Source of the DNA: Mycoplasma tullyi
GTDB taxonomy: Bacteria > Bacillota_I > Bacilli_A > Mycoplasmatales > Mycoplasmoidaceae
Direction of reading: 5' to 3'
NCBI RefSeq assembly: GCF_014068355.1
Contig: NZ_CP059674.1
Span: forward strand, 186,001 to 250,000
DNA length: 64,000 nt
Shown: piece after piece, positions 1 to 64,000 of the stretch
Position numbering within the stretch: the first letter of the stretch is position 1
Layout of the letters: each line of letters starts with the position of its first letter
The notes under the pieces: generated by a model
Databases searched by the model: none
Seen by the model: the letters and a program-made list of their open reading frames with translations, nothing else
What the model was told of the DNA's origin: nothing
Position numbers and translations under genes: made by a program

Positions 1-357
1 CCTTCTAGAACACCAGCTTATCCAACTAATAGATCAACACTAAGACCTCAAAGTGACTTCTTAAGATTTAGAGAAGGTTATGGTTATGATTATGATCGAC
101 CATCAACTCAATACTACCGATCTAATTACGACACATATATTAGAGAAGTAAGAAGACCTACTAGATCACTAGGTATGATGGAAGCTGTTCCTTCACTAAG
201 ACCTAGACCACTACCTGCAAGAGCACTACCTCCAAGAGGACCAGCTAGAAGTGCTTATGGGGTTAGAAGGGTTTCTAGAATGCCTTCATTAGCTCCAAGG
301 GGTTACAACCAACAACCAAGAGTTAGAAGAGTACCAGTATCAAGAGGCTACTGATAA
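1..357 (+). CDS. 3' end of an Arg/Pro/Tyr-rich protein (partial)
   Basis: The reading frame is open from base 1 and ends at TAA 355-357, after a TGA (Trp) codon. The 118 visible residues are rich in Arg, Pro, Tyr and Ser, with short repeated themes such as RPRPLPARALPPRGPAR. No membrane segment or enzyme motif is visible. Such tails occur on mycoplasma terminal-organelle and adhesin-related proteins, and the position just upstream of mgc2/gapA suggests a cytoskeletal or attachment-organelle protein, perhaps of the HMW3/Hlp3 type; this is inference because the start is outside the window. Its stop codon overlaps the next ATG (TAATG), so the two genes are translationally coupled. Confidence 0.6.
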
Positions 358-1166
358 TGGATAAATCAAAAAATCACGCACTAGATTTTTTCATTAAGCA
401 TACTGATTATTCAGCTAATCAGGTGATTAGAATTGAACCGATTCATAATGGGTTCACTAATCAATCTTATTTAGTTGAAACTAATGATAAGAAAAAATAT
501 CAAGTCAGGTTTGCTTTAAATAATGAACTAGTTAGTCGAACTAATGAATATCAAGTAATCACCTTATTAAAAAATGACCTATTCATTTATTTTGATCAAT
601 CAACTGGTGATTGCATCAAAAAATGAATTGAAGGTCATGAAGTTGATTACTTTGATAAGACTAGGTTAGAAAATTTAGCTAAAGCAATTAAAAAAATTCA
701 TCAAACTGATCTAGGTAATAGTTCAATCTTACCGATTGACTATTACACTGGGATAGAAAATGCTAAATTAGCTACCAGACACAAAAAGCTTTATGTTTAT
801 CTAATTAATAAACATAAAGATCTAGAAAAACACTTAACCCATTCAGATCTGAATGCTCATAATATGTTGGTAGATGAACACAATCAGATCCACCTAATTG
901 ATTTTGAATGGTCAAGAATTAATAATGCTTATTTTGATCTAGCCAATATGGCTAGAGAATCATTAAACCTAGATCAAGCCTATTATTTAGTTGAGTGTTA
1001 TGGCGGGCTTGATCTAGAGATCTTTAATGAGTTCTTAATTGTTAGTTGTATCTTTGCATTAATCTGAACTTATAATATGACTCCTACCGATAAGATCTTA
1101 TCTTATCGTAAGAGTGTAGAAAAACGGTTAGATTATTATTTACAGTCTTTTGTAGTCAACTTATAA
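357..1166 (+). CDS. LicA/choline-kinase-like phosphotransferase
   Basis: The product has 269 aa. It carries the Brenner motif HSDLNAHNML (about residues 162-171) followed by a metal-binding IDFEWS, the catalytic pair of the aminoglycoside phosphotransferase/choline kinase fold. The N-terminal HNGFTNQSYLV resembles the nucleotide-binding loop of LicA-type kinases. The probable role is ATP-dependent phosphorylation of choline or another small hydroxyl substrate for lipid or glycolipid synthesis; the substrate cannot be told from sequence. Two UGA codons are read as Trp. The ATG overlaps the stop of the preceding gene. The next gene, mgc2, has its own upstream AT-rich promoter region. Confidence 0.75.
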
Positions 1167-1186
1167 AGATTCAAATTTTAAAATCG

Positions 1187-1192
1187 TATAAT
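1187..1192 (+). promoter_or_regulatory. Likely -10 box upstream of mgc2
   Basis: A TATAAT hexamer lies 67 bp before the mgc2 ATG in the only gap between the kinase and the adhesin cluster. No convincing -35 box is visible, which is common in mycoplasmas. Confidence 0.4.
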
Positions 1193-1258
1193 ATATATGA
1201 TCTGTAAATATAAAAAAGTTCATAAAAAAATTATGTTTAGTAATAATAGATAACAAAT

Positions 1259-2143
1259 ATGTTTAGTTTTAAAAAGTTAAAGTCCAAACTTGTTGGAGTT
1301 AGCTTTGTGTTCTCGGGTGTTGCCGTACTTGGAACCACAATCGGTCTAAGTAGTGAACACAAATACGAACATTCACCAACACTAGTCTTACATGATGGTG
1401 AATCTAACTCCGTTGGTCCTAGAAAAATTACATCCGAACCTTGGTTTTATCCAGTTGTAGGTGCAGGTGCAGGGTTGATTGTGGTTTCATTACTCTTAGG
1501 TTTAGGAATCGGGATTCCGATAGCTAAGAAAAAAGAAAGAATGATGATCCAAGAACGTGAAGAGCACCAAAGGATGGTTGAGTCGCTTGGAATGATTCAA
1601 GAAGAAAACAAAACTGAAGCAGTTGAAACTACTGCTGCATTACCAAGTGAAGAAGCTAATGTTAGTGAACCTACTCAAACATCAAGTGTAGAAGCAGTCA
1701 CTCCTCAACTAGGTGTTGGTCAACCTGGATTTAATCAACCACAGATGGCTCCTCAATTTGGTGCAAACCCTCAACAAAGAATGAATCCGCAAGGATTTGG
1801 TGCTCCAATGGGACCTAACCCAATGGGTCAAATGCCTCCACGACCAGGGTTTCCTAACCAAATGGGTCAAATGCCCCCAAGACCAGGGTTTCCAAACCAA
1901 ATGCCTAACCAAATGGGCGGTATGCCCCCAAGACCAGGCTTCCCGCCTAACCAAATGGGACAAATGCCCCCAAGACCAGGTTTCAGACCACAACCTGGTG
2001 CGCCTAATCAAATGGGCAATCAACCAGGACCTGGTTTTCAAGGTCCACCCAATGGTCCTAGAATGAACTTCCCTAACCAGGGAATGAATCAAGGAATGCC
2101 AGGACCAAGACCTGGTTTTCCACCACAAAATGGACCTAGATAA
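1259..2143 (+). CDS. mgc2: Cytadhesin MGC2
   Basis: The 294-aa product matches the M. gallisepticum cytadhesin MGC2 as I recall it, a homologue of M. pneumoniae P30. Residues 9-28 form a signal/membrane segment, and residues about 62-90 form a second hydrophobic span rich in Gly. The C-terminal half (about 155-294) is a Pro/Asn/Gln/Met/Gly-rich domain made of imperfect repeats of NQMGQMPPRPGFP. P30-type proteins sit at the tip of the attachment organelle and are needed for adherence. The repeats make this a length-variable locus used in strain typing. It is first in line before gapA, from which it is separated by 161 bp. Confidence 0.93.
   Translation: MFSFKKLKSKLVGVSFVFSGVAVLGTTIGLSSEHKYEHSPTLVLHDGESNSVGPRKITSEPWFYPVVGAGAGLIVVSLLLGLGIGIPIAKKKERMMIQEREEHQRMVESLGMIQEENKTEAVETTAALPSEEANVSEPTQTSSVEAVTPQLGVGQPGFNQPQMAPQFGANPQQRMNPQGFGAPMGPNPMGQMPPRPGFPNQMGQMPPRPGFPNQMPNQMGGMPPRPGFPPNQMGQMPPRPGFRPQPGAPNQMGNQPGPGFQGPPNGPRMNFPNQGMNQGMPGPRPGFPPQNGPR
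1800..2128 (+). repeat. In-gene repeat region of mgc2 (PPRPGFP units)
   Basis: Imperfect direct repeats of about 36-45 bp encode NQMGQMPPRPGFP-like units several times in succession. They code for the proline-rich surface tail and would favour slippage or recombination that changes repeat number in frame. Confidence 0.8.
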
Positions 2144-2304
2144 AACAATAAAAAACCAAATATTAATCTTATCAACTAAAATAATAAAGATATTTAGACC
2201 AAAATATTATTATTAAATCCTTATAAACTTTTTATAATTTATATAATGATTACCAAAGCTTTAGATAACCTAAATATTTGTTAACATAGTAAAGAATTGA
2301 AATC

Positions 2305-5300
2305 GTGAAAAAACTTATTTTTAAATTATCAGTCGGAATAACTCCTCTTGCCTTAATTGGTTTAGGTAGTTTTGGATTAGCACTTCATGGTGCTAAGCCA
2401 AATAATTTTAAACCAGTTAACCAAGCAGATGAAATGGCTAATGGCCAATCTAAACTTTTAGAAAAAGCTAGAAGATGAAGAAACTCTAACTTTACCTCAC
2501 TTTCAGTTGATGGTTCTAATGCTGGAGCATTAGTTTTAACTGGAACTAAATCAATTAGCAGAATTGATTTATATGGTAACGTACTTTGAACGTTTGATCC
2601 TAGTAATAGTGATCTAACTAACAAAGTAGGGTTTTATGATTCTAACAACCGTTTAACACCTTTCTCAGGTAGTACAGACTTTAATGTTAGTGATCTAAGC
2701 TCTAAAACAGTGGTAGAAGCTACCCAAGATCAAGAAGATCCTAATGTGTTCTACTTATTATTAATTCCAGATGCTGCAGTTGCTCAAGAACAAAAGACTA
2801 AAGATCAAGTATTTGAAAATTATTATATGGCGGACCCTACACCTGTTGCACCTGTAGCTGGCGGTGAAACTGGAGCTCAAGGTGGTGAAGCTGGAGGAGC
2901 AGGAGCTCCTGCAGCAGCTGCTGGAGCGGCTGCTGTACCTGGAGTTGGTGGACCTGCTGCAAGATCAGCGAGTTCAGTTACTAGACTTGTAGAAGATGGT
3001 GATACAGGAATGGCTGGAATGACACCTGGTTCTGCTACACAAAACATGGTTATAGGTTATGAAGATCCTACTAACATGATCCCTAAACCTAAAATGTTAT
3101 TAGATAGTTCTGAAGATTATCAAACTATTAATGCTAACAAATCTTACAGCAGCATTAACGCTCAAAAGAATTTACAAGGTGTTATTGTAAAAGTTAACGA
3201 AAATTTATTTAATGCTGAAAATCCTTACGCAATTGAAAACATGGCTTTCATTACGCCTAAGGATATGGTTGATAATTACCCATCAACTTGAAAACAAGGT
3301 TCTAGTAACGGTAAGATGTCTAACGTTACTAAATTCTATCAACATGATAATCCTATGGCTCAAGATAATCTATCTTTCAGAGCTAAATACTTCCCTGCAC
3401 GATTACAAACTCAAATTAATACACCTTTAGTTGATAGTTCATTCTCACCATATGAACACCCTGAATGATATGAAGGTGATCAATTCGTAATGCCTTGGAT
3501 GCAATACATTACTAACTTAGGTGGTCTATATGCTAAAGATGGTATGGTATACCTATTTGGTGGTAATGGTACTTGAGTTAATAATGAAAGTGCATTAAGT
3601 ATTGGGGTATTTAGAACTAGATTTGAATCTAGAACTGCTGATGCTCCTGGTAAAGTTAAAACTGTAGGTTATCCTTATGGTGTACTATTATCAGCAATTT
3701 CATCTGATGCTGCTAGAAACCAATCTCCAAGTCTTGCAGGTTTAGGGCAAGACCCTGGTTATCACTTTGTACCTAGATTAGCTGTTGGTGGGGTAAGTTC
3801 ACCTAAAGGTGCTAATGGTAATATCTTCTTAGGTTCAGCAATTACTTGAGGAACTAATGGTGGTAATATCTTAGATACTAAATGAGACAGTCCAACTGTG
3901 ATGAGAAATGCGCCGACTACTTTCGTTACTGTAAATAATATGGGAACAGTAGTTTCAACCGGTACAACAACTGGAAATCAAGCAAATACAAATGGTATGC
4001 CAATGCCCACTGGTGACGGAAATGAAGCTGTTCCGGCTAGATGATCAAACTCATACGATTACAACTCAACTAGATTTGCTGCACTAATCAGCAAACCTGC
4101 TGGTGGTAACACTAAACAAGTTGAATCATTATTTACGACTGCACTTAAATTAGATACATTAAATTCTTTACCTGATCAATTTACTCAACAAAATAACGTA
4201 TTCTTTAGTTATGCAATGTTAGATGGTCGTCAATGAAGTCTTGGTACTCACAAAGACAGTTCTTGATTAACAACTAATATGCTTAATAACTTCACTGCTA
4301 ATACTCAAGCACAATTAGGTACTACTAGTGAAAACGCTAATCCAAGAAACGTACTAAACGCTTTAACAACTGCTAAAGGGTTTGATCGAAGAGATATTGG
4401 TAATGTAGTTTATACATTCTCTAATAACACTAATAATTACACTTATTACTATCAAGTTGGTAGCACGATTACAACTTGACCAGAAGTTGGTGTAAATTAT
4501 AAGACTAGTGCTAATATTAATTTCTATGGTTTAACTAGAACTGATTTTGGTAGTGTGACTCAAGTTCCAAGTCAAGACAACAACCAATCTGCTTCTAAAC
4601 TAAACGGTGCTTACTTATCATCTACAGGTGATTCAGCTGGTTGATACAACGGTTCAATCTATGTTAAACAAGCTAACTTCACACCAAGTAGTCAAGGTTA
4701 TACTTGACAAGACTTCAAAGGTTTAACAACTACAGCTAGTAATGCAGTTATTTCTAACTGATCTAAAGCTGGATATAGTATTAGACCAGATGATGATACA
4801 GTATTTAGTGTTTCTAAGATTCCTTTTGATAAACAAATTGATGCTGCGATTAATGTAAGATCACTTGATAGTTACTACGTACAATTACAAGGTGATACTT
4901 CAGTAAACTCTGTAGCAAGACTTAGTCCTGAATCAACTGCTTTAGCACTAAACAATACTAGAATTACTAACCCATTAACTAACCGTGATGATGTAATTGG
5001 ACAAGGTGCTTTTGTAAGTAGAAATGATATTCCATCATCATTCTTTGAAAACAAGATTAATGATCTTGTTACTGAACAAGATGGTGTTGAAGTATTAGAT
5101 CCTAAGTTTATTAACTCTATTTATAGATACACCCCTCCTCAAAACAATCCTGATATTAAATTAAGATTATTAGTAATTGATCGTTCAAGAGCTACTAATG
5201 ACTTCATTAAGTTATTACCTCAAGTAAAAGTTGATGGTCAATTCGTGGCTGTTCCACAAGCTAACAGTGTGTTTGTATCAGACCAAGAATTTACTGGATT

Positions 5301-5703
5301 TAATGCATTACCTGGTTATGTCTTACCAGTAGCGATCTCAATTCCGATCATTATTATTGCATTAGCATTAGCTTTAGGTTTAGGGGTTGGTATTCCGATG
5401 TCGCAAAACCGTAAGATGTTAAAACAAGGATTTGCGATTTCAAACAAAAAAGTTGATATCCTTACAACTGCAGTTGGTAGTGTGTTTAAACAAATTATTA
5501 ATAGAACTTCTGTTACCAACATTAAGAAAACTCCACAAATGCTTCAAGCTAATAAGAAAGCTGGACCAGCTAAACCAGCTAGTGCTTCTTCACCTGCTGC
5601 CAAAAAACCGGCTTCACCAGCTAAACCATCTGCACCAGGATCAAAACCAGCAGCACCAGCTAAACCAAAAGCTCCAGCAGCTCCAACTAAGAAAGTTGAA
5701 TAA
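2305..5703 (+). CDS. gapA: Primary cytadhesin GapA
   Basis: The 1132-aa product is the P1-like primary cytadhesin. I read the frame through and found only TGA (Trp) codons, so the gene is intact with no phase-off frameshift. The GTG start at 2305 gives a signal sequence KLSVGITPLALIGLGSFGLAL directly after the basic residues. A Gly/Ala-rich low-complexity insert covers about residues 182-220. A C-terminal membrane span lies at about 1005-1032, followed by a short cytoplasmic tail of about 100 residues rich in Ala, Pro and Lys. GapA works together with CrmA in cytadherence and virulence in M. gallisepticum. crmA begins 23 bp downstream, which indicates co-transcription. Confidence 0.95.
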
Positions 5704-5726
5704 TTGAAGGTAATATATTAAAAGTT

Positions 5727-8700
5727 ATGAATATTTCTAAAAAACTTAAAAGTTATACATTAATAGGTGGATTAGCTGTATTAGGAACGCTTGGTTCTGC
5801 TAGCTTTGGTTTCAAACAAGCAGAAAAGTCTTATGATAACCCTCAATTAGTTAATCAAGCTAAAGAATTAGATGCAGGCTCAATTCGACTTAATGGTCTT
5901 GGACAAAACGGTTCTTTATTCAACACCGTTTTAAGAGATGTTGATGATAACTTCATTACATCTGTAGATGGAACGATCGTTAAATTAGATAGTTTTACTA
6001 AACCATTATATGGTTTAGATCTAAGTGATGATTTTGCGGGTTATAAAGTTAAGCAAATTGTTGCAGATTATACAACTAGTAGAAACCGCTTTGATCAAAG
6101 ACAAACAAGAGCTTATTATGCTTTGTTAGTTAATGATGATGCAAATGTTCATTTAAAGAGAATTAATCAAAATCCTAATCGAATTGGTACTTCTAATAAT
6201 AATTCAAAATACGTAATTGGTGGAGTTGATAATCCTGCTCACGTAATTAGATTTACTGATGATGGAACTAAACTTAACTTTACTAAGCAAACTCAAGGTG
6301 AAATCGTTAATGATTTCATTTTAGATGCTCCGTTATTACCTAAAGATTTAGCTCCAGATTGATATAACTTATATATTCAAAGACAGATCTTACCCAACGA
6401 CGTAAACACTGCAGTTGTTCCTTGACCTGTTGGAAGAGTGAGCGGTAATAGTGCAACTGATGGATCATTTGATTTTGGTAACGGTGTAATTGGAACAATG
6501 GATCCCATTGCTGCATCTAAAACTCCAACTAGTGATCAGTCGATGATGTTTGATTCATCTAAAGCTCCTAGTTCTATGAATAGATACGATTCTGAATTAA
6601 ACGTTAAACACAGAATTAAAACATCATTTGAATTAGATGAAAAATTCGTTTATCCTGAATGAACTGGAACTGAAAAGAATGATAATCTAACAAGATTAGC
6701 AACAGCACCTACTAGTAGCAATAGAGATTTAAATAATTATTACAATCTTAATATCCCGGGAACTCCTAATGTAACTTTAAAAGAAGACTCAGTTAACGTA
6801 TTTTCAAGATTATACTTAAACTCAGTTAACTCTTTATCATTCATTGGTGATAGTATTTATATCTTTGGTACTTCTGATTTACCATCATTATGATACTATG
6901 CATTCCCTACTAGATTGTCTGATTTAACTACTTTAAATCAAGTTAAAGCTAATGATGCTGAAGCTTCAGCTACAGACTCTGGAACAATAACTAATGGGAA
7001 TATGGCTACTGCTGGTGCGACAGCTGCTGATGGTGCAGGTGCTGGAGCTGGAACTGTAACACAACCTGCAACTGGAGACGCTGCAGCTAACACAACAGTT
7101 GCTAACCCTATCTTAAGCACTTTCCGTAGTTTTGGAATTGATAGCAAACCAACTTCTGTTAACAAAATTGATGAAACCAATTGAGCAGATCCTAACGTTA
7201 TTGAAGCTAGAATATATGCTGAATATAGATTAGGGATTTCAAATGAAATTTCTGAAGTAAATGCTGGTCGATTTATTGCTAACACAATTGGTGGTGTAGG
7301 ATTTACATCAACGGGTTCAAGAGTAGTTTTAAGAGCTTCATTTAACGGTGGACAACCAACTGGAACTTTCCAACCTTTCTTATACGTATTTGGTTACTTA
7401 GGTTACCAACAAACTAGATTCGGTGATTTCTGATACGGACAATACAAATTATTAAACAACAGCCCTTACGACGTATTAGATGCTGCAAGAGCTGCTACTA
7501 ACCCTGATCTTTCTAGAAGAAACTCATTAACTTATCCAACTAACGGTGGATTTTTAACTGAGGCTGGTGCGAGAAACTTCTCTAACACTCCATATTTAAG
7601 ACAAACAGGTGAAGGATCAGCAAATCGTGCGATCTTCCAATCTGCTTATGCTGACAGTACTTATCAATACATTCAATCTGTTTTAGGATTTGATGGGATT
7701 AGAAACAACCTAAACGTTGGTGTTAAAGCAACCAGTTTCTTAAACTCTAATAGACCTGATGCAAACGGTCAAGAAATGGTTGTTGCATCAACTTATCTAA
7801 GATCACAAATCGGATTAGCTAGAACATCTGGTATGGCTGGTGCTCAACAATTTGGTACTACCCACCAAACTATCTCTGTATCACCTGGTGATCAGTTCTC
7901 ATCTATTAAAAACATTAGAACAATCATTCCAGGTAATGGATTATGATACTTCATCTTTACTAATGATGCTAAGAAATCAAGTGTTTATACATTAAGATTA
8001 CCTGATTCAAGCAACCCTAATGCTTCAAGTTCATTCAGTCCAACTAGTTTAATTGATGTTAATGAGATAGGTGTAATCTTACCATTATTAGATAACTCAT
8101 TCTATGCTGTAGATAATTCTGGTAAAGTTGAACTATTCTCTGCTAATCCTGGTTCTCCTGGATCATTTACTGAAGTAAGTACATTTAACTCTAATTTATC
8201 TGATATTGCCTTCCAAGGTTCTGGTGCAAGATATACATCTGATTTCTGAGGAACTATTCAATTCAAATCTGATGAATTCTTAATTCAAAATGGATTTACT
8301 AGTCAGATTGCTAGAAACTTTGTAACTAACCAAAGTTTCTTAAACAGTTTAGTTGACTTTACTCCTGGTAATGCTGGTGCTGAATATCGTGTTGTAGTTG
8401 ATCCTAATGGTAATTTAACAAACCAAAGTTTACCTCTTAAAGTTCAAATCAAATACTTAGATGGTAAGTTCTATGATGCTAGATTAAAGAACAATAATTT
8501 AGTAACCTTCTCTTATAATAACTTTGCTGCACTTCCTACTTGAGTTGTGCCTACAGCAATTGGTAGTACTTTAGGGATCCTTGCAATCATGATCATCTTA
8601 GGATTAGCAATCGGTATTCCACTAAGAGCTCAAAGAAAATTACAAGACAAAGGGTTCAAAACAACCTTCAAAAAAGTTGATACTCTGACTGCTGCGGTTG

Positions 8701-8924
8701 GTTCAGTTTACAAGAAGATTATTACTCAAACTGCTAACGTTAAGAAAAAACCTGCTGCTTTAGGTTCTGGTAAAGCGGGTGCTGCTAAACCTGGTGCAAA
8801 ACCAGCAGCCAAACCATCAGCAGCTAAACCAAGCGCTGCTGCTAAACCAGCTGCTAAACCAGCTGCTAAACCAGCTGCTCCTGCTAAACCAAGTGCTCCT
8901 AAACCAGCTGCTCCAAAAAAATAA
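5727..8924 (+). CDS. crmA: Cytadherence-related molecule CrmA
   Basis: The 1065-aa product is the second protein of the gapA operon and is required together with GapA for adherence in M. gallisepticum. The frame is intact apart from TGA Trp codons. It has an N-terminal membrane segment at residues about 10-30, a Gly/Ala/Thr-rich insert at about 416-456, a C-terminal membrane span at about 941-970 (GILAIMIILGLAIGIPL), and a Lys/Ala/Pro tail (about 1010-1065) built of AAKP repeats. The topology matches GapA: a large external domain, one span and a basic low-complexity cytoplasmic tail. Confidence 0.93.
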
Positions 8925-8954
8925 AAAATAAAACTTCTTAGTTTTTAAAAAAAT

Positions 8955-9005
8955 AACCTCCCTGGAACTGATATAGCTTAACACCTATATCAAAAAAGGG
9001 TGGTT
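8955..9005 (+). promoter_or_regulatory. Two-level stem-loop between crmA and crmB
   Basis: AACCTCCC (8955-8962) can pair with GGGTGGTT (8998-9005) with one mismatch, and inside it GATATAG (8970-8976) pairs perfectly with CTATATC (8985-8991). A TGTTTTATG stretch follows with only a short T run. It may be a partial terminator or an mRNA processing or stability element that reduces crmB/crmC expression relative to gapA/crmA. No transcript data are visible here. Confidence 0.45.
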
Positions 9006-9086
9006 GTTTTATGTATAATAATTACATAGTCAATTTACTTATAAATATAAGTAAATAACCAATATAGTTATCATTTAAAAAAGATA

Positions 9087-11858
9087 ATGCTAAAAGCTCA
9101 TATCAAAAGATCGCTTATTCTTTTTATTATCTTGCTAATGAGTGTGATTAGTTTGGTTTTTGTTGGTCTTTTTAATATTAAAAGACCAACAACAAACCAA
9201 GTAAAATTGATTAATCAATCAACTAATCTAATTACCAATCAACCTAGTGATCAAGTAATAAGAAGATTTTCATTAGATACGATTAGATGAAATGCTAATG
9301 CTAATTTTTCATCATCTCATACAAGAGATGGGGGATTGTTAGTAATTGCAGCTGATGGGCAATTAGAAAAGATTGATAGCTTTGGTTATTTAAAATGAAG
9401 ACTTAATCTAAGAAATATTAATGCACTAGCTAGTGTTGATGATAATAACAATCTAGTTTATAGTGATAATCGAATTGTATTAAAACCACTAGACCCTGCT
9501 TTTTTAAATAGTATTTCTAAAAAAGTGGTAGCTGAAGCGATTCAGTCTAAAGAAGATCCAACGATTTATTATGTATTAGCTGTAAGTGATCAGATCTTAA
9601 ATAATGATGTTAAAGATCAATTATTTAGTTTTCAGCAATTAGCTACTGATCTATCTTCTCAAGGTGTAGTACTAAAACTAAAAGAAGATCCAACTCAGAT
9701 CAATGATCCGGTTGGGATCATTGATTATGCAACGATCTCACCAACTGATTTAACTAAAAACTACCCTACTAGTTGAAAAACTAATACGTTATCCTTATAT
9801 GGTAGTAGTGGTAGTTTTACTAAAGCTGATCATCCTTCTTGGTTTAGTAATGATTCTAATTTTATCTCATTACCATGGTTACAATATATTACTAATTTAG
9901 CTAATCTTTATGAATATAAAGATAATCTCTTTATCTTTGGTGGGAATGGTAATTGGATTAATAACGATCAAGCTGATCGTAAGCAAGCAGCTAAATATTT
10001 ATCTATAGGTGTATTTAGGATTAAGTTTCATAAAAATTTAGCTACTCGACCAACTGTAACAGGTTATCCTTATGCTTATTTATTAAGTTCATTAACGTCT
10101 AATGATCCTGATACTAGAAAATTACTATTAGGACAAAATAGTAATTATACGTTAGTACCAAGGATTGCAGTTGGAGGGGTAAAACAAGGATTAGGTCCAA
10201 ATAAGAATAGTGTATTCTTATTTGGGAGTATTACTACAGGTTTAAGTAATACTGATGATGTAAACCAAGTGGTATTAAATTCACCTAATTATTCCACTGA
10301 GCAATTGGCTAGACTTAACACTTTAACCTCAACCCCACTTAGTGCTAATAATGCGTTAAAAAACTCGGTTGGTCCAAGAGCACTAATTGGGTTATTCTTT
10401 AATTTAGATGATCTAATTAATTTGCCTGATCAGATTGATCAGTCAAATATCAGTAGTACGTATTATCTAAATCAAAACTCTTATCCGTTTAGATTAATAG
10501 CACCTTGAACAACAAGTGTTGCTCAACCTAATATTGATGCTTTAAATGTTGCTAGTAATAATAAATCAATAACTGGAACATTATTTAATTTAACAATCCG
10601 TCATGGGTTTAGAGAAAACGATCTTGGTGGTTTAATTCAGCTTGATGATAATAGTTATGGGGTTGCAATCGGTCCATATATCTTAAGACTTTATTTACCT
10701 TCATTAAATCGGACGATCGCCACTAAACCTAACTGGTTATATCGATTATCTAGTACTGATTTTATTACCTTTGATATTAACAGCCCCCTAAACTTTGATC
10801 CGATCTTTAGTTTTAAAGATTTTAGGGGCATTGGGGTTGTTCATAGTAATAAATCTTATTTATTTAGTTTATTTGCTCCTAATTCATTAATTACCACCAC
10901 ACCAAAGTTGTATTATTCAACTTTTAGTGATCAAATGAATAGTAATCCCAACTTTGATGTGATGATGATTAATAAAACTAATGGGATCTTGCAGTTTATT
11001 AACCGCGATGGGTTAGCGCTACAAAACACTGACTTCTCATTTAATCTTTATTCAGTCAATAATGATGATCTACAAGATAACGGGATTGTTAATCCCGTTA
11101 CGCAACGCGTTAAATTTTTAGGGAGTGGTAGTTTTAATCAAGCTAAGAAGCTTGATTTAATCAGTACTAGTTTAAATGATCTATTTGAATTAGATAATAA
11201 TGAAACGATCCTAAAACCAGATCGGATTAAACAGATCTATAATTATTTTCCACCTAGTAATGATCAAGATTATCAATTAAAATTAAAAGTAATTAATCTT
11301 AACTATGATCAAGGAACTTTTAAGTTAGTTCCTTATGTGTTTGATAAACTAACTAATGATTATCAGATCATCCCTGATCATAGTAATGGCTTAACAACTA
11401 ATGATAGTTTTCTAAGTTTTAAGAAATCAATCGGAATTGATGAGATCTATTTATATGTTGGTATTGGAGTACCAATCGTAATCTTATTAGTTAGTCTTGG
11501 ATTAATGACACTAGTTGGAATGGCGCTAGTAAGAGAACGTAAACGATTGATTAGATCGTTTAGAACCAATAATCTTAAAGTTGATGGTTTAGTTTTATCA
11601 ATTGGTTCGGTGTTTAAATCGTTGATCCATTCTTCAAAACGATTTAAACGGTTGTTGGCTAGTGATAAAAATGAAACAGCACAAAAACAACTTGATCAAA
11701 AAGTTACTCATTCTACATCACCAATTAATAACCAGCAAACGCCAAATAATCCCAACCAACCATTTAACCCAAATCAAAACAACCAAGGACGGGTTAATTT
11801 CTCAAACCTAAGAGATTACAAAGCTAAAACCAAAATGATCAGTGAAGATGAATACTAG
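9087..11858 (+). CDS. crmB: CrmB, GapA-like cytadherence-related protein
   Basis: The product has 923 aa. An N-terminal span (about residues 8-30), a large extracellular domain, a C-terminal span (about 788-815) and an Asn/Gln/Pro-rich tail repeat the GapA architecture. Local matches to GapA include the segment ending in FGGNGNW (GapA FGGNGTW) after an xQYITNL motif, and NYPTSWK (GapA NYPSTWK), so it is a GapA paralogue. The frame is intact with UGA as Trp. The gene lies 162 bp after crmA, behind a stem-loop, and 6 bp before crmC. The precise role is not established from sequence, but it is probably another adhesin or accessory. Confidence 0.85.
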
Positions 11859-11864
11859 ATAGAA

Positions 11865-14453
11865 ATGATTAAAAAACAAATAGGACAAGACAAGATAAAA
11901 TACATTACTAAGATTGTTATCAGTCTTATCTTATTGTTGTTCACAATTTTAGGTATAAGTTCGACTTTTGATCATTCTAATAAGTCAAACAATCATAATA
12001 TTTCATTAGTTAATCAAGCTCAATTAGTAGCTGATAACAATCAATCATATCAACAAATCAAAACTCAAAATAATCATTATGTTACTAACAGTAATAATGA
12101 TTATTTTGTCTTAACTAAAACTGGTGTAGTTAAACTAGATGTGTTTGGTAATGTTTATTATAACTACAGTTTTGCCAACAACTTCATAAACTATGAAGCT
12201 GTTGATTTTGTGGCGGATTCACTAAAAGATGATTATTATTATCTATTGATCAAAAACCCAGTTGTAAGTGTTAATGGGAATGATCTAAACACATTAAGTG
12301 TGAGTTCTCCTGCATATGTATTACAACTAAAAGATGAGAACAACACACTTAATGTGATTAAGACTTTTCAATTAGGTGCGTTTAGATTTTCTAGAGATAT
12401 AGCAACCCTATACAGTCGCATTGGATTTGAACTAACTCCTACTAGCACAAACTTAGCCGGACTATTAGATAAACCAATTAATAACACCTTGATGAATAAT
12501 ATCTCAGCATTTTATGATCATGCGATTAGTAAACTGGTGTTTATTAATAATCGTATAGGGGTGTTTGGTAGTAGTAATGAGTTATCATTATGGTTTTATT
12601 TATTTAATGTAAATCAAACCAATGATTTTACTAATAACACCGATGTTAATCTAATCACCATCTTCCCCCAATTATATGGAATGACCAATCTGAATTGGTC
12701 ATTAAATAATAGTATTAATAATGCTAATCAAGCTACTAATGCGCAGTTTGTTATTAACAACATTAGACTATACACCCCAGCTTATTATGTAATTGGAGCT
12801 AATGTTGTAAGACAAAATCTGGGGAATCAAAACGGGTTATTGAATTCCCAACAAACTGCGATCTATTCTTTACATCTAGGATTAGTCCCAGCACCATTAA
12901 GTGCAATCAGAAACAATAACCAGTTTGGTTATAAGATTAGTTCAACCTACTTTAATGCAGATAACCGTAATTATTCCAATCTGTTTGTAAGTGGAGTGAT
13001 CAGTCAAACTAAAGTTGCCCAGATCACTAATAACGTTAATATCTTAAATGAGTTCTTTAGTTCTTCTTATACGCTAAGATTAAATACATCAAATCTTAGT
13101 AATAATTCTCAAACTGCTTATTCTTATTCTGTTCAAGAAGATGATGTTGATCAAAATAATAGTTATCCCAACCTTGTTGGTATCTTATTAATTAAGAATG
13201 AAATCATAGGGTTTTTATACTCAGCTGATAGTTATAATCTGATTGCTCAGATTAACTATCAGCTGATTAGTGATGATGTCAGTATGGCTAACTTTGATCT
13301 ATTAACTAATATCTCACTAAAAGATAATGATTGATATTTAACCTTTTTTGATCCAAGACAATCAACTAGTTGGACTAATATTATTAGTCCAACGATAAGT
13401 CAGACTAGTAATGGCACGCTAGCCATTAATTACACTAAGATCTATCAAGCAGATCAACCTGGAACAATTTTCTTAACTTTAGTTCTAGGTAATAGTGCAT
13501 TCTATACTTTAAGTAATGAGAATAATAAAGTTGATCTGAACCTTGTGTTTTATGATCAAAAAACACAAGGTTTTAGACAAGCAAGTTTTTTTAAGAACGG
13601 TGTTCCTAGTTTTGATAATGTTCCAGGTTCTGATGGATCAAAACTATGGGGAAGAATTAGTTTTAAACCAGATTCTTATTTAGTTAAACAAGATCTAAAT
13701 ACCACAAGTGCTATGAGATTAAGCAATAATACTTTATTGCTTAATAATCTATATGAATACACTCCTGGTGAAATTGATTGAAAACCAAGAGTGATTCCCA
13801 CTGCACTTGATGATTCAATCTTAAGATTATCAATCCAGTTACCTTATTTTGATGGGAACTATTATGGTTCTAATCAGAGATTAGTTAACTTATCGTTCCC
13901 ATCATTTATTTATGATAATCTAAATGCTTATCCTTCTTATGTGATACCAACGGTTGTGGTATCAGTGGTTGCAATTTTTATATTAATAATTGCATTTGTC
14001 TTTTTAATTGTTGTTAATATCTTAAAAACTAAGAAGATTTCTGTTGATCTATTTAGAAATGCTAATCGTAAGGTGGATAAGCTTAATGATTCGGTAAACA
14101 TTATCTATGAAAAGATTGAGACTAAATTATATAGTGCTCAATCTGAACCTAAGAAGATTGCTAATAATCAAACTAGAGTGATTCATCCGCAGTTTAGGAA
14201 CCAAACTGTTGGGATTAATCCCACAAATGTGATTAATCCTAATGTACGACCTGGGATGCCTAGAACCCCTTATCCTAATCAAACAAGAGCTTATCCTTAT
14301 CAACAAACTGGTTTTGTTCCCCCAAATCAACGCCCACCGTTTAATAATCAAACAAGACAGTTTACTCCAAGACCTCCACACCCTAACCAAACAAGAGCAA
14401 CACCAACTCAACAATATGGTTTTTATAACCAGAATAAAAAACCAAATAAATAG
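11865..14453 (+). CDS. crmC: CrmC, CrmA-like cytadherence-related protein
   Basis: The product has 862 aa. It has a signal/membrane segment at residues about 15-35, a long Asn/Ser-rich external domain, a C-terminal span at about 694-723, and a cytoplasmic tail with several NQTRxxP repeats. The N-terminal part aligns with CrmA (KLDxFxNPLY-like start, then IVAD, then a P-A-H/Y-V segment), and both carry an FGxSxxLxLWxY motif, so it is a CrmA paralogue. It starts 6 bp after crmB and is last in the adhesin cluster, ending just before a strong terminator. Confidence 0.83.
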
Positions 14454-14461
14454 ATTTAATT

Positions 14462-14491
14462 GAACTAAATAGTAATTTAGTTCTTTTTTTT
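14462..14491 (+). terminator. Intrinsic terminator of the adhesin cluster
   Basis: A perfect 9-bp stem, GAACTAAAT with ATTTAGTTC, has a 4-nt loop and is followed by eight T residues, 8 bp after the crmC stop. Confidence 0.9.
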
Positions 14492-14496
14492 ATAAT
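14491..14496 (+). promoter_or_regulatory. Likely -10 box of the hisS operon
   Basis: TATAAT lies directly after the upstream terminator and 35 bp before the hisS ATG. Confidence 0.5.
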
Positions 14497-14530
14497 TATA
14501 AAAACCTACTGTGGTTATATCTTTAGATCA

Positions 14531-15790
14531 ATGAGTAATAAACAGATAAATGCTGTTAGAGGAACAACTGATTGGTTTGATAACGAGATGATTTTATTTA
14601 ATGCGATAAGTAATAAAATCATAACGTTATCAAATCTATTTACTTATCAACGAATTAAAACACCAGTTTTTGAACATGCTGAGTTATTTAGTCGTAATCT
14701 AGAACATTCTGATATTGTTAAAAAAGAGTTGTACCAATTCGTTGATCGATCTGATCGTAAACTAGCTTTACGACCAGAAGGAACTGCTAGTATTATTCGA
14801 GCAGTTAATGAGCATAAATTGTTAGATCAAAAACCTTTACCATTAAAGCTTTATTATCTTGAACCGATGTTTAGATACGAACGCCCTCAAAAAGGAAGAA
14901 TGCGTGAGTTTTATCAGTATGGGATTGAGTTTGTTGGTGAATTAGATCAACTAGATTATGTGCAAACAATTTTGTTTGCAAAAAAGATCTTAGACAGTTT
15001 TAATTTTGATTGTGTGCTAAATCTTAATTGATTGGGAAACTTTGATTCACGTAAACGATGAGTAGATGAATTAAATAAGTATTTTAATCAATACAAAGAT
15101 CAATTAAGTGAACTATCTGTTTCACGATTAAACTCTTATGGAGTGTTAAGAATTCTAGATGATAAAAATGAGATTAAAAAGGATTTTGTTAAATCAGCTC
15201 CAACAATTGATCAGTTTATTTCATCTGAAGAACAAGAACAATTTAAACAATTATTAAAACAACTTGATGAGTTGGGAATTAAATACGAATTTAATCCAAC
15301 ACTTGTAAGAGGGCTTGATTATTATTCTGAATTAGTTTTTGAGTTTATTGTAGCTAACAACGATCAAGCTCAAAGTACGTTGATTGGTGGTGGTTGTTAT
15401 CAAAACTTGATTGAAGAACTAACCAATAAACCACTTAAAGCAATTGGCTTTGCTTTAAGTATTGAACGGTTTATTAGTTATCTAGATGAACAAACCAAAC
15501 AAGTATTAATTAACCAAGATCAAAAACCTAGATACTTATTAATTAATTTAGCAACTGATAAACAGTTAGATACACTTAAGTTATCTCAAGAACTAATTGA
15601 TCATAACTATCAAGTTTATTATCATCACAAACTCAATAAACTTGATAAGGCAATTAAGTATGCTTTAAGAGCTAACTATACTCATCTCATCATTATGGGT
15701 AATGATGAATGAAATAATCAAACAATGACAATTAAAGATTTAACTAGCCAAACCCAACAAACTATTAAATACAAGGACTTTATTAAATAA
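14531..15790 (+). CDS. hisS: Histidyl-tRNA synthetase
   Basis: The 419-aa class II synthetase charges tRNA-His. Visible class II signatures are RPEGTA (about residue 81), the motif 2 region FRYERPQKGRMREFYQYGIEF-like (about 113-133), the histidine-site segment LVRGLDYYSEL, and motif 3 GFALSIERF (about 306-314). The remainder (from about 325) is the anticodon-binding domain. The length is normal for the family. Its stop is 10 bp before aspS; hisS-aspS is a common gene pair in Firmicutes and mollicutes. Confidence 0.96.
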
Positions 15791-15800
15791 CTATACTGAT

Positions 15801-17552
15801 ATGCTAAAACCACTAGACTTTACTAATCGCAAACCAATTATTGAATTAAAAAATGATTCATTACTCAACCAAGATGTCGAAATCGTTGGTTGAGTAAAAA
15901 ACGTTCGGAAGTTAGGTAACTTTAACTTCATTGAAGCGGCTGATAAATCAGGTTTAATCCAAGTATTTGATAAAGCTAATGAGTATGCCAACTTATCAAG
16001 AGAAGATTTAGTTTTTATTAAAGGCAAGTTGCAGCTTAAAAAAGCTGCTAATCCAAATCTTGAACTTGGAGATCGTGAACTGTTAATTAATCAATTAACA
16101 GTGATTTCAAAATCTAAAACTCCACCATTTTTAATTGAAGATGAAACCGACGCACTTGAAGAAGTTAGATTAAAATATCGTTATCTTGATCTAAGAAGAC
16201 CGGTGTTGCAAAAAAATATGAAGCTTCGTTCAGATTTTTTTCTGACCGTAAGAAACTTCTTAGCCAAGCAAAACTTCATTGAGATTGAAACTCCGATCTT
16301 ATCTAAAACAACTCCTGAAGGTGCAAGGGACTACGTAGTGCCTTCAAGACTTGGTCCTAATATGTTTTATGCTCTGCCCCAATCAGCTCAGATCTATAAA
16401 CAACTATTAATGATCAGCGGGTTTGAACGATATTTTCAAATCTCTCGATGTTTTAGAGATGAAGATTTAAGAAAAGACCGTCAACCTGAACATGTTCAGA
16501 TTGATATGGAAGTTTCATTCATGTCGAAGGAACAGTTCTTTAATTTAATCGAAGAAATGTTTATTCATATCTTTGATCAATTAATGAATGTTAAGATTGA
16601 ACCAAACTTCATGAGAATGAAGTTTGATGATGCGATGAACAGATATGGAACTGACAAACCTGACCTACGATTTGGGTGTGAACTAATCGATGTCAGTTCC
16701 GCTTTCATCAACCACGATTTTAGTGTTTTCAAAAACTTTGCATCTAAAAACCGACTTAAAGCAATCGTTTTAGATGAAATATTAATTTCATCTAAAGAAC
16801 ATAAAGTTCTAGAAAAATATGCTAAGGATAACTATGCTAAAGCATTAAGTTGATTTAGTTATGAAAACAACCAAATCGTTGATGGTTCGATCAAACGATT
16901 TATTAATCTTGATGATCTAAAAAACCTAAGTTTATTAGATAAAAAAGGAACAATCTTTTTTGTAGGTGATGATAATCTTGATGTGATTAATAAATCACTG
17001 GGTGCTGTAAGAAATCAACTTAATGAGTTGTATCAATTAGCTAATGAAGATGAATACAAATTCTTATGAATTGTTGATTGACCATTATATGAATGAGATG
17101 ATAAAACTAATTCTTATCAATCAGCTCATAATCTATTTACAGCACCAGATGAAAAGTATTTAACAACTTTTAATCAAGATAAAGCTAATGCTAAAGCAGC
17201 TTCATATGATTTAGTACTAAATGGGTTTGAACTAGGTAGTGGAGCAATTAGAATTACAAATCCATCACTTCAAAAAGAAGTAATGAGTTCATTAGGTTTA
17301 TCTGAAGAAGAAGCGAATGATAAGTTTGGTTTCTTATTAGATGCTTATAACTACGGAGCTCCCCAACACTGTGGGATTGGACTTGGTTCAGATCGATTGT
17401 TAATGATCTTAACCAAGTCTAAATCAATCAGAGACGTGATTGCTTTTCCTAAAAACAACCAAGGATATGATCTGATGAACAATTCACCATCTGAAGCTAT
17501 CAACCAAGAATTCTTGGATGAATTGTATTTAGAGATCAAAGACAAAAAATAA
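15801..17552 (+). CDS. aspS: Aspartyl-tRNA synthetase
   Basis: The product has 583 aa. The N-terminal OB-fold anticodon domain contains WVKNVRKLGNFNFIEAADKS. The class II catalytic core follows: the segment YRYLDLRRP, motif 2 FRDEDLRKDRQPEHVQID (about residues 217-234) and motif 3 GLGSDRLLMIL (about 525-535). It attaches Asp to tRNA-Asp. The ATG at 15801 gives a full OB fold; later starts would cut it. The gene starts 10 bp after hisS and ends 10 bp before rel. Confidence 0.96.
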
Positions 17553-17562
17553 CAACAAGATC

Positions 17563-19731
17563 ATGGATTTTCAATCAGTTAATAACCGCTTAGAAGATTT
17601 TAAACAGATCTTGATTAAGAATAATTATTCTGAAGCAAGTATCAAGAAGTTTTTATCTGCTTATGAGTTTGCTAAATTCTGACACGGAGAACAAAAACGT
17701 AAGAGTGGTGAACCTTACATCATCCATCCATTAGAAACCTCGATTAAATTAGTGGAATGAAGGATGGATGATGATACGATCATTGCTGGGTTATTACATG
17801 ATTTATTAGAAGATACCAATGTTGATAAACGTTTGATTTCATCAACGTTTAATAATAATGTGCTCGATCTTGTTAAAGCAGTTACTAAGATCTCATCTGA
17901 AGCCAAGAAAAACCGCGAAGGTTTATTATTACATAAAAACGAACTAGATTACACGATTCGGGTTTTTAGTTCGATCTCAAGAGATTTAAGACCGATTATT
18001 ATCAAGATTGCTGATCGGTTTCATAACCTATCAACAATCCAATATCTTAAAAGTGATCGCCAAAAGATAATTGCTCAAGAAACGTTTGATATCTACGCGC
18101 AAATTGCCGGACGATTGGGGATGTATTGGATTAAAACCCAATTACTTGATCTTACTTTTAAGATCATCAATCCAATTGCATTTGATGATACGCAATCATT
18201 AATTAATGCGCATAAACTAATTAATTCTTTAAAATGAATTAGTTTTGAACAACAGATCAAAAAGATCTTAGATGGTAACCATCTTAATTACGAACTAACT
18301 TCAAGAATTAAGAGTGTTTATTCAACTTATCAAAAATTACTTTATCGTCATAATAGTCAAAACATCAAGAATGTTCATGATATTTATGCATTAAGAATCA
18401 TCGTTGAAAACGAATTTGATGTTTATCAAGTCCTAGGACTTGTACATTTGAACTTTAAATATATTCCTAGATTATTTAAGGATTATATTTGTGCTCCTAA
18501 AAATAATTTATATCAATCAATCCACACAACTGTCTTAGTTGATGGGACATTAATTGAAGTTCAGATACGAACCAAAAATATGGATCGTAATTCTAATCTA
18601 GGACTAGCGTCTCACTGAGCTTATAAATTAAATATTGACATCAGTGAAACTGATGAATATAAGACTGAAGTATTAAATCGATTTCAAGTTGATATCTTTA
18701 ATGAAAAACGAGCTAGAGATCTAACTTTAATTAAAGATCTAACTAAAGGATCTTTAATTGATGTGTTGGTATCTAATAACAATAAGAACTATTCATTATC
18801 ATCTTCAGTTACTGCACTTGAATTAGCTTATCGGGTTGATCCTAAACAGTTTATCTTTTTAGATAAGATCAGATGTTCAAATGACAACATCTTATTTGAT
18901 AAGATCCTAGAAGATGGAGACGTTGTAAGTTTTGAATACAGCAACGAGATCAAGATTAATGAGAGTTGGTTAAAACGAATTAAAAACCCCGCGATTAAAA
19001 AAGAATTAATCGCGATTATTGAACAATTAAATCAGTATGAAGATTCTGAAAAAGAGTTCTTAGATAAGTTAAGAAAATATCTTAAGAAGAATATTATTTC
19101 AAATAATGAGGTTCTAGAACGCGTTAAGATCTTAGGGTTTAAACGATTAAGTGATTACATTAAATATGTAAGTAAGGTTAACTTTAAAGACAATGAACCT
19201 TATGAATATTTTTCTAAAAACTTTAATTGGAAAAAGATTCTTAAAAAACTAAAGGTACACAAACCCAAGTGGTTGTTTCTTAATTCTTATTTTAAAGAGA
19301 TCCCTGGAATTAATTTTGCAAGTATCAAGATCAGTAATTGTTGTTCAATCTTACCTTATATTCCTTCAGCAGGATTGATTCAAAAAAACATTCTTAATGT
19401 TCATTCACCAAATTGCAAGAACATTAAGAAGTTAAGCAATGAAAAGATTATTGCACTTAATTGAAGTGAAGAAAAGTTAGCAGCTCGTCCAAGGTTGTTT
19501 AGAAGTTTTGTTAAACTTCAAGGGGCTTGGAGCGGAAATGTTGTCAATGATATCTTATTAATAATTATTAATAATAATGCCAAACTCTTCTCACTTAATG
19601 TCAATAAAGATAAGAAGACAAACACATTTGTAGCTGATCTTGGAATCTACGTCCAAGATATGCGACATCTAAATTTCATTATGGATGAAATTACCCTAAA
19701 AGATATGTCGTTTAATTGAAACTTATTATAA
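17563..19731 (+). CDS. Bifunctional (p)ppGpp synthetase/hydrolase (RelA/SpoT, Rsh)
   Basis: The 722-aa product makes and degrades the stringent alarmone. The HD hydrolase domain is intact, with LLHDLLEDT (about residues 78-86) and IADRFHNL (about 147-154). The synthetase domain follows with LFKDYICAPKNNLYQSIHT, EVQIRT and a LASHWAYK segment. TGS (about 400-465) and a C-terminal regulatory region with a Cys-Cys pair and an ACT-like end follow. Both catalytic halves look complete, so it is predicted bifunctional. It lies between aspS and pyrG with 10-bp and 7-bp gaps, suggesting one operon. Confidence 0.93.
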
Positions 19732-19738
19732 TTAATGA

Positions 19739-21361
19739 ATGATTACTAAAAAGACTAAATTTATCTTTGTTTCTGGAGGAGTTTATTCTTCAGTCGGTAA
19801 GGGGTTGATTGTTGCATCGATCGCCAGTATTTTCAAACACCAAAACTTTAAGATTAATATCTTAAAGTTAGATCCTTATCTGAATGTTGATTCAGGCACG
19901 ATGTCACCATATGAACATGGTGAGGTGTTTGTCACATCAGATGGAACAGAGACTGATTTAGATCTAGGTTATTACGAACGTTTTTTAGTTCAAGATTTAA
20001 ACTCTCGTTCATCAATCACATCAGGTAAAGTTTATTTTAGTGTGATTGATAAAGAACGTAAGGGTGAGTATTTGGGTAAAACGGTTCAATTAATTCCCCA
20101 TGTAACAAATGAAATTAAAAGACGGATCGCACTAGCTGCAGTTGATGAAAACAATGAACCTTATGATTTAGTTTTTTGTGAGATCGGTGGTACGATTGGT
20201 GATTTAGAATCATTACCTTTTATTGAAGCAATCAAACAGATTATTCGTGAAAACGAAAAGCATGATACAGCATTTATTCATGTCGTGCCAATCATCAGCT
20301 TATCTAATAGTGAACAAAAAACTAAACCGTTACAACATTCTTTAAAAGAATTAAACAATCTTGGCATTAATCCTGATTTTTTAGTAATTAGATCTAAAGA
20401 CGCTTTAGATATAAAAACCAAGTTAAAGATAGCTAATGCAACCTATTTAGATAAAGATCATATCTTTAATTCGGTTGATTTAAATAATACTTACTATTTA
20501 CCAGATTATTTAAATCAACAAAAGATTCATGAAAAGATCGCTAACAAGTTGCAGATCGCAATCGATTCAAGTATTAAGTTATCTGCATGAAATGATCTAG
20601 TTAATAAGATTAATAATCAAGATAATGTAGTTAGAAAGATTGCCATCATTGGTAAATACACCCAATTTAAAGATGCTTATCTTTCTTTAATTGAATCAAT
20701 CAATTTAGCTGGTTATCATAATAACGTTAAGTTAGATATTAATTGAATTGAATCATCATCATATGATGATGCATCTTTAGATGAGATTGTCAACAAACTT
20801 AAAGATGTTCACGGGATCATCGTTCCTGGTGGGTTTGGTTCTAGAGGTGTTGAAGGTAAGATTAAGTTTATTCAAGTAGCAAGAACCAAAAAGATTCCAT
20901 TCTTAGGAATCTGTCTAGGAATGCAGTTAGCATGTGTTGAGTATGCTAGAAATGTTCTGGGAATGACAAACGCTAATTCACTCGAGTTTAATGAATCAAC
21001 TCCTTATCTGATCTTTAAATTAATGAATCCTAATGATCATAACTATGGTGGTAGTTTAAGATTAGGTGATTATTTAGTTGATTTAAAAGATGCAACCCTA
21101 ACTAAAGCAATTTATCAACAAGATAATATTAAAAGAAGACACCGTCATCGTTATGAATTTAATAATGATTATCTAGATAAATTTGATGACGGTGAATTTG
21201 TTATTTCAGGTATATATAAAAAAGAAAACTTGGTTGAAACAATCGAATTAAAGAATCATCCGTTCTTTGTTGGATGTCAATATCACCCAGAGTTTTCTTC
21301 GAAAATAACCGCTGCTGAAGCGTTGTTTGATTCGCTAGTTAAAAAAATCAAAGTGCTATAA
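19739..21361 (+). CDS. pyrG: CTP synthase
   Basis: The 540-aa product aminates UTP to CTP with glutamine as nitrogen donor. The N-terminal synthase domain begins FVSGGVYSSVGKGL and continues with LKLDPYLNVDSGTMSP and EHGEVFVTSDGTETDLDLG. The C-terminal class I glutaminase domain shows PGGFGSRG, the nucleophile elbow GICLGMQ and CQYHPEF. Both halves look functional. ATG 19739 was chosen over the ATG at 19735, which is out of frame. It lies 7 bp after rel and 10 bp before secDF. Confidence 0.97.
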
Positions 21362-21371
21362 TTTATTAGTT

Positions 21372-24299
21372 ATGAAAATAAGTTTTGACTATCTATTAAA
21401 AAGCTTTATCATCTTTGTTCTATTGGTCTTATCGATCGTTGGGATCACTTTTGGTAGTATAAAAACTGCAGAGTTAACGCCCAAAGGTCGTTTTTATAAT
21501 GGTGATATTAATACGACAATCTATTTTTCACCATATGAAATGAAGACTGAAGACAATCAAAATAATGCGGTTGAATTAAACCAAACTTTTGATTTTAGTC
21601 AGCCTAGAAATGTTGATCAAACTGAATTAATTCCCCAACAAGCTTGAACTAATTTAGCTAATAGTTATAGTCAAAAATTATTTGCCTTAGGGTTTTCTGA
21701 AATCAATGTTGCTTTTAAAGATAACGTTCCCTTACCAGCTAATAATAAAGTTGATCCTTCTTGATTAAATAGTAATAATACGTTACCGGCATTGGAGATT
21801 TCAGTTAATAAAACACTTGAAAAAACACCTAATGAACGTGAACGAATCTTTGATGAAAGATTAAAAAGAACGATTCAAACTACACTTAATAATCAGTACA
21901 GTTTAAGTCTTGAAACTACTGATGGTTATGTTTTATTAGATAATAATGAGATCATCAAAGATTCGATTCGAGTAATCCAACCAAGTGCAACAAGTGTTAA
22001 CTCTGGATTAACGTTTGAAGTGAAATTAAAGAATAATCAGAAGTTTGCTTCAAATTCTGATAATAGTAACCAAGTTTTAGAATACTTTAATAGTCTGATT
22101 CCGATGACTTCAGACTATTTCACTTCAAACGGTCAAGGTAGTGTTGAAGATATAAGAAACCGTTTATTCGTTTCAAATGATACGACTAATGTTTTGGGGA
22201 ATCGAAACCTAGTATTATGAAACGACAAATTAGGTGCATTAAACTATGTTAGAAGTATCTTTAATGTGGTACAAAACTCTAACCAATGGTTCGCACTTAG
22301 TAATACTGAACAAGCACTATGAAACTTCTTACATGCTACTGGTGGATATGAACCTAGTGCTAGTGCAAAGAATTTAGTTGCACCATTTAAATCAGCTAAT
22401 GATATCCAACTAAATGATCTTTATTATATTTATGCTGAACCAAAAGCTTATGTAGCAGCTTCAGCTGATGCTAAAGATAAACCAGAAGAGATCACAACCC
22501 CTCAAGGTTCAAGAAATATTAGAAGTTCAACACCAACTGATTTTAGTGGGTTATTCTCGCCATTCATTCTATATGAATTAAGAACAACTACCGTTGAAGG
22601 TTCTGAATCACAACTATTAAATAATTTATTTCCAACTAATATCACCATTAATAATAATGGTGATGCAGTATTAAGTCTTACTCAAAGACTTAATACATCT
22701 GCTACTTATGTTAACTTTGATTTTAACCAAGCTAATAGTTTAGCAACCTTAATCAAACAAAGTAGTCCTAATCATGAGTTTTATGTTGTTGATAATAGTT
22801 CAACGATTAATCAACCGTTGATTAATAAAACAAACATTAATCTAACTCAGTACCAATCAGGGTTCTTGGCTGTTGGAATTATCTTATTAGTTCTATCGTT
22901 AATCATGATTGCTGGGTTTAAGATTCAAGGATTCTTTGGAATCTTTGGATTAATCTTATCAAGCGTTATCACCTTCTTAATCTATTCAAGATTTAACGCG
23001 TTTGTTGATCTATTTAGTTTTGTTGGTTTAATTGGAGTGATTATCTTTAACTTCTTAGTTCAATTATTTATTAACTTAAATTTCAAGCGTAATGTAAGTA
23101 ATAAGATTTCAATCCTAGAGTCGTGAAGATCTACCCATAATAAGACGTTCTTAAAAGCTGTTGATCTTTACTTGATCTTATTGGTAATCGGCTTATTCAT
23201 GTCGTTTATTTCGAAATATGAATCACAATCAATTGGAATCTTATTGATTGTTTCAAGTCTAATTGGGTTTAGTCTCAATTATGGATTAACTGTCTTATTA
23301 GTTAAGATCTTTAATTCGATTAATAATTTCTCACCTAAGTTTTACTTATACAAACACACTTATAGAAATCTTGATTCAATCTCTGGTAACTTATCAAAAG
23401 ATGCAATGGCATTTAATGATCTAGTAATCACGATTGATGAACAAGTCGATAAAACATTTAGTAAGCACTATAAATACCAAATCATGAACAAACGTTCATT
23501 AATTGCTTTATTACTATTTGTTGCGCTAATTGGATTAGGTGCTTTTGCACTATCTAATTTAACTAACCGTACATTCTTTATTAATAGTGATAGTTTATAT
23601 GATTCATTAAATACGATCCTAATTGCATTAGGATCAACAACACTAATTGGTTTAGTTTACTTCTTATTAAGATATCAATGAATTGTCATCATTGGATATA
23701 TCTCGCATGCATTAGTTAACTTTGCTGTTATATTAGGTGTATTATTCTTATCTAGAAATATCGTTAGTAGTGAATTTGGTTATCTATTCTTATTAATCAG
23801 CTTATTTAGTTATATTTATTCTTTAGCTAACTTTGTTTTTGTAACAACTAACCTATATACTTACTTCAACTTACAAGAGATTTATCAACCTGATTCAGTT
23901 AAAAAGATTGTTAATAACTCTACTGTTACAACAATTGATCTATACGTATATTCAGTAGTAATCTCAACCCTAGCTTATTTCATCTTCTATGGTTTAAACT
24001 ATGGTGGTGGGGGATTAAATTTAACCAACGAGTTTAATACCCAACTAGTTTACTTTGGAGCGTTTAGCTTATTTAACGTTTTATTAATTAACATTAATGC
24101 GATCTTCTTACTTAACCCATTAATTGGGTTATTGATGATTAAAAAATCTAATACCAACTCGATTTATTGATCTAAAGTTTCACTTAAAACTAAACAAGAA
24201 GAAAAGAATCTAGATCTTGTTGATGAACAACTAGTTGATGGAATCAACTTACATAAACGTGCAACTAGAGTTGTCTATAATGAACCTAAGAACTCATAA
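21372..24299 (+). CDS. secDF: Fused protein-export membrane protein SecDF
   Basis: The product has 975 aa. One N-terminal span (residues 9-30) is followed by a long external domain to about residue 485, then a cluster of six spans (about 490-680), a second smaller loop, and another group of spans to about 940. This is the SecD-SecF fusion layout. SecDF uses the ion gradient to help the Sec translocon release exported proteins. Sequence conservation to bacterial SecDF is low, as is usual in mollicutes; the call rests on topology and on the neighbouring apt, an order I recall from other mycoplasmas. It ends 7 bp before apt. Confidence 0.78.
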
Positions 24300-24306
24300 T
24301 TAAAAT

Positions 24307-24843
24307 ATGAAAACTGAACTTATTAATCGATTAAAAAAAGCAATTGTCACAGTACCAGATTTTCCTAAACCTGGAATCTTGTTTTATGATATTACACCAA
24401 TCTTATTAGATCCAGAACTATTTGATCAAGTGATCAATGTGATGGCTGAAGTGGCTAAAAAATCTAATGCTGATATGATTGCTTCTCCAGAATCTCGTGG
24501 ATTCTTATTTGGGGTGCCATTAGCAAACAAACTTAAATTGCCATTTGTTTTGGTAAGAAAACAAAACAAATTACCACGAGCTACTTTTAGTGCTTCTTAT
24601 GATCTTGAGTATGGTAAGAATAACGTGATTGAGATCCATCAAGATGCGATCAAACCTAATTCAAAGGTAATGATCGTTGATGATTTATTAGCAACTGCAG
24701 GTACAGTTGATGCAATCTCAAAACTTGTCAAGCAAGCTAGGTCTGAAGTTGTTTCATATAGTTTTTTAATCCACCTAAAAGATCTTGGTGGCATTAAAAA
24801 ACTAGACCAAACTAAACCAATCGATTACATCCTAGAATACTAG
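24307..24843 (+). CDS. apt: Adenine phosphoribosyltransferase
   Basis: The 178-aa product salvages adenine to AMP with PRPP. It has the family N-terminus DFPKPGILFYDITPIL, the segment ASPESRGFLFG, the basic loop with LVRKxNKLP, and the PRPP-binding motif VMIVDDLLATAGTV (about residues 120-133). The length is typical. Mycoplasmas cannot make purines and depend on salvage. It is the last gene of the hisS-led operon. Confidence 0.97.
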   Translation: MKTELINRLKKAIVTVPDFPKPGILFYDITPILLDPELFDQVINVMAEVAKKSNADMIASPESRGFLFGVPLANKLKLPFVLVRKQNKLPRATFSASYDLEYGKNNVIEIHQDAIKPNSKVMIVDDLLATAGTVDAISKLVKQARSEVVSYSFLIHLKDLGGIKKLDQTKPIDYILEY

Positions 24844-24874
24844 ATTAGCTTATTATTCTAGAACAGATCAAAAA

Positions 24875-24901
24875 TTATAGTAATAAATAATTTACTATAA
24901 T
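24875..24901 (+). promoter_or_regulatory. Palindrome overlapping a -10 box
   Basis: TTATAGTAA (24875-24883) and TTACTATAA (24892-24900) form a perfect 9-bp inverted repeat with an 8-nt spacer. The right arm overlaps TATAAT at 24896-24901, the probable -10 of the next gene. No T tract follows, so an operator is as likely as a transcript hairpin. Confidence 0.4.
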
Positions 24902-24928
24902 AATAAGAATAATTACAAGAGACAAAAT

Positions 24929-25714
24929 ATGTTTAACAAACAGTTTATATCAAACTCCTTCTTACAACAAGAAGCTGGTTTTGTTAAGAAAGCGTTCTTA
25001 AAATCCCATCTATATGCTGGGATTGCTTTCTTATTATCTTTTTTTGCAGCACTAATTATTACCACAGTTGCTCAAAGAACGGGACTAAATAACTCACTTG
25101 GATTTTTAGTTGCTTCAAGTGTTAGTTTAGTTGCTGGCTTTTTAATCGTAATCTTCTCATCGTTTTGATTAAGCGTTCATCGTTCAATGGGTACATTAAT
25201 TAGCACCTATGTAATTACATGAGCACTTCTTACCTTTGGTTTAAGTGGGGTATTATTATCAGTTGGTCAATATAATGATATCCAAGGTTTGCAAGGACTA
25301 GACTTTACCCAAATTAATACTGCACTATTAATTGTTGGTGTTGTATATATTGTTACTTCATTCTTAGGTTATAAGATGAGTAACAAAGCTGGGTTTAGAT
25401 TAAGTAAATTCTTGTTTGTATTATTTATTGTTAGTACAGCCCTGATCATAATAATGAATATTGTATTCATTTTTGCATTTAATCAAGGTGTCTTTAGTCT
25501 TTATTTCTTAATCATCACAATCGTAAGTCTTGTCTTTTCAGTATTATCATTAATCTTGTCATCATTTATGACAAGAAAGATTGCTGAATCAATCCAATTA
25601 AGTGATAACGAACAATTAATTAATAATTTTATTGCTTACACTTCATTCATTCTATTCTTTAGATTATTCATTCTATTCATTGATATCTTAAGATTAATGA
25701 GTTTTAGAAGATAG
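24929..25714 (+). CDS. Bax inhibitor-1 (BI-1/YccA)-like membrane protein
   Basis: The 261-aa product is almost entirely hydrophobic, with about seven predicted spans and short loops. The middle segment FLGYKMSNKAGFRLSKFLFVLF resembles the loop before the fifth span of bacterial BI-1/YbhL/YccA proteins, where a Thr-Lys-Asp-Leu-Ser type sequence is common. BI-1 family members are pH-dependent calcium leak channels or modulators of membrane proteases; the role in mycoplasmas is unknown. It has its own upstream -10 box. The call is moderate because similarity is judged by eye. Confidence 0.6.
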
Positions 25715-25747
25715 CAAAATAATCTTTGATTATTTAATCCAAGATAA

Positions 25748-25753
25748 TATAAT
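25748..25753 (+). promoter_or_regulatory. Likely -10 box
   Basis: TATAAT lies 27 bp before the ATG of the following small membrane protein, in a 60-bp gap. Confidence 0.45.
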
Positions 25754-25774
25754 TTAGTGGAATATAGATTATTT

Positions 25775-26305
25775 ATGAGCGATACCAAACCACCACTTCT
25801 ACAGCGATTTTTAGTGAGTTTAGCTTTCTTTATCTTCTTTTTAGTATTACTATTTGGCTTTATTTATTTATTTTTTAGCTTCTTGTGATACGATAAAGAA
25901 TTTAATCCAGCAAAGCTGTATAACAATTTTTTCTCAGAACAAGCACTAAGCTGATTTAGACGAGATAATAGTTTTGAATGGGGAAGTGCTAGTTATCGTC
26001 AGTTTGCAACGATGTTACCAGACCCAAACAGTCCATTTGGTAAGATCAAAAACTTCATCCCGGTTTTGTATAACTCTGACAGTTTTTTAGGAACTGATAA
26101 TAACCAACTAAAAGCAGGATTTTTTGGTTATTTCATTCCGATCGGAATGAGTTTTGTCAGCTCATTAGTAATTAGTCTAATCATTTATGCGATCGTTAAA
26201 GCAATCATTCGCTCATTTGTTAAGAATAATGAAAGAAAAAAACGATTAAAACAAAGACAAGCAGCACAAGCTAGAGCACAACAAGAAGTTTATCCTAATG
26301 CTTAG
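25775..26305 (+). CDS. Small two-span membrane protein of unknown function
   Basis: The product has 176 aa. Residues about 12-38 and about 118-142 are strongly hydrophobic, and the segment between them (about 80 residues, rich in Asn, Phe and Ser) would be external. The C-terminus is a basic tail, KKRLKQRQAAQARAQQE. I do not recognise a family. Three UGA Trp codons lie in the N-terminal half, so a standard-code reading would miss the true start at 25775. It lies 33 bp before greA and may be co-transcribed with it. Confidence 0.75.
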
Positions 26306-26338
26306 TTAGATAAATAGAGATATTAAGAAAAATTAATT

Positions 26339-26818
26339 ATGGCAAAAACAAAAAAACACTTATTAACCCAAGAAGGTTTAAAGAAATTACAAGCTGAATT
26401 ACGTTCGTTAGTAGATGTTAAGCGTAAAGAAGTAATTAAATTAATTCAAGAAGCGCGTGAACAAGGTGACCTATCTGAAAACGCAGATTATGATTCAGCT
26501 AAAGCGACTCAAAGTGAGATTGAAAGCAGAATTACTGAAATTCAAGATATCTTAAATCACTATGAGATCATCAAAGAAGTTGATACAAAAAACAAACGCG
26601 TAATTGTTGGGGCTAAAGTAACAATCCACGATCATTCAGATGAATGTAATTATACGTATGAGATTGTGGGTCCAATTGAAAGTGATCCAGCTGAAAATAA
26701 GATCTCACACGAATCTCCAGTAGCTAAAGCAATCATGGATAAAAAAGAAGGTGAATCGGCTGAAGTGATCGGGATTGAACACCCTTATAAAGTGACAATC
26801 AAAAAGATTGTTTTATAG
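26339..26818 (+). CDS. greA: Transcription elongation factor GreA
   Basis: The 159-aa product rescues backtracked RNA polymerase by stimulating cleavage of the nascent transcript. The N-terminal coiled coil contains the typical LTQEGLKKLQAELRSL and AREQGDLSENADYDSAK, with the acidic D-x-x-E tip that acts in the polymerase channel. The C-terminal FKBP-like domain ends in IEHPYKVTIKKI. The length is typical. Confidence 0.97.
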   Translation: MAKTKKHLLTQEGLKKLQAELRSLVDVKRKEVIKLIQEAREQGDLSENADYDSAKATQSEIESRITEIQDILNHYEIIKEVDTKNKRVIVGAKVTIHDHSDECNYTYEIVGPIESDPAENKISHESPVAKAIMDKKEGESAEVIGIEHPYKVTIKKIVL

Positions 26819-26888
26819 ATTAAATTACCAAGCTAAAAAATTTATTAAATCCATAAAGTTCTAATCAAAGTTTTCTTAATTTTTATGT

Positions 26889-26894
26889 TATAAT
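26889..26894 (+). promoter_or_regulatory. Extended -10 promoter of the tRNA cluster
   Basis: TGTTATAAT (26886-26894) forms an extended -10 element ending 15 bp before the first tRNA, as expected for a strong stable-RNA promoter. Confidence 0.65.
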
Positions 26895-26909
26895 TTTATG
26901 GGTAATAAC

Positions 26910-26995
26910 GGGTAGGTAGCGAAGTGGCTAAACGCTTCTGACTGTAAATCAGACACCTTTTGGTTTCGGCGGTTCGAATCCGTCCCTGCCCACCA
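26910..26995 (+). tRNA. tRNA-Tyr (GTA)
   Basis: The class II tRNA is 86 nt with CCA encoded. The acceptor GGGTAGG pairs with CCTGCCC, anticodon GTA is at 26944-26946, and a long variable arm and GGTTCGAATCC T arm are present. It is first of five tRNAs. Confidence 0.95.
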
Positions 26996-26998
26996 TAT

Positions 26999-27073
26999 TG
27001 GAATGTAGCCAAGCGGAAAGGCAATAGACTTTGACTCTATCATGCGATGGTTCGATCCCATCCATTCCAGCCA
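26999..27073 (+). tRNA. tRNA-Gln (TTG)
   Basis: The tRNA is 75 nt with CCA encoded. The acceptor TGGAATG pairs with CATTCCA, and the anticodon stem ATAGA/TCTAT carries TTG at 27031-27033. It is 3 nt from tRNA-Tyr. Confidence 0.93.
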
Positions 27074-27078
27074 TTTAT

Positions 27079-27153
27079 GACTCACTAGCTCAGCGGTAGA
27101 GCATTTGACTTTTAATCAAAGGGTCCCGGGTTCGATCCCCGGGTGGGTCACCA
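27079..27153 (+). tRNA. tRNA-Lys (TTT)
   Basis: The tRNA is 75 nt with CCA encoded. The acceptor GACTCAC pairs with GTGGGTC, and the anticodon stem TTTGA/TCAAA carries TTT at 27111-27113. Confidence 0.95.
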
Positions 27154-27162
27154 TTTTTTATC

Positions 27163-27248
27163 GCCCAAGTGACGGAATGGTAGACGTACAGGACTTAAAA
27201 TCCTGGGGTAGCGATACCGTGCCGGTTCAAGTCCGGCTTTGGGCACCA
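27163..27248 (+). tRNA. tRNA-Leu (TAA)
   Basis: The class II tRNA is 86 nt with CCA encoded. The acceptor GCCCAAG pairs with TTTGGGC through one G-T pair, the anticodon stem CAGGA/TCCTG carries TAA at 27196-27198, and a long variable arm is present. Confidence 0.95.
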
Positions 27249-27252
27249 TTAA

Positions 27253-27326
27253 GCGGGTGTAGTTCAATGGTAGAACTGCAGCCTTCCAAGCTGTTAATGT
27301 GGGTTCGATTCCCATCACCCGCTCCA
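27253..27326 (+). tRNA. tRNA-Gly (TCC)
   Basis: The tRNA is 74 nt with CCA encoded. The acceptor GCGGGTG pairs with CACCCGC, and anticodon TCC is at 27285-27287. Its D-arm half is almost identical to the tRNA-Trp gene at 61781. Confidence 0.95.
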
Positions 27327-27368
27327 TTATTGAATCATTTTATGGTCACTGTTAAAATAATTCAATAA
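27327..27368 (+). other. Long AT-rich hairpin directly after tRNA-Gly
   Basis: TTATTGAATCATTTTA (27327-27342) and TAAAATAATTCAATAA (27353-27368) form a 16-bp stem with one mismatch and a 10-nt loop. It abuts the tRNA CCA end without a T tract, so it is more likely a 3' processing or stability element than the terminator, which lies 27 bp further on. Confidence 0.6.
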
Positions 27369-27394
27369 TTGATATTCATAAAAATCCTAAAAAT

Positions 27395-27424
27395 TCAGCA
27401 CTAAAGTCGGGTGCTGATTTTTTT
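27395..27424 (+). terminator. Intrinsic terminator of the tRNA cluster
   Basis: TCAGCAC (27395-27401) pairs with GTGCTGA (27411-27417) and is followed by seven T residues. Confidence 0.88.
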
Positions 27425-27779
27425 ATGTTTCTAAAGAAATTTATGGTTTTTATTTTTGATTTAAGGTTAAAAATCTTTAATAAATAGGTTGGGGTTTAAC
27501 GTATAGACTTCTTGATATAGATTGCTATAGCGTAATTTTACACGTACATAAACCATTGAAATTTGAAATAAATTAAGCATCGATTTTGTAATTAATTCAA
27601 CTACACAAACTTCATGAATTTAGGTATAAAAATAACCAAAATTTTCTTATATTTGTTAGTTATTTCGGACAATTAATTGCATTTAAATAGATGTTAAAGT
27701 AGAACAAGCGTAATTTTTCCCACTTTCGTGAGTTTTTGCATATAATGTTTTTAATGACTAAAAATATTTAATAACTTTT
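27425..27779 (+). other. Intergenic region before the permease
   Basis: There is no open frame of note on either strand. The only signal I see is TATAAT at 27741-27746, about 34 bp before the permease ATG, preceded by a CACTTTCGTGAG mini-palindrome at 27721-27732. The rest looks like unconstrained AT-rich sequence. Confidence 0.5.
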
Positions 27780-29240
27780 ATGAATAAAAAAACGTTTACT
27801 AACAAAAAAGCATTTAGTGATAGGACGTTCGCGTTATTAACAATTAACTACATTGTTGGTTTTGGTTTTATTGCTACAATTGCTGGTGTTGTTAATCTTG
27901 GATACTGAGCGCTATTAATCTTATTTATTAATACGTTTATTGCAACAGCAACTGCGCTTGCTTTTTCAAGATTGATCAGTGCGTTTCCTAATGAAACAGG
28001 TGGATCAATCTCATTTGCTAAAAAAACTAATTATAAGTTTTTAACTGCTTTAACTGGTTTTCACCAGTATGTTCAAGTGCCATTGTTTTCAGCGACTGGT
28101 CCGTTGTTCTTAGTGCAAATTGCTAGAGTATTTACTCAAGATGAAACACATCTTTGAATTGTTCGGGGGGTTTCAATTCTTTTTTACATTGGTTTAATTC
28201 TGATCGTATTTTTAAGAGTAAAAATATCTAAATGATTCATTTTTGCTACAGCAATCATTAAATGAATCACACTTGGAATTGGTTTTATTGGTTTAGTTAT
28301 TTTAGTAGCTAGAGAAAACTCTAACCTTGTTGAAAACTTTAATAATGTTAAGAATGTTAATGCTTACCTGATCTTTTCAACAATCATCTTCTTCATGTTT
28401 GCTTACGGAGGGGTGGAAACAACTCCTAATCTTGCTAAAGATGTACAGTTTAAGAAGTTTTCTAAAGCTTTAATTATCTCAATCGTATTAATTGCTTTTT
28501 TCTATACGATCGCTTACATTTTATTCTTAAATATCAAACCAGATTCAATTAAAGACGGATTTATTCAAGTTTATCGCAGTGTAATGGGATTAACTGGTGT
28601 AGGAATCTTTATCATTTACTTGTTGTTCTATAATATCTCAAGTACGATGACTAGTACACTAGCAAACCCTAAAGTATTAGTAGGATTTGCTCAAATTGGT
28701 CTTTTACCAAAAGCACTAACTAAAACTAATCGTTTTAACCAACATCAAAATGCGATCATAACTAATACTGTAATAATTATCGTATTTATGATCTTCTTTA
28801 CGTTGTTACCAGCGATTGCTAAACTCAATACCCCATTTTTTAGTGAAGTAATTAATATGGGGACGATTGCTTTCTTATTACAATATCTTTTAACGTTTGT
28901 TACGATCTTCATTTTGGTTAAACAAAAGAAGATGCCTAATATCAAATGATATGAGTTAGCATTCTATGGTCTAGCGGGATTATTTATTGTTGTTCCATCA
29001 ATAATCTACTTATTCCCATTCTTAGTGGGAGAACAATGAACAATTAATAATACGATTGTGATCTCTGTTTATGCATTCTTCTTTGCTGTATTCTTAACTT
29101 ACTTCTTTGTAGCCAAATATAAAAATAGAATTAATTTAGATGCTAAATTAGAAGAACCACAAGAAGAAAAAGTAGAAGAAAACAAAGTTGATGTAAATCA
29201 ATTAAATCCAAACTTAAATGAAAATAAAGGTACGGTATAG
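27780..29240 (+). CDS. APC-family amino-acid permease
   Basis: The 486-aa product has about twelve hydrophobic spans. The first span carries the APC signature region (LTINYIVGFGFIATIAGV), which corresponds to the substrate-binding GxG unwound helix, followed by ISAFPNETGGSISFAKK, a typical EAGG-like loop of amino acid/polyamine transporters. A middle segment FAYGGVETTPNLAKDV is also characteristic. The substrate cannot be assigned. The C-terminus is a Glu/Asn/Lys-rich cytoplasmic tail. The stop codon lies inside the terminator loop. Confidence 0.88.
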
Positions 29241-29256
29241 TACCTTTATTTTTTTA
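29226..29256 (+). terminator. Intrinsic terminator of the permease gene
   Basis: AAAGGTAC (29226-29233) pairs with GTACCTTT (29240-29247), followed by a T-rich stretch. The TAG stop of the permease is in the loop and first stem base, an unusually tight arrangement. Confidence 0.88.
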
Positions 29257-29345
29257 TTAGAGTTGATCTTGATTTAGTTTTGTGGGATTATAGCACAACC
29301 TAGCCACATGATAAAATAATAACTACATAAAAGGGGTTAAATATT

Positions 29346-29819
29346 ATGCAAAAAAATATTGATGATTTATTGACTTTACAAGCTTCATTGCTTGTATTAG
29401 AAAATAAAGCTAGAAACTTTCATTGAAGTATTAGAGGTCATGATTTCTTTCCAATTCATGAAGAGTTAGGTAAACTTTATGAAGAAACTACTAAGAAAGT
29501 TGATTTAGTGGCTGAAAAGATCGTAATGTTAAATGGTTATACTAATGGTAGTTATGAAATGACTTTAGAAAAGTCATTAATTAGTAAAGATGTTTCTATG
29601 TGTGTTGGTAATAGTGCGATCTTACCTTCATCTAAAGAACTATTTAAAATATTACAAAACGATCTTAAAACTATCTTAGAGTTTGTTGGTAAGATGGAAA
29701 ATGTTTCTTTCCGTGTTCAACCAATCTTAGATGAGATCATCTTATTCTTAGATATGTGATTGTGAAAGGTTAGTAAGTCTTTAGAGCTTAATTCTTCATG
29801 TAGTTGTCAGGGACATTAA
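29346..29819 (+). CDS. dps: Dps-like ferritin-family protein
   Basis: The 157-aa product shows the Dps core: NFHW (residues 24-27) followed by RGHDFFPIHEELGKLYEE, matching the conserved ferroxidase-site helix of Dps proteins, then a VDLVAEKIVMLNG segment. Dps proteins form 12-mers that oxidise and store iron and protect DNA from peroxide. The last 20 residues (SCSCQGH) are an unusual Cys-containing tail. A good ribosome-binding site, AAAGGGG, precedes the ATG. UGA encodes Trp at three places, including FHW. Confidence 0.87.
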
Positions 29820-29849
29820 AGTTTTAGACTAATTAAACTTAGAGAAAAG

Positions 29850-29886
29850 AAAAATCTTGTTATTGAATAACAAGATTTTTTATTTG
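29850..29886 (+). terminator. Intrinsic terminator after dps
   Basis: AAATCTTGTTATT pairs with AATAACAAGATTT through 13 bp with a tiny loop, followed by a T tract. Confidence 0.9.
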
Positions 29887-29990
29887 TTTGTATGAGGGTT
29901 TGTTTGAGTTAGGAGTTATCGGTGCTTAGATAATATGAGTGCCTTGGTTATTGCATAAGAACTAAAAATATACAAAACCCTTATTTTCTA

Positions 29991-30023
29991 GAAGAAGAAG
30001 AAGAAGAAGAAGAAGAAGAAGAA
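29991..30023 (+). repeat. (GAA)11 tract upstream of the first vlhA
   Basis: Eleven perfect GAA units lie after the conserved context CAAAACCCTTATTTTCTA. In M. gallisepticum, vlhA (pMGA) genes with exactly 12 GAA units are expressed and others are silent; with 11, this copy is predicted off in the sequenced population. Confidence 0.95.
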
Positions 30024-30050
30024 GCACCTATACGGCTCGGGATTTTGCTA

Positions 30051-30073
30051 GGTCGGTGAAAATCAAACCGATT
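30051..30073 (+). promoter_or_regulatory. Conserved stem-loop between GAA tract and vlhA start (copy 1)
   Basis: GGTCGGT (30051-30057) and ACCGATT (30067-30073) flank the loop GAAAATCAA. The same loop with a covarying stem is found before the second vlhA. The TTATTGAACTTTATATAT segment that follows (about 30079-30097) is conserved in both and may hold the promoter. Confidence 0.55.
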
Positions 30074-30147
30074 TATTACTTATTGAACTTTATATATCTG
30101 TTCTTGATGTAGATTCTAGTTTAAATCTTTCATCAAGTTAACTTTAA

Positions 30148-32241
30148 GTGAAAAGAAAGAACATTTTAAAGTTTGTTAGTTTATTAGGTATTGGTTCATT
30201 TGTAATGTTAGCAGCAGCGAGTTGTTCTCAAGCAACTAACGCGACACAAAATCCAAGATCTGCTACTCCAAATGATGGAAACACTAATCCAAGCAGTGGT
30301 CAAGGAATGGTGGATGCAGCTGCTAGAGAATTAAGTGTTGCTAAAGCTTCTTTAACAACGTTAGTTGATTCCGAGTCTAAAACTACTGAACTTTATACAG
30401 ATTATGCAAAGATTCAAAAGACTTTGAAAGAAGCGTTCGCAACTGCTAGAGCAGTTCTTGGTAAATCCGATTCAACAACACAAAGCCTTAATGATGCTAA
30501 ATCAACTTTAGATTCAGCTATTTCTGATGCTGAAAAACAAAAAACAGATTTTGATGAAAAGAATGGAGATTTAGTAAAAGCTTATACTAGTTTGAAAGAT
30601 GCGTTAGCAAAAGAAACAACTCTTTTGGAATCTGTAGAAGGTCCTAATTACGAAGCAATCAAAAACAATCTAGTTACATTATACGCACAAGCTAGACCTA
30701 TCGTTGAAACTACTTTAATTCCTATCACTGGAGAATCTCCTAAAGTAGATGATGTAACTAAAGTTAGTATGACTCTTGCTAATGCAGTAATGAGAAATAA
30801 TGCTTGAAAACTAAATGCCGATAATTTAGTTAGTAGTTTTGTTAAAAGAACTTTAGCTAAAAAAGATTTAACAGCTGGAGCTAATCAAACAAACACTATG
30901 CCTCAACCAGGTAACTATAGTTTTGTAGCTTATAGTGTTAATATCGGAACAGACGATGCTAAAACAGGTTCAAGTAATAGTAATAATAACACTACACCTA
31001 ACTGAAACTTCGCACAAAGAGTAGTTTGAACTGCACCTGATAGTGGAGCTACTGTAACACCAATATCTAATACTGAAGAAAACTCTAAACCTTTAACAGA
31101 TGTTTCATGAATTTATAGTTTAACTGGAGCTGAAGCTAAATATAAATTAACAATTCCTTACTTTGGGGTTTCTAAGAATGCTTACTTATATTTCCCTTAT
31201 AAGTTAGTTAATATGAATGACCAAGTAGCTCTTCAATATAAATTGAATGAAGAGGATGCTAAAGTTGTTGAGTTTGGAATGATGAATTCAGAGCCTTCTG
31301 GAGCTTCAGGACCTTCAGCTGGAAGAGGAGATTCTGAAACAGGTATCGTTAAACCTTCAGGGTCAGAAGAAACAGGTGCTGATCAAACTATGGCTTCAAC
31401 TCCTATAAGAAACGCAACTCCAACAGTTGATGACATTAAGATCTATAAAATCGAATTAAAAGATTTAAAGTTTGGTCTTAATACTGTTGAATTCAGTGTT
31501 CCAATGAATGGTGAAGATAACATGATGAAAGTAGCTCCAATGATTGGTAATATGTATATTACTTCATCTAATGCTAAAGCTAATGAAGATAAAATTTATG
31601 CTGATCTATTTGGAAACAGTTATAACCAAGAAAATAGTTCAACAGCTGTTACTGTTGATCTATTAAAAGGTTATAGTTTGGCTGCTAGCTATAATACATA
31701 CATTCGTCAATTTACTAATTTAAAAACTGAAAATCCTGTATATTTAGTTGGATTAATCGGGGATGGTGTACCACGATTTACAGAGATAAATAAAACTGAT
31801 CCAACAAAGTTAGCAAACAACACAACTACTCCAAATACAAATGGTGAAAGAAGAACATTTACTATCTACGTAAATGCTCCACAAGCTGGTGAATATTCTA
31901 TTAGTGGATCATATATTTCGTCAAGTAGTGAAATGAGATCTATAAAATTTTCAGCAGGTGATATGACTACTACTACCAATAATTCTGTAACAGTTAGTTT
32001 TAAACAAGCTAAAGAGAATTTCACTTCATTAGAAACGTTCAATACAGCTGATGAAGCTACCATGACTACTACAAGTGGTGATATGAAAAAAACATTAAAT
32101 CTTAAAGAAGGTCTTAACAAGGTAGTTATTACTAAAGGTAGCGTTGATGGTACTCCTTTCATAGGCAATTTAACATTTACTTTAATGAATAGTGCATCAA
32201 ACAGCAATTCTCAAGGTGTTGGTGCTGATAAAGAAAATTAG
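30148..32241 (+). CDS. vlhA: VlhA haemagglutinin lipoprotein (copy 1)
   Basis: The 697-aa product starts at GTG with a lipoprotein signal ending LAAASC (lipid Cys at residue 26). A Thr/Asn/Ser/Pro-rich linker follows, then a helical Ala/Lys/Asp-rich region (about residues 53-215) and the conserved vlhA core, which includes a VSWxYSLxGA segment, PYxGVSKNAYLYFPYKLV and, near the end, GTPFIGNLTFTL. VlhA proteins are the variable surface haemagglutinins of M. gallisepticum; switching occurs by on/off change of GAA tract length. The frame is intact with UGA as Trp. About 60-70% similar over its length to the next gene by eye. Confidence 0.93.
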
Positions 32242-32302
32242 TAAAAATCCAAAAATGTTTATATTTGAATAAAACGCTAAGTTAGTTAAATAAAATTATT
32301 AG

Positions 32303-32337
32303 TACCAGAATCTATAGTAGGTTCTGGTATTTTTTTT
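32303..32337 (+). terminator. Intrinsic terminator of vlhA copy 1
   Basis: TACCAGAA (32303-32310) pairs with TTCTGGTA (32322-32329), followed by eight T residues. A matching terminator follows vlhA copy 2. Confidence 0.9.
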
Positions 32338-32400
32338 GATAAATAACACTAGCCCTGTGATGGATCAACTATGGAAATTATTCAAAACCCTTATTTTCTA

Positions 32401-32442
32401 GAAGAAGAAGAAGAAGAAGAAGAAGAAGAAGAAGAAGAAGAA
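32401..32442 (+). repeat. (GAA)14 tract upstream of the second vlhA
   Basis: Fourteen perfect GAA units follow the same TTCAAAACCCTTATTTTCTA context as copy 1. Fourteen is not the number 12 associated with expression, so this copy is also predicted silent. Confidence 0.95.
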
Positions 32443-32469
32443 GCTCCTAGACGCCTTGTGGTTTTGTGA

Positions 32470-32492
32470 GATCGGAGAAAATCAATCCGATT
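32470..32492 (+). promoter_or_regulatory. Conserved stem-loop between GAA tract and vlhA start (copy 2)
   Basis: GATCGGA (32470-32476) and TCCGATT (32486-32492) flank the loop GAAAATCAA. Relative to copy 1 the stem has compensating changes at its closing pair and a G-T to A-T change at its second pair. Confidence 0.55.
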
Positions 32493-32567
32493 TATTACTT
32501 ATTGAACTTTATATATTCGTTTTTGATGAAGATGTTTTTTATACAAATTCATCAAGTATAGCTTTAA

Positions 32568-34589
32568 GTGAAGAGAAAAAACATATTAAAGTTTGTTAGT
32601 TTATTAGGTATTGGTTCATTTGTAATGTTAGCAGCTGCTAGTTGTAGTCAAGCAGCTAACACTACACAAAATCCTAGTTCTAGAACTGAACTTGGTGGCG
32701 GTAGAATGATGGACATGTCTGGTGGTAATGCTAATACAAATAGCAACCAAGGTATGATGAATTCTGCTGAGACAGAATTAAATCTTGCTAGAGCTCAATT
32801 AACATCACTAATTGATTCTGAGAATCAAAATATTGTAATGTATGAAGATTACGCAAAGATTCAAGCTACCTTGAAAAAAGCATTCACTGATGCTAGAGAT
32901 ATTCTTGTTAAAACTGATTCAAACGCTCAAAGTCTTAAAGATGCTAAATCAACTTTAGAATCAGCTATTTCATCTGCTGAAAAAGAAAAAGCGGATTTTG
33001 ATAAAGAAAATAGTGAATTAGTAACTGCATATAATAGTTTAAAAGAATCATTCAAGAATGGTGAATCTATTGTAGATACTTTGACAGAAGCAAATTATTC
33101 TGCAATTAAAAATAATCTTAACGACTTACTAAAGAAGGTTGAGCCTTTTATTAGAGCAACCTTGATTCCTGTTACTGGAGATACTCCCAAAGCTGAGGAA
33201 GTAACTGTCGCTAACACGCCTCTTGCTACTGCAATTAGATTAAATGCACCTTGAAAAGTAAATGCTGATCGTTTAGTTAATAGTTTTGTTAAAACTGCTT
33301 TAGTTAAGGATGGTTTAACTGGATTAACTGATAGTTATAATATGGCACAACCAGGTAACTATAGTTTTGTTGGTTATAGTGTTCCAGTAGACAGTGTTAA
33401 TTGAAGCTTTGCAAGAAGACAAGTGTTTGAAAGTCTAGTTGCTCCTTTAGTAACTCCACCAGCAGAAAATGGAGTTCCACAACCTGCTCCTTTAACAGAT
33501 GTTTCATGAGTTTATAGTTTATCTGGTGCAGCTAGATATAAACTAACCTTCCGTTATTTTGGAGCTAATCAAGATAAAGCTTATTTATATTTTCCTTATA
33601 AGTCAAATATGATGGATATGGAGAATAATTCGACTATGTTTGGACTTCAATATAGTTTAAATGGTGGCGCTGCTCAAGAAATTAATTTTGCACAAACTCA
33701 AGATTCTCATACAGGTGGTGGATCTAGCGGAACTGATGAAGGTATGAATAAATCTTCTGAAATCAACTTATTACCAACTGTAGATGATATCAAGATTGCT
33801 AGAATTGCTTTATCTAATTTGAAATTTAATTTAAATGAAGTTGAATTCAGTGTTCCTGAAGGAAAAGTTGCTCCAATGATTGGTAATATGTATATAACTT
33901 CATCTGATAGTGATGCTAATAAGAGCAAGATTTATTCAGATATATTCGGTAACACTCTTAATAACGAAAATAGTCCAACATCTGTAACCGTAGATCTATT
34001 AAAAGGTTACAGTCTTGCTACTAGCTACAATACCTATATTCAAAGATTTACAACTTTAAAAGAAGGTGATAGTGATGCAAATATCTCTAAACCAGTTTAT
34101 TTAGTTGGATTTATCGGTGGCGCTCAACCACGTATTGGAAGTCAAAATATTCAAGTGTCGTCGTTTAAAAACGGAAATGAACACCCTAACGAAATTAACG
34201 GGAAAAGAACGTTAACAATTTATGTAAATGCCCCATCTGCAGGTGAATATAATATTAGTGGATCATATATTTCTGCAAATCGAACGATGGGTACAAATGA
34301 TGCACACAGAATGGATACAGTAAGATCATTAACGTTTAAGACTAAAGAAGAAAATTCTCTTACGATTAATGTTATGTCAAAAACACATTTCATGTCTTTA
34401 GAATCATTTGATACAAGTAATAATTCTACTAGTGTTGGTACAACCCATGAAAATAGCGTGACGAAAAGAACAATTAAACTGGAACAAGGTCTAAATAAAA
34501 TAGTTCTTAGTCGTGATACAGGAGATACTCCATTTATAGGAAATTTAACATTTACTTTAAGTAGTACTCCACAAGCCAATGCTAATTAA
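32568..34589 (+). CDS. vlhA: VlhA haemagglutinin lipoprotein (copy 2)
   Basis: The 673-aa product starts at GTG and has the same lipoprotein signal (lipid Cys at residue 26) as copy 1. The linker is rich in Gly, Asn and Met. The helical region, the SWxYSL segment, VAPMIGNMYITSS, VTVDLLKGYSLA and the terminal TPFIGNLTFTL are shared with copy 1; the divergence between them is mostly in surface loops and the linker. The frame is intact. It is arranged head to tail with copy 1, as in vlhA arrays. Confidence 0.93.
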
Positions 34590-34678
34590 TAAGGTTATGA
34601 TAAAGTAAATTAGTAATAAATCAAATGAATGTTTATACTTTAAGAAAACGCTAAGTTAGTTAAATAAAATTATTAGTA

Positions 34679-34707
34679 CCAGAATCGTAATAGATTCTGG
34701 TTTTTTT
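34679..34707 (+). terminator. Intrinsic terminator of vlhA copy 2
   Basis: CCAGAATC (34679-34686) pairs with GATTCTGG (34693-34700), followed by seven T residues; 30 bp upstream of it are the same as downstream of copy 1. Confidence 0.9.
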
Positions 34708-34842
34708 ATTGTTAATAGGTCGGGTGGGAATTAATTTGTTTTTAAACAATACCTTATGCAACTAATTACTTTATAAGATAAAAACAATAAATAAATTATC
34801 GACTGTTATTGCTTTTAAATTGAATGAACGAGCTATATAAAT

Positions 34843-34940
34843 AAAAAAAACTCACTCGAAAGGAGTTCGAATGAGTTAAGATAGATTGATTTATTTGTTA
34901 TTAATGAATTTATATAGCACGACCCTTCAACGAGTTATAC
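34843..34940 (-). ncRNA. Candidate small RNA, copy 1
   Basis: On the minus strand a near-ideal promoter (TTGACA, 16-bp spacer, TATAAT) is followed after about 98 nt by an intrinsic terminator. The terminator stem pairs AACUCAUUCGAA with UUCGAGUGAGUU over 12 bp when read as minus-strand RNA (one G-U), with loop CUCCU and a U tract; read on the plus strand one pair becomes a C-A mismatch. There is no sizeable ORF, only a possible nine-codon one starting GTG. A second copy with one base difference lies 289 bp away. It matches no RNA family I recognise; function is unknown. Confidence 0.72.
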
Positions 34941-34952
34941 GTAAATATTATA
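34845..34952. repeat. 108-bp direct repeat, copy 1
   Basis: This is identical to 35134-35241 except for one base (G at 34921, T at 35210). The repeat covers exactly the candidate small RNA from its terminator U tract to its -10 box, while the flanks differ. Confidence 0.97.
34849..34877 (-). terminator. Intrinsic terminator of small RNA copy 1
   Basis: A 12-bp stem with one G-U wobble and loop CUCCU, followed on the minus strand by six further U residues beyond the stem. Confidence 0.85.
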
Positions 34953-34974
34953 CACAAGATATTTGAGTTGTCAA
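34947..34974 (-). promoter_or_regulatory. Consensus promoter of small RNA copy 1
   Basis: The minus strand reads TTGACA (34974-34969), a 16-bp spacer and TATAAT (34952-34947). The -35 and -10 boxes both match the housekeeping consensus perfectly. The predicted start is near 34940. Confidence 0.78.
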
Positions 34975-35133
34975 TAATGTTTAGTATTTTTTTTACAAAA
35001 AACAGCAGGTTGTGAATAATAGATTTTTATAGTCTCTAAAAACACACTAACAAAATGTTTTTACAAACTTTAAAAATAAGGAATCTATTGACTAATCTAA
35101 CAATAATAGCTTTAGAATTCAAGTATATAAAAT

Positions 35134-35229
35134 AAAAAACTCACTCGAAAGGAGTTCGAATGAGTTAAGATAGATTGATTTATTTGTTATTAATGAATTT
35201 ATATAGCACTACCCTTCAACGAGTTATAC
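35134..35229 (-). ncRNA. Candidate small RNA, copy 2
   Basis: It has the same sequence as copy 1 with one substitution. Although the -35 region lies outside the repeated segment, it has its own TTTACA-16 bp-TATAAT promoter with the same spacing as copy 1. That independent conservation of a promoter outside the duplicated block supports real transcription in the minus direction. It precedes, and points the same way as, copy 1; the upstream neighbour is a minus-strand membrane-protein pseudogene. Confidence 0.7.
35138..35166 (-). terminator. Intrinsic terminator of small RNA copy 2
   Basis: The same 12-bp stem and CUCCU loop as copy 1, with a slightly shorter U tract. Confidence 0.82.
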
Positions 35230-35235
35230 GTAAAT

Positions 35236-35263
35236 ATTATAACTGATATTTTTGATCTGTAAA
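35236..35263 (-). promoter_or_regulatory. Promoter of small RNA copy 2
   Basis: The minus strand reads TTTACA (35263-35258), a 16-bp spacer and TATAAT (35241-35236). The predicted start is near 35229. Confidence 0.68.
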
Positions 35264-35328
35264 GTATTTTTTATAAAAATTTTTAAAAATTTTTAATTCT
35301 TCCAACTTTATATACTCACTCATTCCTT

Positions 35329-35721
35329 TTATTTATAAGGGTTATAGGTACTAATAATGTTTAAGAAGTTAATGTCATTAAATAAATAAGGAATGTAAAC
35401 AAAACCACTAGTTAAATACAGATCATCTTTCTGTTGATCTGTTAACTTATTATCTTCTTTTATAAGTTTAAGGATCTTCCTACGAACAATATAAATATAA
35501 GAAATGATTAAAGCTATAAATAAAACTATTAATAAAACTCCTGGATAGAGCAAATATGTTGCTAGAATCTCAGTTTATGGTTTAGGAGTTTCTTTTCCTT
35601 GCAAGAAGTAAATAACACCAAATGTAGTCAATAGTGCTCCGATAAAAAATGTTATGTAGACAAGAAAAGAAACTATAAGGCGAATGATCGCTAATTTTTT
35701 AAGTAGGTGGTAATTTTCCAT
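35329..35721 (-). pseudogene. Two-span membrane protein interrupted by an in-frame TAA
   Basis: The frame from ATG 35721 runs 48 codons (MENYHLLKKLAIIRLIV..., one membrane span, then GKETPKP), meets TAA at 35577-35575, and continues in the same frame without another stop through a second span (LLYPGVLLIVLFIALIISYI) and a charged region to the stop at 35329. The two pieces together make a plausible 130-codon two-span protein. A single base change would explain the break, so it is a recent pseudogene or a sequencing error. I do not recognise the family. Confidence 0.65.
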
Positions 35722-36065
35722 CGTTAGTTAGTTGAATGAAGTAAGTTAATCTAATTATGTTGTAAATATTTTTTAGAAAATGAGTAGACATAAAGACAAT
35801 TGAAAAAGTTAACATTTCTAAACAAAATTTTGCTGTTTTTCTTTATTTCACAGATTAAATTTTATTTTTTAAACGATATAAATTTTGAAAATCAATTACT
35901 CATCATTTTCTTTGCAAGACTATTACTAAAAAATTTTAATATTTTTGGGTAACCAATAATTGACATTTTAGCGTTCTATGTAAACAAATCAATAATTAGC
36001 GGTGTAGATTAAAACAAGGGAAACCAGATTCAAAAAATAATCTTAAATAAAGATAGGAAGAATTT
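35722..36065 (+). other. Leader region of the first P68-like lipoprotein
   Basis: No gene is visible. From about 35944 a block beginning GGGTAACCAATAATT is shared with the corresponding position (about 38316) before the second lipoprotein gene, so the two upstream regions derive from one duplication. A ribosome-binding site, AGGAAG, lies at 36054-36059. Confidence 0.55.
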
Positions 36066-37988
36066 ATGAGAAAAAAAACTAAATTTTATATGTATTCCGT
36101 AGCTGCTTTCAGCTCTTTAGGAATACTTTTATCTTCTTGTAGCACAGCAGCAACAGGTGCAGCTCGAGGTCAATCAGCAAGCACTCAAGGTGGTGGATCA
36201 GCAAGTACAGCTCCAAAAGGAGCGTTTGATGATAAGATCGTTATTCAAACTGCACAAAATAGATTTTTTCCACTAATGCACGCATTTAGTCAAATAGTTG
36301 ATCTATATAACAAGCAATTTGCTAACACTCCAGGATTTTTACCTGTTGAATTACAACAAAGTGAAATGACTAATGCTACAAGTGAAGCACAATTAACTAA
36401 TAATGTTGTAGGAAGTATTCGCTCTAATTCGCCATTAGTACCAAACATTATTTTAGCTAACCTAAACTCAGCTTATCGAATTAATAGTTTTAATCGCTTA
36501 TTAGATTTATCAAATAACCCAATTATTAACGAAAACTATTTCGATAGTGATATCTACAACAACTTTAATAAGATACCTGGTGCTACAGAAAATAGCGATA
36601 AAGTTTTTGCAATTCCATTTAACTTAACAACTACTGACAGTTTAGTATTTAATAAGCCTGTAATGAACTTGCTGTTCAAATTAGTTAAAGATGGTGGTGG
36701 AATGGTAGATGAAAATTCTGAAATCTATAAAGAACTTAAGATGGAAGAAGGTTCTATGGATAAGATTCCTGCTAATAAAAAATGGAAAAATCTAGAGGTT
36801 CAAAATAATCAAGTTTATAAAGATGTAAAGGTTAGTGATGATACCTTTTCAAACCTTGAATCAATGTTTGAATTTGCTAAGAAATTTACAGACGGTCTTA
36901 AAGTAAAAGCAAACCCAGAAGCTACAGGTCAACAAAAAGATCTAAAAGTATTTATGTTAGATTTTGGTCCAGCTGTTTATCAAAAATATCTGTGATCGAA
37001 ATTAGGTAATTCAAGACAGTCTTGATTATGAAACCTTAAAGTTGAAAACAATCAATTTGATTTAGATTTTTCTAATCTAAGAAGAACTACTGATAAAAAT
37101 ACAATTGGAACCACTTACGATTTCTTTAAGAATAGCTATACAACTTTAGGATTAAACGATAATCAAGTTTTAAAATCAATTTATTTTGGAACTGGTGGAA
37201 CATCTGATTGAACGTCATGAGATATTAGAACATATGATACAGCTTTCGGTATCGCTCCACATGTAGGATGAAACCAATCAGTTTTATCTCCTTTCACAAT
37301 TAGAACGTTTAGAGCTAGTAGAGAAGCTGTTACTCAACAAGAAATCGATAACGCAAAAACTAACTTTGCACCAGCAAGTGATGTTTTATGAAAGACTCAA
37401 TTAACTAAATTAGATAAAAGCAATCCAAATAGAAACACCTTCTGAATTGGAGGTTCATCTTTAGTTGGTATTTCAACTTCTAAACAAAGAGATGAACAAA
37501 CTAAGAAATTCTTAGAATGATTATTCAATAATGACACCAGAATTAATGTGCCAGATTCTCCATTAAATAACCTATCAGTAAATCAAATCTTAAACAGTGT
37601 TTCTTCTTACGATTTAACTTCTAAAGAAGCTTTATCTGAAACAGCTCAAAAAGCACTTGAAGCTACTATTGCTAAAGAACAAACCGAAGTTGATAAAGTA
37701 AAAGGCAACCCAACTCCAGAAACATTCAGTAATCCCGACTGATCAAGAATTTATTTAAACAAGGGTGCTTTATCAAGTTTAACGGACTGATTAACATTCA
37801 AAAAAGAATTAACTTCGGATCCTTCTAATAACTCAATTGCTTTCATTCATACTGATGATACAGCAAATCGAATCCTATCTATTCTTAACGGTGCAGTTTC
37901 AGGAATTACGAGAGCACCTGAAGCAACAAATTTAACTAAAGAAAACCTACTAACTCAAATTAATGGTGCTTTAGGATCAACTAATTAA
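36066..37988 (+). CDS. P68/MG185-MG260-like surface lipoprotein (copy 1)
   Basis: The 640-aa product begins with a lipoprotein signal ending LLSSC (Cys 25), then an Ala/Gly/Ser/Thr-rich linker. The body starts with DDKIVIQTAQNRFFPLM, then VVGSIRSNSPLVPNIILANL, YAIPFNLTTT-like (VFAIPFNLTTTDSLVFNKP) and, late in the protein, FWIGGSSLVGIST and FLEWLFNND. This layout resembles ABC-transporter solute-binding proteins and the mycoplasma MG185/MG260 and P68 surface-lipoprotein families. The ligand is unknown. UGA encodes Trp frequently. A paralogue follows in tandem. Confidence 0.7.
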
Positions 37989-38013
37989 TAGATAAAAATA
38001 ATACTTTAACAAT

Positions 38014-38062
38014 TATCAAGTATTTCATAGTATTTTCGCTAAGAAATGCTTGATATTTTTTT
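38014..38062 (+). terminator. Intrinsic terminator of lipoprotein copy 1
   Basis: TATCAAGTATTTC (38014-38026) pairs with GAAATGCTTGATA (38043-38055) through 13 bp with one G-T, followed by seven T residues. Confidence 0.85.
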
Positions 38063-38437
38063 GTAAATAAAACAAATTTAACGGTAAAAACGATTCATTT
38101 TACAAAGAAATATTACCAATTATTAAAGACATATTATTTGTCATTTTTAAAATAATTTTGTCGAAGAGTCATTCATTGAGATCCTAAATTTAATAAATTA
38201 AATTATCTCCATCTTCAATCCATACATTAGTTAAGACCCTTTGAAAAATGTTGCAATTTTCACATCACTGATTAATTTATTTTTCAATACTAGTTATAAA
38301 AAATATTGATTTCTGGGTAACCAATAATTTTCATATCAAGTTTTTATATGACCGAACGAACAATTAGAGGAGTAAAGTAAAAGGAGGAAAATAAGATTAA
38401 ATATAAATTTAATCTAAAAATAAGATAGGAAAAATTA
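38063..38437 (+). other. Spacer between the tandem lipoprotein genes
   Basis: There is no gene. The first part (from about 38083, ATTTAACGGTAAAAA) resembles the sequence after lipoprotein copy 2 (about 40394), and the last part repeats the GGGTAACCAATAATT block seen before copy 1. A ribosome-binding site, AGGAAAA, precedes ATG 38438. Confidence 0.55.
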
Positions 38438-40306
38438 ATGAGAAAAAGAAATAAATTTTATATGTATTCCATTGCAGCTTTAAGCTCATTGGGAATATTT
38501 CTATCGTCATGTACTGGAGCAGCACGAACTGCACCAAAAGGAGAATTTGACGATAAAGTTGTAATTCAAACTGCACAAAACAGATTCTATCCATTAATGG
38601 CAGCATTTAGCCAATTAGTTGATCTATATAATAAAGAACACGCTAATACACCAGGTTTTTTACCTGTTGAATTACAACAAAGTGAAAAGACCAATGCTTC
38701 TAGAGAATTACAATTAACTAATAATGTTGTAGGAAGTATTCGTTCTAATTCACCATTAGTGCCAAACATTATCTTAGCAGATTTAAATGCAGCTTATGAG
38801 ATTAATAGATATAATCGTCTATTAGATTTATCTAATAGTCCAATTATTAACGCTAACTATTTTGATAGCGATCTTTACAATAACTATAACAAAGTTACTG
38901 GATCTGATCAAAATGGTAATAAAGTTTATGCTATTCCTTTTAACTTAACAACTACTGATGGTTTAGTATTTAATAAACCTGTAATGAGTTTAATCTTTGA
39001 CATGGTAGAAAAAGGTGGTGGAACTGTTGATAAAACTTCTGCAACCTACAAAGAGCTTCATCTAGATAATTACATGACTAAATTAGCAAATAAAAAGTGA
39101 AGCGATTTGATGGTAAAAAGTGCAGATGTTTATAAAGATCTGTCTGTTAATGATAAGACGTTTTCAAACCTAGAATCAATGTTTGAATTCTCTAAAAAAT
39201 TTACCGATGGTTTACAACTAAAATCTAATCCAACTGTTACTGGCCAACAAAACGATTTAAAAATCTTTATGATCGATTATGGTTCAACTATTTATCAAAA
39301 ATATCTGTGAGCTAAATTAGGTAATTCTAAAGAATCTTGATTGTGAAATCTAAAATTAGACGGTAACCAATTCGATTTAGATTTCTCTAACATAAGAACA
39401 CCTGAAAAACAAAAGATAATTGGTGACACTTACGATTTCTATAAGAACAATTACACATCATTAAACTTAAATGATAAACAACTATTAAAATCAATTTATT
39501 TTGCAACTAATAGAGGAAACGATTGAGCTGGATCAAATATTAGAGACTTTGATACAGCCTTTGGTATTGCTCCTCAAGTAGCATGAAACCGTACAGTTGT
39601 ATCTCCTTATGTAATTAATAGATATAGAGATGATGCTAATAAACCTGTTACTCAACAAGACATTAATAACGCTCTAGCAAAATTCCCAGCTGAAAACGAA
39701 GTTTTATGAAAAACTCAAGTAACTAAGTTTGATCAAAATAATCTAAATAAAAACACATTCTGGATCGGGGGATCTTCTTTAATTGGGATCTCAACTTCTC
39801 AACGAAGAGACGAACAAACTAGAAAATTCCTAGAATGATTATTCAATAACGATACTAAGATCAATGTACCTGATTCTCCACTTTACAATCAATCAATAAA
39901 TCAGATTTTAAATACGGTTTCTTCTTATGTTTTAACTTCTAAGCAAGCTTTATCTACACAAACAGAACAAACACTTAAAGATAACATTGCTAAAGAACAA
40001 GCTGAAGTTGATAAGATTAAAGACAAACCAACAGTAGAAAACTACAATAATAAAGACTGATCAACAATCTATTTAAACAAAGCATCTTTAGCTACACTAC
40101 AAGACTGATTAACATTTAAATCAGAATTAACTAAAGATCGTACTAATAATTCAATTGTGTCTATTAACACAAATGATAAAGCTAATGGAATTCTATCTAT
40201 TATAGATGGTGCGATTTCAGGAATTACTGCATCAGAACAACCATCTAATTTAACTAGAGAAAATCTACTTAAACAGATTAATGATGCTTTAGGTCCAAAT
40301 AATTAA
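38438..40306 (+). CDS. P68/MG185-MG260-like surface lipoprotein (copy 2)
   Basis: The 622-aa product is a close paralogue of the preceding gene: the same lipoprotein signal (LSSC, Cys 25), DDKVVIQTAQNRFYPLM, GSIRSNSPLVPNIILADL, AIPFNLTTTDGLVFNKP and FWIGGSSLIGIST. The Gly/Ser linker after the lipid Cys is much shorter than in copy 1, and the acidic loop (copy 1 about 225-240) differs. The frame is intact. The two genes, their leaders and their terminators are all duplicated. Confidence 0.7.
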
Positions 40307-40331
40307 TAGAGCAAAATAACACTTAAACATT

Positions 40332-40382
40332 TATCAAGTATTTCATAGGATTTTTACCTAAGAAATACTTGATATTTTATTT
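40332..40382 (+). terminator. Intrinsic terminator of lipoprotein copy 2
   Basis: TATCAAGTATTTC (40332-40344) pairs perfectly with GAAATACTTGATA (40362-40374), followed by TTTTATTT. Confidence 0.83.
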
Positions 40383-40691
40383 AGAAAAATAAGAGGAATT
40401 TACGGTAAAAATGGATAATTTTAGTAAATAAATTTGATATGAGAAAAGGCTAATTCTTTTTACAATCATGTTTATTAATAAGAATGAAAATTAAATGTAC
40501 AGTTTCAACTCAATCGTATTTAAATCTATAGTAAAGACTTTTAGAAGACCATAAAAATTCAACAACAAAAGAACTATTAATATTGAGTTAAATGACTGTT
40601 TTAAATCAAAACACTATTTTTAAAAATTATCATTAATAATACTTGATGGAAAAGTTACTCAATAATAAATAACTAAGAATAGGAAGCATAA
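40383..40691 (+). other. Intergenic region before dUTPase
   Basis: No gene or clear regulatory structure is visible. The first about 50 bp resemble the region after lipoprotein copy 1; a ribosome-binding site, AGGAAG, lies at 40681-40686. Confidence 0.5.
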
Positions 40692-41135
40692 ATGATAACA
40701 ATTAAATACACCATTGAAAACGAAGGTAATTACACCTTAAAAAAGGCATATGATGGTGATGGTGGATATGATATTCAAATACCAAACGATTTAACTATTG
40801 AATCATTAGAAACCAAAATCATTGATACAGGAGTTATCTTTGAATTACCTCATAATATTCATGCTCAATTTATGGTGAGAAGTTCAGTAGCTAAAAAAGG
40901 AATTATTCTAGCTAACACGATAATTGATAGCAATTATCGTGGACATACATTCTTAATAATTACTAACGCTAGTAAAACTACTCAACACTTTAGTGCTGGA
41001 GATAGAATCGCAAGCGTAATGTTTATTGATACTAGAACTATAGATGCAAATATTAAACTAGATAAGGTGTTACCAGATGAAATAAACAAAATAACTTCTA
41101 GATCTGATAAAGCATTTGGGTCTAGCGGAAAATAA
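40692..41135 (+). CDS. dut: dUTP diphosphatase (dUTPase)
   Basis: The 147-aa product hydrolyses dUTP to dUMP, which limits uracil in DNA. All five motifs of the trimeric family are present: motif 1 AYDGDGGYDI (about residues 19-28), motif 2 RSSVAKKGI (63-71), motif 3 NTIIDSNYRG (about 75-84) with the catalytic Asp, motif 4 GDRIASVMF (about 103-111), and the C-terminal motif 5 RSDKAFGSSGK (137-147) that closes the site. It sits alone between surface lipoprotein genes and a convergent operon, so it may have been acquired; base use does not stand out by eye. Confidence 0.92.
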   Translation: MITIKYTIENEGNYTLKKAYDGDGGYDIQIPNDLTIESLETKIIDTGVIFELPHNIHAQFMVRSSVAKKGIILANTIIDSNYRGHTFLIITNASKTTQHFSAGDRIASVMFIDTRTIDANIKLDKVLPDEINKITSRSDKAFGSSGK

Positions 41136-41163
41136 ATAATTGATTTAAAAAAATATAAAGAAA

Positions 41164-41187
41164 AATCGGCAAAAATGCCGATTTTTT
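41164..41187. terminator. Shared terminator between dut and tsaB
   Basis: AATCGGCA (41164-41171) pairs with TGCCGATT (41176-41183) with an AAAA loop, with A-rich sequence on one side and T-rich on the other, so it can serve both converging transcripts. Confidence 0.88.
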
Positions 41188-41217
41188 GTTTTTAATATGA
41201 CTTTTATTGTTTCTAAA

Positions 41218-41793
41218 CTATAACGGGTCTTTCAAATAAATTGGTTTAATATTTTCTAGTTCTGTTAATTCAAAATTGTTGATGTTATTGATTAAGTTTT
41301 CAAAAATATCTACGTTAGTGAAATTTTTGAAAAGGGAAAGATCATTATTCTTTTTGCATAAGTTTTCATATTCTTCATCATCTACGATTTTTATCGTTCC
41401 TACGTTGCCACGATAAATACTTACATATTGCTTATTTGATTTAGCATCAATACATGAAATTCCTTCTCCATAAGGAACTTGAATCTTAAGATTTGAAATC
41501 GTATAGACTTCTAATGATGGATCAACTGTCTTTCATGTTTTGGCTATATTTGTTCCAACTCTTACCCCACTAAATGAACCTGGTCCAAGTGTTACATAAA
41601 GTTTTCTAATCGATTTAGTTTTAATCTTATGTTCTGCTAAAAAATCTTCGATTTTACTAATTACAATATCAACTAAATTCTTATGGATTTCAATAGAAGT
41701 GTAATAATAGATCTCTTCTTTTTCACTATCAAAGATAGCAAGATTGATCTTATCTAAACAAGTGTCGATAAATAAAGAATATTTCTTTAACAT
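41218..41793 (-). CDS. tsaB: tRNA t6A biosynthesis protein TsaB
   Basis: The 191-aa product has the TsaB signature LGPGSFSGVRVG (about residues 68-79) and an ASKHA-type N-terminus YSLFIDTCLDKINLAIFD. TsaB partners TsaD and TsaE to make N6-threonylcarbamoyladenosine at position 37 of ANN-decoding tRNAs. A TGA Trp codon after NIAKT had split the frame; it continues to PIYLKDPL and TAG. ATG 41793 is preferred over TTG 41805 because it gives the family N-terminus and lies 1 bp after the upstream gene's stop. It is last in the lspA-rluD-tsaB operon. Confidence 0.85.
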
Positions 41794-41794
41794 A

Positions 41795-42733
41795 CTAATT
41801 ATCAAATAGTCCTTTTAGTTCTTGGTTTAGGTCAAGATGAACATCGAATAGTTTTTTCATAAAAACTTCATCAGGTTTTACTTCAAAGAATAACGGTACG
41901 TTAGTTGTTGGGTGAGTCAGTTCTAATTGATAAGCATGTAAAAACTGCTTATAATCAGTTCTTTGTTCTCCTTTAACTCCGTATAGTGGATCGTTAACAA
42001 TATTATGTTTGATGAAATCCATGTGAACACGGATTTGGTGAGTTCTACCTGTTAATAACTCACATTTGATTAGTGCATACTTCTTATTTTGATCAAGTAC
42101 GTAAATCTTTGTAATCGCGTTCTTAGGGTTTTTGGTGTTTTCAACCCCAAACTTTAAATCATGATCTTTTAGATAACCGATTGGTGCATCAATTACAGCT
42201 CTTAATTCATTAAACGGATAATGAACGATCGCTAAATAATAACGCTTCATTGTTCTTTTAGTTATCTGTTCTTGAATTTTTTCAAGCGCTTTAAAGTTCT
42301 TTGTAGCAACAATTAAACCCGTTGTATCTTTATCTAATCGGTGAGCCAAATAAACCTTTTGTTTATTGTTGTGATACATCAAACAATTCAATAAAGTATC
42401 AGGTTCATTATGAGTTGTTGGATGAGACAACATATTAGTTTCTTTATTAACAATAATTAGATCATCGTCTTCATAAACGATATCTAATTTTTTGTTAAAA
42501 GGTAAGATCTCATTACTTACTTTATTAAAGATACTTTCATCATATTCAAGTTCAACTACATCGCCAACTTTAAGAACAAAATTGTTCTTATTTACCAGTT
42601 TTTTATTAACTTTAACTAAATCATTAAGAATTAAAAATGATGTCTTATTCCTAGATAAATCTAGGTTATAAGTTAAGAAGATATCTAAACGAATTTTTTC
42701 GCTATCGTTATTAACAAAAGTATGTTTAGGCAT
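41795..42733 (-). CDS. RluA/RluD-family pseudouridine synthase
   Basis: The 312-aa product isomerises specific uridines in rRNA. An N-terminal S4 domain (about residues 12-70) is followed by the catalytic motif HRLDKDTTGLIVATK (about 131-145) with the nucleophilic Asp, then LLTGRTHQIRVHM. The length and motif order fit RluD/RluC. It overlaps the end of the lspA fusion gene by 8 bp (ATGCCTAA), so the two are translationally coupled. Confidence 0.92.
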   Translation of the reverse strand: MPKHTFVNNDSEKIRLDIFLTYNLDLSRNKTSFLILNDLVKVNKKLVNKNNFVLKVGDVVELEYDESIFNKVSNEILPFNKKLDIVYEDDDLIIVNKETNMLSHPTTHNEPDTLLNCLMYHNNKQKVYLAHRLDKDTTGLIVATKNFKALEKIQEQITKRTMKRYYLAIVHYPFNELRAVIDAPIGYLKDHDLKFGVENTKNPKNAITKIYVLDQNKKYALIKCELLTGRTHQIRVHMDFIKHNIVNDPLYGVKGEQRTDYKQFLHAYQLELTHPTTNVPLFFEVKPDEVFMKKLFDVHLDLNQELKGLFDN

Positions 42734-43640
42734 TGTTTTCTACTTGTTTACACTTCTTAGTGTAATAGCACTTTTCATTGAAACGTGAACAAGCTAGAAA
42801 ACTAACTTGTTTGTCGTCAACTTTTTTAATCATTTCATTTTTACAGATTAGACAGTTTTCTTCGTTTTCTACAGAGATTGGTTTAGCATTATTAATTAGA
42901 TCAATGTATTCACACTGTTCATTTGAACAAATCACTTCTTTTTCATGAATCATCATTTTATGATCACAAAAAACACATTTGTGATCATCTCATTGATTTC
43001 ATTTACTGCGTTCTTGTTCAGGAACGCTCTTTCAGCCATGAAGTTGTTTGTTAGTTGTTGAACTTGACTTCTTATATTTATTCTTTAAATCCATGAAGAC
43101 ATCTACAACAAACATGACAAAGATTAAAACAAACCCTGTAACAATACAGATATCAGAGAAGTTAAAAATTGCTGATGATTTAAAGAATTGGAAATAGTCT
43201 AAAACTGAATTGTTTTCAACCATTCCATTACTTAAAGTAATTGGAATTGATCGATCAATCACATTTCCCAACCCACCAAATGTGATTAAGGGTAACAATC
43301 CAATTAAGGCTTTATTTTTGGAAAAAATAAAGGTAATCAAAAAGATGATTGTTAATAAGATCTGTAACAAATAAGGTACAACAGGATTTTGATTAAATAA
43401 AGAAAACCCAACACCTGAATTGGTAATCACATTAATCGTGATAAACCCATTAGATGAAGTATATCCAATCCCCAGTTTTAAGAAATAATCCCTTAAAACA
43501 AAAACAATTAATAAGATAACAAATCCCATTAGTACTAGAATGGGATATTTGATCTTGATTAGTTGTTTGGTATTTGCAGCCTTGAACTGTCTAATTAGTG
43601 TATCTTTAGTTTTACTAAGATATCTTTTAAAAGTATACAT
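42726..43640 (-). CDS. lspA: Lipoprotein signal peptidase LspA fused to a double zinc ribbon
   Basis: The product has 304 aa. Residues 32-180 are a four-span LspA with the expected motifs NSGVGFSLF (about 74-82), FGGLGNVIDR (121-130, catalytic Asp 129) and FNFSD (159-163, Asp 162). Read with UGA as Trp the frame does not stop at residue 202 but continues for about 100 residues that hold two zinc-ribbon-like units: C222-x2-C225 with C238-x4-C243, and C263-x2-C266 with C284-x6-C291. The ribbons resemble topoisomerase I C-terminal fingers. LspA cleaves lipoprotein signal peptides. The fusion would be invisible under the standard code, and usual LspA is about 160-190 aa. Confidence 0.85.
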
Positions 43641-43772
43641 GGCAAGATTTTAAAATATTTTGATTTTAAAATATATAATTACCTTTTTTATAAATGTTAA
43701 AATATTATCAATATTATGTGAGATAGAGCTATCTTTAGAGCAGTTTTGTCTCTAATGATGGTGATGATATAA

Positions 43773-44354
43773 ATGAAAAAAAATATTAAAAGACAAATCA
43801 GAATCGCTGCAATAGTTGCCACTGGAGTTGATGATTTAGAATTGATCATTCCAACAGATCTATGAAGAAGAGCTAGATTTATTGTTGACTACATTTCAAT
43901 TGAAAAAAAGAATAGTGTTACTTTAGCACAAGGAACATCAATTAAGTGTGGATTGACAATTGATAAGTCTAACTTAATGCAATACAATGCGATTTATCTA
44001 CCAGGAGGGTTAGGTTGTAAACGTTTTGGTGATGACCAAAAGTTAACTCATTACTTAAGTAAGTTTAATGAAAAAGACCAAACTACTCCACGCTATATTT
44101 TAGCGATTAACGAATCACCAGTAATTCTTAAAAACCTAGGTTTATTAGATAACAAAAAAGTAGTAGCTAATAAAGAACACAAAGATATCATTGGATCTAA
44201 TTTTGATTCAAAAGTAAATGTGTTGTTGTCTGATAATATCATAACTGCAAGAGCAACTGGTCACGCAATGGATTTTGCGATTGAAACAGTTAAGATATTA
44301 GCAACTAAAAAAGAAGCTGATGATTTAGCTAAGATGATTTCTTACCAAAGATAG
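43773..44354 (+). CDS. DJ-1/PfpI-family protein lacking the active-site Cys
   Basis: The 193-aa product has the flavodoxin-like fold of DJ-1/PfpI: VATGVDDLELIIPTDLWRRA (conserved Glu 23), AIYLPGG and a late ITARATGHAMDFAIETV segment. At the nucleophile elbow the family has Ala-x-Cys, but here the segment is ILAINESP with Asn 113. The protein is therefore unlikely to use the usual cysteine chemistry, such as chaperone, glyoxalase or deglycase activities claimed for DJ-1 relatives. The promoter region is shared with the divergent lspA operon. Confidence 0.8.
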
Positions 44355-44390
44355 AAATCGTCTTTTTTATCTGATAACGAATTAAGAAAA

Positions 44391-44424
44391 ATATGAACCA
44401 TATGTATGGTTCATATTTTTATTT
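44391..44424. terminator. Shared terminator after the DJ-1-like gene
   Basis: ATATGAACCAT (44391-44401) pairs with ATGGTTCATAT (44406-44416), followed by TTTTATTT; A-rich sequence on the left side allows it to act on the converging hydrolase transcript too. Confidence 0.85.
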
Positions 44425-44437
44425 GTTGTTGTTAATT

Positions 44438-45253
44438 CTACTTCTCAAAAGTTGGATCAACGTTTTTAATAAAACTTGACATCAGTTGATAAAATTCTTG
44501 TGGGTGTTCGTAAAAAGGTAAGTGGCCTGAGTTTTCAATAAAAGCAAACTGAATATTTGGATTTAACGCTTTGATGTGGTTATAAGAATCATTTGGAATC
44601 ACAATCTGATCTTCTTTACCAAAGATGATTAACATTGGTTTAGTAGTACTCTTATAACCAATATCACTTAGTTGACTCATCTCTTCTAGAACTCTGATTT
44701 CTAATAATGGTTTTAGTGATTCTCTACGTTCTTTATCCATATTAAATTCAGCTACTGCCATTTCATCCATCTTGCCTTGGAATTCTTTAACAGGATCAAA
44801 ATAAAGCAGGTAATAAAGTTGTTTCATTCCTTCAGGACTTTCAGGACTCAATTTTGAGATATTATCAAGATTACTTAAAATTGATCCATTAGCTGGAGCT
44901 TCTAGAATACTTAACTTAATTCTTTCAGGAATTAAGCTATTCATAATAGCAGACAACCCCCCACCCATTGAGTGACCAATTAGGATTACATCTGTAAGAT
45001 CGTGTTTTTCAAAATAAGCTTTGATTACCTGAGAAAAATAAGCAATTGATAATTGACTTGGATCATAGATTTTGCTCTCACCATGACCAGGTAGATTTAG
45101 TGCATAAAAACTGCAATTATCATAGTGTTCTCACAGTTTTCTTTTTATCTTAAAATTAGAACCAAACCCATGTAAAAACACCATTTTGTGTTTTGCATTG
45201 GGTCTGATTAACTCCATGCTTTCGATTTGTGATAGATCAATTTGATACGACAT
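44438..45253 (-). CDS. Alpha/beta hydrolase
   Basis: The 271-aa product has the complete hydrolase triad layout: oxyanion region FLHGFGS (about residues 26-32), nucleophile elbow GHSMGG (about 94-99), the acid in FGKEDQI (about 212-218), and the His in SGHLPFYEHP (about 243-252). LNLPGHGES is also typical of the lipase/esterase and haloperoxidase-like group. The substrate cannot be named. A UGA Trp codon interrupts the N-terminal part under the standard code, so the true start is ATG 45253. It is divergent from rpoB. Confidence 0.87.
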
Positions 45254-45384
45254 ACTGTTTTCTTTTCTAAGGTAATTTTACACCCTTTTATTTTTATTTT
45301 ATGTTATTATCTTAAAATGCTTTAGGTTATCTACTGTAGATACCAATTTTTTAGATGCCTAAATGTTAATTTCGGAGTTCGTTC

Positions 45385-48300
45385 GTGAAAAAAAACTCGG
45401 CCTTTCAAAACACCCAATACTCGCCAAAAGTAGTTAGAAGAGACTATTCAAAAGTTCATAATAAATATAACCCCTTAAATTTACCAGGGATTCAAGTAAA
45501 TGCTTATAAGCAGTTTCTTGAAAAAGAATTAGAAGAGATCATCGGATCATATTTTCCGATTAAATCACCTAACGGAAAATATTCTGTGGAATTCCACGGA
45601 ATGAAGTTATTAGATCCTCAGATCACTAAAGAAGAAGCTAGTGCAGAATCTAAGACTTATGATGCTAGCTTGTATGTTAATTTATCGTTAGTTAACCACC
45701 AAACTGGTACAGTTAAAAAGATCAGTAAAAAATCAGCTAAATCTAAAGCTGAAGGGATTTATTTTGCTGATATTCCATTGATGACTGAAAACGGTGCTTT
45801 CATTGTTAATGGGATTGAAAAGTTTGTGGTTGCTCAGATCGTAAGATCACCAGGTGCTTACATCTTAAATAAATCTCAAGTTAAATTATCTAACTCAAGA
45901 AAACGTAATCAAGAAGGTTATATCTGTGAAGTATTCCCTTCAAAAGGTACTTTAATGTTATTCTATATTGCTGAGAACAAAGACTTTGTTCAAGCAGTAG
46001 TGCGTGATGTGGGTGGTGAAAGTGCTAAAGTATTTTCAATTACCACATTACTAAAAGCATTTGGTTTAAGTGAGATTAAGATTAAGGAAATCTTTAGTAA
46101 TAATGATTACATCTTAAGATCATTAGAATCTGAGTTTTATAATGAGAAACAAATTCTTAATGAAGCTGATATCGCGCAATTAATTCGCGATATCGAATCT
46201 GATCGAATTAGTAAAGTTAAATCTTTACCAATCGATCAAAAATGAAAGAATTTAGTTTTAGATTGATACAAACTTAATCAAGAAAAACAAGAACTAGTAA
46301 ATTCTTCTAATCCAAATCCTGTTAAGATTGAGTCTTTAAACACTCATATTGGTGTTGTGTTAAGAAAACTAATCTGTGAAAAGGCTGCTAAACACGTAAT
46401 TCAAGAACTTTCAATCTCAACAAGAAGTCTTGATAACGTTTCTCAAAAAGAAGAGATCTCTTACCAATCAATCTTATTGCAACACTTCTTCCAAAAGAAA
46501 CGTTATGATTTATCTTCAGCTGGAAGACACAAATTTGTTCGTAAACTAAGAGTATCTGAACGTTTATACCAAAGAACAATTGCTCAAGATATTAAAGATA
46601 TCGATGGTAATGTTGTGATTAAGCAAGGGACATTGATGCTTAAAGAACAACTTGATCTATTCAAACGTTTATCTAAAGAAAAACGTTTAGATATTATAAA
46701 ACCAATCGATTTCATTAATCCAGAATTAAATACGCAATTTACAGATGTAAATACGTATGAAGAAGTTGAAATCTACGTAAATAACGATCTAAGAAATGAA
46801 ACTACCCAAATTATTGGGATCGATGGATCGAATGAATCGATTGAAACTTTAACGTTGTCTGATTTAATCTCAATCGTTTCATATATTGTTAACTTACCTC
46901 ACAATATTGGTCTATATGATGATATTGATCATTTAGGTAATAAGCGTTTAAAACTAATTAACGAATTATTAAAATCTAAAGTTCAAACCGGAATGATGCG
47001 GATTGAAAAATACATCAAAGATAAGTTACAAACTGCAGATGGTAATAATAAGTTAGCAGATTCAGATGTTGAAGGTGATGTTGATGCTGAACTTGCATCT
47101 AAGAGTGGAAATGATTTAACTGTTAAATCAGTTATTAATCCAAAACCATTCCAAATCGTGATTAAAGATTTCTTTAACACTCACCAATTAACTCAATTCT
47201 TAGATCAACAAAATCCATTATCTGAATTAACTAATAAAAGAAGAATTTCAGCAATGGGTCCAGGGGGGATTTCTCGAGAAGACCCTAACCTAGATATCCG
47301 TGACGTTCACTATTCTCACTATGGAAGAATCTGTCCGATTGAAACCCCTGAAGGGATGAACATCGGTTTGATTATGTCATTAGCGTTTTATGCAACGATT
47401 GATAAGAACGGGTTCTTAATGACTCCTTATCTAAAAGTTGAAAACGGTAAGATAACTGATAAAGTTGAACACTTAACCGCATTAAGAGAAGACGAGTATA
47501 TTATTGCTGAAGCTTCTTCTTATATGGATGTTGCTAAAGATGGAACGATCAATAATGAAAAGATTATTGCAAGATATCGTTCGTCTCAAGATATGTATGA
47601 TCCTAAACAAGTGGATTATATTGACGTTTCTCCTAAACAAGTTGTATCAGTTGCAGCATCATTAATTCCGTTCTTAGAAAACGATGACTCTTCTCGTGCA
47701 TTAATGGGTGCAAACATGCAGCGTCAAGCTACTCCTTTATTAAGACCTTATTCACCACTTGTAGGAACTGGTGTTGAATATAAGATTGCAAATGACTCTG
47801 GAATGTTGGTAACAGCTAAAAACCCAGGTACTGTAACTTATGTTGATGCTAGTAAGATTACTGTTAAAGGTGAAGATAATAAGTCAACCGATTACAACTT
47901 ATTAAAGTTTGTTAAATCTAATAAGAACACTTGTTATAACCAATCACCAATCGTTGCTGTTGGTGATAAAATCCAAGCTAACCAAGCACTAGCTGATGGT
48001 CCATCAATGAAAAATGGTGAGATTGCATTAGGTCAAAACGTTTTAGTTGGGTTTACTACTTGAAGTGGTTATAACTATGAAGACGCGGTGATTATCTCTG
48101 ACCGTTTATTTAAAGACGATGTTTATTCATCAATTCATATCGATGAATACACAATCGAATGTTTAAGAACGAAAAACGGTGATGAAGAAATTACTAGAGA
48201 TATTCCTAATATTTCAGAATCAGCTAAACGCTACCTTGATGAAGAAGGTGTGATCATGGTTGGGGCTGAAGTTAAAGAAGGTGATATTTTAGTTGGTAAA

Positions 48301-49557
48301 ACTTCACCTAAAGGTCAAGTTGAATTAACTCCTGAAGAAAAATTAATTCAAGCAATCTTAGGTGATAAAGCTAAACAAGTACGAGAATCTTCACTAAAAG
48401 TACCAAATGGTGGTGATGGAATTGTTGCTGGTATCAAACGATTTAGTATTGCTAATGGTGATGAACTTGAAGATGACGTTCTAGAACTTGTTAAAGTTTA
48501 TGTTGTTCAAAAACGTAAGATTCAAATCGGTGATAAGGTAGCGGGAAGACACGGTAACAAAGGGATTATTTCTAAGATCGTTGCTCAAGAAGATATGCCT
48601 CACCTTGAAGATGGAACTCCGCTAGATATCTTACTAAACCCACTAGGGGTGCCTAGCCGGATGAACATCGGTCAGATCTTTGAATTACACTTAGGTTATG
48701 CAGCTAGAGAATTAGCTAAGAATAAGCTAATTGAAGCTTGTTTTGATAATAAGCTAGCAGCTGAAATCGACACTGTCTTTGGTTTAGAAAAATCTAAAAC
48801 TCGAAGCTTAATCAAAAACCTAGTTGAACACATGAAATCAATCGGTGTAACAAGTTATGCTCAAGCTAAAGATCGTGTTCGAACAATTGATATTGATATC
48901 GTATTAAAACAATTAGGTCTAACTTATGATGATTTAGCATTTAAGATTGCTACACCAGTGTTTGAAGGTGTTAATATGGATGATCTTAAAGCGATCATGT
49001 CTGAAGCTGGAATCGACCCTGATAAAACTGAAGGTAAGTTTAAACTGATCGATGGACGAACAGGTGAACCATTTGAAAAACCAATCTCAGTTGGAATCAT
49101 GTACATGTTAAAACTTGACCACATGGTTGATGATAAGATTCACGCAAGAGCTGTTGGACCATACTCTAAGATTACCCAACAACCACTTGGTGGTAAGTCA
49201 CAAAATGGGGGTCAAAGATTTGGGGAAATGGAAGTGTGAGCACTTCAAGCTTATGGTGCTGCGCACAACTTAAGAGAGATCTTAACGATCAAATCTGATG
49301 ATGTTAGAGGTAGAAACATGACCTATAACGCGATCGTTAAGGGTCTAAGTATTCCAGAACCTGGTGTTCCTGAATCATTTAAGTTATTAACTAAAGAACT
49401 GCAAGGTTTAGGTATGACACTTAATGTGTTATACGATGATGATTCAATCGAAAACATTAATAATATCTCTGTAGTTGATGAAAGTCTTGAACCTAAAACC
49501 CACGATGCCGAATTTGACACATTTACTTTGGATGACTACAACGACGATAACTTCTAA
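45385..49557 (+). CDS. rpoB: RNA polymerase beta subunit
   Basis: The 1390-aa product starts at GTG 45385 behind a good ribosome-binding site (GGAG, 45374-45377). Conserved regions are visible: [13 protein letters not shown] at the start, the fork/rif region with a [21 protein letters not shown] segment (around 47216-47275), [30 protein letters not shown] and, near the end, [14 protein letters not shown]. It forms the catalytic core with beta-prime. Several UGA Trp codons split it under the standard code. rpoC follows 23 bp later. Confidence 0.98.
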
Positions 49558-49580
49558 TATATAGGAGCAATTATATAGAT

Positions 49581-53441
<3,861 letters not shown>

Positions 53442-53454
53442 AATCGACTTTAAT

Positions 53455-53490
53455 CCATAAATATTCTTATATTTATGGGTTTTCTTTTAT
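53455..53490 (+). terminator. Intrinsic terminator of rpoBC
   Basis: CCATAAATAT (53455-53464) pairs with ATATTTATGG (53469-53478), followed by GTTTTCTTTT. Confidence 0.85.
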
Positions 53491-53514
53491 TCCCAACGAA
53501 TAAAATACCTAGTG

Positions 53515-53520
53515 TATAAT
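53515..53520 (+). promoter_or_regulatory. Likely -10 box of the large membrane protein gene
   Basis: TATAAT preceded by TG lies 34 bp before the ATG of the next gene, directly after the rpoC terminator. Confidence 0.5.
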
Positions 53521-53554
53521 TAGAACTATTAAATAATTTGATGGACTTTTATTA

Positions 53555-56500
53555 ATGAAGAAAAAGACAAGGTTAATCGTTACTTTTGGACTTAGTTTAT
53601 CATTAATTGGTACTGTTGCAGCTGGTACAGGAGTTACCCTATACAAAAAACAGCAAGAAGCAGAAAGAAGATTAATTAATAAACAAAGTGATATTAGCAC
53701 TCGATCAGGTTCTCAACCTGGTCAAGCTATGGCCCAAGGTATTCTAGATGACAAAATTGCTCATCAAGCCGAATACAAAGCCAACGAAAGTAACGATTCT
53801 GGATTAGCTTTAATTAATAAACCTAATCTGCAAAAAAATCGTGATCTATTTGTTGCGAGTCATACGATTCAAAGACAATTAGATGCACTAGTTGCTAGAA
53901 AAGTCAATGCTTCAAATAATCAGATTATTGAATCAGACGTCTCTAGTTATTTAATTAGCTTATATGATCGCAATGATAAGATGTTTAGTTTTTTCAAAGA
54001 ACGCCTAAACATTCGATCACATAATAGTCCTGATTTCTTATCATTATCAATTGATGCTGCTTATCAAATTAAGAATGAAGCAGAACAACCAAAAGATCTT
54101 TGGATCAATAATAAAAAATTATCGATCAATTCTAAAACAACTTTAGAATTGTCAATCTATACAGATAAGAATCCTGCTTTTTTAAAAAAAGCTAATGTTT
54201 TCTTAACCGATGATTACAAGCTTAACTGATCACTTGATAAGATTTATTTCAACATCAAATCACTTGATGGTGCTTATAGTGAAAGTTGATCATTAAATAA
54301 TTTTGTTTTTAATCCAACTGATTCTGCTCTAAATGCTAAAGTTAATCAAGTAAAGATTGGTTATTCAGAATATGATGCGATTGATAACTTTGTTGGAACT
54401 AATAAATTATTAAATACAAGAGTTAATCAAGCGGTATTAAAAGATTCATTACGTCGTAACTTTGAAGATAAATTTAATTTAGCTAAAAAGTATGCAGGTT
54501 ATGCTTACCAATTTAGTAAGTGAGTAATTAATAATCGTACTAAAGCATTTAATCTAACTAACTTCATTCAAGATAATGTTCAAACCTTAACTGATATTAT
54601 TATCTATGGATTACAAGAAGGATTAAAAACTAATGAAGTTACTAAATTAAGACCATTAGTATTTGATCTATTAACTTCTTATTCAGCTAATAAACAATCT
54701 AAATCACTTTATCGGATTATTCTTGAATACAAGAATTTAATTATTAACTTTTTAACTAACACTAAATTAGTTAATATTAGTGCTTATGAGAATTTAATTG
54801 ATAACTTCTTTAATTCGATTGATCAAAAAAATCCAGCTAAAGCTGAAATCGAATTTAGGGATAAAGTGATTGAATTCATTCCAACAATTAAAGAACTTGT
54901 TAAAGAAGACAGCCCATTCTATCCTTATATTGAATTAGTTGTTAAGATCTTATCAACACCTAAACCTTATTTCATTGATTCGATCATTAAAGATCCAACT
55001 GTATTTAAAGCAATTTTAGATTTTTCATATAATCGGGTGTTGAATATCTTTAATGATCCACTTAAGGGATTATTAGTTAATAGTAAGAATTCGATCTTTG
55101 CCTTATTAATGGATAATAACAAACGATCGTTTAATGATCTATTAGTTAATTTCTTTGTTGATGATTTCAAAGCGATCTTTGCATTGTTAAAAACATTTAA
55201 TATTAGTTTTAATTTAACTAATCCAACAACCAAGTTCTTCTTTGATACTTTTGTACTAAACAATAGTTTAATTAAAGGAGCTGCTGGAAGAGATGCAATC
55301 ATCTCAGTTGCAAGTGATTTAATTGAATTAATTAGTCCTCAAAATTTAGCTAAGATTACTTTAACTCCACTAAAGACTAACCAAACCAATAACATTCAGT
55401 TGATCTCAACTGCTAATGAATTAAAAGTAGCAAACCTAGATTATGGTTATTCACTAAACCTTAATCATATTGTGATTAAGAATTCAACAATTAGAAAGTT
55501 ACTTAACTTAATTCCATCATCATTAACGATCCAAAATGTATTAAACCAATTTGTTAATGATAAAAGCTTTAATAAAGCTGCTGATCAAGCACTACAAGAA
55601 GCTAAAAAGATCAGCGGTGCTGGACTTGCATTATATGGTGAATATAACTTTAAAGTAGAAGTTATCCGTAACTTAAGAACATTGATGTCTCAGATTGCTA
55701 ATGTTAATGTTAAGCAATTAATTACGGAATTAATCTATGGTAATGTTAACTTTAATGATAAAGAAGATTTCGTTAATTTAAATGGAGCAATCAAGATCTC
55801 AATTAGAGGTAATAATATCCAAGTGTTACCTTCTTATAGTGAACTTGATAAGCAAACAATTTTTGATTATCAATTATTAGGAATTACTAAAGAGATTGAT
55901 CTATCTGATTTAGTTAATAAGTCAAAATTATTAACTGAAACTTATACTAATCCAAAACCATTAATTCCTTATCAAGATTTATCTAAAAAACTATTTAATT
56001 TAACTCGATCGTTTTATCAATCATTTAAAGGAACTTTAAATACTCAACCAGTTCGGATCATGGATAATCTAGTATTAAAATTTGGTCAAACAATCGTTTT
56101 AGATCAAAGAAATGAAAAGAACCGTGTGGTTAGAAATGCTTATGATCCTAATTTAGCAATTGTTGATCTATCGACTCAAAAAGGGTTAGAGATCACAAAA
56201 GATGATGCGACTAAAAACTGAGTTCTTTCAGATAAGAACAATATCGTTATTGATTCTCAAACATTAGGTAAATTTAACGATTTAATCAAACCGATTGGAA
56301 TTCCAAGCCGATACTTAGTTCAAGCAATCCGCCCATTCAGTACTGGTGAATTAAAAGGATCATTAGGTCTTGACTTTAGTTTAAGTGTTTTATTCTTAAA
56401 GATTAATATTCCAGTTAAAGTTAACTTATCAATCGAACAAAGAATTCTAGAATACGATCTATTAGCACCATATAATGTGGCTAATGATGATGGTAAAAAT

Positions 56501-56566
56501 AACGTTAAATTCATTAACAAAGTAGCTAAACACTGAGAAAAAACAATCTTTAATTTTGGTGCTTAG
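53555..56566 (+). CDS. Large membrane-anchored protein, unknown function (paralogue 1)
   Basis: The 1003-aa product has one N-terminal span (residues 7-30) without a lipobox Cys, so it is a signal-anchored protein with nearly all of its mass outside. The body is rich in Leu, Asn, Ile and Lys and predicted helical; no enzyme motif is visible. Late segments, for example PLIPYQDLSKK and the region from about 600 on, match the next gene in order (its PSIPFSDLSKK), so they are paralogues. Position after rpoC recalls the large putative lipoprotein MG338 near rpoC in other mycoplasmas, but I cannot confirm homology. Frame is intact with UGA as Trp. Confidence 0.8.
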
Positions 56567-56664
56567 AATTTTAGAAGCATTATCGTTGTTTTATCGACAA
56601 AAACAAATTATAATAAACAGATAAGGCAATAATCAGATTTCTGATCGATAAAAATTAGTCAATT

Positions 56665-59600
56665 ATGAACCAAAACAAGAAGAATATTCCACCAAAAAGA
56701 CCGCTTGTTAAGAATAAGGGGATTGATTTAGACGACTTTTTATCTGAAGAAATTGCCGTTTTAGATAAGTTTCAGTCAAATAGAGCTAAAAAACCTCAAC
56801 CACTTTTATTAGAAGATAAAAGTTCTACTTCTAATAAAAAGACTAAAAGACCTGTTCTATCTAGACCAGGTGATAATAAACCTAAACTTAAAAAAACTAA
56901 GATCGTAATTACTGATCCTAGAATCTTAAAAAGACGTAGTCGATTATTAACAATTGGTGTTAGTTTAATCGGATTTGGAATTACAGGTCCATTATTATCG
57001 TTTGCGATCTTAAACAATCTTGATAAACAAACTGATCAATCAACACCATTAACAAGAAGTGCTGATACAACGATTGATAGTTTGCAACCAACAACACCTC
57101 AATTTGCTCACGATAACAGATTACCTGCTTTTTATAATTCGTTTCAACTTAACAAACAAAGTGAGATCAACGGGGTTGATCTAAGCAATCAACGACCAAT
57201 TCACGATCTACCAATCGCTACGTATGATATTCACGGTAAATTAGTAAGATTACTAAGTCAGCAATTACAATTTAATTATTCTTGACTATATTCAGATGTT
57301 GCTTATTTAATTCGTAAAACATACGATGAGAATAAGCAAGCATTTATTCCGTTAAATACAGCTGAATTAAAGATTACTAAATCTTCAGACAATAATCCAT
57401 TACATGTTTATCTAACTGCTAATTTTGAGTTTAGAAATCAAACTGATTCACCTCAAACATTTATTTTTAGGTACTTTAACCAACGTTACGAAAAACAGAT
57501 TCAGCCTAAAGCTACGCTTAATCTGAAATTCACTTCTTTAAGTTCATCAAATGATGTTGATCCACTAAAGGATTCGACTTATATTGGTAGTGTTAATCCA
57601 ACTCAATTAGCTCCTGGCTATGGTTATATTAATGCGATCGTTACCAGAGACCCTTTTCACAACAACTACTTAAATTGAAACGTATCAAACCTACAACTCT
57701 CAATGAATGAGAGTAACTATCAATTTAGTAACTTTATCTTTAATAACAACGTTCCATCAATGAACGTTTTGTTACAAAAAACAATTCCAGGTAAAAATCC
57801 TTATGAAGCAGCCAAAGATCTTGTTGGGCAAGGTAAATTATTAAACCGTGATCTGACTACAGATCAGATTTCAAAAAACTTGAAATCTTATTATAGTAAT
57901 GAATTCCATTCGTTACTTGAATGGTTTAATCTGATTCATGATGCGTTCAAATGATTAGTTACTAACGATAATACGAATAAAAAGTTATACCAACTGTTAT
58001 CAGATAATGCAGCTGTATTTGCTAAATTATTTAGTTACAACTTTACTAAACTAAATATTAATTATGCTGATCAAAAGAATGCAATTCTAAAACTGATTAC
58101 TGATGCATTATCATCTAACCCAACAATCCCTAACGCTAAGAACGTTTATGAAGTGTTATATGATAATTTTGATGCGTTCAAATTAATCCTTAACACCTAT
58201 TTCTTTGATGTATCTGCTTATAGTAATCTAATTGATTCATTAACCAAAGACGTTAATTCGGCATTTGACTTTTATCAAAGATTGTATCAAACAATGCCGA
58301 TCTTAAGACAGTTGATCTCAAACTTCCCAACCAAGATTAAGTATTTTGAGATCATTGAACGTATCTTAGGTTATCGTGATAATGCAGGGAATTTAATTCC
58401 GATTCCTAAATTTGATACGTATTTAATTAATACGATCTTTGAATCAAAACGATTATTAAATGATATCTATGATCAACTATTAAATATTAATAGTGTTAAT
58501 TTTGAGATGGCTACAAGTAATGATAATAATGGTAACCAAACCTGAAATGGGTTTACACCGTTATTTAATTTCTTGTTTATTCAAAACCGTTCAACATTAA
58601 TTAATTTATTAACCCAATCAACAAATTATTTTGATGATTTAATCGGATTATTTACTTCAAATAACTTTAGTTTCTTATTATCAATCTTAAGAATCTTTGG
58701 GGTTAATGTTGACAGTTCTGACCCACTATTAAAAGCTGCGTTTGATCTGATTTTCTTCAAAAACCCAGAGATCTTATCACGTGATAGTTTAAAAGCTAAA
58801 GTGATCAATTTATTTAACTGGGTGATCAAAGTTTTAGATCCATCTAATATTAATAGAATTAAGTTTAGCTTATACAAACCTGAAAACTTTGATAATTTAG
58901 TTTTAACGCAATCACCAACAACACTTAAAATTAAGAAATTAGATTTAGGTTTCAAATTTGATTTTAATGGGGTGCAAATTCCTTATGGAATTTTAAGCGC
59001 ACTATTTGATTTCTTGCCTAATATTAAGATTTCAGAGTTCATTAAATTCGTTGTTGATGATAAACGCTTTGAGGAACTTAAAGAAAGAGGTTATGAACAA
59101 GCGATCAAGGATGGTTATGGAAGCTTGTTAAATACTGGTGGTATCTTATCATTCAAATGAGCAGGTAATCCAGCTAAAAACTTCTTTTCAAATATCTTTA
59201 CTGATATTTGACAAAATCGAATCGTAAAAGGGATCTCTGATAATAACCGTACGATTAAAGATCTGGCTAATGAAGTATTTAGTGGAACAAATAATAACAA
59301 TCCAAACCGTGCGTTTGCTACGGTTAATGGAACAGGTTATTTCACTTGATCTGGAGAAAATGTAAACATCTTACCGTACTTTAAGATCTTACCTTCAAAT
59401 ACCAACCAAGCTCAGATTGCTTATCAACTATACAACGTTAATGAAGAACGTGATTTTAGTGATATTTACCGCAATTTAAGATTACATTTCCCTACTTATA
59501 CGTTCCAAAAACCATCAATTCCGTTTAGTGATCTATCTAAAAAGATTTATCAATCTGTTTCAGGTGTTTTTGATGCTACCTTAAATTATTCACTTAACCG

Positions 59601-60180
59601 TAAATACATAAGAAAAACTAGAATCATCTTACCAGGTGATGATGGTAAAAAAACTAATCTGATCTTACAAGAAAATAACCCATATGAAAACGTTGCATTA
59701 TTTACTTATAATGCTAACCAAACATTAATCAATAATTACGAACGAATGGATGAAGGCGCTAAACGCAGATTGCGTGAAGAAGTTTTAATGACAACTGATC
59801 GAAGAGCGCGCATTAAAGGGCTTGATCGTGATCCAAGAACTCGACAAACTTCGTTATCACTACAATCATTAAGAAGATTGGATTCATTAATTCAAATCAA
59901 AGGGATCGATCCAAGTTTAGTAATTCGTACTAACTGATCATTTAGTACGATCACTGATCGAATTCCACTAAACTTATCTACAACAATCAGATTTGGTCCA
60001 GTTGCTAGACAAGTACCAATCAATCTAGCTTATGAAACATTCTTAAGCGCGTTTAATTACGAAGTATTATTACCTTACCCAATTCTAGATCTATCAAATC
60101 CTGACAATCCTGTCTTTAAACTAAAAGAAGAAATTGGTCACTTAGTATTTAGTCTAGAATTATTTGGTGCGGGTGAGTAG
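56665..60180 (+). CDS. Large membrane-anchored protein, unknown function (paralogue 2)
   Basis: The 1171-aa product has a cytoplasmic N-terminal domain of about 92 residues rich in Lys and Pro, one span (about 94-116), and a large external helical domain. The C-terminal half aligns by eye with the previous gene: the DFLPNIKISEFIKFVVDDKRFEELKERG region matches LIPSSLTIQNVLNQFVNDKSFNKAADQA, and LPYFKILPS/LPSYSELDK follow. The extra basic cytoplasmic head is unique to this copy. No catalytic motif is seen. Its TAG is 70 bp before the next gene. Confidence 0.8.
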
Positions 60181-60192
60181 AATTAAATAAAA

Positions 60193-60198
60193 TATAAT
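60193..60198 (+). promoter_or_regulatory. Likely -10 box of the coiled-coil protein gene
   Basis: TATAAT lies 53 bp before ATG 60251. Confidence 0.4.
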
Positions 60199-60250
60199 AA
60201 GATAAATAATGTTGCACGTAATAATTTAATTATTGTAATTGAGGACACGG

Positions 60251-61765
60251 ATGACACCATATCAAAAAGATATATTTGATTACGATGATGAAGGGTTTGT
60301 TGATTCAATTTTTCATAACGATGAAACCGATCGTTTGGACGATGATCAACAAGATGATTTTGGTTTTGACTCAAGAACAAATAGAATCAAGAAAAACGTT
60401 AATTATGATCAACAAGATCTAAAGACTTTAGATGTAAGTCGGAATAAAAACCGTTTTTTTGATAAACTAGTTCGTTCAACAAAAACCTATAACTTTATTG
60501 CTATCTGATTAAATCTAATCTTTTTAATCACCTTTGTTCTTGCGATCGTCTTCTTATATCTTAATAAGTTCAGTTTTCAACAATCTGAATCGACTTATAT
60601 CTCAGTTAACTTGTTTTTAACAATTGCTTTAGCATTTGTAAGTTATCTGATTAGTTTCATATTGTATGGCTTTGTTAAGATGCACAATAAACGAATTAAA
60701 TATTCGTTAACTGAAAAAGCATTAGATTATTATTCAATCTTTAAGAAGTCATACGTTTCTTATTTCTTATTAGGTTGAATTCCTTTAGTTGGTGTGATCA
60801 GTAGTGTGGGTTCACATATTGCATTACAAAATCTAGATGATTCTGAAGTTAGTGATAACAACTTATGATACCAAGAATCTATTAGTGATCTAATGATTGA
60901 TATGGATGGTTATGAGAATAGCTACCGCGAATTAGAATCTAAGAAGAATTATCTAGATCAAGAATTACAACGTCTAAATTATGAAAAACAAAAACTAGAT
61001 GCTAAGAAAAATGAGTTAGCTGTTGTATCAGCTAATTCAATCCCAAATTTTAGAAATTCGAAGCAACTTGTAAACTTTGTTAGTGATTCTGGATATTTAT
61101 CAGCTGAATTAGTTCAACAAGTAAAATCAGCCATTACCCAACTAAGAGAAGAACGACGTAAGTTAAGAAGAGAAAATCGAAGACTGCGTGCTTTATTATC
61201 AAGAGCTAATAATATTGAAGAACAACCATTATTATTAACTTCATCTAATAACTTATATAACGATCAAGATGAAGCTGATATCTTTAATTTAAACGATTCA
61301 TCTTCACGTAAAAACGAAAGATTAAGTTTAGAAAGTTTCAATGATCGAATCGACTGAATGGGTCAAAACGATAATGATGATCGCGAACTTCTTGAGATCG
61401 GTAAAAGAAAGAAAGAAAACGCTCAAAAGATTCGATCGACTGAACTGGCTATTAGTAAAAAGAATAACCAACAAGCTTATAAAGTTAATTTGATCGCTAC
61501 AAAAAAAGATACTAAGCTTGATCGATATCATGAAGATGATGAAGTATCAAAACAAAGTAATCTATTAAGCTTTGTTAATGCGATGGATCTAAACGAATCA
61601 ACTTTAAGTTTAGATAGCTTATTTAATGTTGAAGCTGATGATGACGCAGAAGATTCTAGCTTTAATAAAAAAGAATCAACTAAACCTAAAACAATTAAAG
61701 TTAAACTATCAAGAACTAAAGCTACTAAAAATCCTAACGCCGTTAAAAAAGTAACAATTAGTTAA
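60251..61765 (+). CDS. Membrane protein with coiled coils, unknown function
   Basis: The product has 504 aa. An acidic N-terminus (about residues 1-78) precedes three spans (about 80-104, 117-140 and 168-190), then a long cytoplasmic or external region with two coiled coils (about 218-255, and 290-320 with a run rich in Arg, Glu and Leu), and an acidic Ser/Asp/Lys-rich C-terminus. GAGG at 60241-60244 with 6 bp spacing supports ATG 60251 over the TTG at 60239. I do not recognise a family. Position behind two large surface proteins suggests a scaffold or partner, but that is inference. Confidence 0.75.
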
Positions 61766-61780
61766 TAATTGTGCTTTTTT

Positions 61781-61854
61781 AGGGGTGTAGTTCAATGGTA
61801 GAACTAAGGTCTCCAAAACCTTTAATGCGGGTTCGATTCCTGTCACCCCTGCCA
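61781..61854 (+). tRNA. tRNA-Trp (CCA)
   Basis: The tRNA is 74 nt with CCA encoded. The acceptor AGGGGTG pairs with CACCCCT, and the anticodon stem AAGGT/ACCTT carries CCA at 61813-61815, so it decodes UGG only. A UCA-anticodon tRNA for UGA must lie elsewhere in the genome. It starts 16 bp after the upstream stop and shares its D-arm half with tRNA-Gly at 27253. Confidence 0.94.
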
Positions 61855-61873
61855 TTAAAAAGTTAATACATCT

Positions 61874-61908
61874 AATCTTGACACTGATTTGTGTCAAGAT
61901 TTTATTTT
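61874..61908 (+). terminator. Intrinsic terminator after tRNA-Trp
   Basis: AATCTTGACAC (61874-61884) pairs with GTGTCAAGATT (61891-61901), followed by a T-rich stretch. Confidence 0.88.
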
Positions 61909-61950
61909 ATCTTTTAGGCGTTATTGATTTAAAAAGCTCGATTATTTTTA

Positions 61951-61956
61951 TATAAT
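61951..61956 (+). promoter_or_regulatory. -10 box of rnpB
   Basis: TATAAT lies immediately before the RNase P RNA, at the spacing expected for a stable-RNA promoter. Confidence 0.65.
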
Positions 61957-61960
61957 TTTA

Positions 61961-62322
61961 ATGCTGCAGTTGGTTGCTGTTTTATATAAGACAGAGGAAA
62001 GTCCATGCTCGCACAAGCTGTGATTGCTTGTAGTGTTTGTGTAAATAGATAAAAGATAAAATTTAGCAGATTAGAATTAGTCTGACGGCGGAATAATTGC
62101 TAAATTGATAAAACAACACGCAAATTATTCCATAACGTGCCACAGAGACGAGTTGAGCTCGAAAGACTCAATATGAAACGCGGTAAACCCCTCAAGCGAG
62201 AAACCTAAATTTGGTAAGGGAACTAATAAACAAGAAACAGAATTGTTTAGAAGAATAAAAACTAGTTTTTTATTAGATAAATAACCAACCAAGACAGAAC
62301 ATGGCTTATCGCAGCAATTAAT
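61961..62322 (+). ncRNA. rnpB: RNase P RNA
   Basis: Core conserved blocks are present: GAGGAAAGTCCATGCTC near the 5' end, CACAGAGACGA, GAAACGCGGTAAACCCC and GACAGAACATGGCTTAT near the 3' end. The ends can pair as helix P1 (ATGCTGC with GCAGCAAT). The length of about 360 nt and layout fit the bacterial B-type RNA of low-GC organisms. It removes 5' leaders from pre-tRNAs. Boundaries are estimated from P1 and the terminator. Confidence 0.93.
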
Positions 62323-62323
62323 C

Positions 62324-62355
62324 AATCTTACCAATGTAATTGGTGAGATTTTTTT
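62324..62355 (+). terminator. Intrinsic terminator of rnpB
   Basis: AATCTTACCAAT (62324-62335) pairs with ATTGGTGAGATT (62339-62350) with one G-T pair, followed by a T tract. Confidence 0.88.
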
Positions 62356-62365
62356 ATATATTGTG

Positions 62366-62371
62366 TATAAT
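62366..62371 (+). promoter_or_regulatory. -10 box of the thiamine operon
   Basis: TATAAT lies just upstream of the TPP riboswitch. Confidence 0.6.
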
Positions 62372-62378
62372 AAAACCA

Positions 62379-62467
62379 ATAACAGAGGTACCTCTTTTAT
62401 CTAAGATAAAAGAAGTTGAGAAACACTCTTAAAAGTTGATCTGGTTAACACCAGCGTAACGAGTTAT
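62379..62467 (+). promoter_or_regulatory. TPP riboswitch (THI element)
   Basis: The sequence carries the TPP aptamer signatures: TTGAGAAACACTC (the conserved CUGAGA block) and TTGATCTGGTTAACACCAGCGTAAC (the CUGAUCUGGxUAAxxCCAGCGUA block). P1 pairs ATAAC (62379-62383) with GTTAT (62463-62467), P2 pairs AGAG with CTCT, and an optional P3 hairpin CTTTTATC/GATAAAAG (62394-62412) is formed. P5 is CTGG/CCAG. It controls the thiamine-import genes that follow. Confidence 0.9.
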
Positions 62468-62484
62468 CAATCTCACATGTGTGC

Positions 62485-62522
62485 CTCCTTATTTAAATTG
62501 AAATTTAAAAAGGAGTTTTTTT
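62485..62522 (+). promoter_or_regulatory. Expression platform: terminator that contains the ribosome-binding site
   Basis: CTCCTT-A-TTTAAATT (62485-62499) pairs with the segment ending AAGGAG (62510-62515), followed by seven T residues that run directly into the ATG. The 3' arm is also the ribosome-binding site, so the structure can stop transcription and block translation at once. Confidence 0.8.
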
Positions 62523-63623
62523 ATGTCTAAAATGATTAAAAAATTGTTTTTAATCACAAGTTCTTTCTTATTATCTTCAACTTTTGTTGCATCTTGTACA
62601 AAGCCTAATGATGCAAATGATCAAGGAATGTTACAACTAAAAGTTGATTTAAAAATTGATCATGATGCAAATGCAGTCATTGATAATTATTTAAAAAATT
62701 TAAGTCAAGTTGTTACTCAAAAATTAGGTAAGCCAGTTTCGATTACATCTACTTTCGCATCAGATGGTAATACTAGTATTGACCGTGTAAAAGCTAATTT
62801 AACTGATCTTGCTTTTGTTTCTTCATCAGCAATTAAAACTAATGATGATGGTTATGTTCCAAAAATTCAAACACTAACTAGAAGTTTTAAATTTGATGAT
62901 TCACCTGATTTTTATGAAGCAGGAACACTTGATAAGAGAGCTGAAGAGATCAGTAAAATATTTAATGAGATTCCTTATCGTAATTGGACTGATGAAAACA
63001 GAATGTGAGATGGTAACAAATACGAATTCTTCTATGGCCCAGAAAATGATTTAATCAGTTTTTACCGTGGAATGATCTTAATTGGTGGTGATGAAGAAAC
63101 ATTAACTAAGATTAAAGAAGCATGAATGCAAAAGAACTGAAATGCGTTCTCTAGCTATGGAATTGGTGGAGGTAGAATGTCTTCTAATGGTCGATACATT
63201 TATCCACTAAACCTATTGAAGAAGCATTTCGGCGATAAAGATTTAACTATCCCTAATTACCAATCAGTAAGAGGAAGAGAAATTGGTACTAACCCTAATG
63301 TTCACATTGTGTTTGATGACATGAATTCATTTGCATGAACACAAAATAAAAACGCAAACGTACCAAACTACACATTCAATCCTAAAGACGACAATACTAA
63401 AGTTGAGATCTTAAGCTTAACCGATCCAGCTTTATATGACATCGGTGTGTTTAACAAACGATTACCAGAAGATGTTATGAATGCAGTAAGTGAAGGGGTG
63501 GTTGAATTAGCACAAAGAAACCAAGACCCATACGGACCAACTGTTGGTTATAACGGTTATCGTGTAATCAAGAATGTAAACAACGAAGTTTACCAATTTA
63601 TCAACAAAGCAACTGTTAATTAA
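62523..63623 (+). CDS. Thiamine/TPP-binding lipoprotein, p37/Cypl family
   Basis: The 366-aa product has a lipoprotein signal ending FVASC (Cys 25) and the body of a periplasmic-type binding protein of the p37/Cypl family, whose M. hyorhinis member binds thiamine pyrophosphate. Matching segments are ANLTDLAFVSSSAI (about residues 91-104) and the later GPENDLISFYRGMILIGG. The TPP riboswitch immediately upstream and the overlapping ABC ATPase gene fit thiamine import. Stop and next start overlap (TAATG). Confidence 0.87.
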
Positions 63624-64000
63624 TGAATTACACAAATCACATTAAATTTTCTGATGTTTCACTCAGACACAAAAGGTATAAAGGCTTTAGTGTTGACCAT
63701 ATTAATTTTGAATTGAAAGATTCAGAGATTTTAATGTTGATTGGAAAATCTGGATCTGGAAAAACAACATTATTAAATTCAATAACGGATAAAAGAATAG
63801 TATCAAATGGTGAAATCATTTTTAATGATCAAAATCTACCTTCCTTAAATAAACATAAAATTAGACAAATTGCCAAATACATCGGTTTTTTAGACCAAAT
63901 TCCTAATCTGATCCTTGATGATTATGTTTTCGAAAATATCATTAGAAGTATTAGAAAACCTTGATACTATAGGTTGTTGAATATCACGCCGGTTTCAACC
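63623..64000 (+). CDS. ABC transporter ATP-binding protein, partial
   Basis: The first 126 codons are in the window. A Walker A motif, GKSGSGKTT (about residues 38-46), and a Q-loop-like region, KYIGFLDQIPNL (about 89-100), are visible; the signature motif and Walker B lie beyond the end. The sequence resembles phosphonate/thiamine-type import ATPases. It overlaps the binding-protein stop by 1 bp, so it is the energising subunit of the same transporter; the permease is expected downstream. Confidence 0.9.

Follow-up and report, generated by a model that had tools for sequence, protein, structure and literature searches.

The window (the whole stretch of 64,000 nt that was analysed) carries on its minus strand two near-identical copies of a putative small RNA gene, each with a predicted promoter and a predicted intrinsic terminator. 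The features of the locus, with the evidence for each, are as follows.

32568..34589, plus strand: vlhA-type haemagglutinin gene (Pfam Myco_haema), a lineage-specific neighbour
34845..34940, minus strand: distal small RNA copy (copy b); predicted fold and covariance-model match of 121.4 bits, E 3.5e-19 (the copy is part of the model's training set)
34849..34877, minus strand: predicted intrinsic terminator of copy b, a stem-loop followed by a T run; terminator scan and covariation (5/11 pairs double-changed)
34876..34916, minus strand: 41-nt linker of copy b; 0/41 variable columns, unpaired probability
34917..34940, minus strand: 5′ hairpin of copy b, 8 bp with one internal mismatch and the loop GUUGAA; fold and covariation
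34947..34974, minus strand: predicted promoter of copy b, TTGACA-16 bp-TATAAT; 12/12 match to consensus
35134..35229, minus strand: proximal small RNA copy (copy a); covariance-model match of 121.1 bits, E 4.0e-19 (likewise a training copy)
35138..35166, minus strand: predicted intrinsic terminator of copy a, a stem-loop followed by a T run; terminator scan and covariation
35165..35205, minus strand: 41-nt linker of copy a; 10-copy alignment
35206..35229, minus strand: 5′ hairpin of copy a; covariation and comparison of the copies
35236..35263, minus strand: predicted promoter of copy a, TTTACA-16 bp-TATAAT; 11/12 match to consensus
35341..35721, minus strand: gene for a 129-aa membrane protein, with an in-frame TAA in the window; no Pfam family
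36066..37988, plus strand: MG185/MG260-type lipoprotein gene, divergent from the membrane-protein gene in the carrier loci examined

The blocks 34845-34952 and 35134-35241 are identical at 107 of 108 bases with an offset of 289, as the preliminary description of this DNA had reported; the sole mismatch is at 34921 (G/T). The transcript of copy b is predicted to start at ~34940 and to end at ~34843. Both copies have the minus-strand −10 box and the intrinsic terminator ascribed to them earlier, with TATAAT and, ahead of T runs, an identical 12-bp terminator-like stem in each. Terminator-like sites in the region number 4 versus 0.3 expected from shuffles. Promoter-like sites in this AT-rich region (12, with 11.3 expected) show no excess over chance, thus the boxes by themselves are weak proof.

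The preliminary description had also placed the −35 boxes outside the repeat and had taken promoter activity to be kept independently in the two copies. The boxes do lie outside the block of 107/108 identity, are near-consensus and have the same 16-bp spacing, and TATAAT is kept as well; however, weaker similarity between the copies extends upstream of the block (161 nt at 86%), so that the boxes fall inside the duplication and calling them independent was a slight overstatement. Since the similarity runs on in this way, the two −35 boxes probably go back to a single promoter that was duplicated and diverged afterwards, and were not acquired separately. Judged from sequence only, TATAAT is present in eight of the eight upstream regions compared, and a near-consensus −35 box in most of them. 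Each copy appears to have its own promoter and a same-strand intrinsic terminator, as would be expected of an independently transcribed intergenic small RNA.

Distribution and structure of the RNA

The search of relatives proposed in the preliminary description, made with BLAST and a covariance model, found homologues in 6 of the 11 genomes of the genus. Five of these have the tandem pair (the window genome G000, G003 of M. imitans, G005, G009 and G010 of M. bradburyae) and one, G001, has a single copy; in the window genome itself the genome search and the covariance model gave exactly two copies and no others. In the remaining genomes of the genus and in those of the family, covariance-model matches were at chance level only: weak matches (bits 22-30) were sampled, had no consistent helix conservation and were set down to chance. 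An exact scan for a 29-nt core in one genome per GTDB species, a set that may omit records very close to the window's own, returned only M. bradburyae and M. imitans, and the core was absent from the viral contigs. No Rfam 15 family matched at the gathering score (the best permissive match had E 0.75, and all were far below the cut-offs), and a literature search whose coverage left out most subscription journals found no paper describing the RNA pair. The RNA is best called a new and clade-specific intergenic small RNA, apparently specific to the M. gallisepticum group.

The 10 complete copies were aligned, the second M. imitans copy being excluded as it runs into an assembly gap, and all 10 are built alike: eight pairs form a 5′ hairpin, a 41-nt linker follows, and a terminator stem of 11 bp leads into a T run. 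The folded RNA has a z of −3.7, with 0 of 200 shuffles equally stable, and the one base that distinguishes the window copies (34921 versus 35210) is at the internal mismatch of the 5′ hairpin, which is unpaired. Standard pairs fill 169 of the 169 scored pair cells in the alignment (100%), compared with 38-53% when the alignment is slid out of its true register. The count of covarying changes, likewise proposed earlier, gave compensatory double changes in 7 of the 19 pairs (0 of 500 shuffles were as high), two of the eight pairs in the 5′ hairpin and five of the 11 in the terminator stem; because the copies are related, several of them near-identical, the number of independent events behind these counts is small, chiefly the separation of the lineages of gallisepticum, bradburyae and G001. 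The G-U pair described earlier in the terminator stem exists as claimed: in the minus-strand RNA it reads U-G, and across the species U-G, U-A and A-U all occur. The sequence of the 5′ loop is nearly invariant across the copies. The covariation, with its shuffle control, argues for a conserved RNA secondary structure.

The linker (TATATAAATTCATTAATAACAAATAAATCAATCTATCTTAA, 41 nt) contains no G. None of its 41 columns varies, versus 22 of 51 in the remainder of the alignment (hypergeometric P 1.7e-7, with columns treated as independent). Having no G, it folds little on itself, and its mean unpaired probability is 0.92-0.96 in the ensembles computed for four representative copies; the last two A of the linker in copy b pair within the terminator stem. 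The plus strand of the linker has stops in all three frames, and its one open sense frame has no ATG, GTG or TTG. In the 10-copy alignment the RNA has no conserved reading frame, as would be expected of an independently transcribed intergenic small RNA. Helices that change in compensation beside a frozen linker make up the pattern of a functional RNA, and neither that of a coding sequence nor that of a DNA-level element. The proposal that the locus holds a conserved, non-coding minus-strand RNA pair is sustained by the pairs in four other species and the single copy in a fifth, together with the compensatory changes in both helices, the invariant linker, the TATAAT boxes and the absence of a conserved frame.

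A side observation concerns translation starts in these genomes: in the stretches of G000, G001 and G005 analysed, a Shine-Dalgarno-like word was present within 40 bases upstream of only ~16-19% of predicted starts, the choice of starts being crude.

Genomic neighbourhood and history of the pair

The RNA of the carrier loci is located directly downstream of the gene for the 129-aa membrane protein, on the same strand. This gene is intact in G001, G003, G005 and G010 and broken in G009; the RNA is intact in G000 and G009 despite the decay of the gene. On the other side the neighbours differ: G005 has greA there directly, G003 a ferritin-like gene, G000 and G009 have vlhA genes, and G001 has a methylase gene with an unknown gene. 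The two genes of G001 (L033 3565-5654), one for an Eco57I-like DNA methylase and one of 247 aa with no Pfam match, are situated between greA and the small RNA. We considered vlhA as a general target and rejected it: vlhA adjoins the pair in G000 and G009, yet G001 keeps the RNA although no vlhA-type gene was detected there, and the RNA is thus not tied to vlhA. Elsewhere in the window, a match to the TPP riboswitch aptamer, just over the gathering score, was observed at 62374-62479 (plus strand), downstream of the RNase P RNA gene.

The near-identity of the copies stops at the transcription unit and the genome has only two copies; the pair thus does not belong to a longer mobile element, which the preliminary description had named as a ground for refutation. 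Two copies only, and a position beside the same gene in the carriers, do not look like a mobile element or a repeat family.

Comparison of the upstream regions of G000 and G009 gave 0.89 for copy a with copy a and 0.82 for copy b with copy b, and 0.70 and 0.57 within species. The regions group by position; by this evidence, the duplication is older than the split of G000 and G009. Within a species, the two copies have RNA bodies of 98-100% identity, and their promoter regions are only 57-71% alike in G000, G009 and G005. Since species-specific changes are common to both copies, this suggests that the copies have been homogenised by gene conversion. The pair in G005 and G010 may stem from the same duplication or from a separate one, and G003, where the copies flank an assembly gap, makes a weak case for the evolution of the pair.

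Search for pairing partners

The six carrier genomes were searched for 18 and 21 nt of linker complement with patterns that allow wobble pairs. The numbers of matches were near those of a reversed-pattern control, giving no conserved extended complement in the six carriers, and no strong complement sites were found in them besides the RNA genes themselves. Predicted duplexes with 206 orthologous gene starts of G000, G001 and G005 were no stronger than those of dinucleotide-shuffled linkers; the starts were drawn from about half of each of the three genomes, and as start codons were picked mechanically, some of the tested regions may be misplaced.

Several candidates were discarded. A conserved 21-nt partial complement near position 298391 of G000 lies on the strand opposite a tRNA-Leu trailer and is not a target, and the sites of the other recurrent partial complements are deep within coding sequences. 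AACU-type repeats were also considered for a role as translation leaders, but nothing supported it. As for a CRISPR tracrRNA or scaRNA, the RNA shares no extended complement with the repeat of M. gallisepticum F (PMC6199352) in a comparison made by eye only. The tRNA-Leu trailer is itself a conserved, G-less repeat (AATAACTAATAACTAATAAACTAACTAACTT), located at L100 8391-8420 on the tRNA strand after an apparent tRNA-Leu gene (recognised by eye); it was read in G000, G001 and G005, and pattern matches indicate its presence in G009 and G010.

Candidate mode of action

GcvB and Qrr are trans-acting small RNAs of enterobacteria and vibrios in which hairpins flank an unstructured conserved linker. 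The window RNA is like them in this arrangement, in its 3′ intrinsic terminator and in its own, here predicted, promoter; Qrr genes, too, occur in several near-identical copies. It differs in that its linker is made of A, U and C, whereas theirs is G/U rich, in having no Rfam match, and in that its targets are putative. MP200 and the MCS RNAs of M. capricolum are small RNAs of mycoplasmas; other mycoplasma small RNAs share with the window RNA a short length, an intergenic location and a genome-reduced host. The window RNA is set apart by the absence of homologues from the other genomes of the genus and of its exact core from the other species in the GTDB scan. Mollicutes are generally reported to be without Hfq. 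A set of short intergenic RNAs from genome-reduced bacteria is available for M. hyopneumoniae (PMC5088518, which cites a set from M. pneumoniae). RNA-seq of M. gallisepticum S6 yielded 79 non-coding transcript units, 56 of them antisense and 23 not (Mazin et al. 2014, PMC4245973); the pair, its homologues and the structure are not described in the accessible part of that paper, and the window RNA may be among the 23 non-antisense units.

The reading that we favour, with about even confidence, is that the tandem genes encode an independently transcribed non-coding RNA of ~97 nt that acts in trans, pairing through its exposed linker. RNA polymerase would start at each TATAAT promoter and the RNA would end at its own intrinsic terminator, its ends being protected by the 5′ hairpin and the terminator. 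The invariant linker would then serve as an open strand that pairs by short stretches with several partner RNAs, and this pairing would alter their translation or decay without Hfq; this is the weakest step. Two copies would provide a higher dose and a second promoter. Whether several mRNAs are bound by short seeds is, in our judgement, evenly balanced: with no excess pairing and no long complement, the proposal rests on anatomy. The lack of a linker complement and of an excess over shuffles at the 206 starts counts against pairing, and so does an invariant stretch of 41 nt, which is long for a simple seed. Given the conservation across related species, the RNA very probably has a useful function.

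The main rival to mRNA pairing is protein binding, possible in our view though to be held tentatively: the linker and the 5′ hairpin would bind an RNA-binding protein or an RNase, which would be sequestered or scaffolded with no mRNA pairing. This would suit the invariance of the whole linker, as opposed to a short seed, the nearly invariant 5′ loop, and the absence of both a long complement and a pairing signal above shuffled controls. Yet the RNA has no repeated motif like that of CsrB-type sponges and no known partner protein, and the pairing test took in only about half of the genes. An element acting in cis or at the DNA level (an insulating double terminator or a binding site downstream of the 129-aa gene, with a roleless transcript) would fit the strong terminators and the fact that the loci examined have the RNA directly downstream of this gene and on its strand. 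We consider it improbable: the RNA is intact where the gene is broken (G000 and G009), each copy has its own conserved promoter, compensatory changes occur in the 5′ hairpin too, and the invariant linker is needless for a terminator.

Very little probability attaches to a short coding RNA. The sole small candidate, a nine-codon frame in the window copies (GUG-CUA-UAU-AAA-UUC-AUU-AAU-AAC-AAA-UAA), recurs in G001 with a synonymous Leu codon, but is without a start codon in G005 and G010, where GUG is replaced by GUA; half of the invariant linker lies downstream of the stop codon, no Shine-Dalgarno sequence is found at a useful spacing, and the open sense frame of the linker is without a usual start codon. 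Much of the non-coding transcription of mycoplasmas has been attributed to noise. AT-rich mycoplasma genomes yield many spurious promoters (PMC5138195), and promoter-like sites are at chance frequency here as well; against the covariation, the invariant linker and the conservation in six species, we give almost no credence to transcriptional noise or a functionless chance repeat.

Taken together with its mostly tandem occurrence, the strong signs of selection on structure and sequence make this RNA a tangible candidate for regulation by RNA in organisms that have very few transcription factors; poultry pathogens are among the members of the clade. It is conceivable, if doubtful, that the clade-specific RNA is a global, Hfq-independent post-transcriptional regulator whose linker is an invariant dock for a dedicated RNA-binding protein or for many short-seed targets. 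Such a regulator would, if real, be at work in bacteria from which almost all transcription factors have disappeared.

Follow-up and report, generated by a model that had tools for sequence, protein, structure and literature searches.

A predicted lipoprotein signal peptidase with a C-terminal double zinc ribbon related to that of topoisomerase I in Mycoplasma tullyi

Lipoprotein signal peptidase (LspA, signal peptidase II) is the target of globomycin, and its membrane topology, which sets the orientation of both termini, is established. Globomycin-sensitive cleavage of prolipoproteins has been described in Mycoplasma gallisepticum at the level of the cells, not of this particular gene (PMC3438114). 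The C-terminal zinc ribbons of topoisomerase I (TopA) are the second point of comparison. In Escherichia coli TopA, these ribbons bind ssDNA, with an aromatic residue of beta strand 3 (F616 in D5 and Y728 in D7) stacking on the bases; mutation of F616 to L or E lowers relaxation, and the C-terminal domains also contact RNA polymerase (PMC4678816). In the window, the whole 64,000-nucleotide stretch of M. tullyi DNA analysed here, lspA carries a tail with two Cys4 units (Table 1). The protein appears to be a known enzyme with an added domain from the relatives of a known family, a combination that is new in the genomes sampled and the literature searched.

The lspA gene and its reading frame

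The product of 42726-43640 is LspA by all sequence tests except one narrow score cut-off. Peptidase_A8 (PF01252) matched residues 45-177 with an E-value of 5.2e-14 and 53.1 bits, against a curated cut-off of 25. In this fast-evolving mollicute, the TIGR00077 score of 68.2 bits was narrowly below the equivalog cut-off of 73.95, which is a score line and not a mechanistic feature. Four hydropathy peaks were detected (residues 30-48, 87-105, 111-129 and 164-182), and the N-terminal loop is strongly basic, with eight K/R against one D/E. D129 (NxxDR) and D163 (FNxxD), the two catalytic Asp of the LspA family, are invariant in the alignment of the genomes with the fusion, so that the claim of the initial annotation that both are intact was borne out. 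Considering the four spans, the basic N-terminus and the known LspA topology, the tail is placed in the cytosol, and both termini of the protein should face that side. The linker between core and ribbons is the part of LspA that evolves fastest among the fused genomes. The gene that follows encodes what we presume, from its own sequence, to be an RluD-type pseudouridine synthase. The lspA-rluD pair was found in 11/11 genomes of the genus, and five of the six fused loci share the 8-nt overlap of the rluD start with lspA.

Table 1. Features of the lspA locus, in window positions
Feature	Coordinates	Strand	Remarks
lspA ORF	42726..43640	-	304 aa with UGA read as Trp; stop TAA 42726-42728
LspA core, residues 30-182	43095..43553	-	Four hydrophobic spans; from hydropathy, Peptidase_A8 and invariance
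D129 codon	43254-43256	-	Motif NVIDR
D163 codon	43152-43154	-	Motif FNFSD
Linker, residues 183-219	42984..43094	-	With W203 (TGA 43032-43034), W214 and W217
Predicted ribbon 1	42912..42977	-	C222-x2-C225-x12-C238-x4-C243; stacking position E235
Predicted ribbon 2	42768..42854	-	C263-x2-C266-x17-C284-x6-C291; stacking aromatic F281
Presumed RluD-type pseudouridine synthase	41795..42733	-	Start overlaps the lspA end by 8 nt

With translation table 4, the gene is a single frame of 304 codons, and with table 11 it is broken at the TGA of W203, giving two ORFs. Comparison of the six fused genomes indicates which reading applies. The Trp214 codon is TGG in G003 and TGA in the other five; for Trp217, G009 has TGG and four genomes have TGA. 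These swaps are direct proof that UGA is read as Trp, and the proposal that lspA extends through an in-frame UGA was confirmed. The eight Cys of the two units lie at the residues originally named (C222/C225/C238/C243 and C263/C266/C284/C291) and are invariant in all six genomes, their codons switching between TGT and TGC. Ribbon-region dN/dS was 0.08-0.36 among pairs with measurable dS, several further genome pairs being synonymously saturated, and mostly 0.1-0.2: M. tullyi gave 0.19 with G009 and 0.09-0.12 with the remaining genomes, and the pairs G009-G001 and G003-G001 gave 0.36 and 0.32, respectively. A candidate internal start at 42956 falls past C222 and C225, so that ribbon 1, and hence the ribbon pair, cannot come from it. 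Neither a UGA that is not read as Trp nor production of the ribbons from this internal start only, the two findings that the initial annotation had named as speaking against it, was encountered. On this comparative evidence, the ribbon tail is translated as part of LspA and is maintained by selection.

Relationship to the topoisomerase I ribbons

Each unit of the tail fits the pattern CxxC...C(x4-6)C, and the two stand in tandem. In a search of 198 genomes, the best matches of the tail outside LspA were the TopA of G009 (E 9.6e-8) and the TopA of M. tullyi itself (E 6.4e-7), and both align over both ribbons. The weakly matching loci L070, L084 and L086 have no recognisable TopA ribbon pair. 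Profile–profile alignment of the tails with the TopA ribbons of the clade gave a probability of 96.4% and an E-value of 1.2e-9 over 79 columns, with the two units aligned in the same order. The clade's TopA ribbons scored 25.7-33.6 bits, compared with at most 12.3 for 900 shuffles in which the Cys positions were fixed and the remaining letters permuted. The Pfam profile Zn_ribbon_Top1 (PF01396) retrieved three of five tails, the best with an E-value of 8e-4 and 19.8 bits; since this score is below the cut-off of 32, the tail is filed as a diverged relative and not as a member by the Pfam rule. The profile–profile E-value, together with a score above that of all 900 shuffles, identifies the resemblance to the C-terminal fingers of topoisomerase I, pointed out in the initial annotation, as a true relationship, and by sequence the LspA tail and the double zinc ribbon of TopA are homologous. 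Together with the dN/dS of the ribbon region, the shuffle result also speaks against a chance feature.

A PDB sequence search with full LspA or with the tail profile gave no significant match. AlphaFold models of full-length LspA and of its tail (three sequences) had pLDDT values of 42.6 and 36.9; because this confidence is too low, the ribbon fold rests on sequence homology. Both ribbons are predicted to fold around zinc.

Distribution and origin of the fusion

The LspA-ribbon fusion was detected in six of the 11 genomes of the genus, and the other five (G002, G004, G006, G007 and G008) have an LspA free of ribbons. Identity to the M. tullyi protein is 83% in G009, 77% in G003 (Mycoplasma imitans ATCC 51306), 71% in G005, 70% in G010 (M. 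bradburyae IZSV97/66) and 60% in G001. A search of the family and order (198 genomes) with the tail profile retrieved LspA-borne matches in these six genomes exclusively, and no CxxC was present in the tails of other translated LspA proteins of the family and class sample, among the matches listed. The same profile detected no third ribbon copy in the M. tullyi genome, where LspA and TopA alone match. The remark that no LspA with such a tail had been described held for the genomes sampled and the literature searched; no paper on an LspA joined to a zinc ribbon was found there, which is weak evidence, as most subscription journals lay outside the scope of the search. The six fused genomes group with one another on LspA identity, and their simplest history would be a single gain, in the ancestor that they share with M. 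imitans and M. bradburyae among them.

TopA retains both of its own ribbons in 11/11 genomes of the genus, which indicates that the pair was copied, not transferred, from topA, and a loss of the topA ribbons to lspA was rejected for the same reason. In the tree, the branch leading to the LspA tails is 2.5 changes per column long, and no placement of the tails is possible. Forcing the tails to join the clade's TopA lowers the likelihood by 0.8 lnL (p-AU 0.47), which is not rejected, and forcing them to join the other same-genus TopA lowers it by 12.4 lnL (p-AU 0.08). The TopA proteins L071 and L077, which come from a different genus in the family and had entered the comparison set by matching the tail, score as high as the clade's own TopA. 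Considering these scores and the long branch, the clade's own topA is the likely but not the proved source of the copy.

Some further observations concern the same genomes. At the second CxxC of ribbon 2, the TopA of the six tail genomes (L057-L062) has a non-proline residue (CELC or CDLC), and the TopA of the five other same-genus genomes has CP.C. The Myco_haema (VlhA) family has 41 matches in the M. tullyi genome. A tie between the tail and the vlhA lipoproteins was considered and rejected: of the genomes with the tail, five contain Myco_haema genes and the sixth, G001, contains none, so the tail and the VlhA family are not coextensive.

Other LspA variants occur in the family. In L097/L023 (G018:C1:6952-7527 and beyond), one open frame of 429 codons covers both LspA and an RluD-type synthase, apparently with no S4 domain in between, although RluD could still start at an internal Met. 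L095, L096 and L117 (G016:C23 and G025:C2) are LspA proteins with very long charged C-terminal extensions, about 400 to 790 residues in length counted from the second catalytic Asp in stop-to-stop frames. In G014, G015, G024, G069, G074, G079 and further genomes from the family, order and class, Peptidase_A8 had no hit at E 0.001 among the matches listed, and LspA is either lost or too diverged there.

Possible roles of the tail

Stacking sites were taken as the third residue before the third Cys, by hand count from F616 and Y728 on the 4RUL sequence. In ribbon 1 of the six LspA tails, this residue is E, E, Q, Q, Q and N; ribbon 2 has F throughout. The net charge of the ribbon pair is -3 to +2 in LspA versus +7 to +13 in TopA, and the ribbon 2 block FLACSRFNE is invariant in the six genomes. 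Most, but not all, of the DNA-binding features are gone from the LspA tail, with the zinc ligands and FLACSRFNE fixed, a combination more in keeping with a role in docking or stability than with a tether to nucleic acid. The expectation in the initial annotation that the tail binds nucleic acid was not supported, given the missing basic charge and the aromatic lost from ribbon 1; ribbon 2 has kept its own, and some nucleic-acid binding may persist through F281.

The reading that we prefer, at roughly even probability, is an active-looking LspA with a copied TopA ribbon pair that serves as a cytosolic docking or stabilising module. Starting from the observed fusion, translation signal, conservation and TopA homology, it supposes that an ordinary LspA acquired the double ribbon a single time, in the ancestor of the M. 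imitans/M. bradburyae group. In the cytosol, both ribbons would hold zinc, with the parent's DNA-binding surface mostly lost, and the module would bind a protein partner (for instance the secretion machinery, the ribosome, RNA polymerase or LspA itself), placing or steadying the peptidase. In a genome-reduced bacterium, a housekeeping enzyme of the membrane would then have acquired a zinc-ribbon module of the TopA family, probably as a copy from its own topoisomerase, which stays under selection while shedding much of its parent's DNA-binding character. Such a handle on the inner side of LspA points to a possible placing or regulation of lipoprotein maturation in these cells. An improbable extension is that the tail docks LspA to the machinery of transcription or translation (RNA polymerase, the ribosome or nucleic acid); abundant surface lipoproteins of a genome-reduced bacterium would then be matured at the membrane in a step coupled to their synthesis.

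It is unlikely, but deserves consideration, that the tail acts as a nucleic-acid tether, binding ssDNA, mRNA or rRNA and so tying LspA to the nucleoid or to translating ribosomes. Homology to an ssDNA-binding module (PMC4678816), the F281 position kept in 6/6 and a neighbour from an rRNA-modifying family speak for such binding, whereas the charge shift and the E/Q/N at the ribbon 1 stacking site speak against it, the latter in the light of the reduced relaxation of the E. coli F616 mutants (PMC4678816). We consider it quite unlikely that the tail is purely structural or passive, stabilising LspA or its translational coupling to rluD with no partner: other kinds of C-terminal extension are common in LspA of the family and the rluD overlap is largely kept, but the invariance of FLACSRFNE exceeds the needs of a spacer. 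More doubtful is a metal or redox sensor in which LspA activity would change when the tail loses zinc or its thiols are oxidised. Eight invariant Cys in a predicted cytosolic location would suit a sensor; against this, the active site lies toward the outer face, no link from it to the tail was seen, and Zn(Cys)4 sites with a structural role are both common and stable. An artefact of two adjacent frames, in which the tail is untranslated beyond a UGA stop or made from an internal start only, as the two table 11 ORFs might imply, has a negligible probability in view of the purifying selection on the tail, the identical junction in all six genomes and, above all, the TGA/TGG swaps, on which an untranslated tail was rejected.

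The protein can be set beside three known systems. With the C-terminal zinc ribbons of topoisomerase I, the tail shares two ordered Cys4 units and a FLxCSxF...C[YF]TK signature, but it sits on a membrane peptidase, is not basic, has no stacking aromatic in ribbon 1 and scores below the Pfam cut-off. With the same-family LspA proteins that have other extensions (L095, L096 and L097), it shares growth past the fourth span, whereas their extensions consist of charged repeats or RluD and have no Cys4 ribbons. With LspA itself, it shares the four spans, the NxxDR and FNxxD motifs and the adjacent rluD-type gene, and differs in having about 120 additional C-terminal residues, predicted to be cytosolic, that contain the double Cys4 ribbon.
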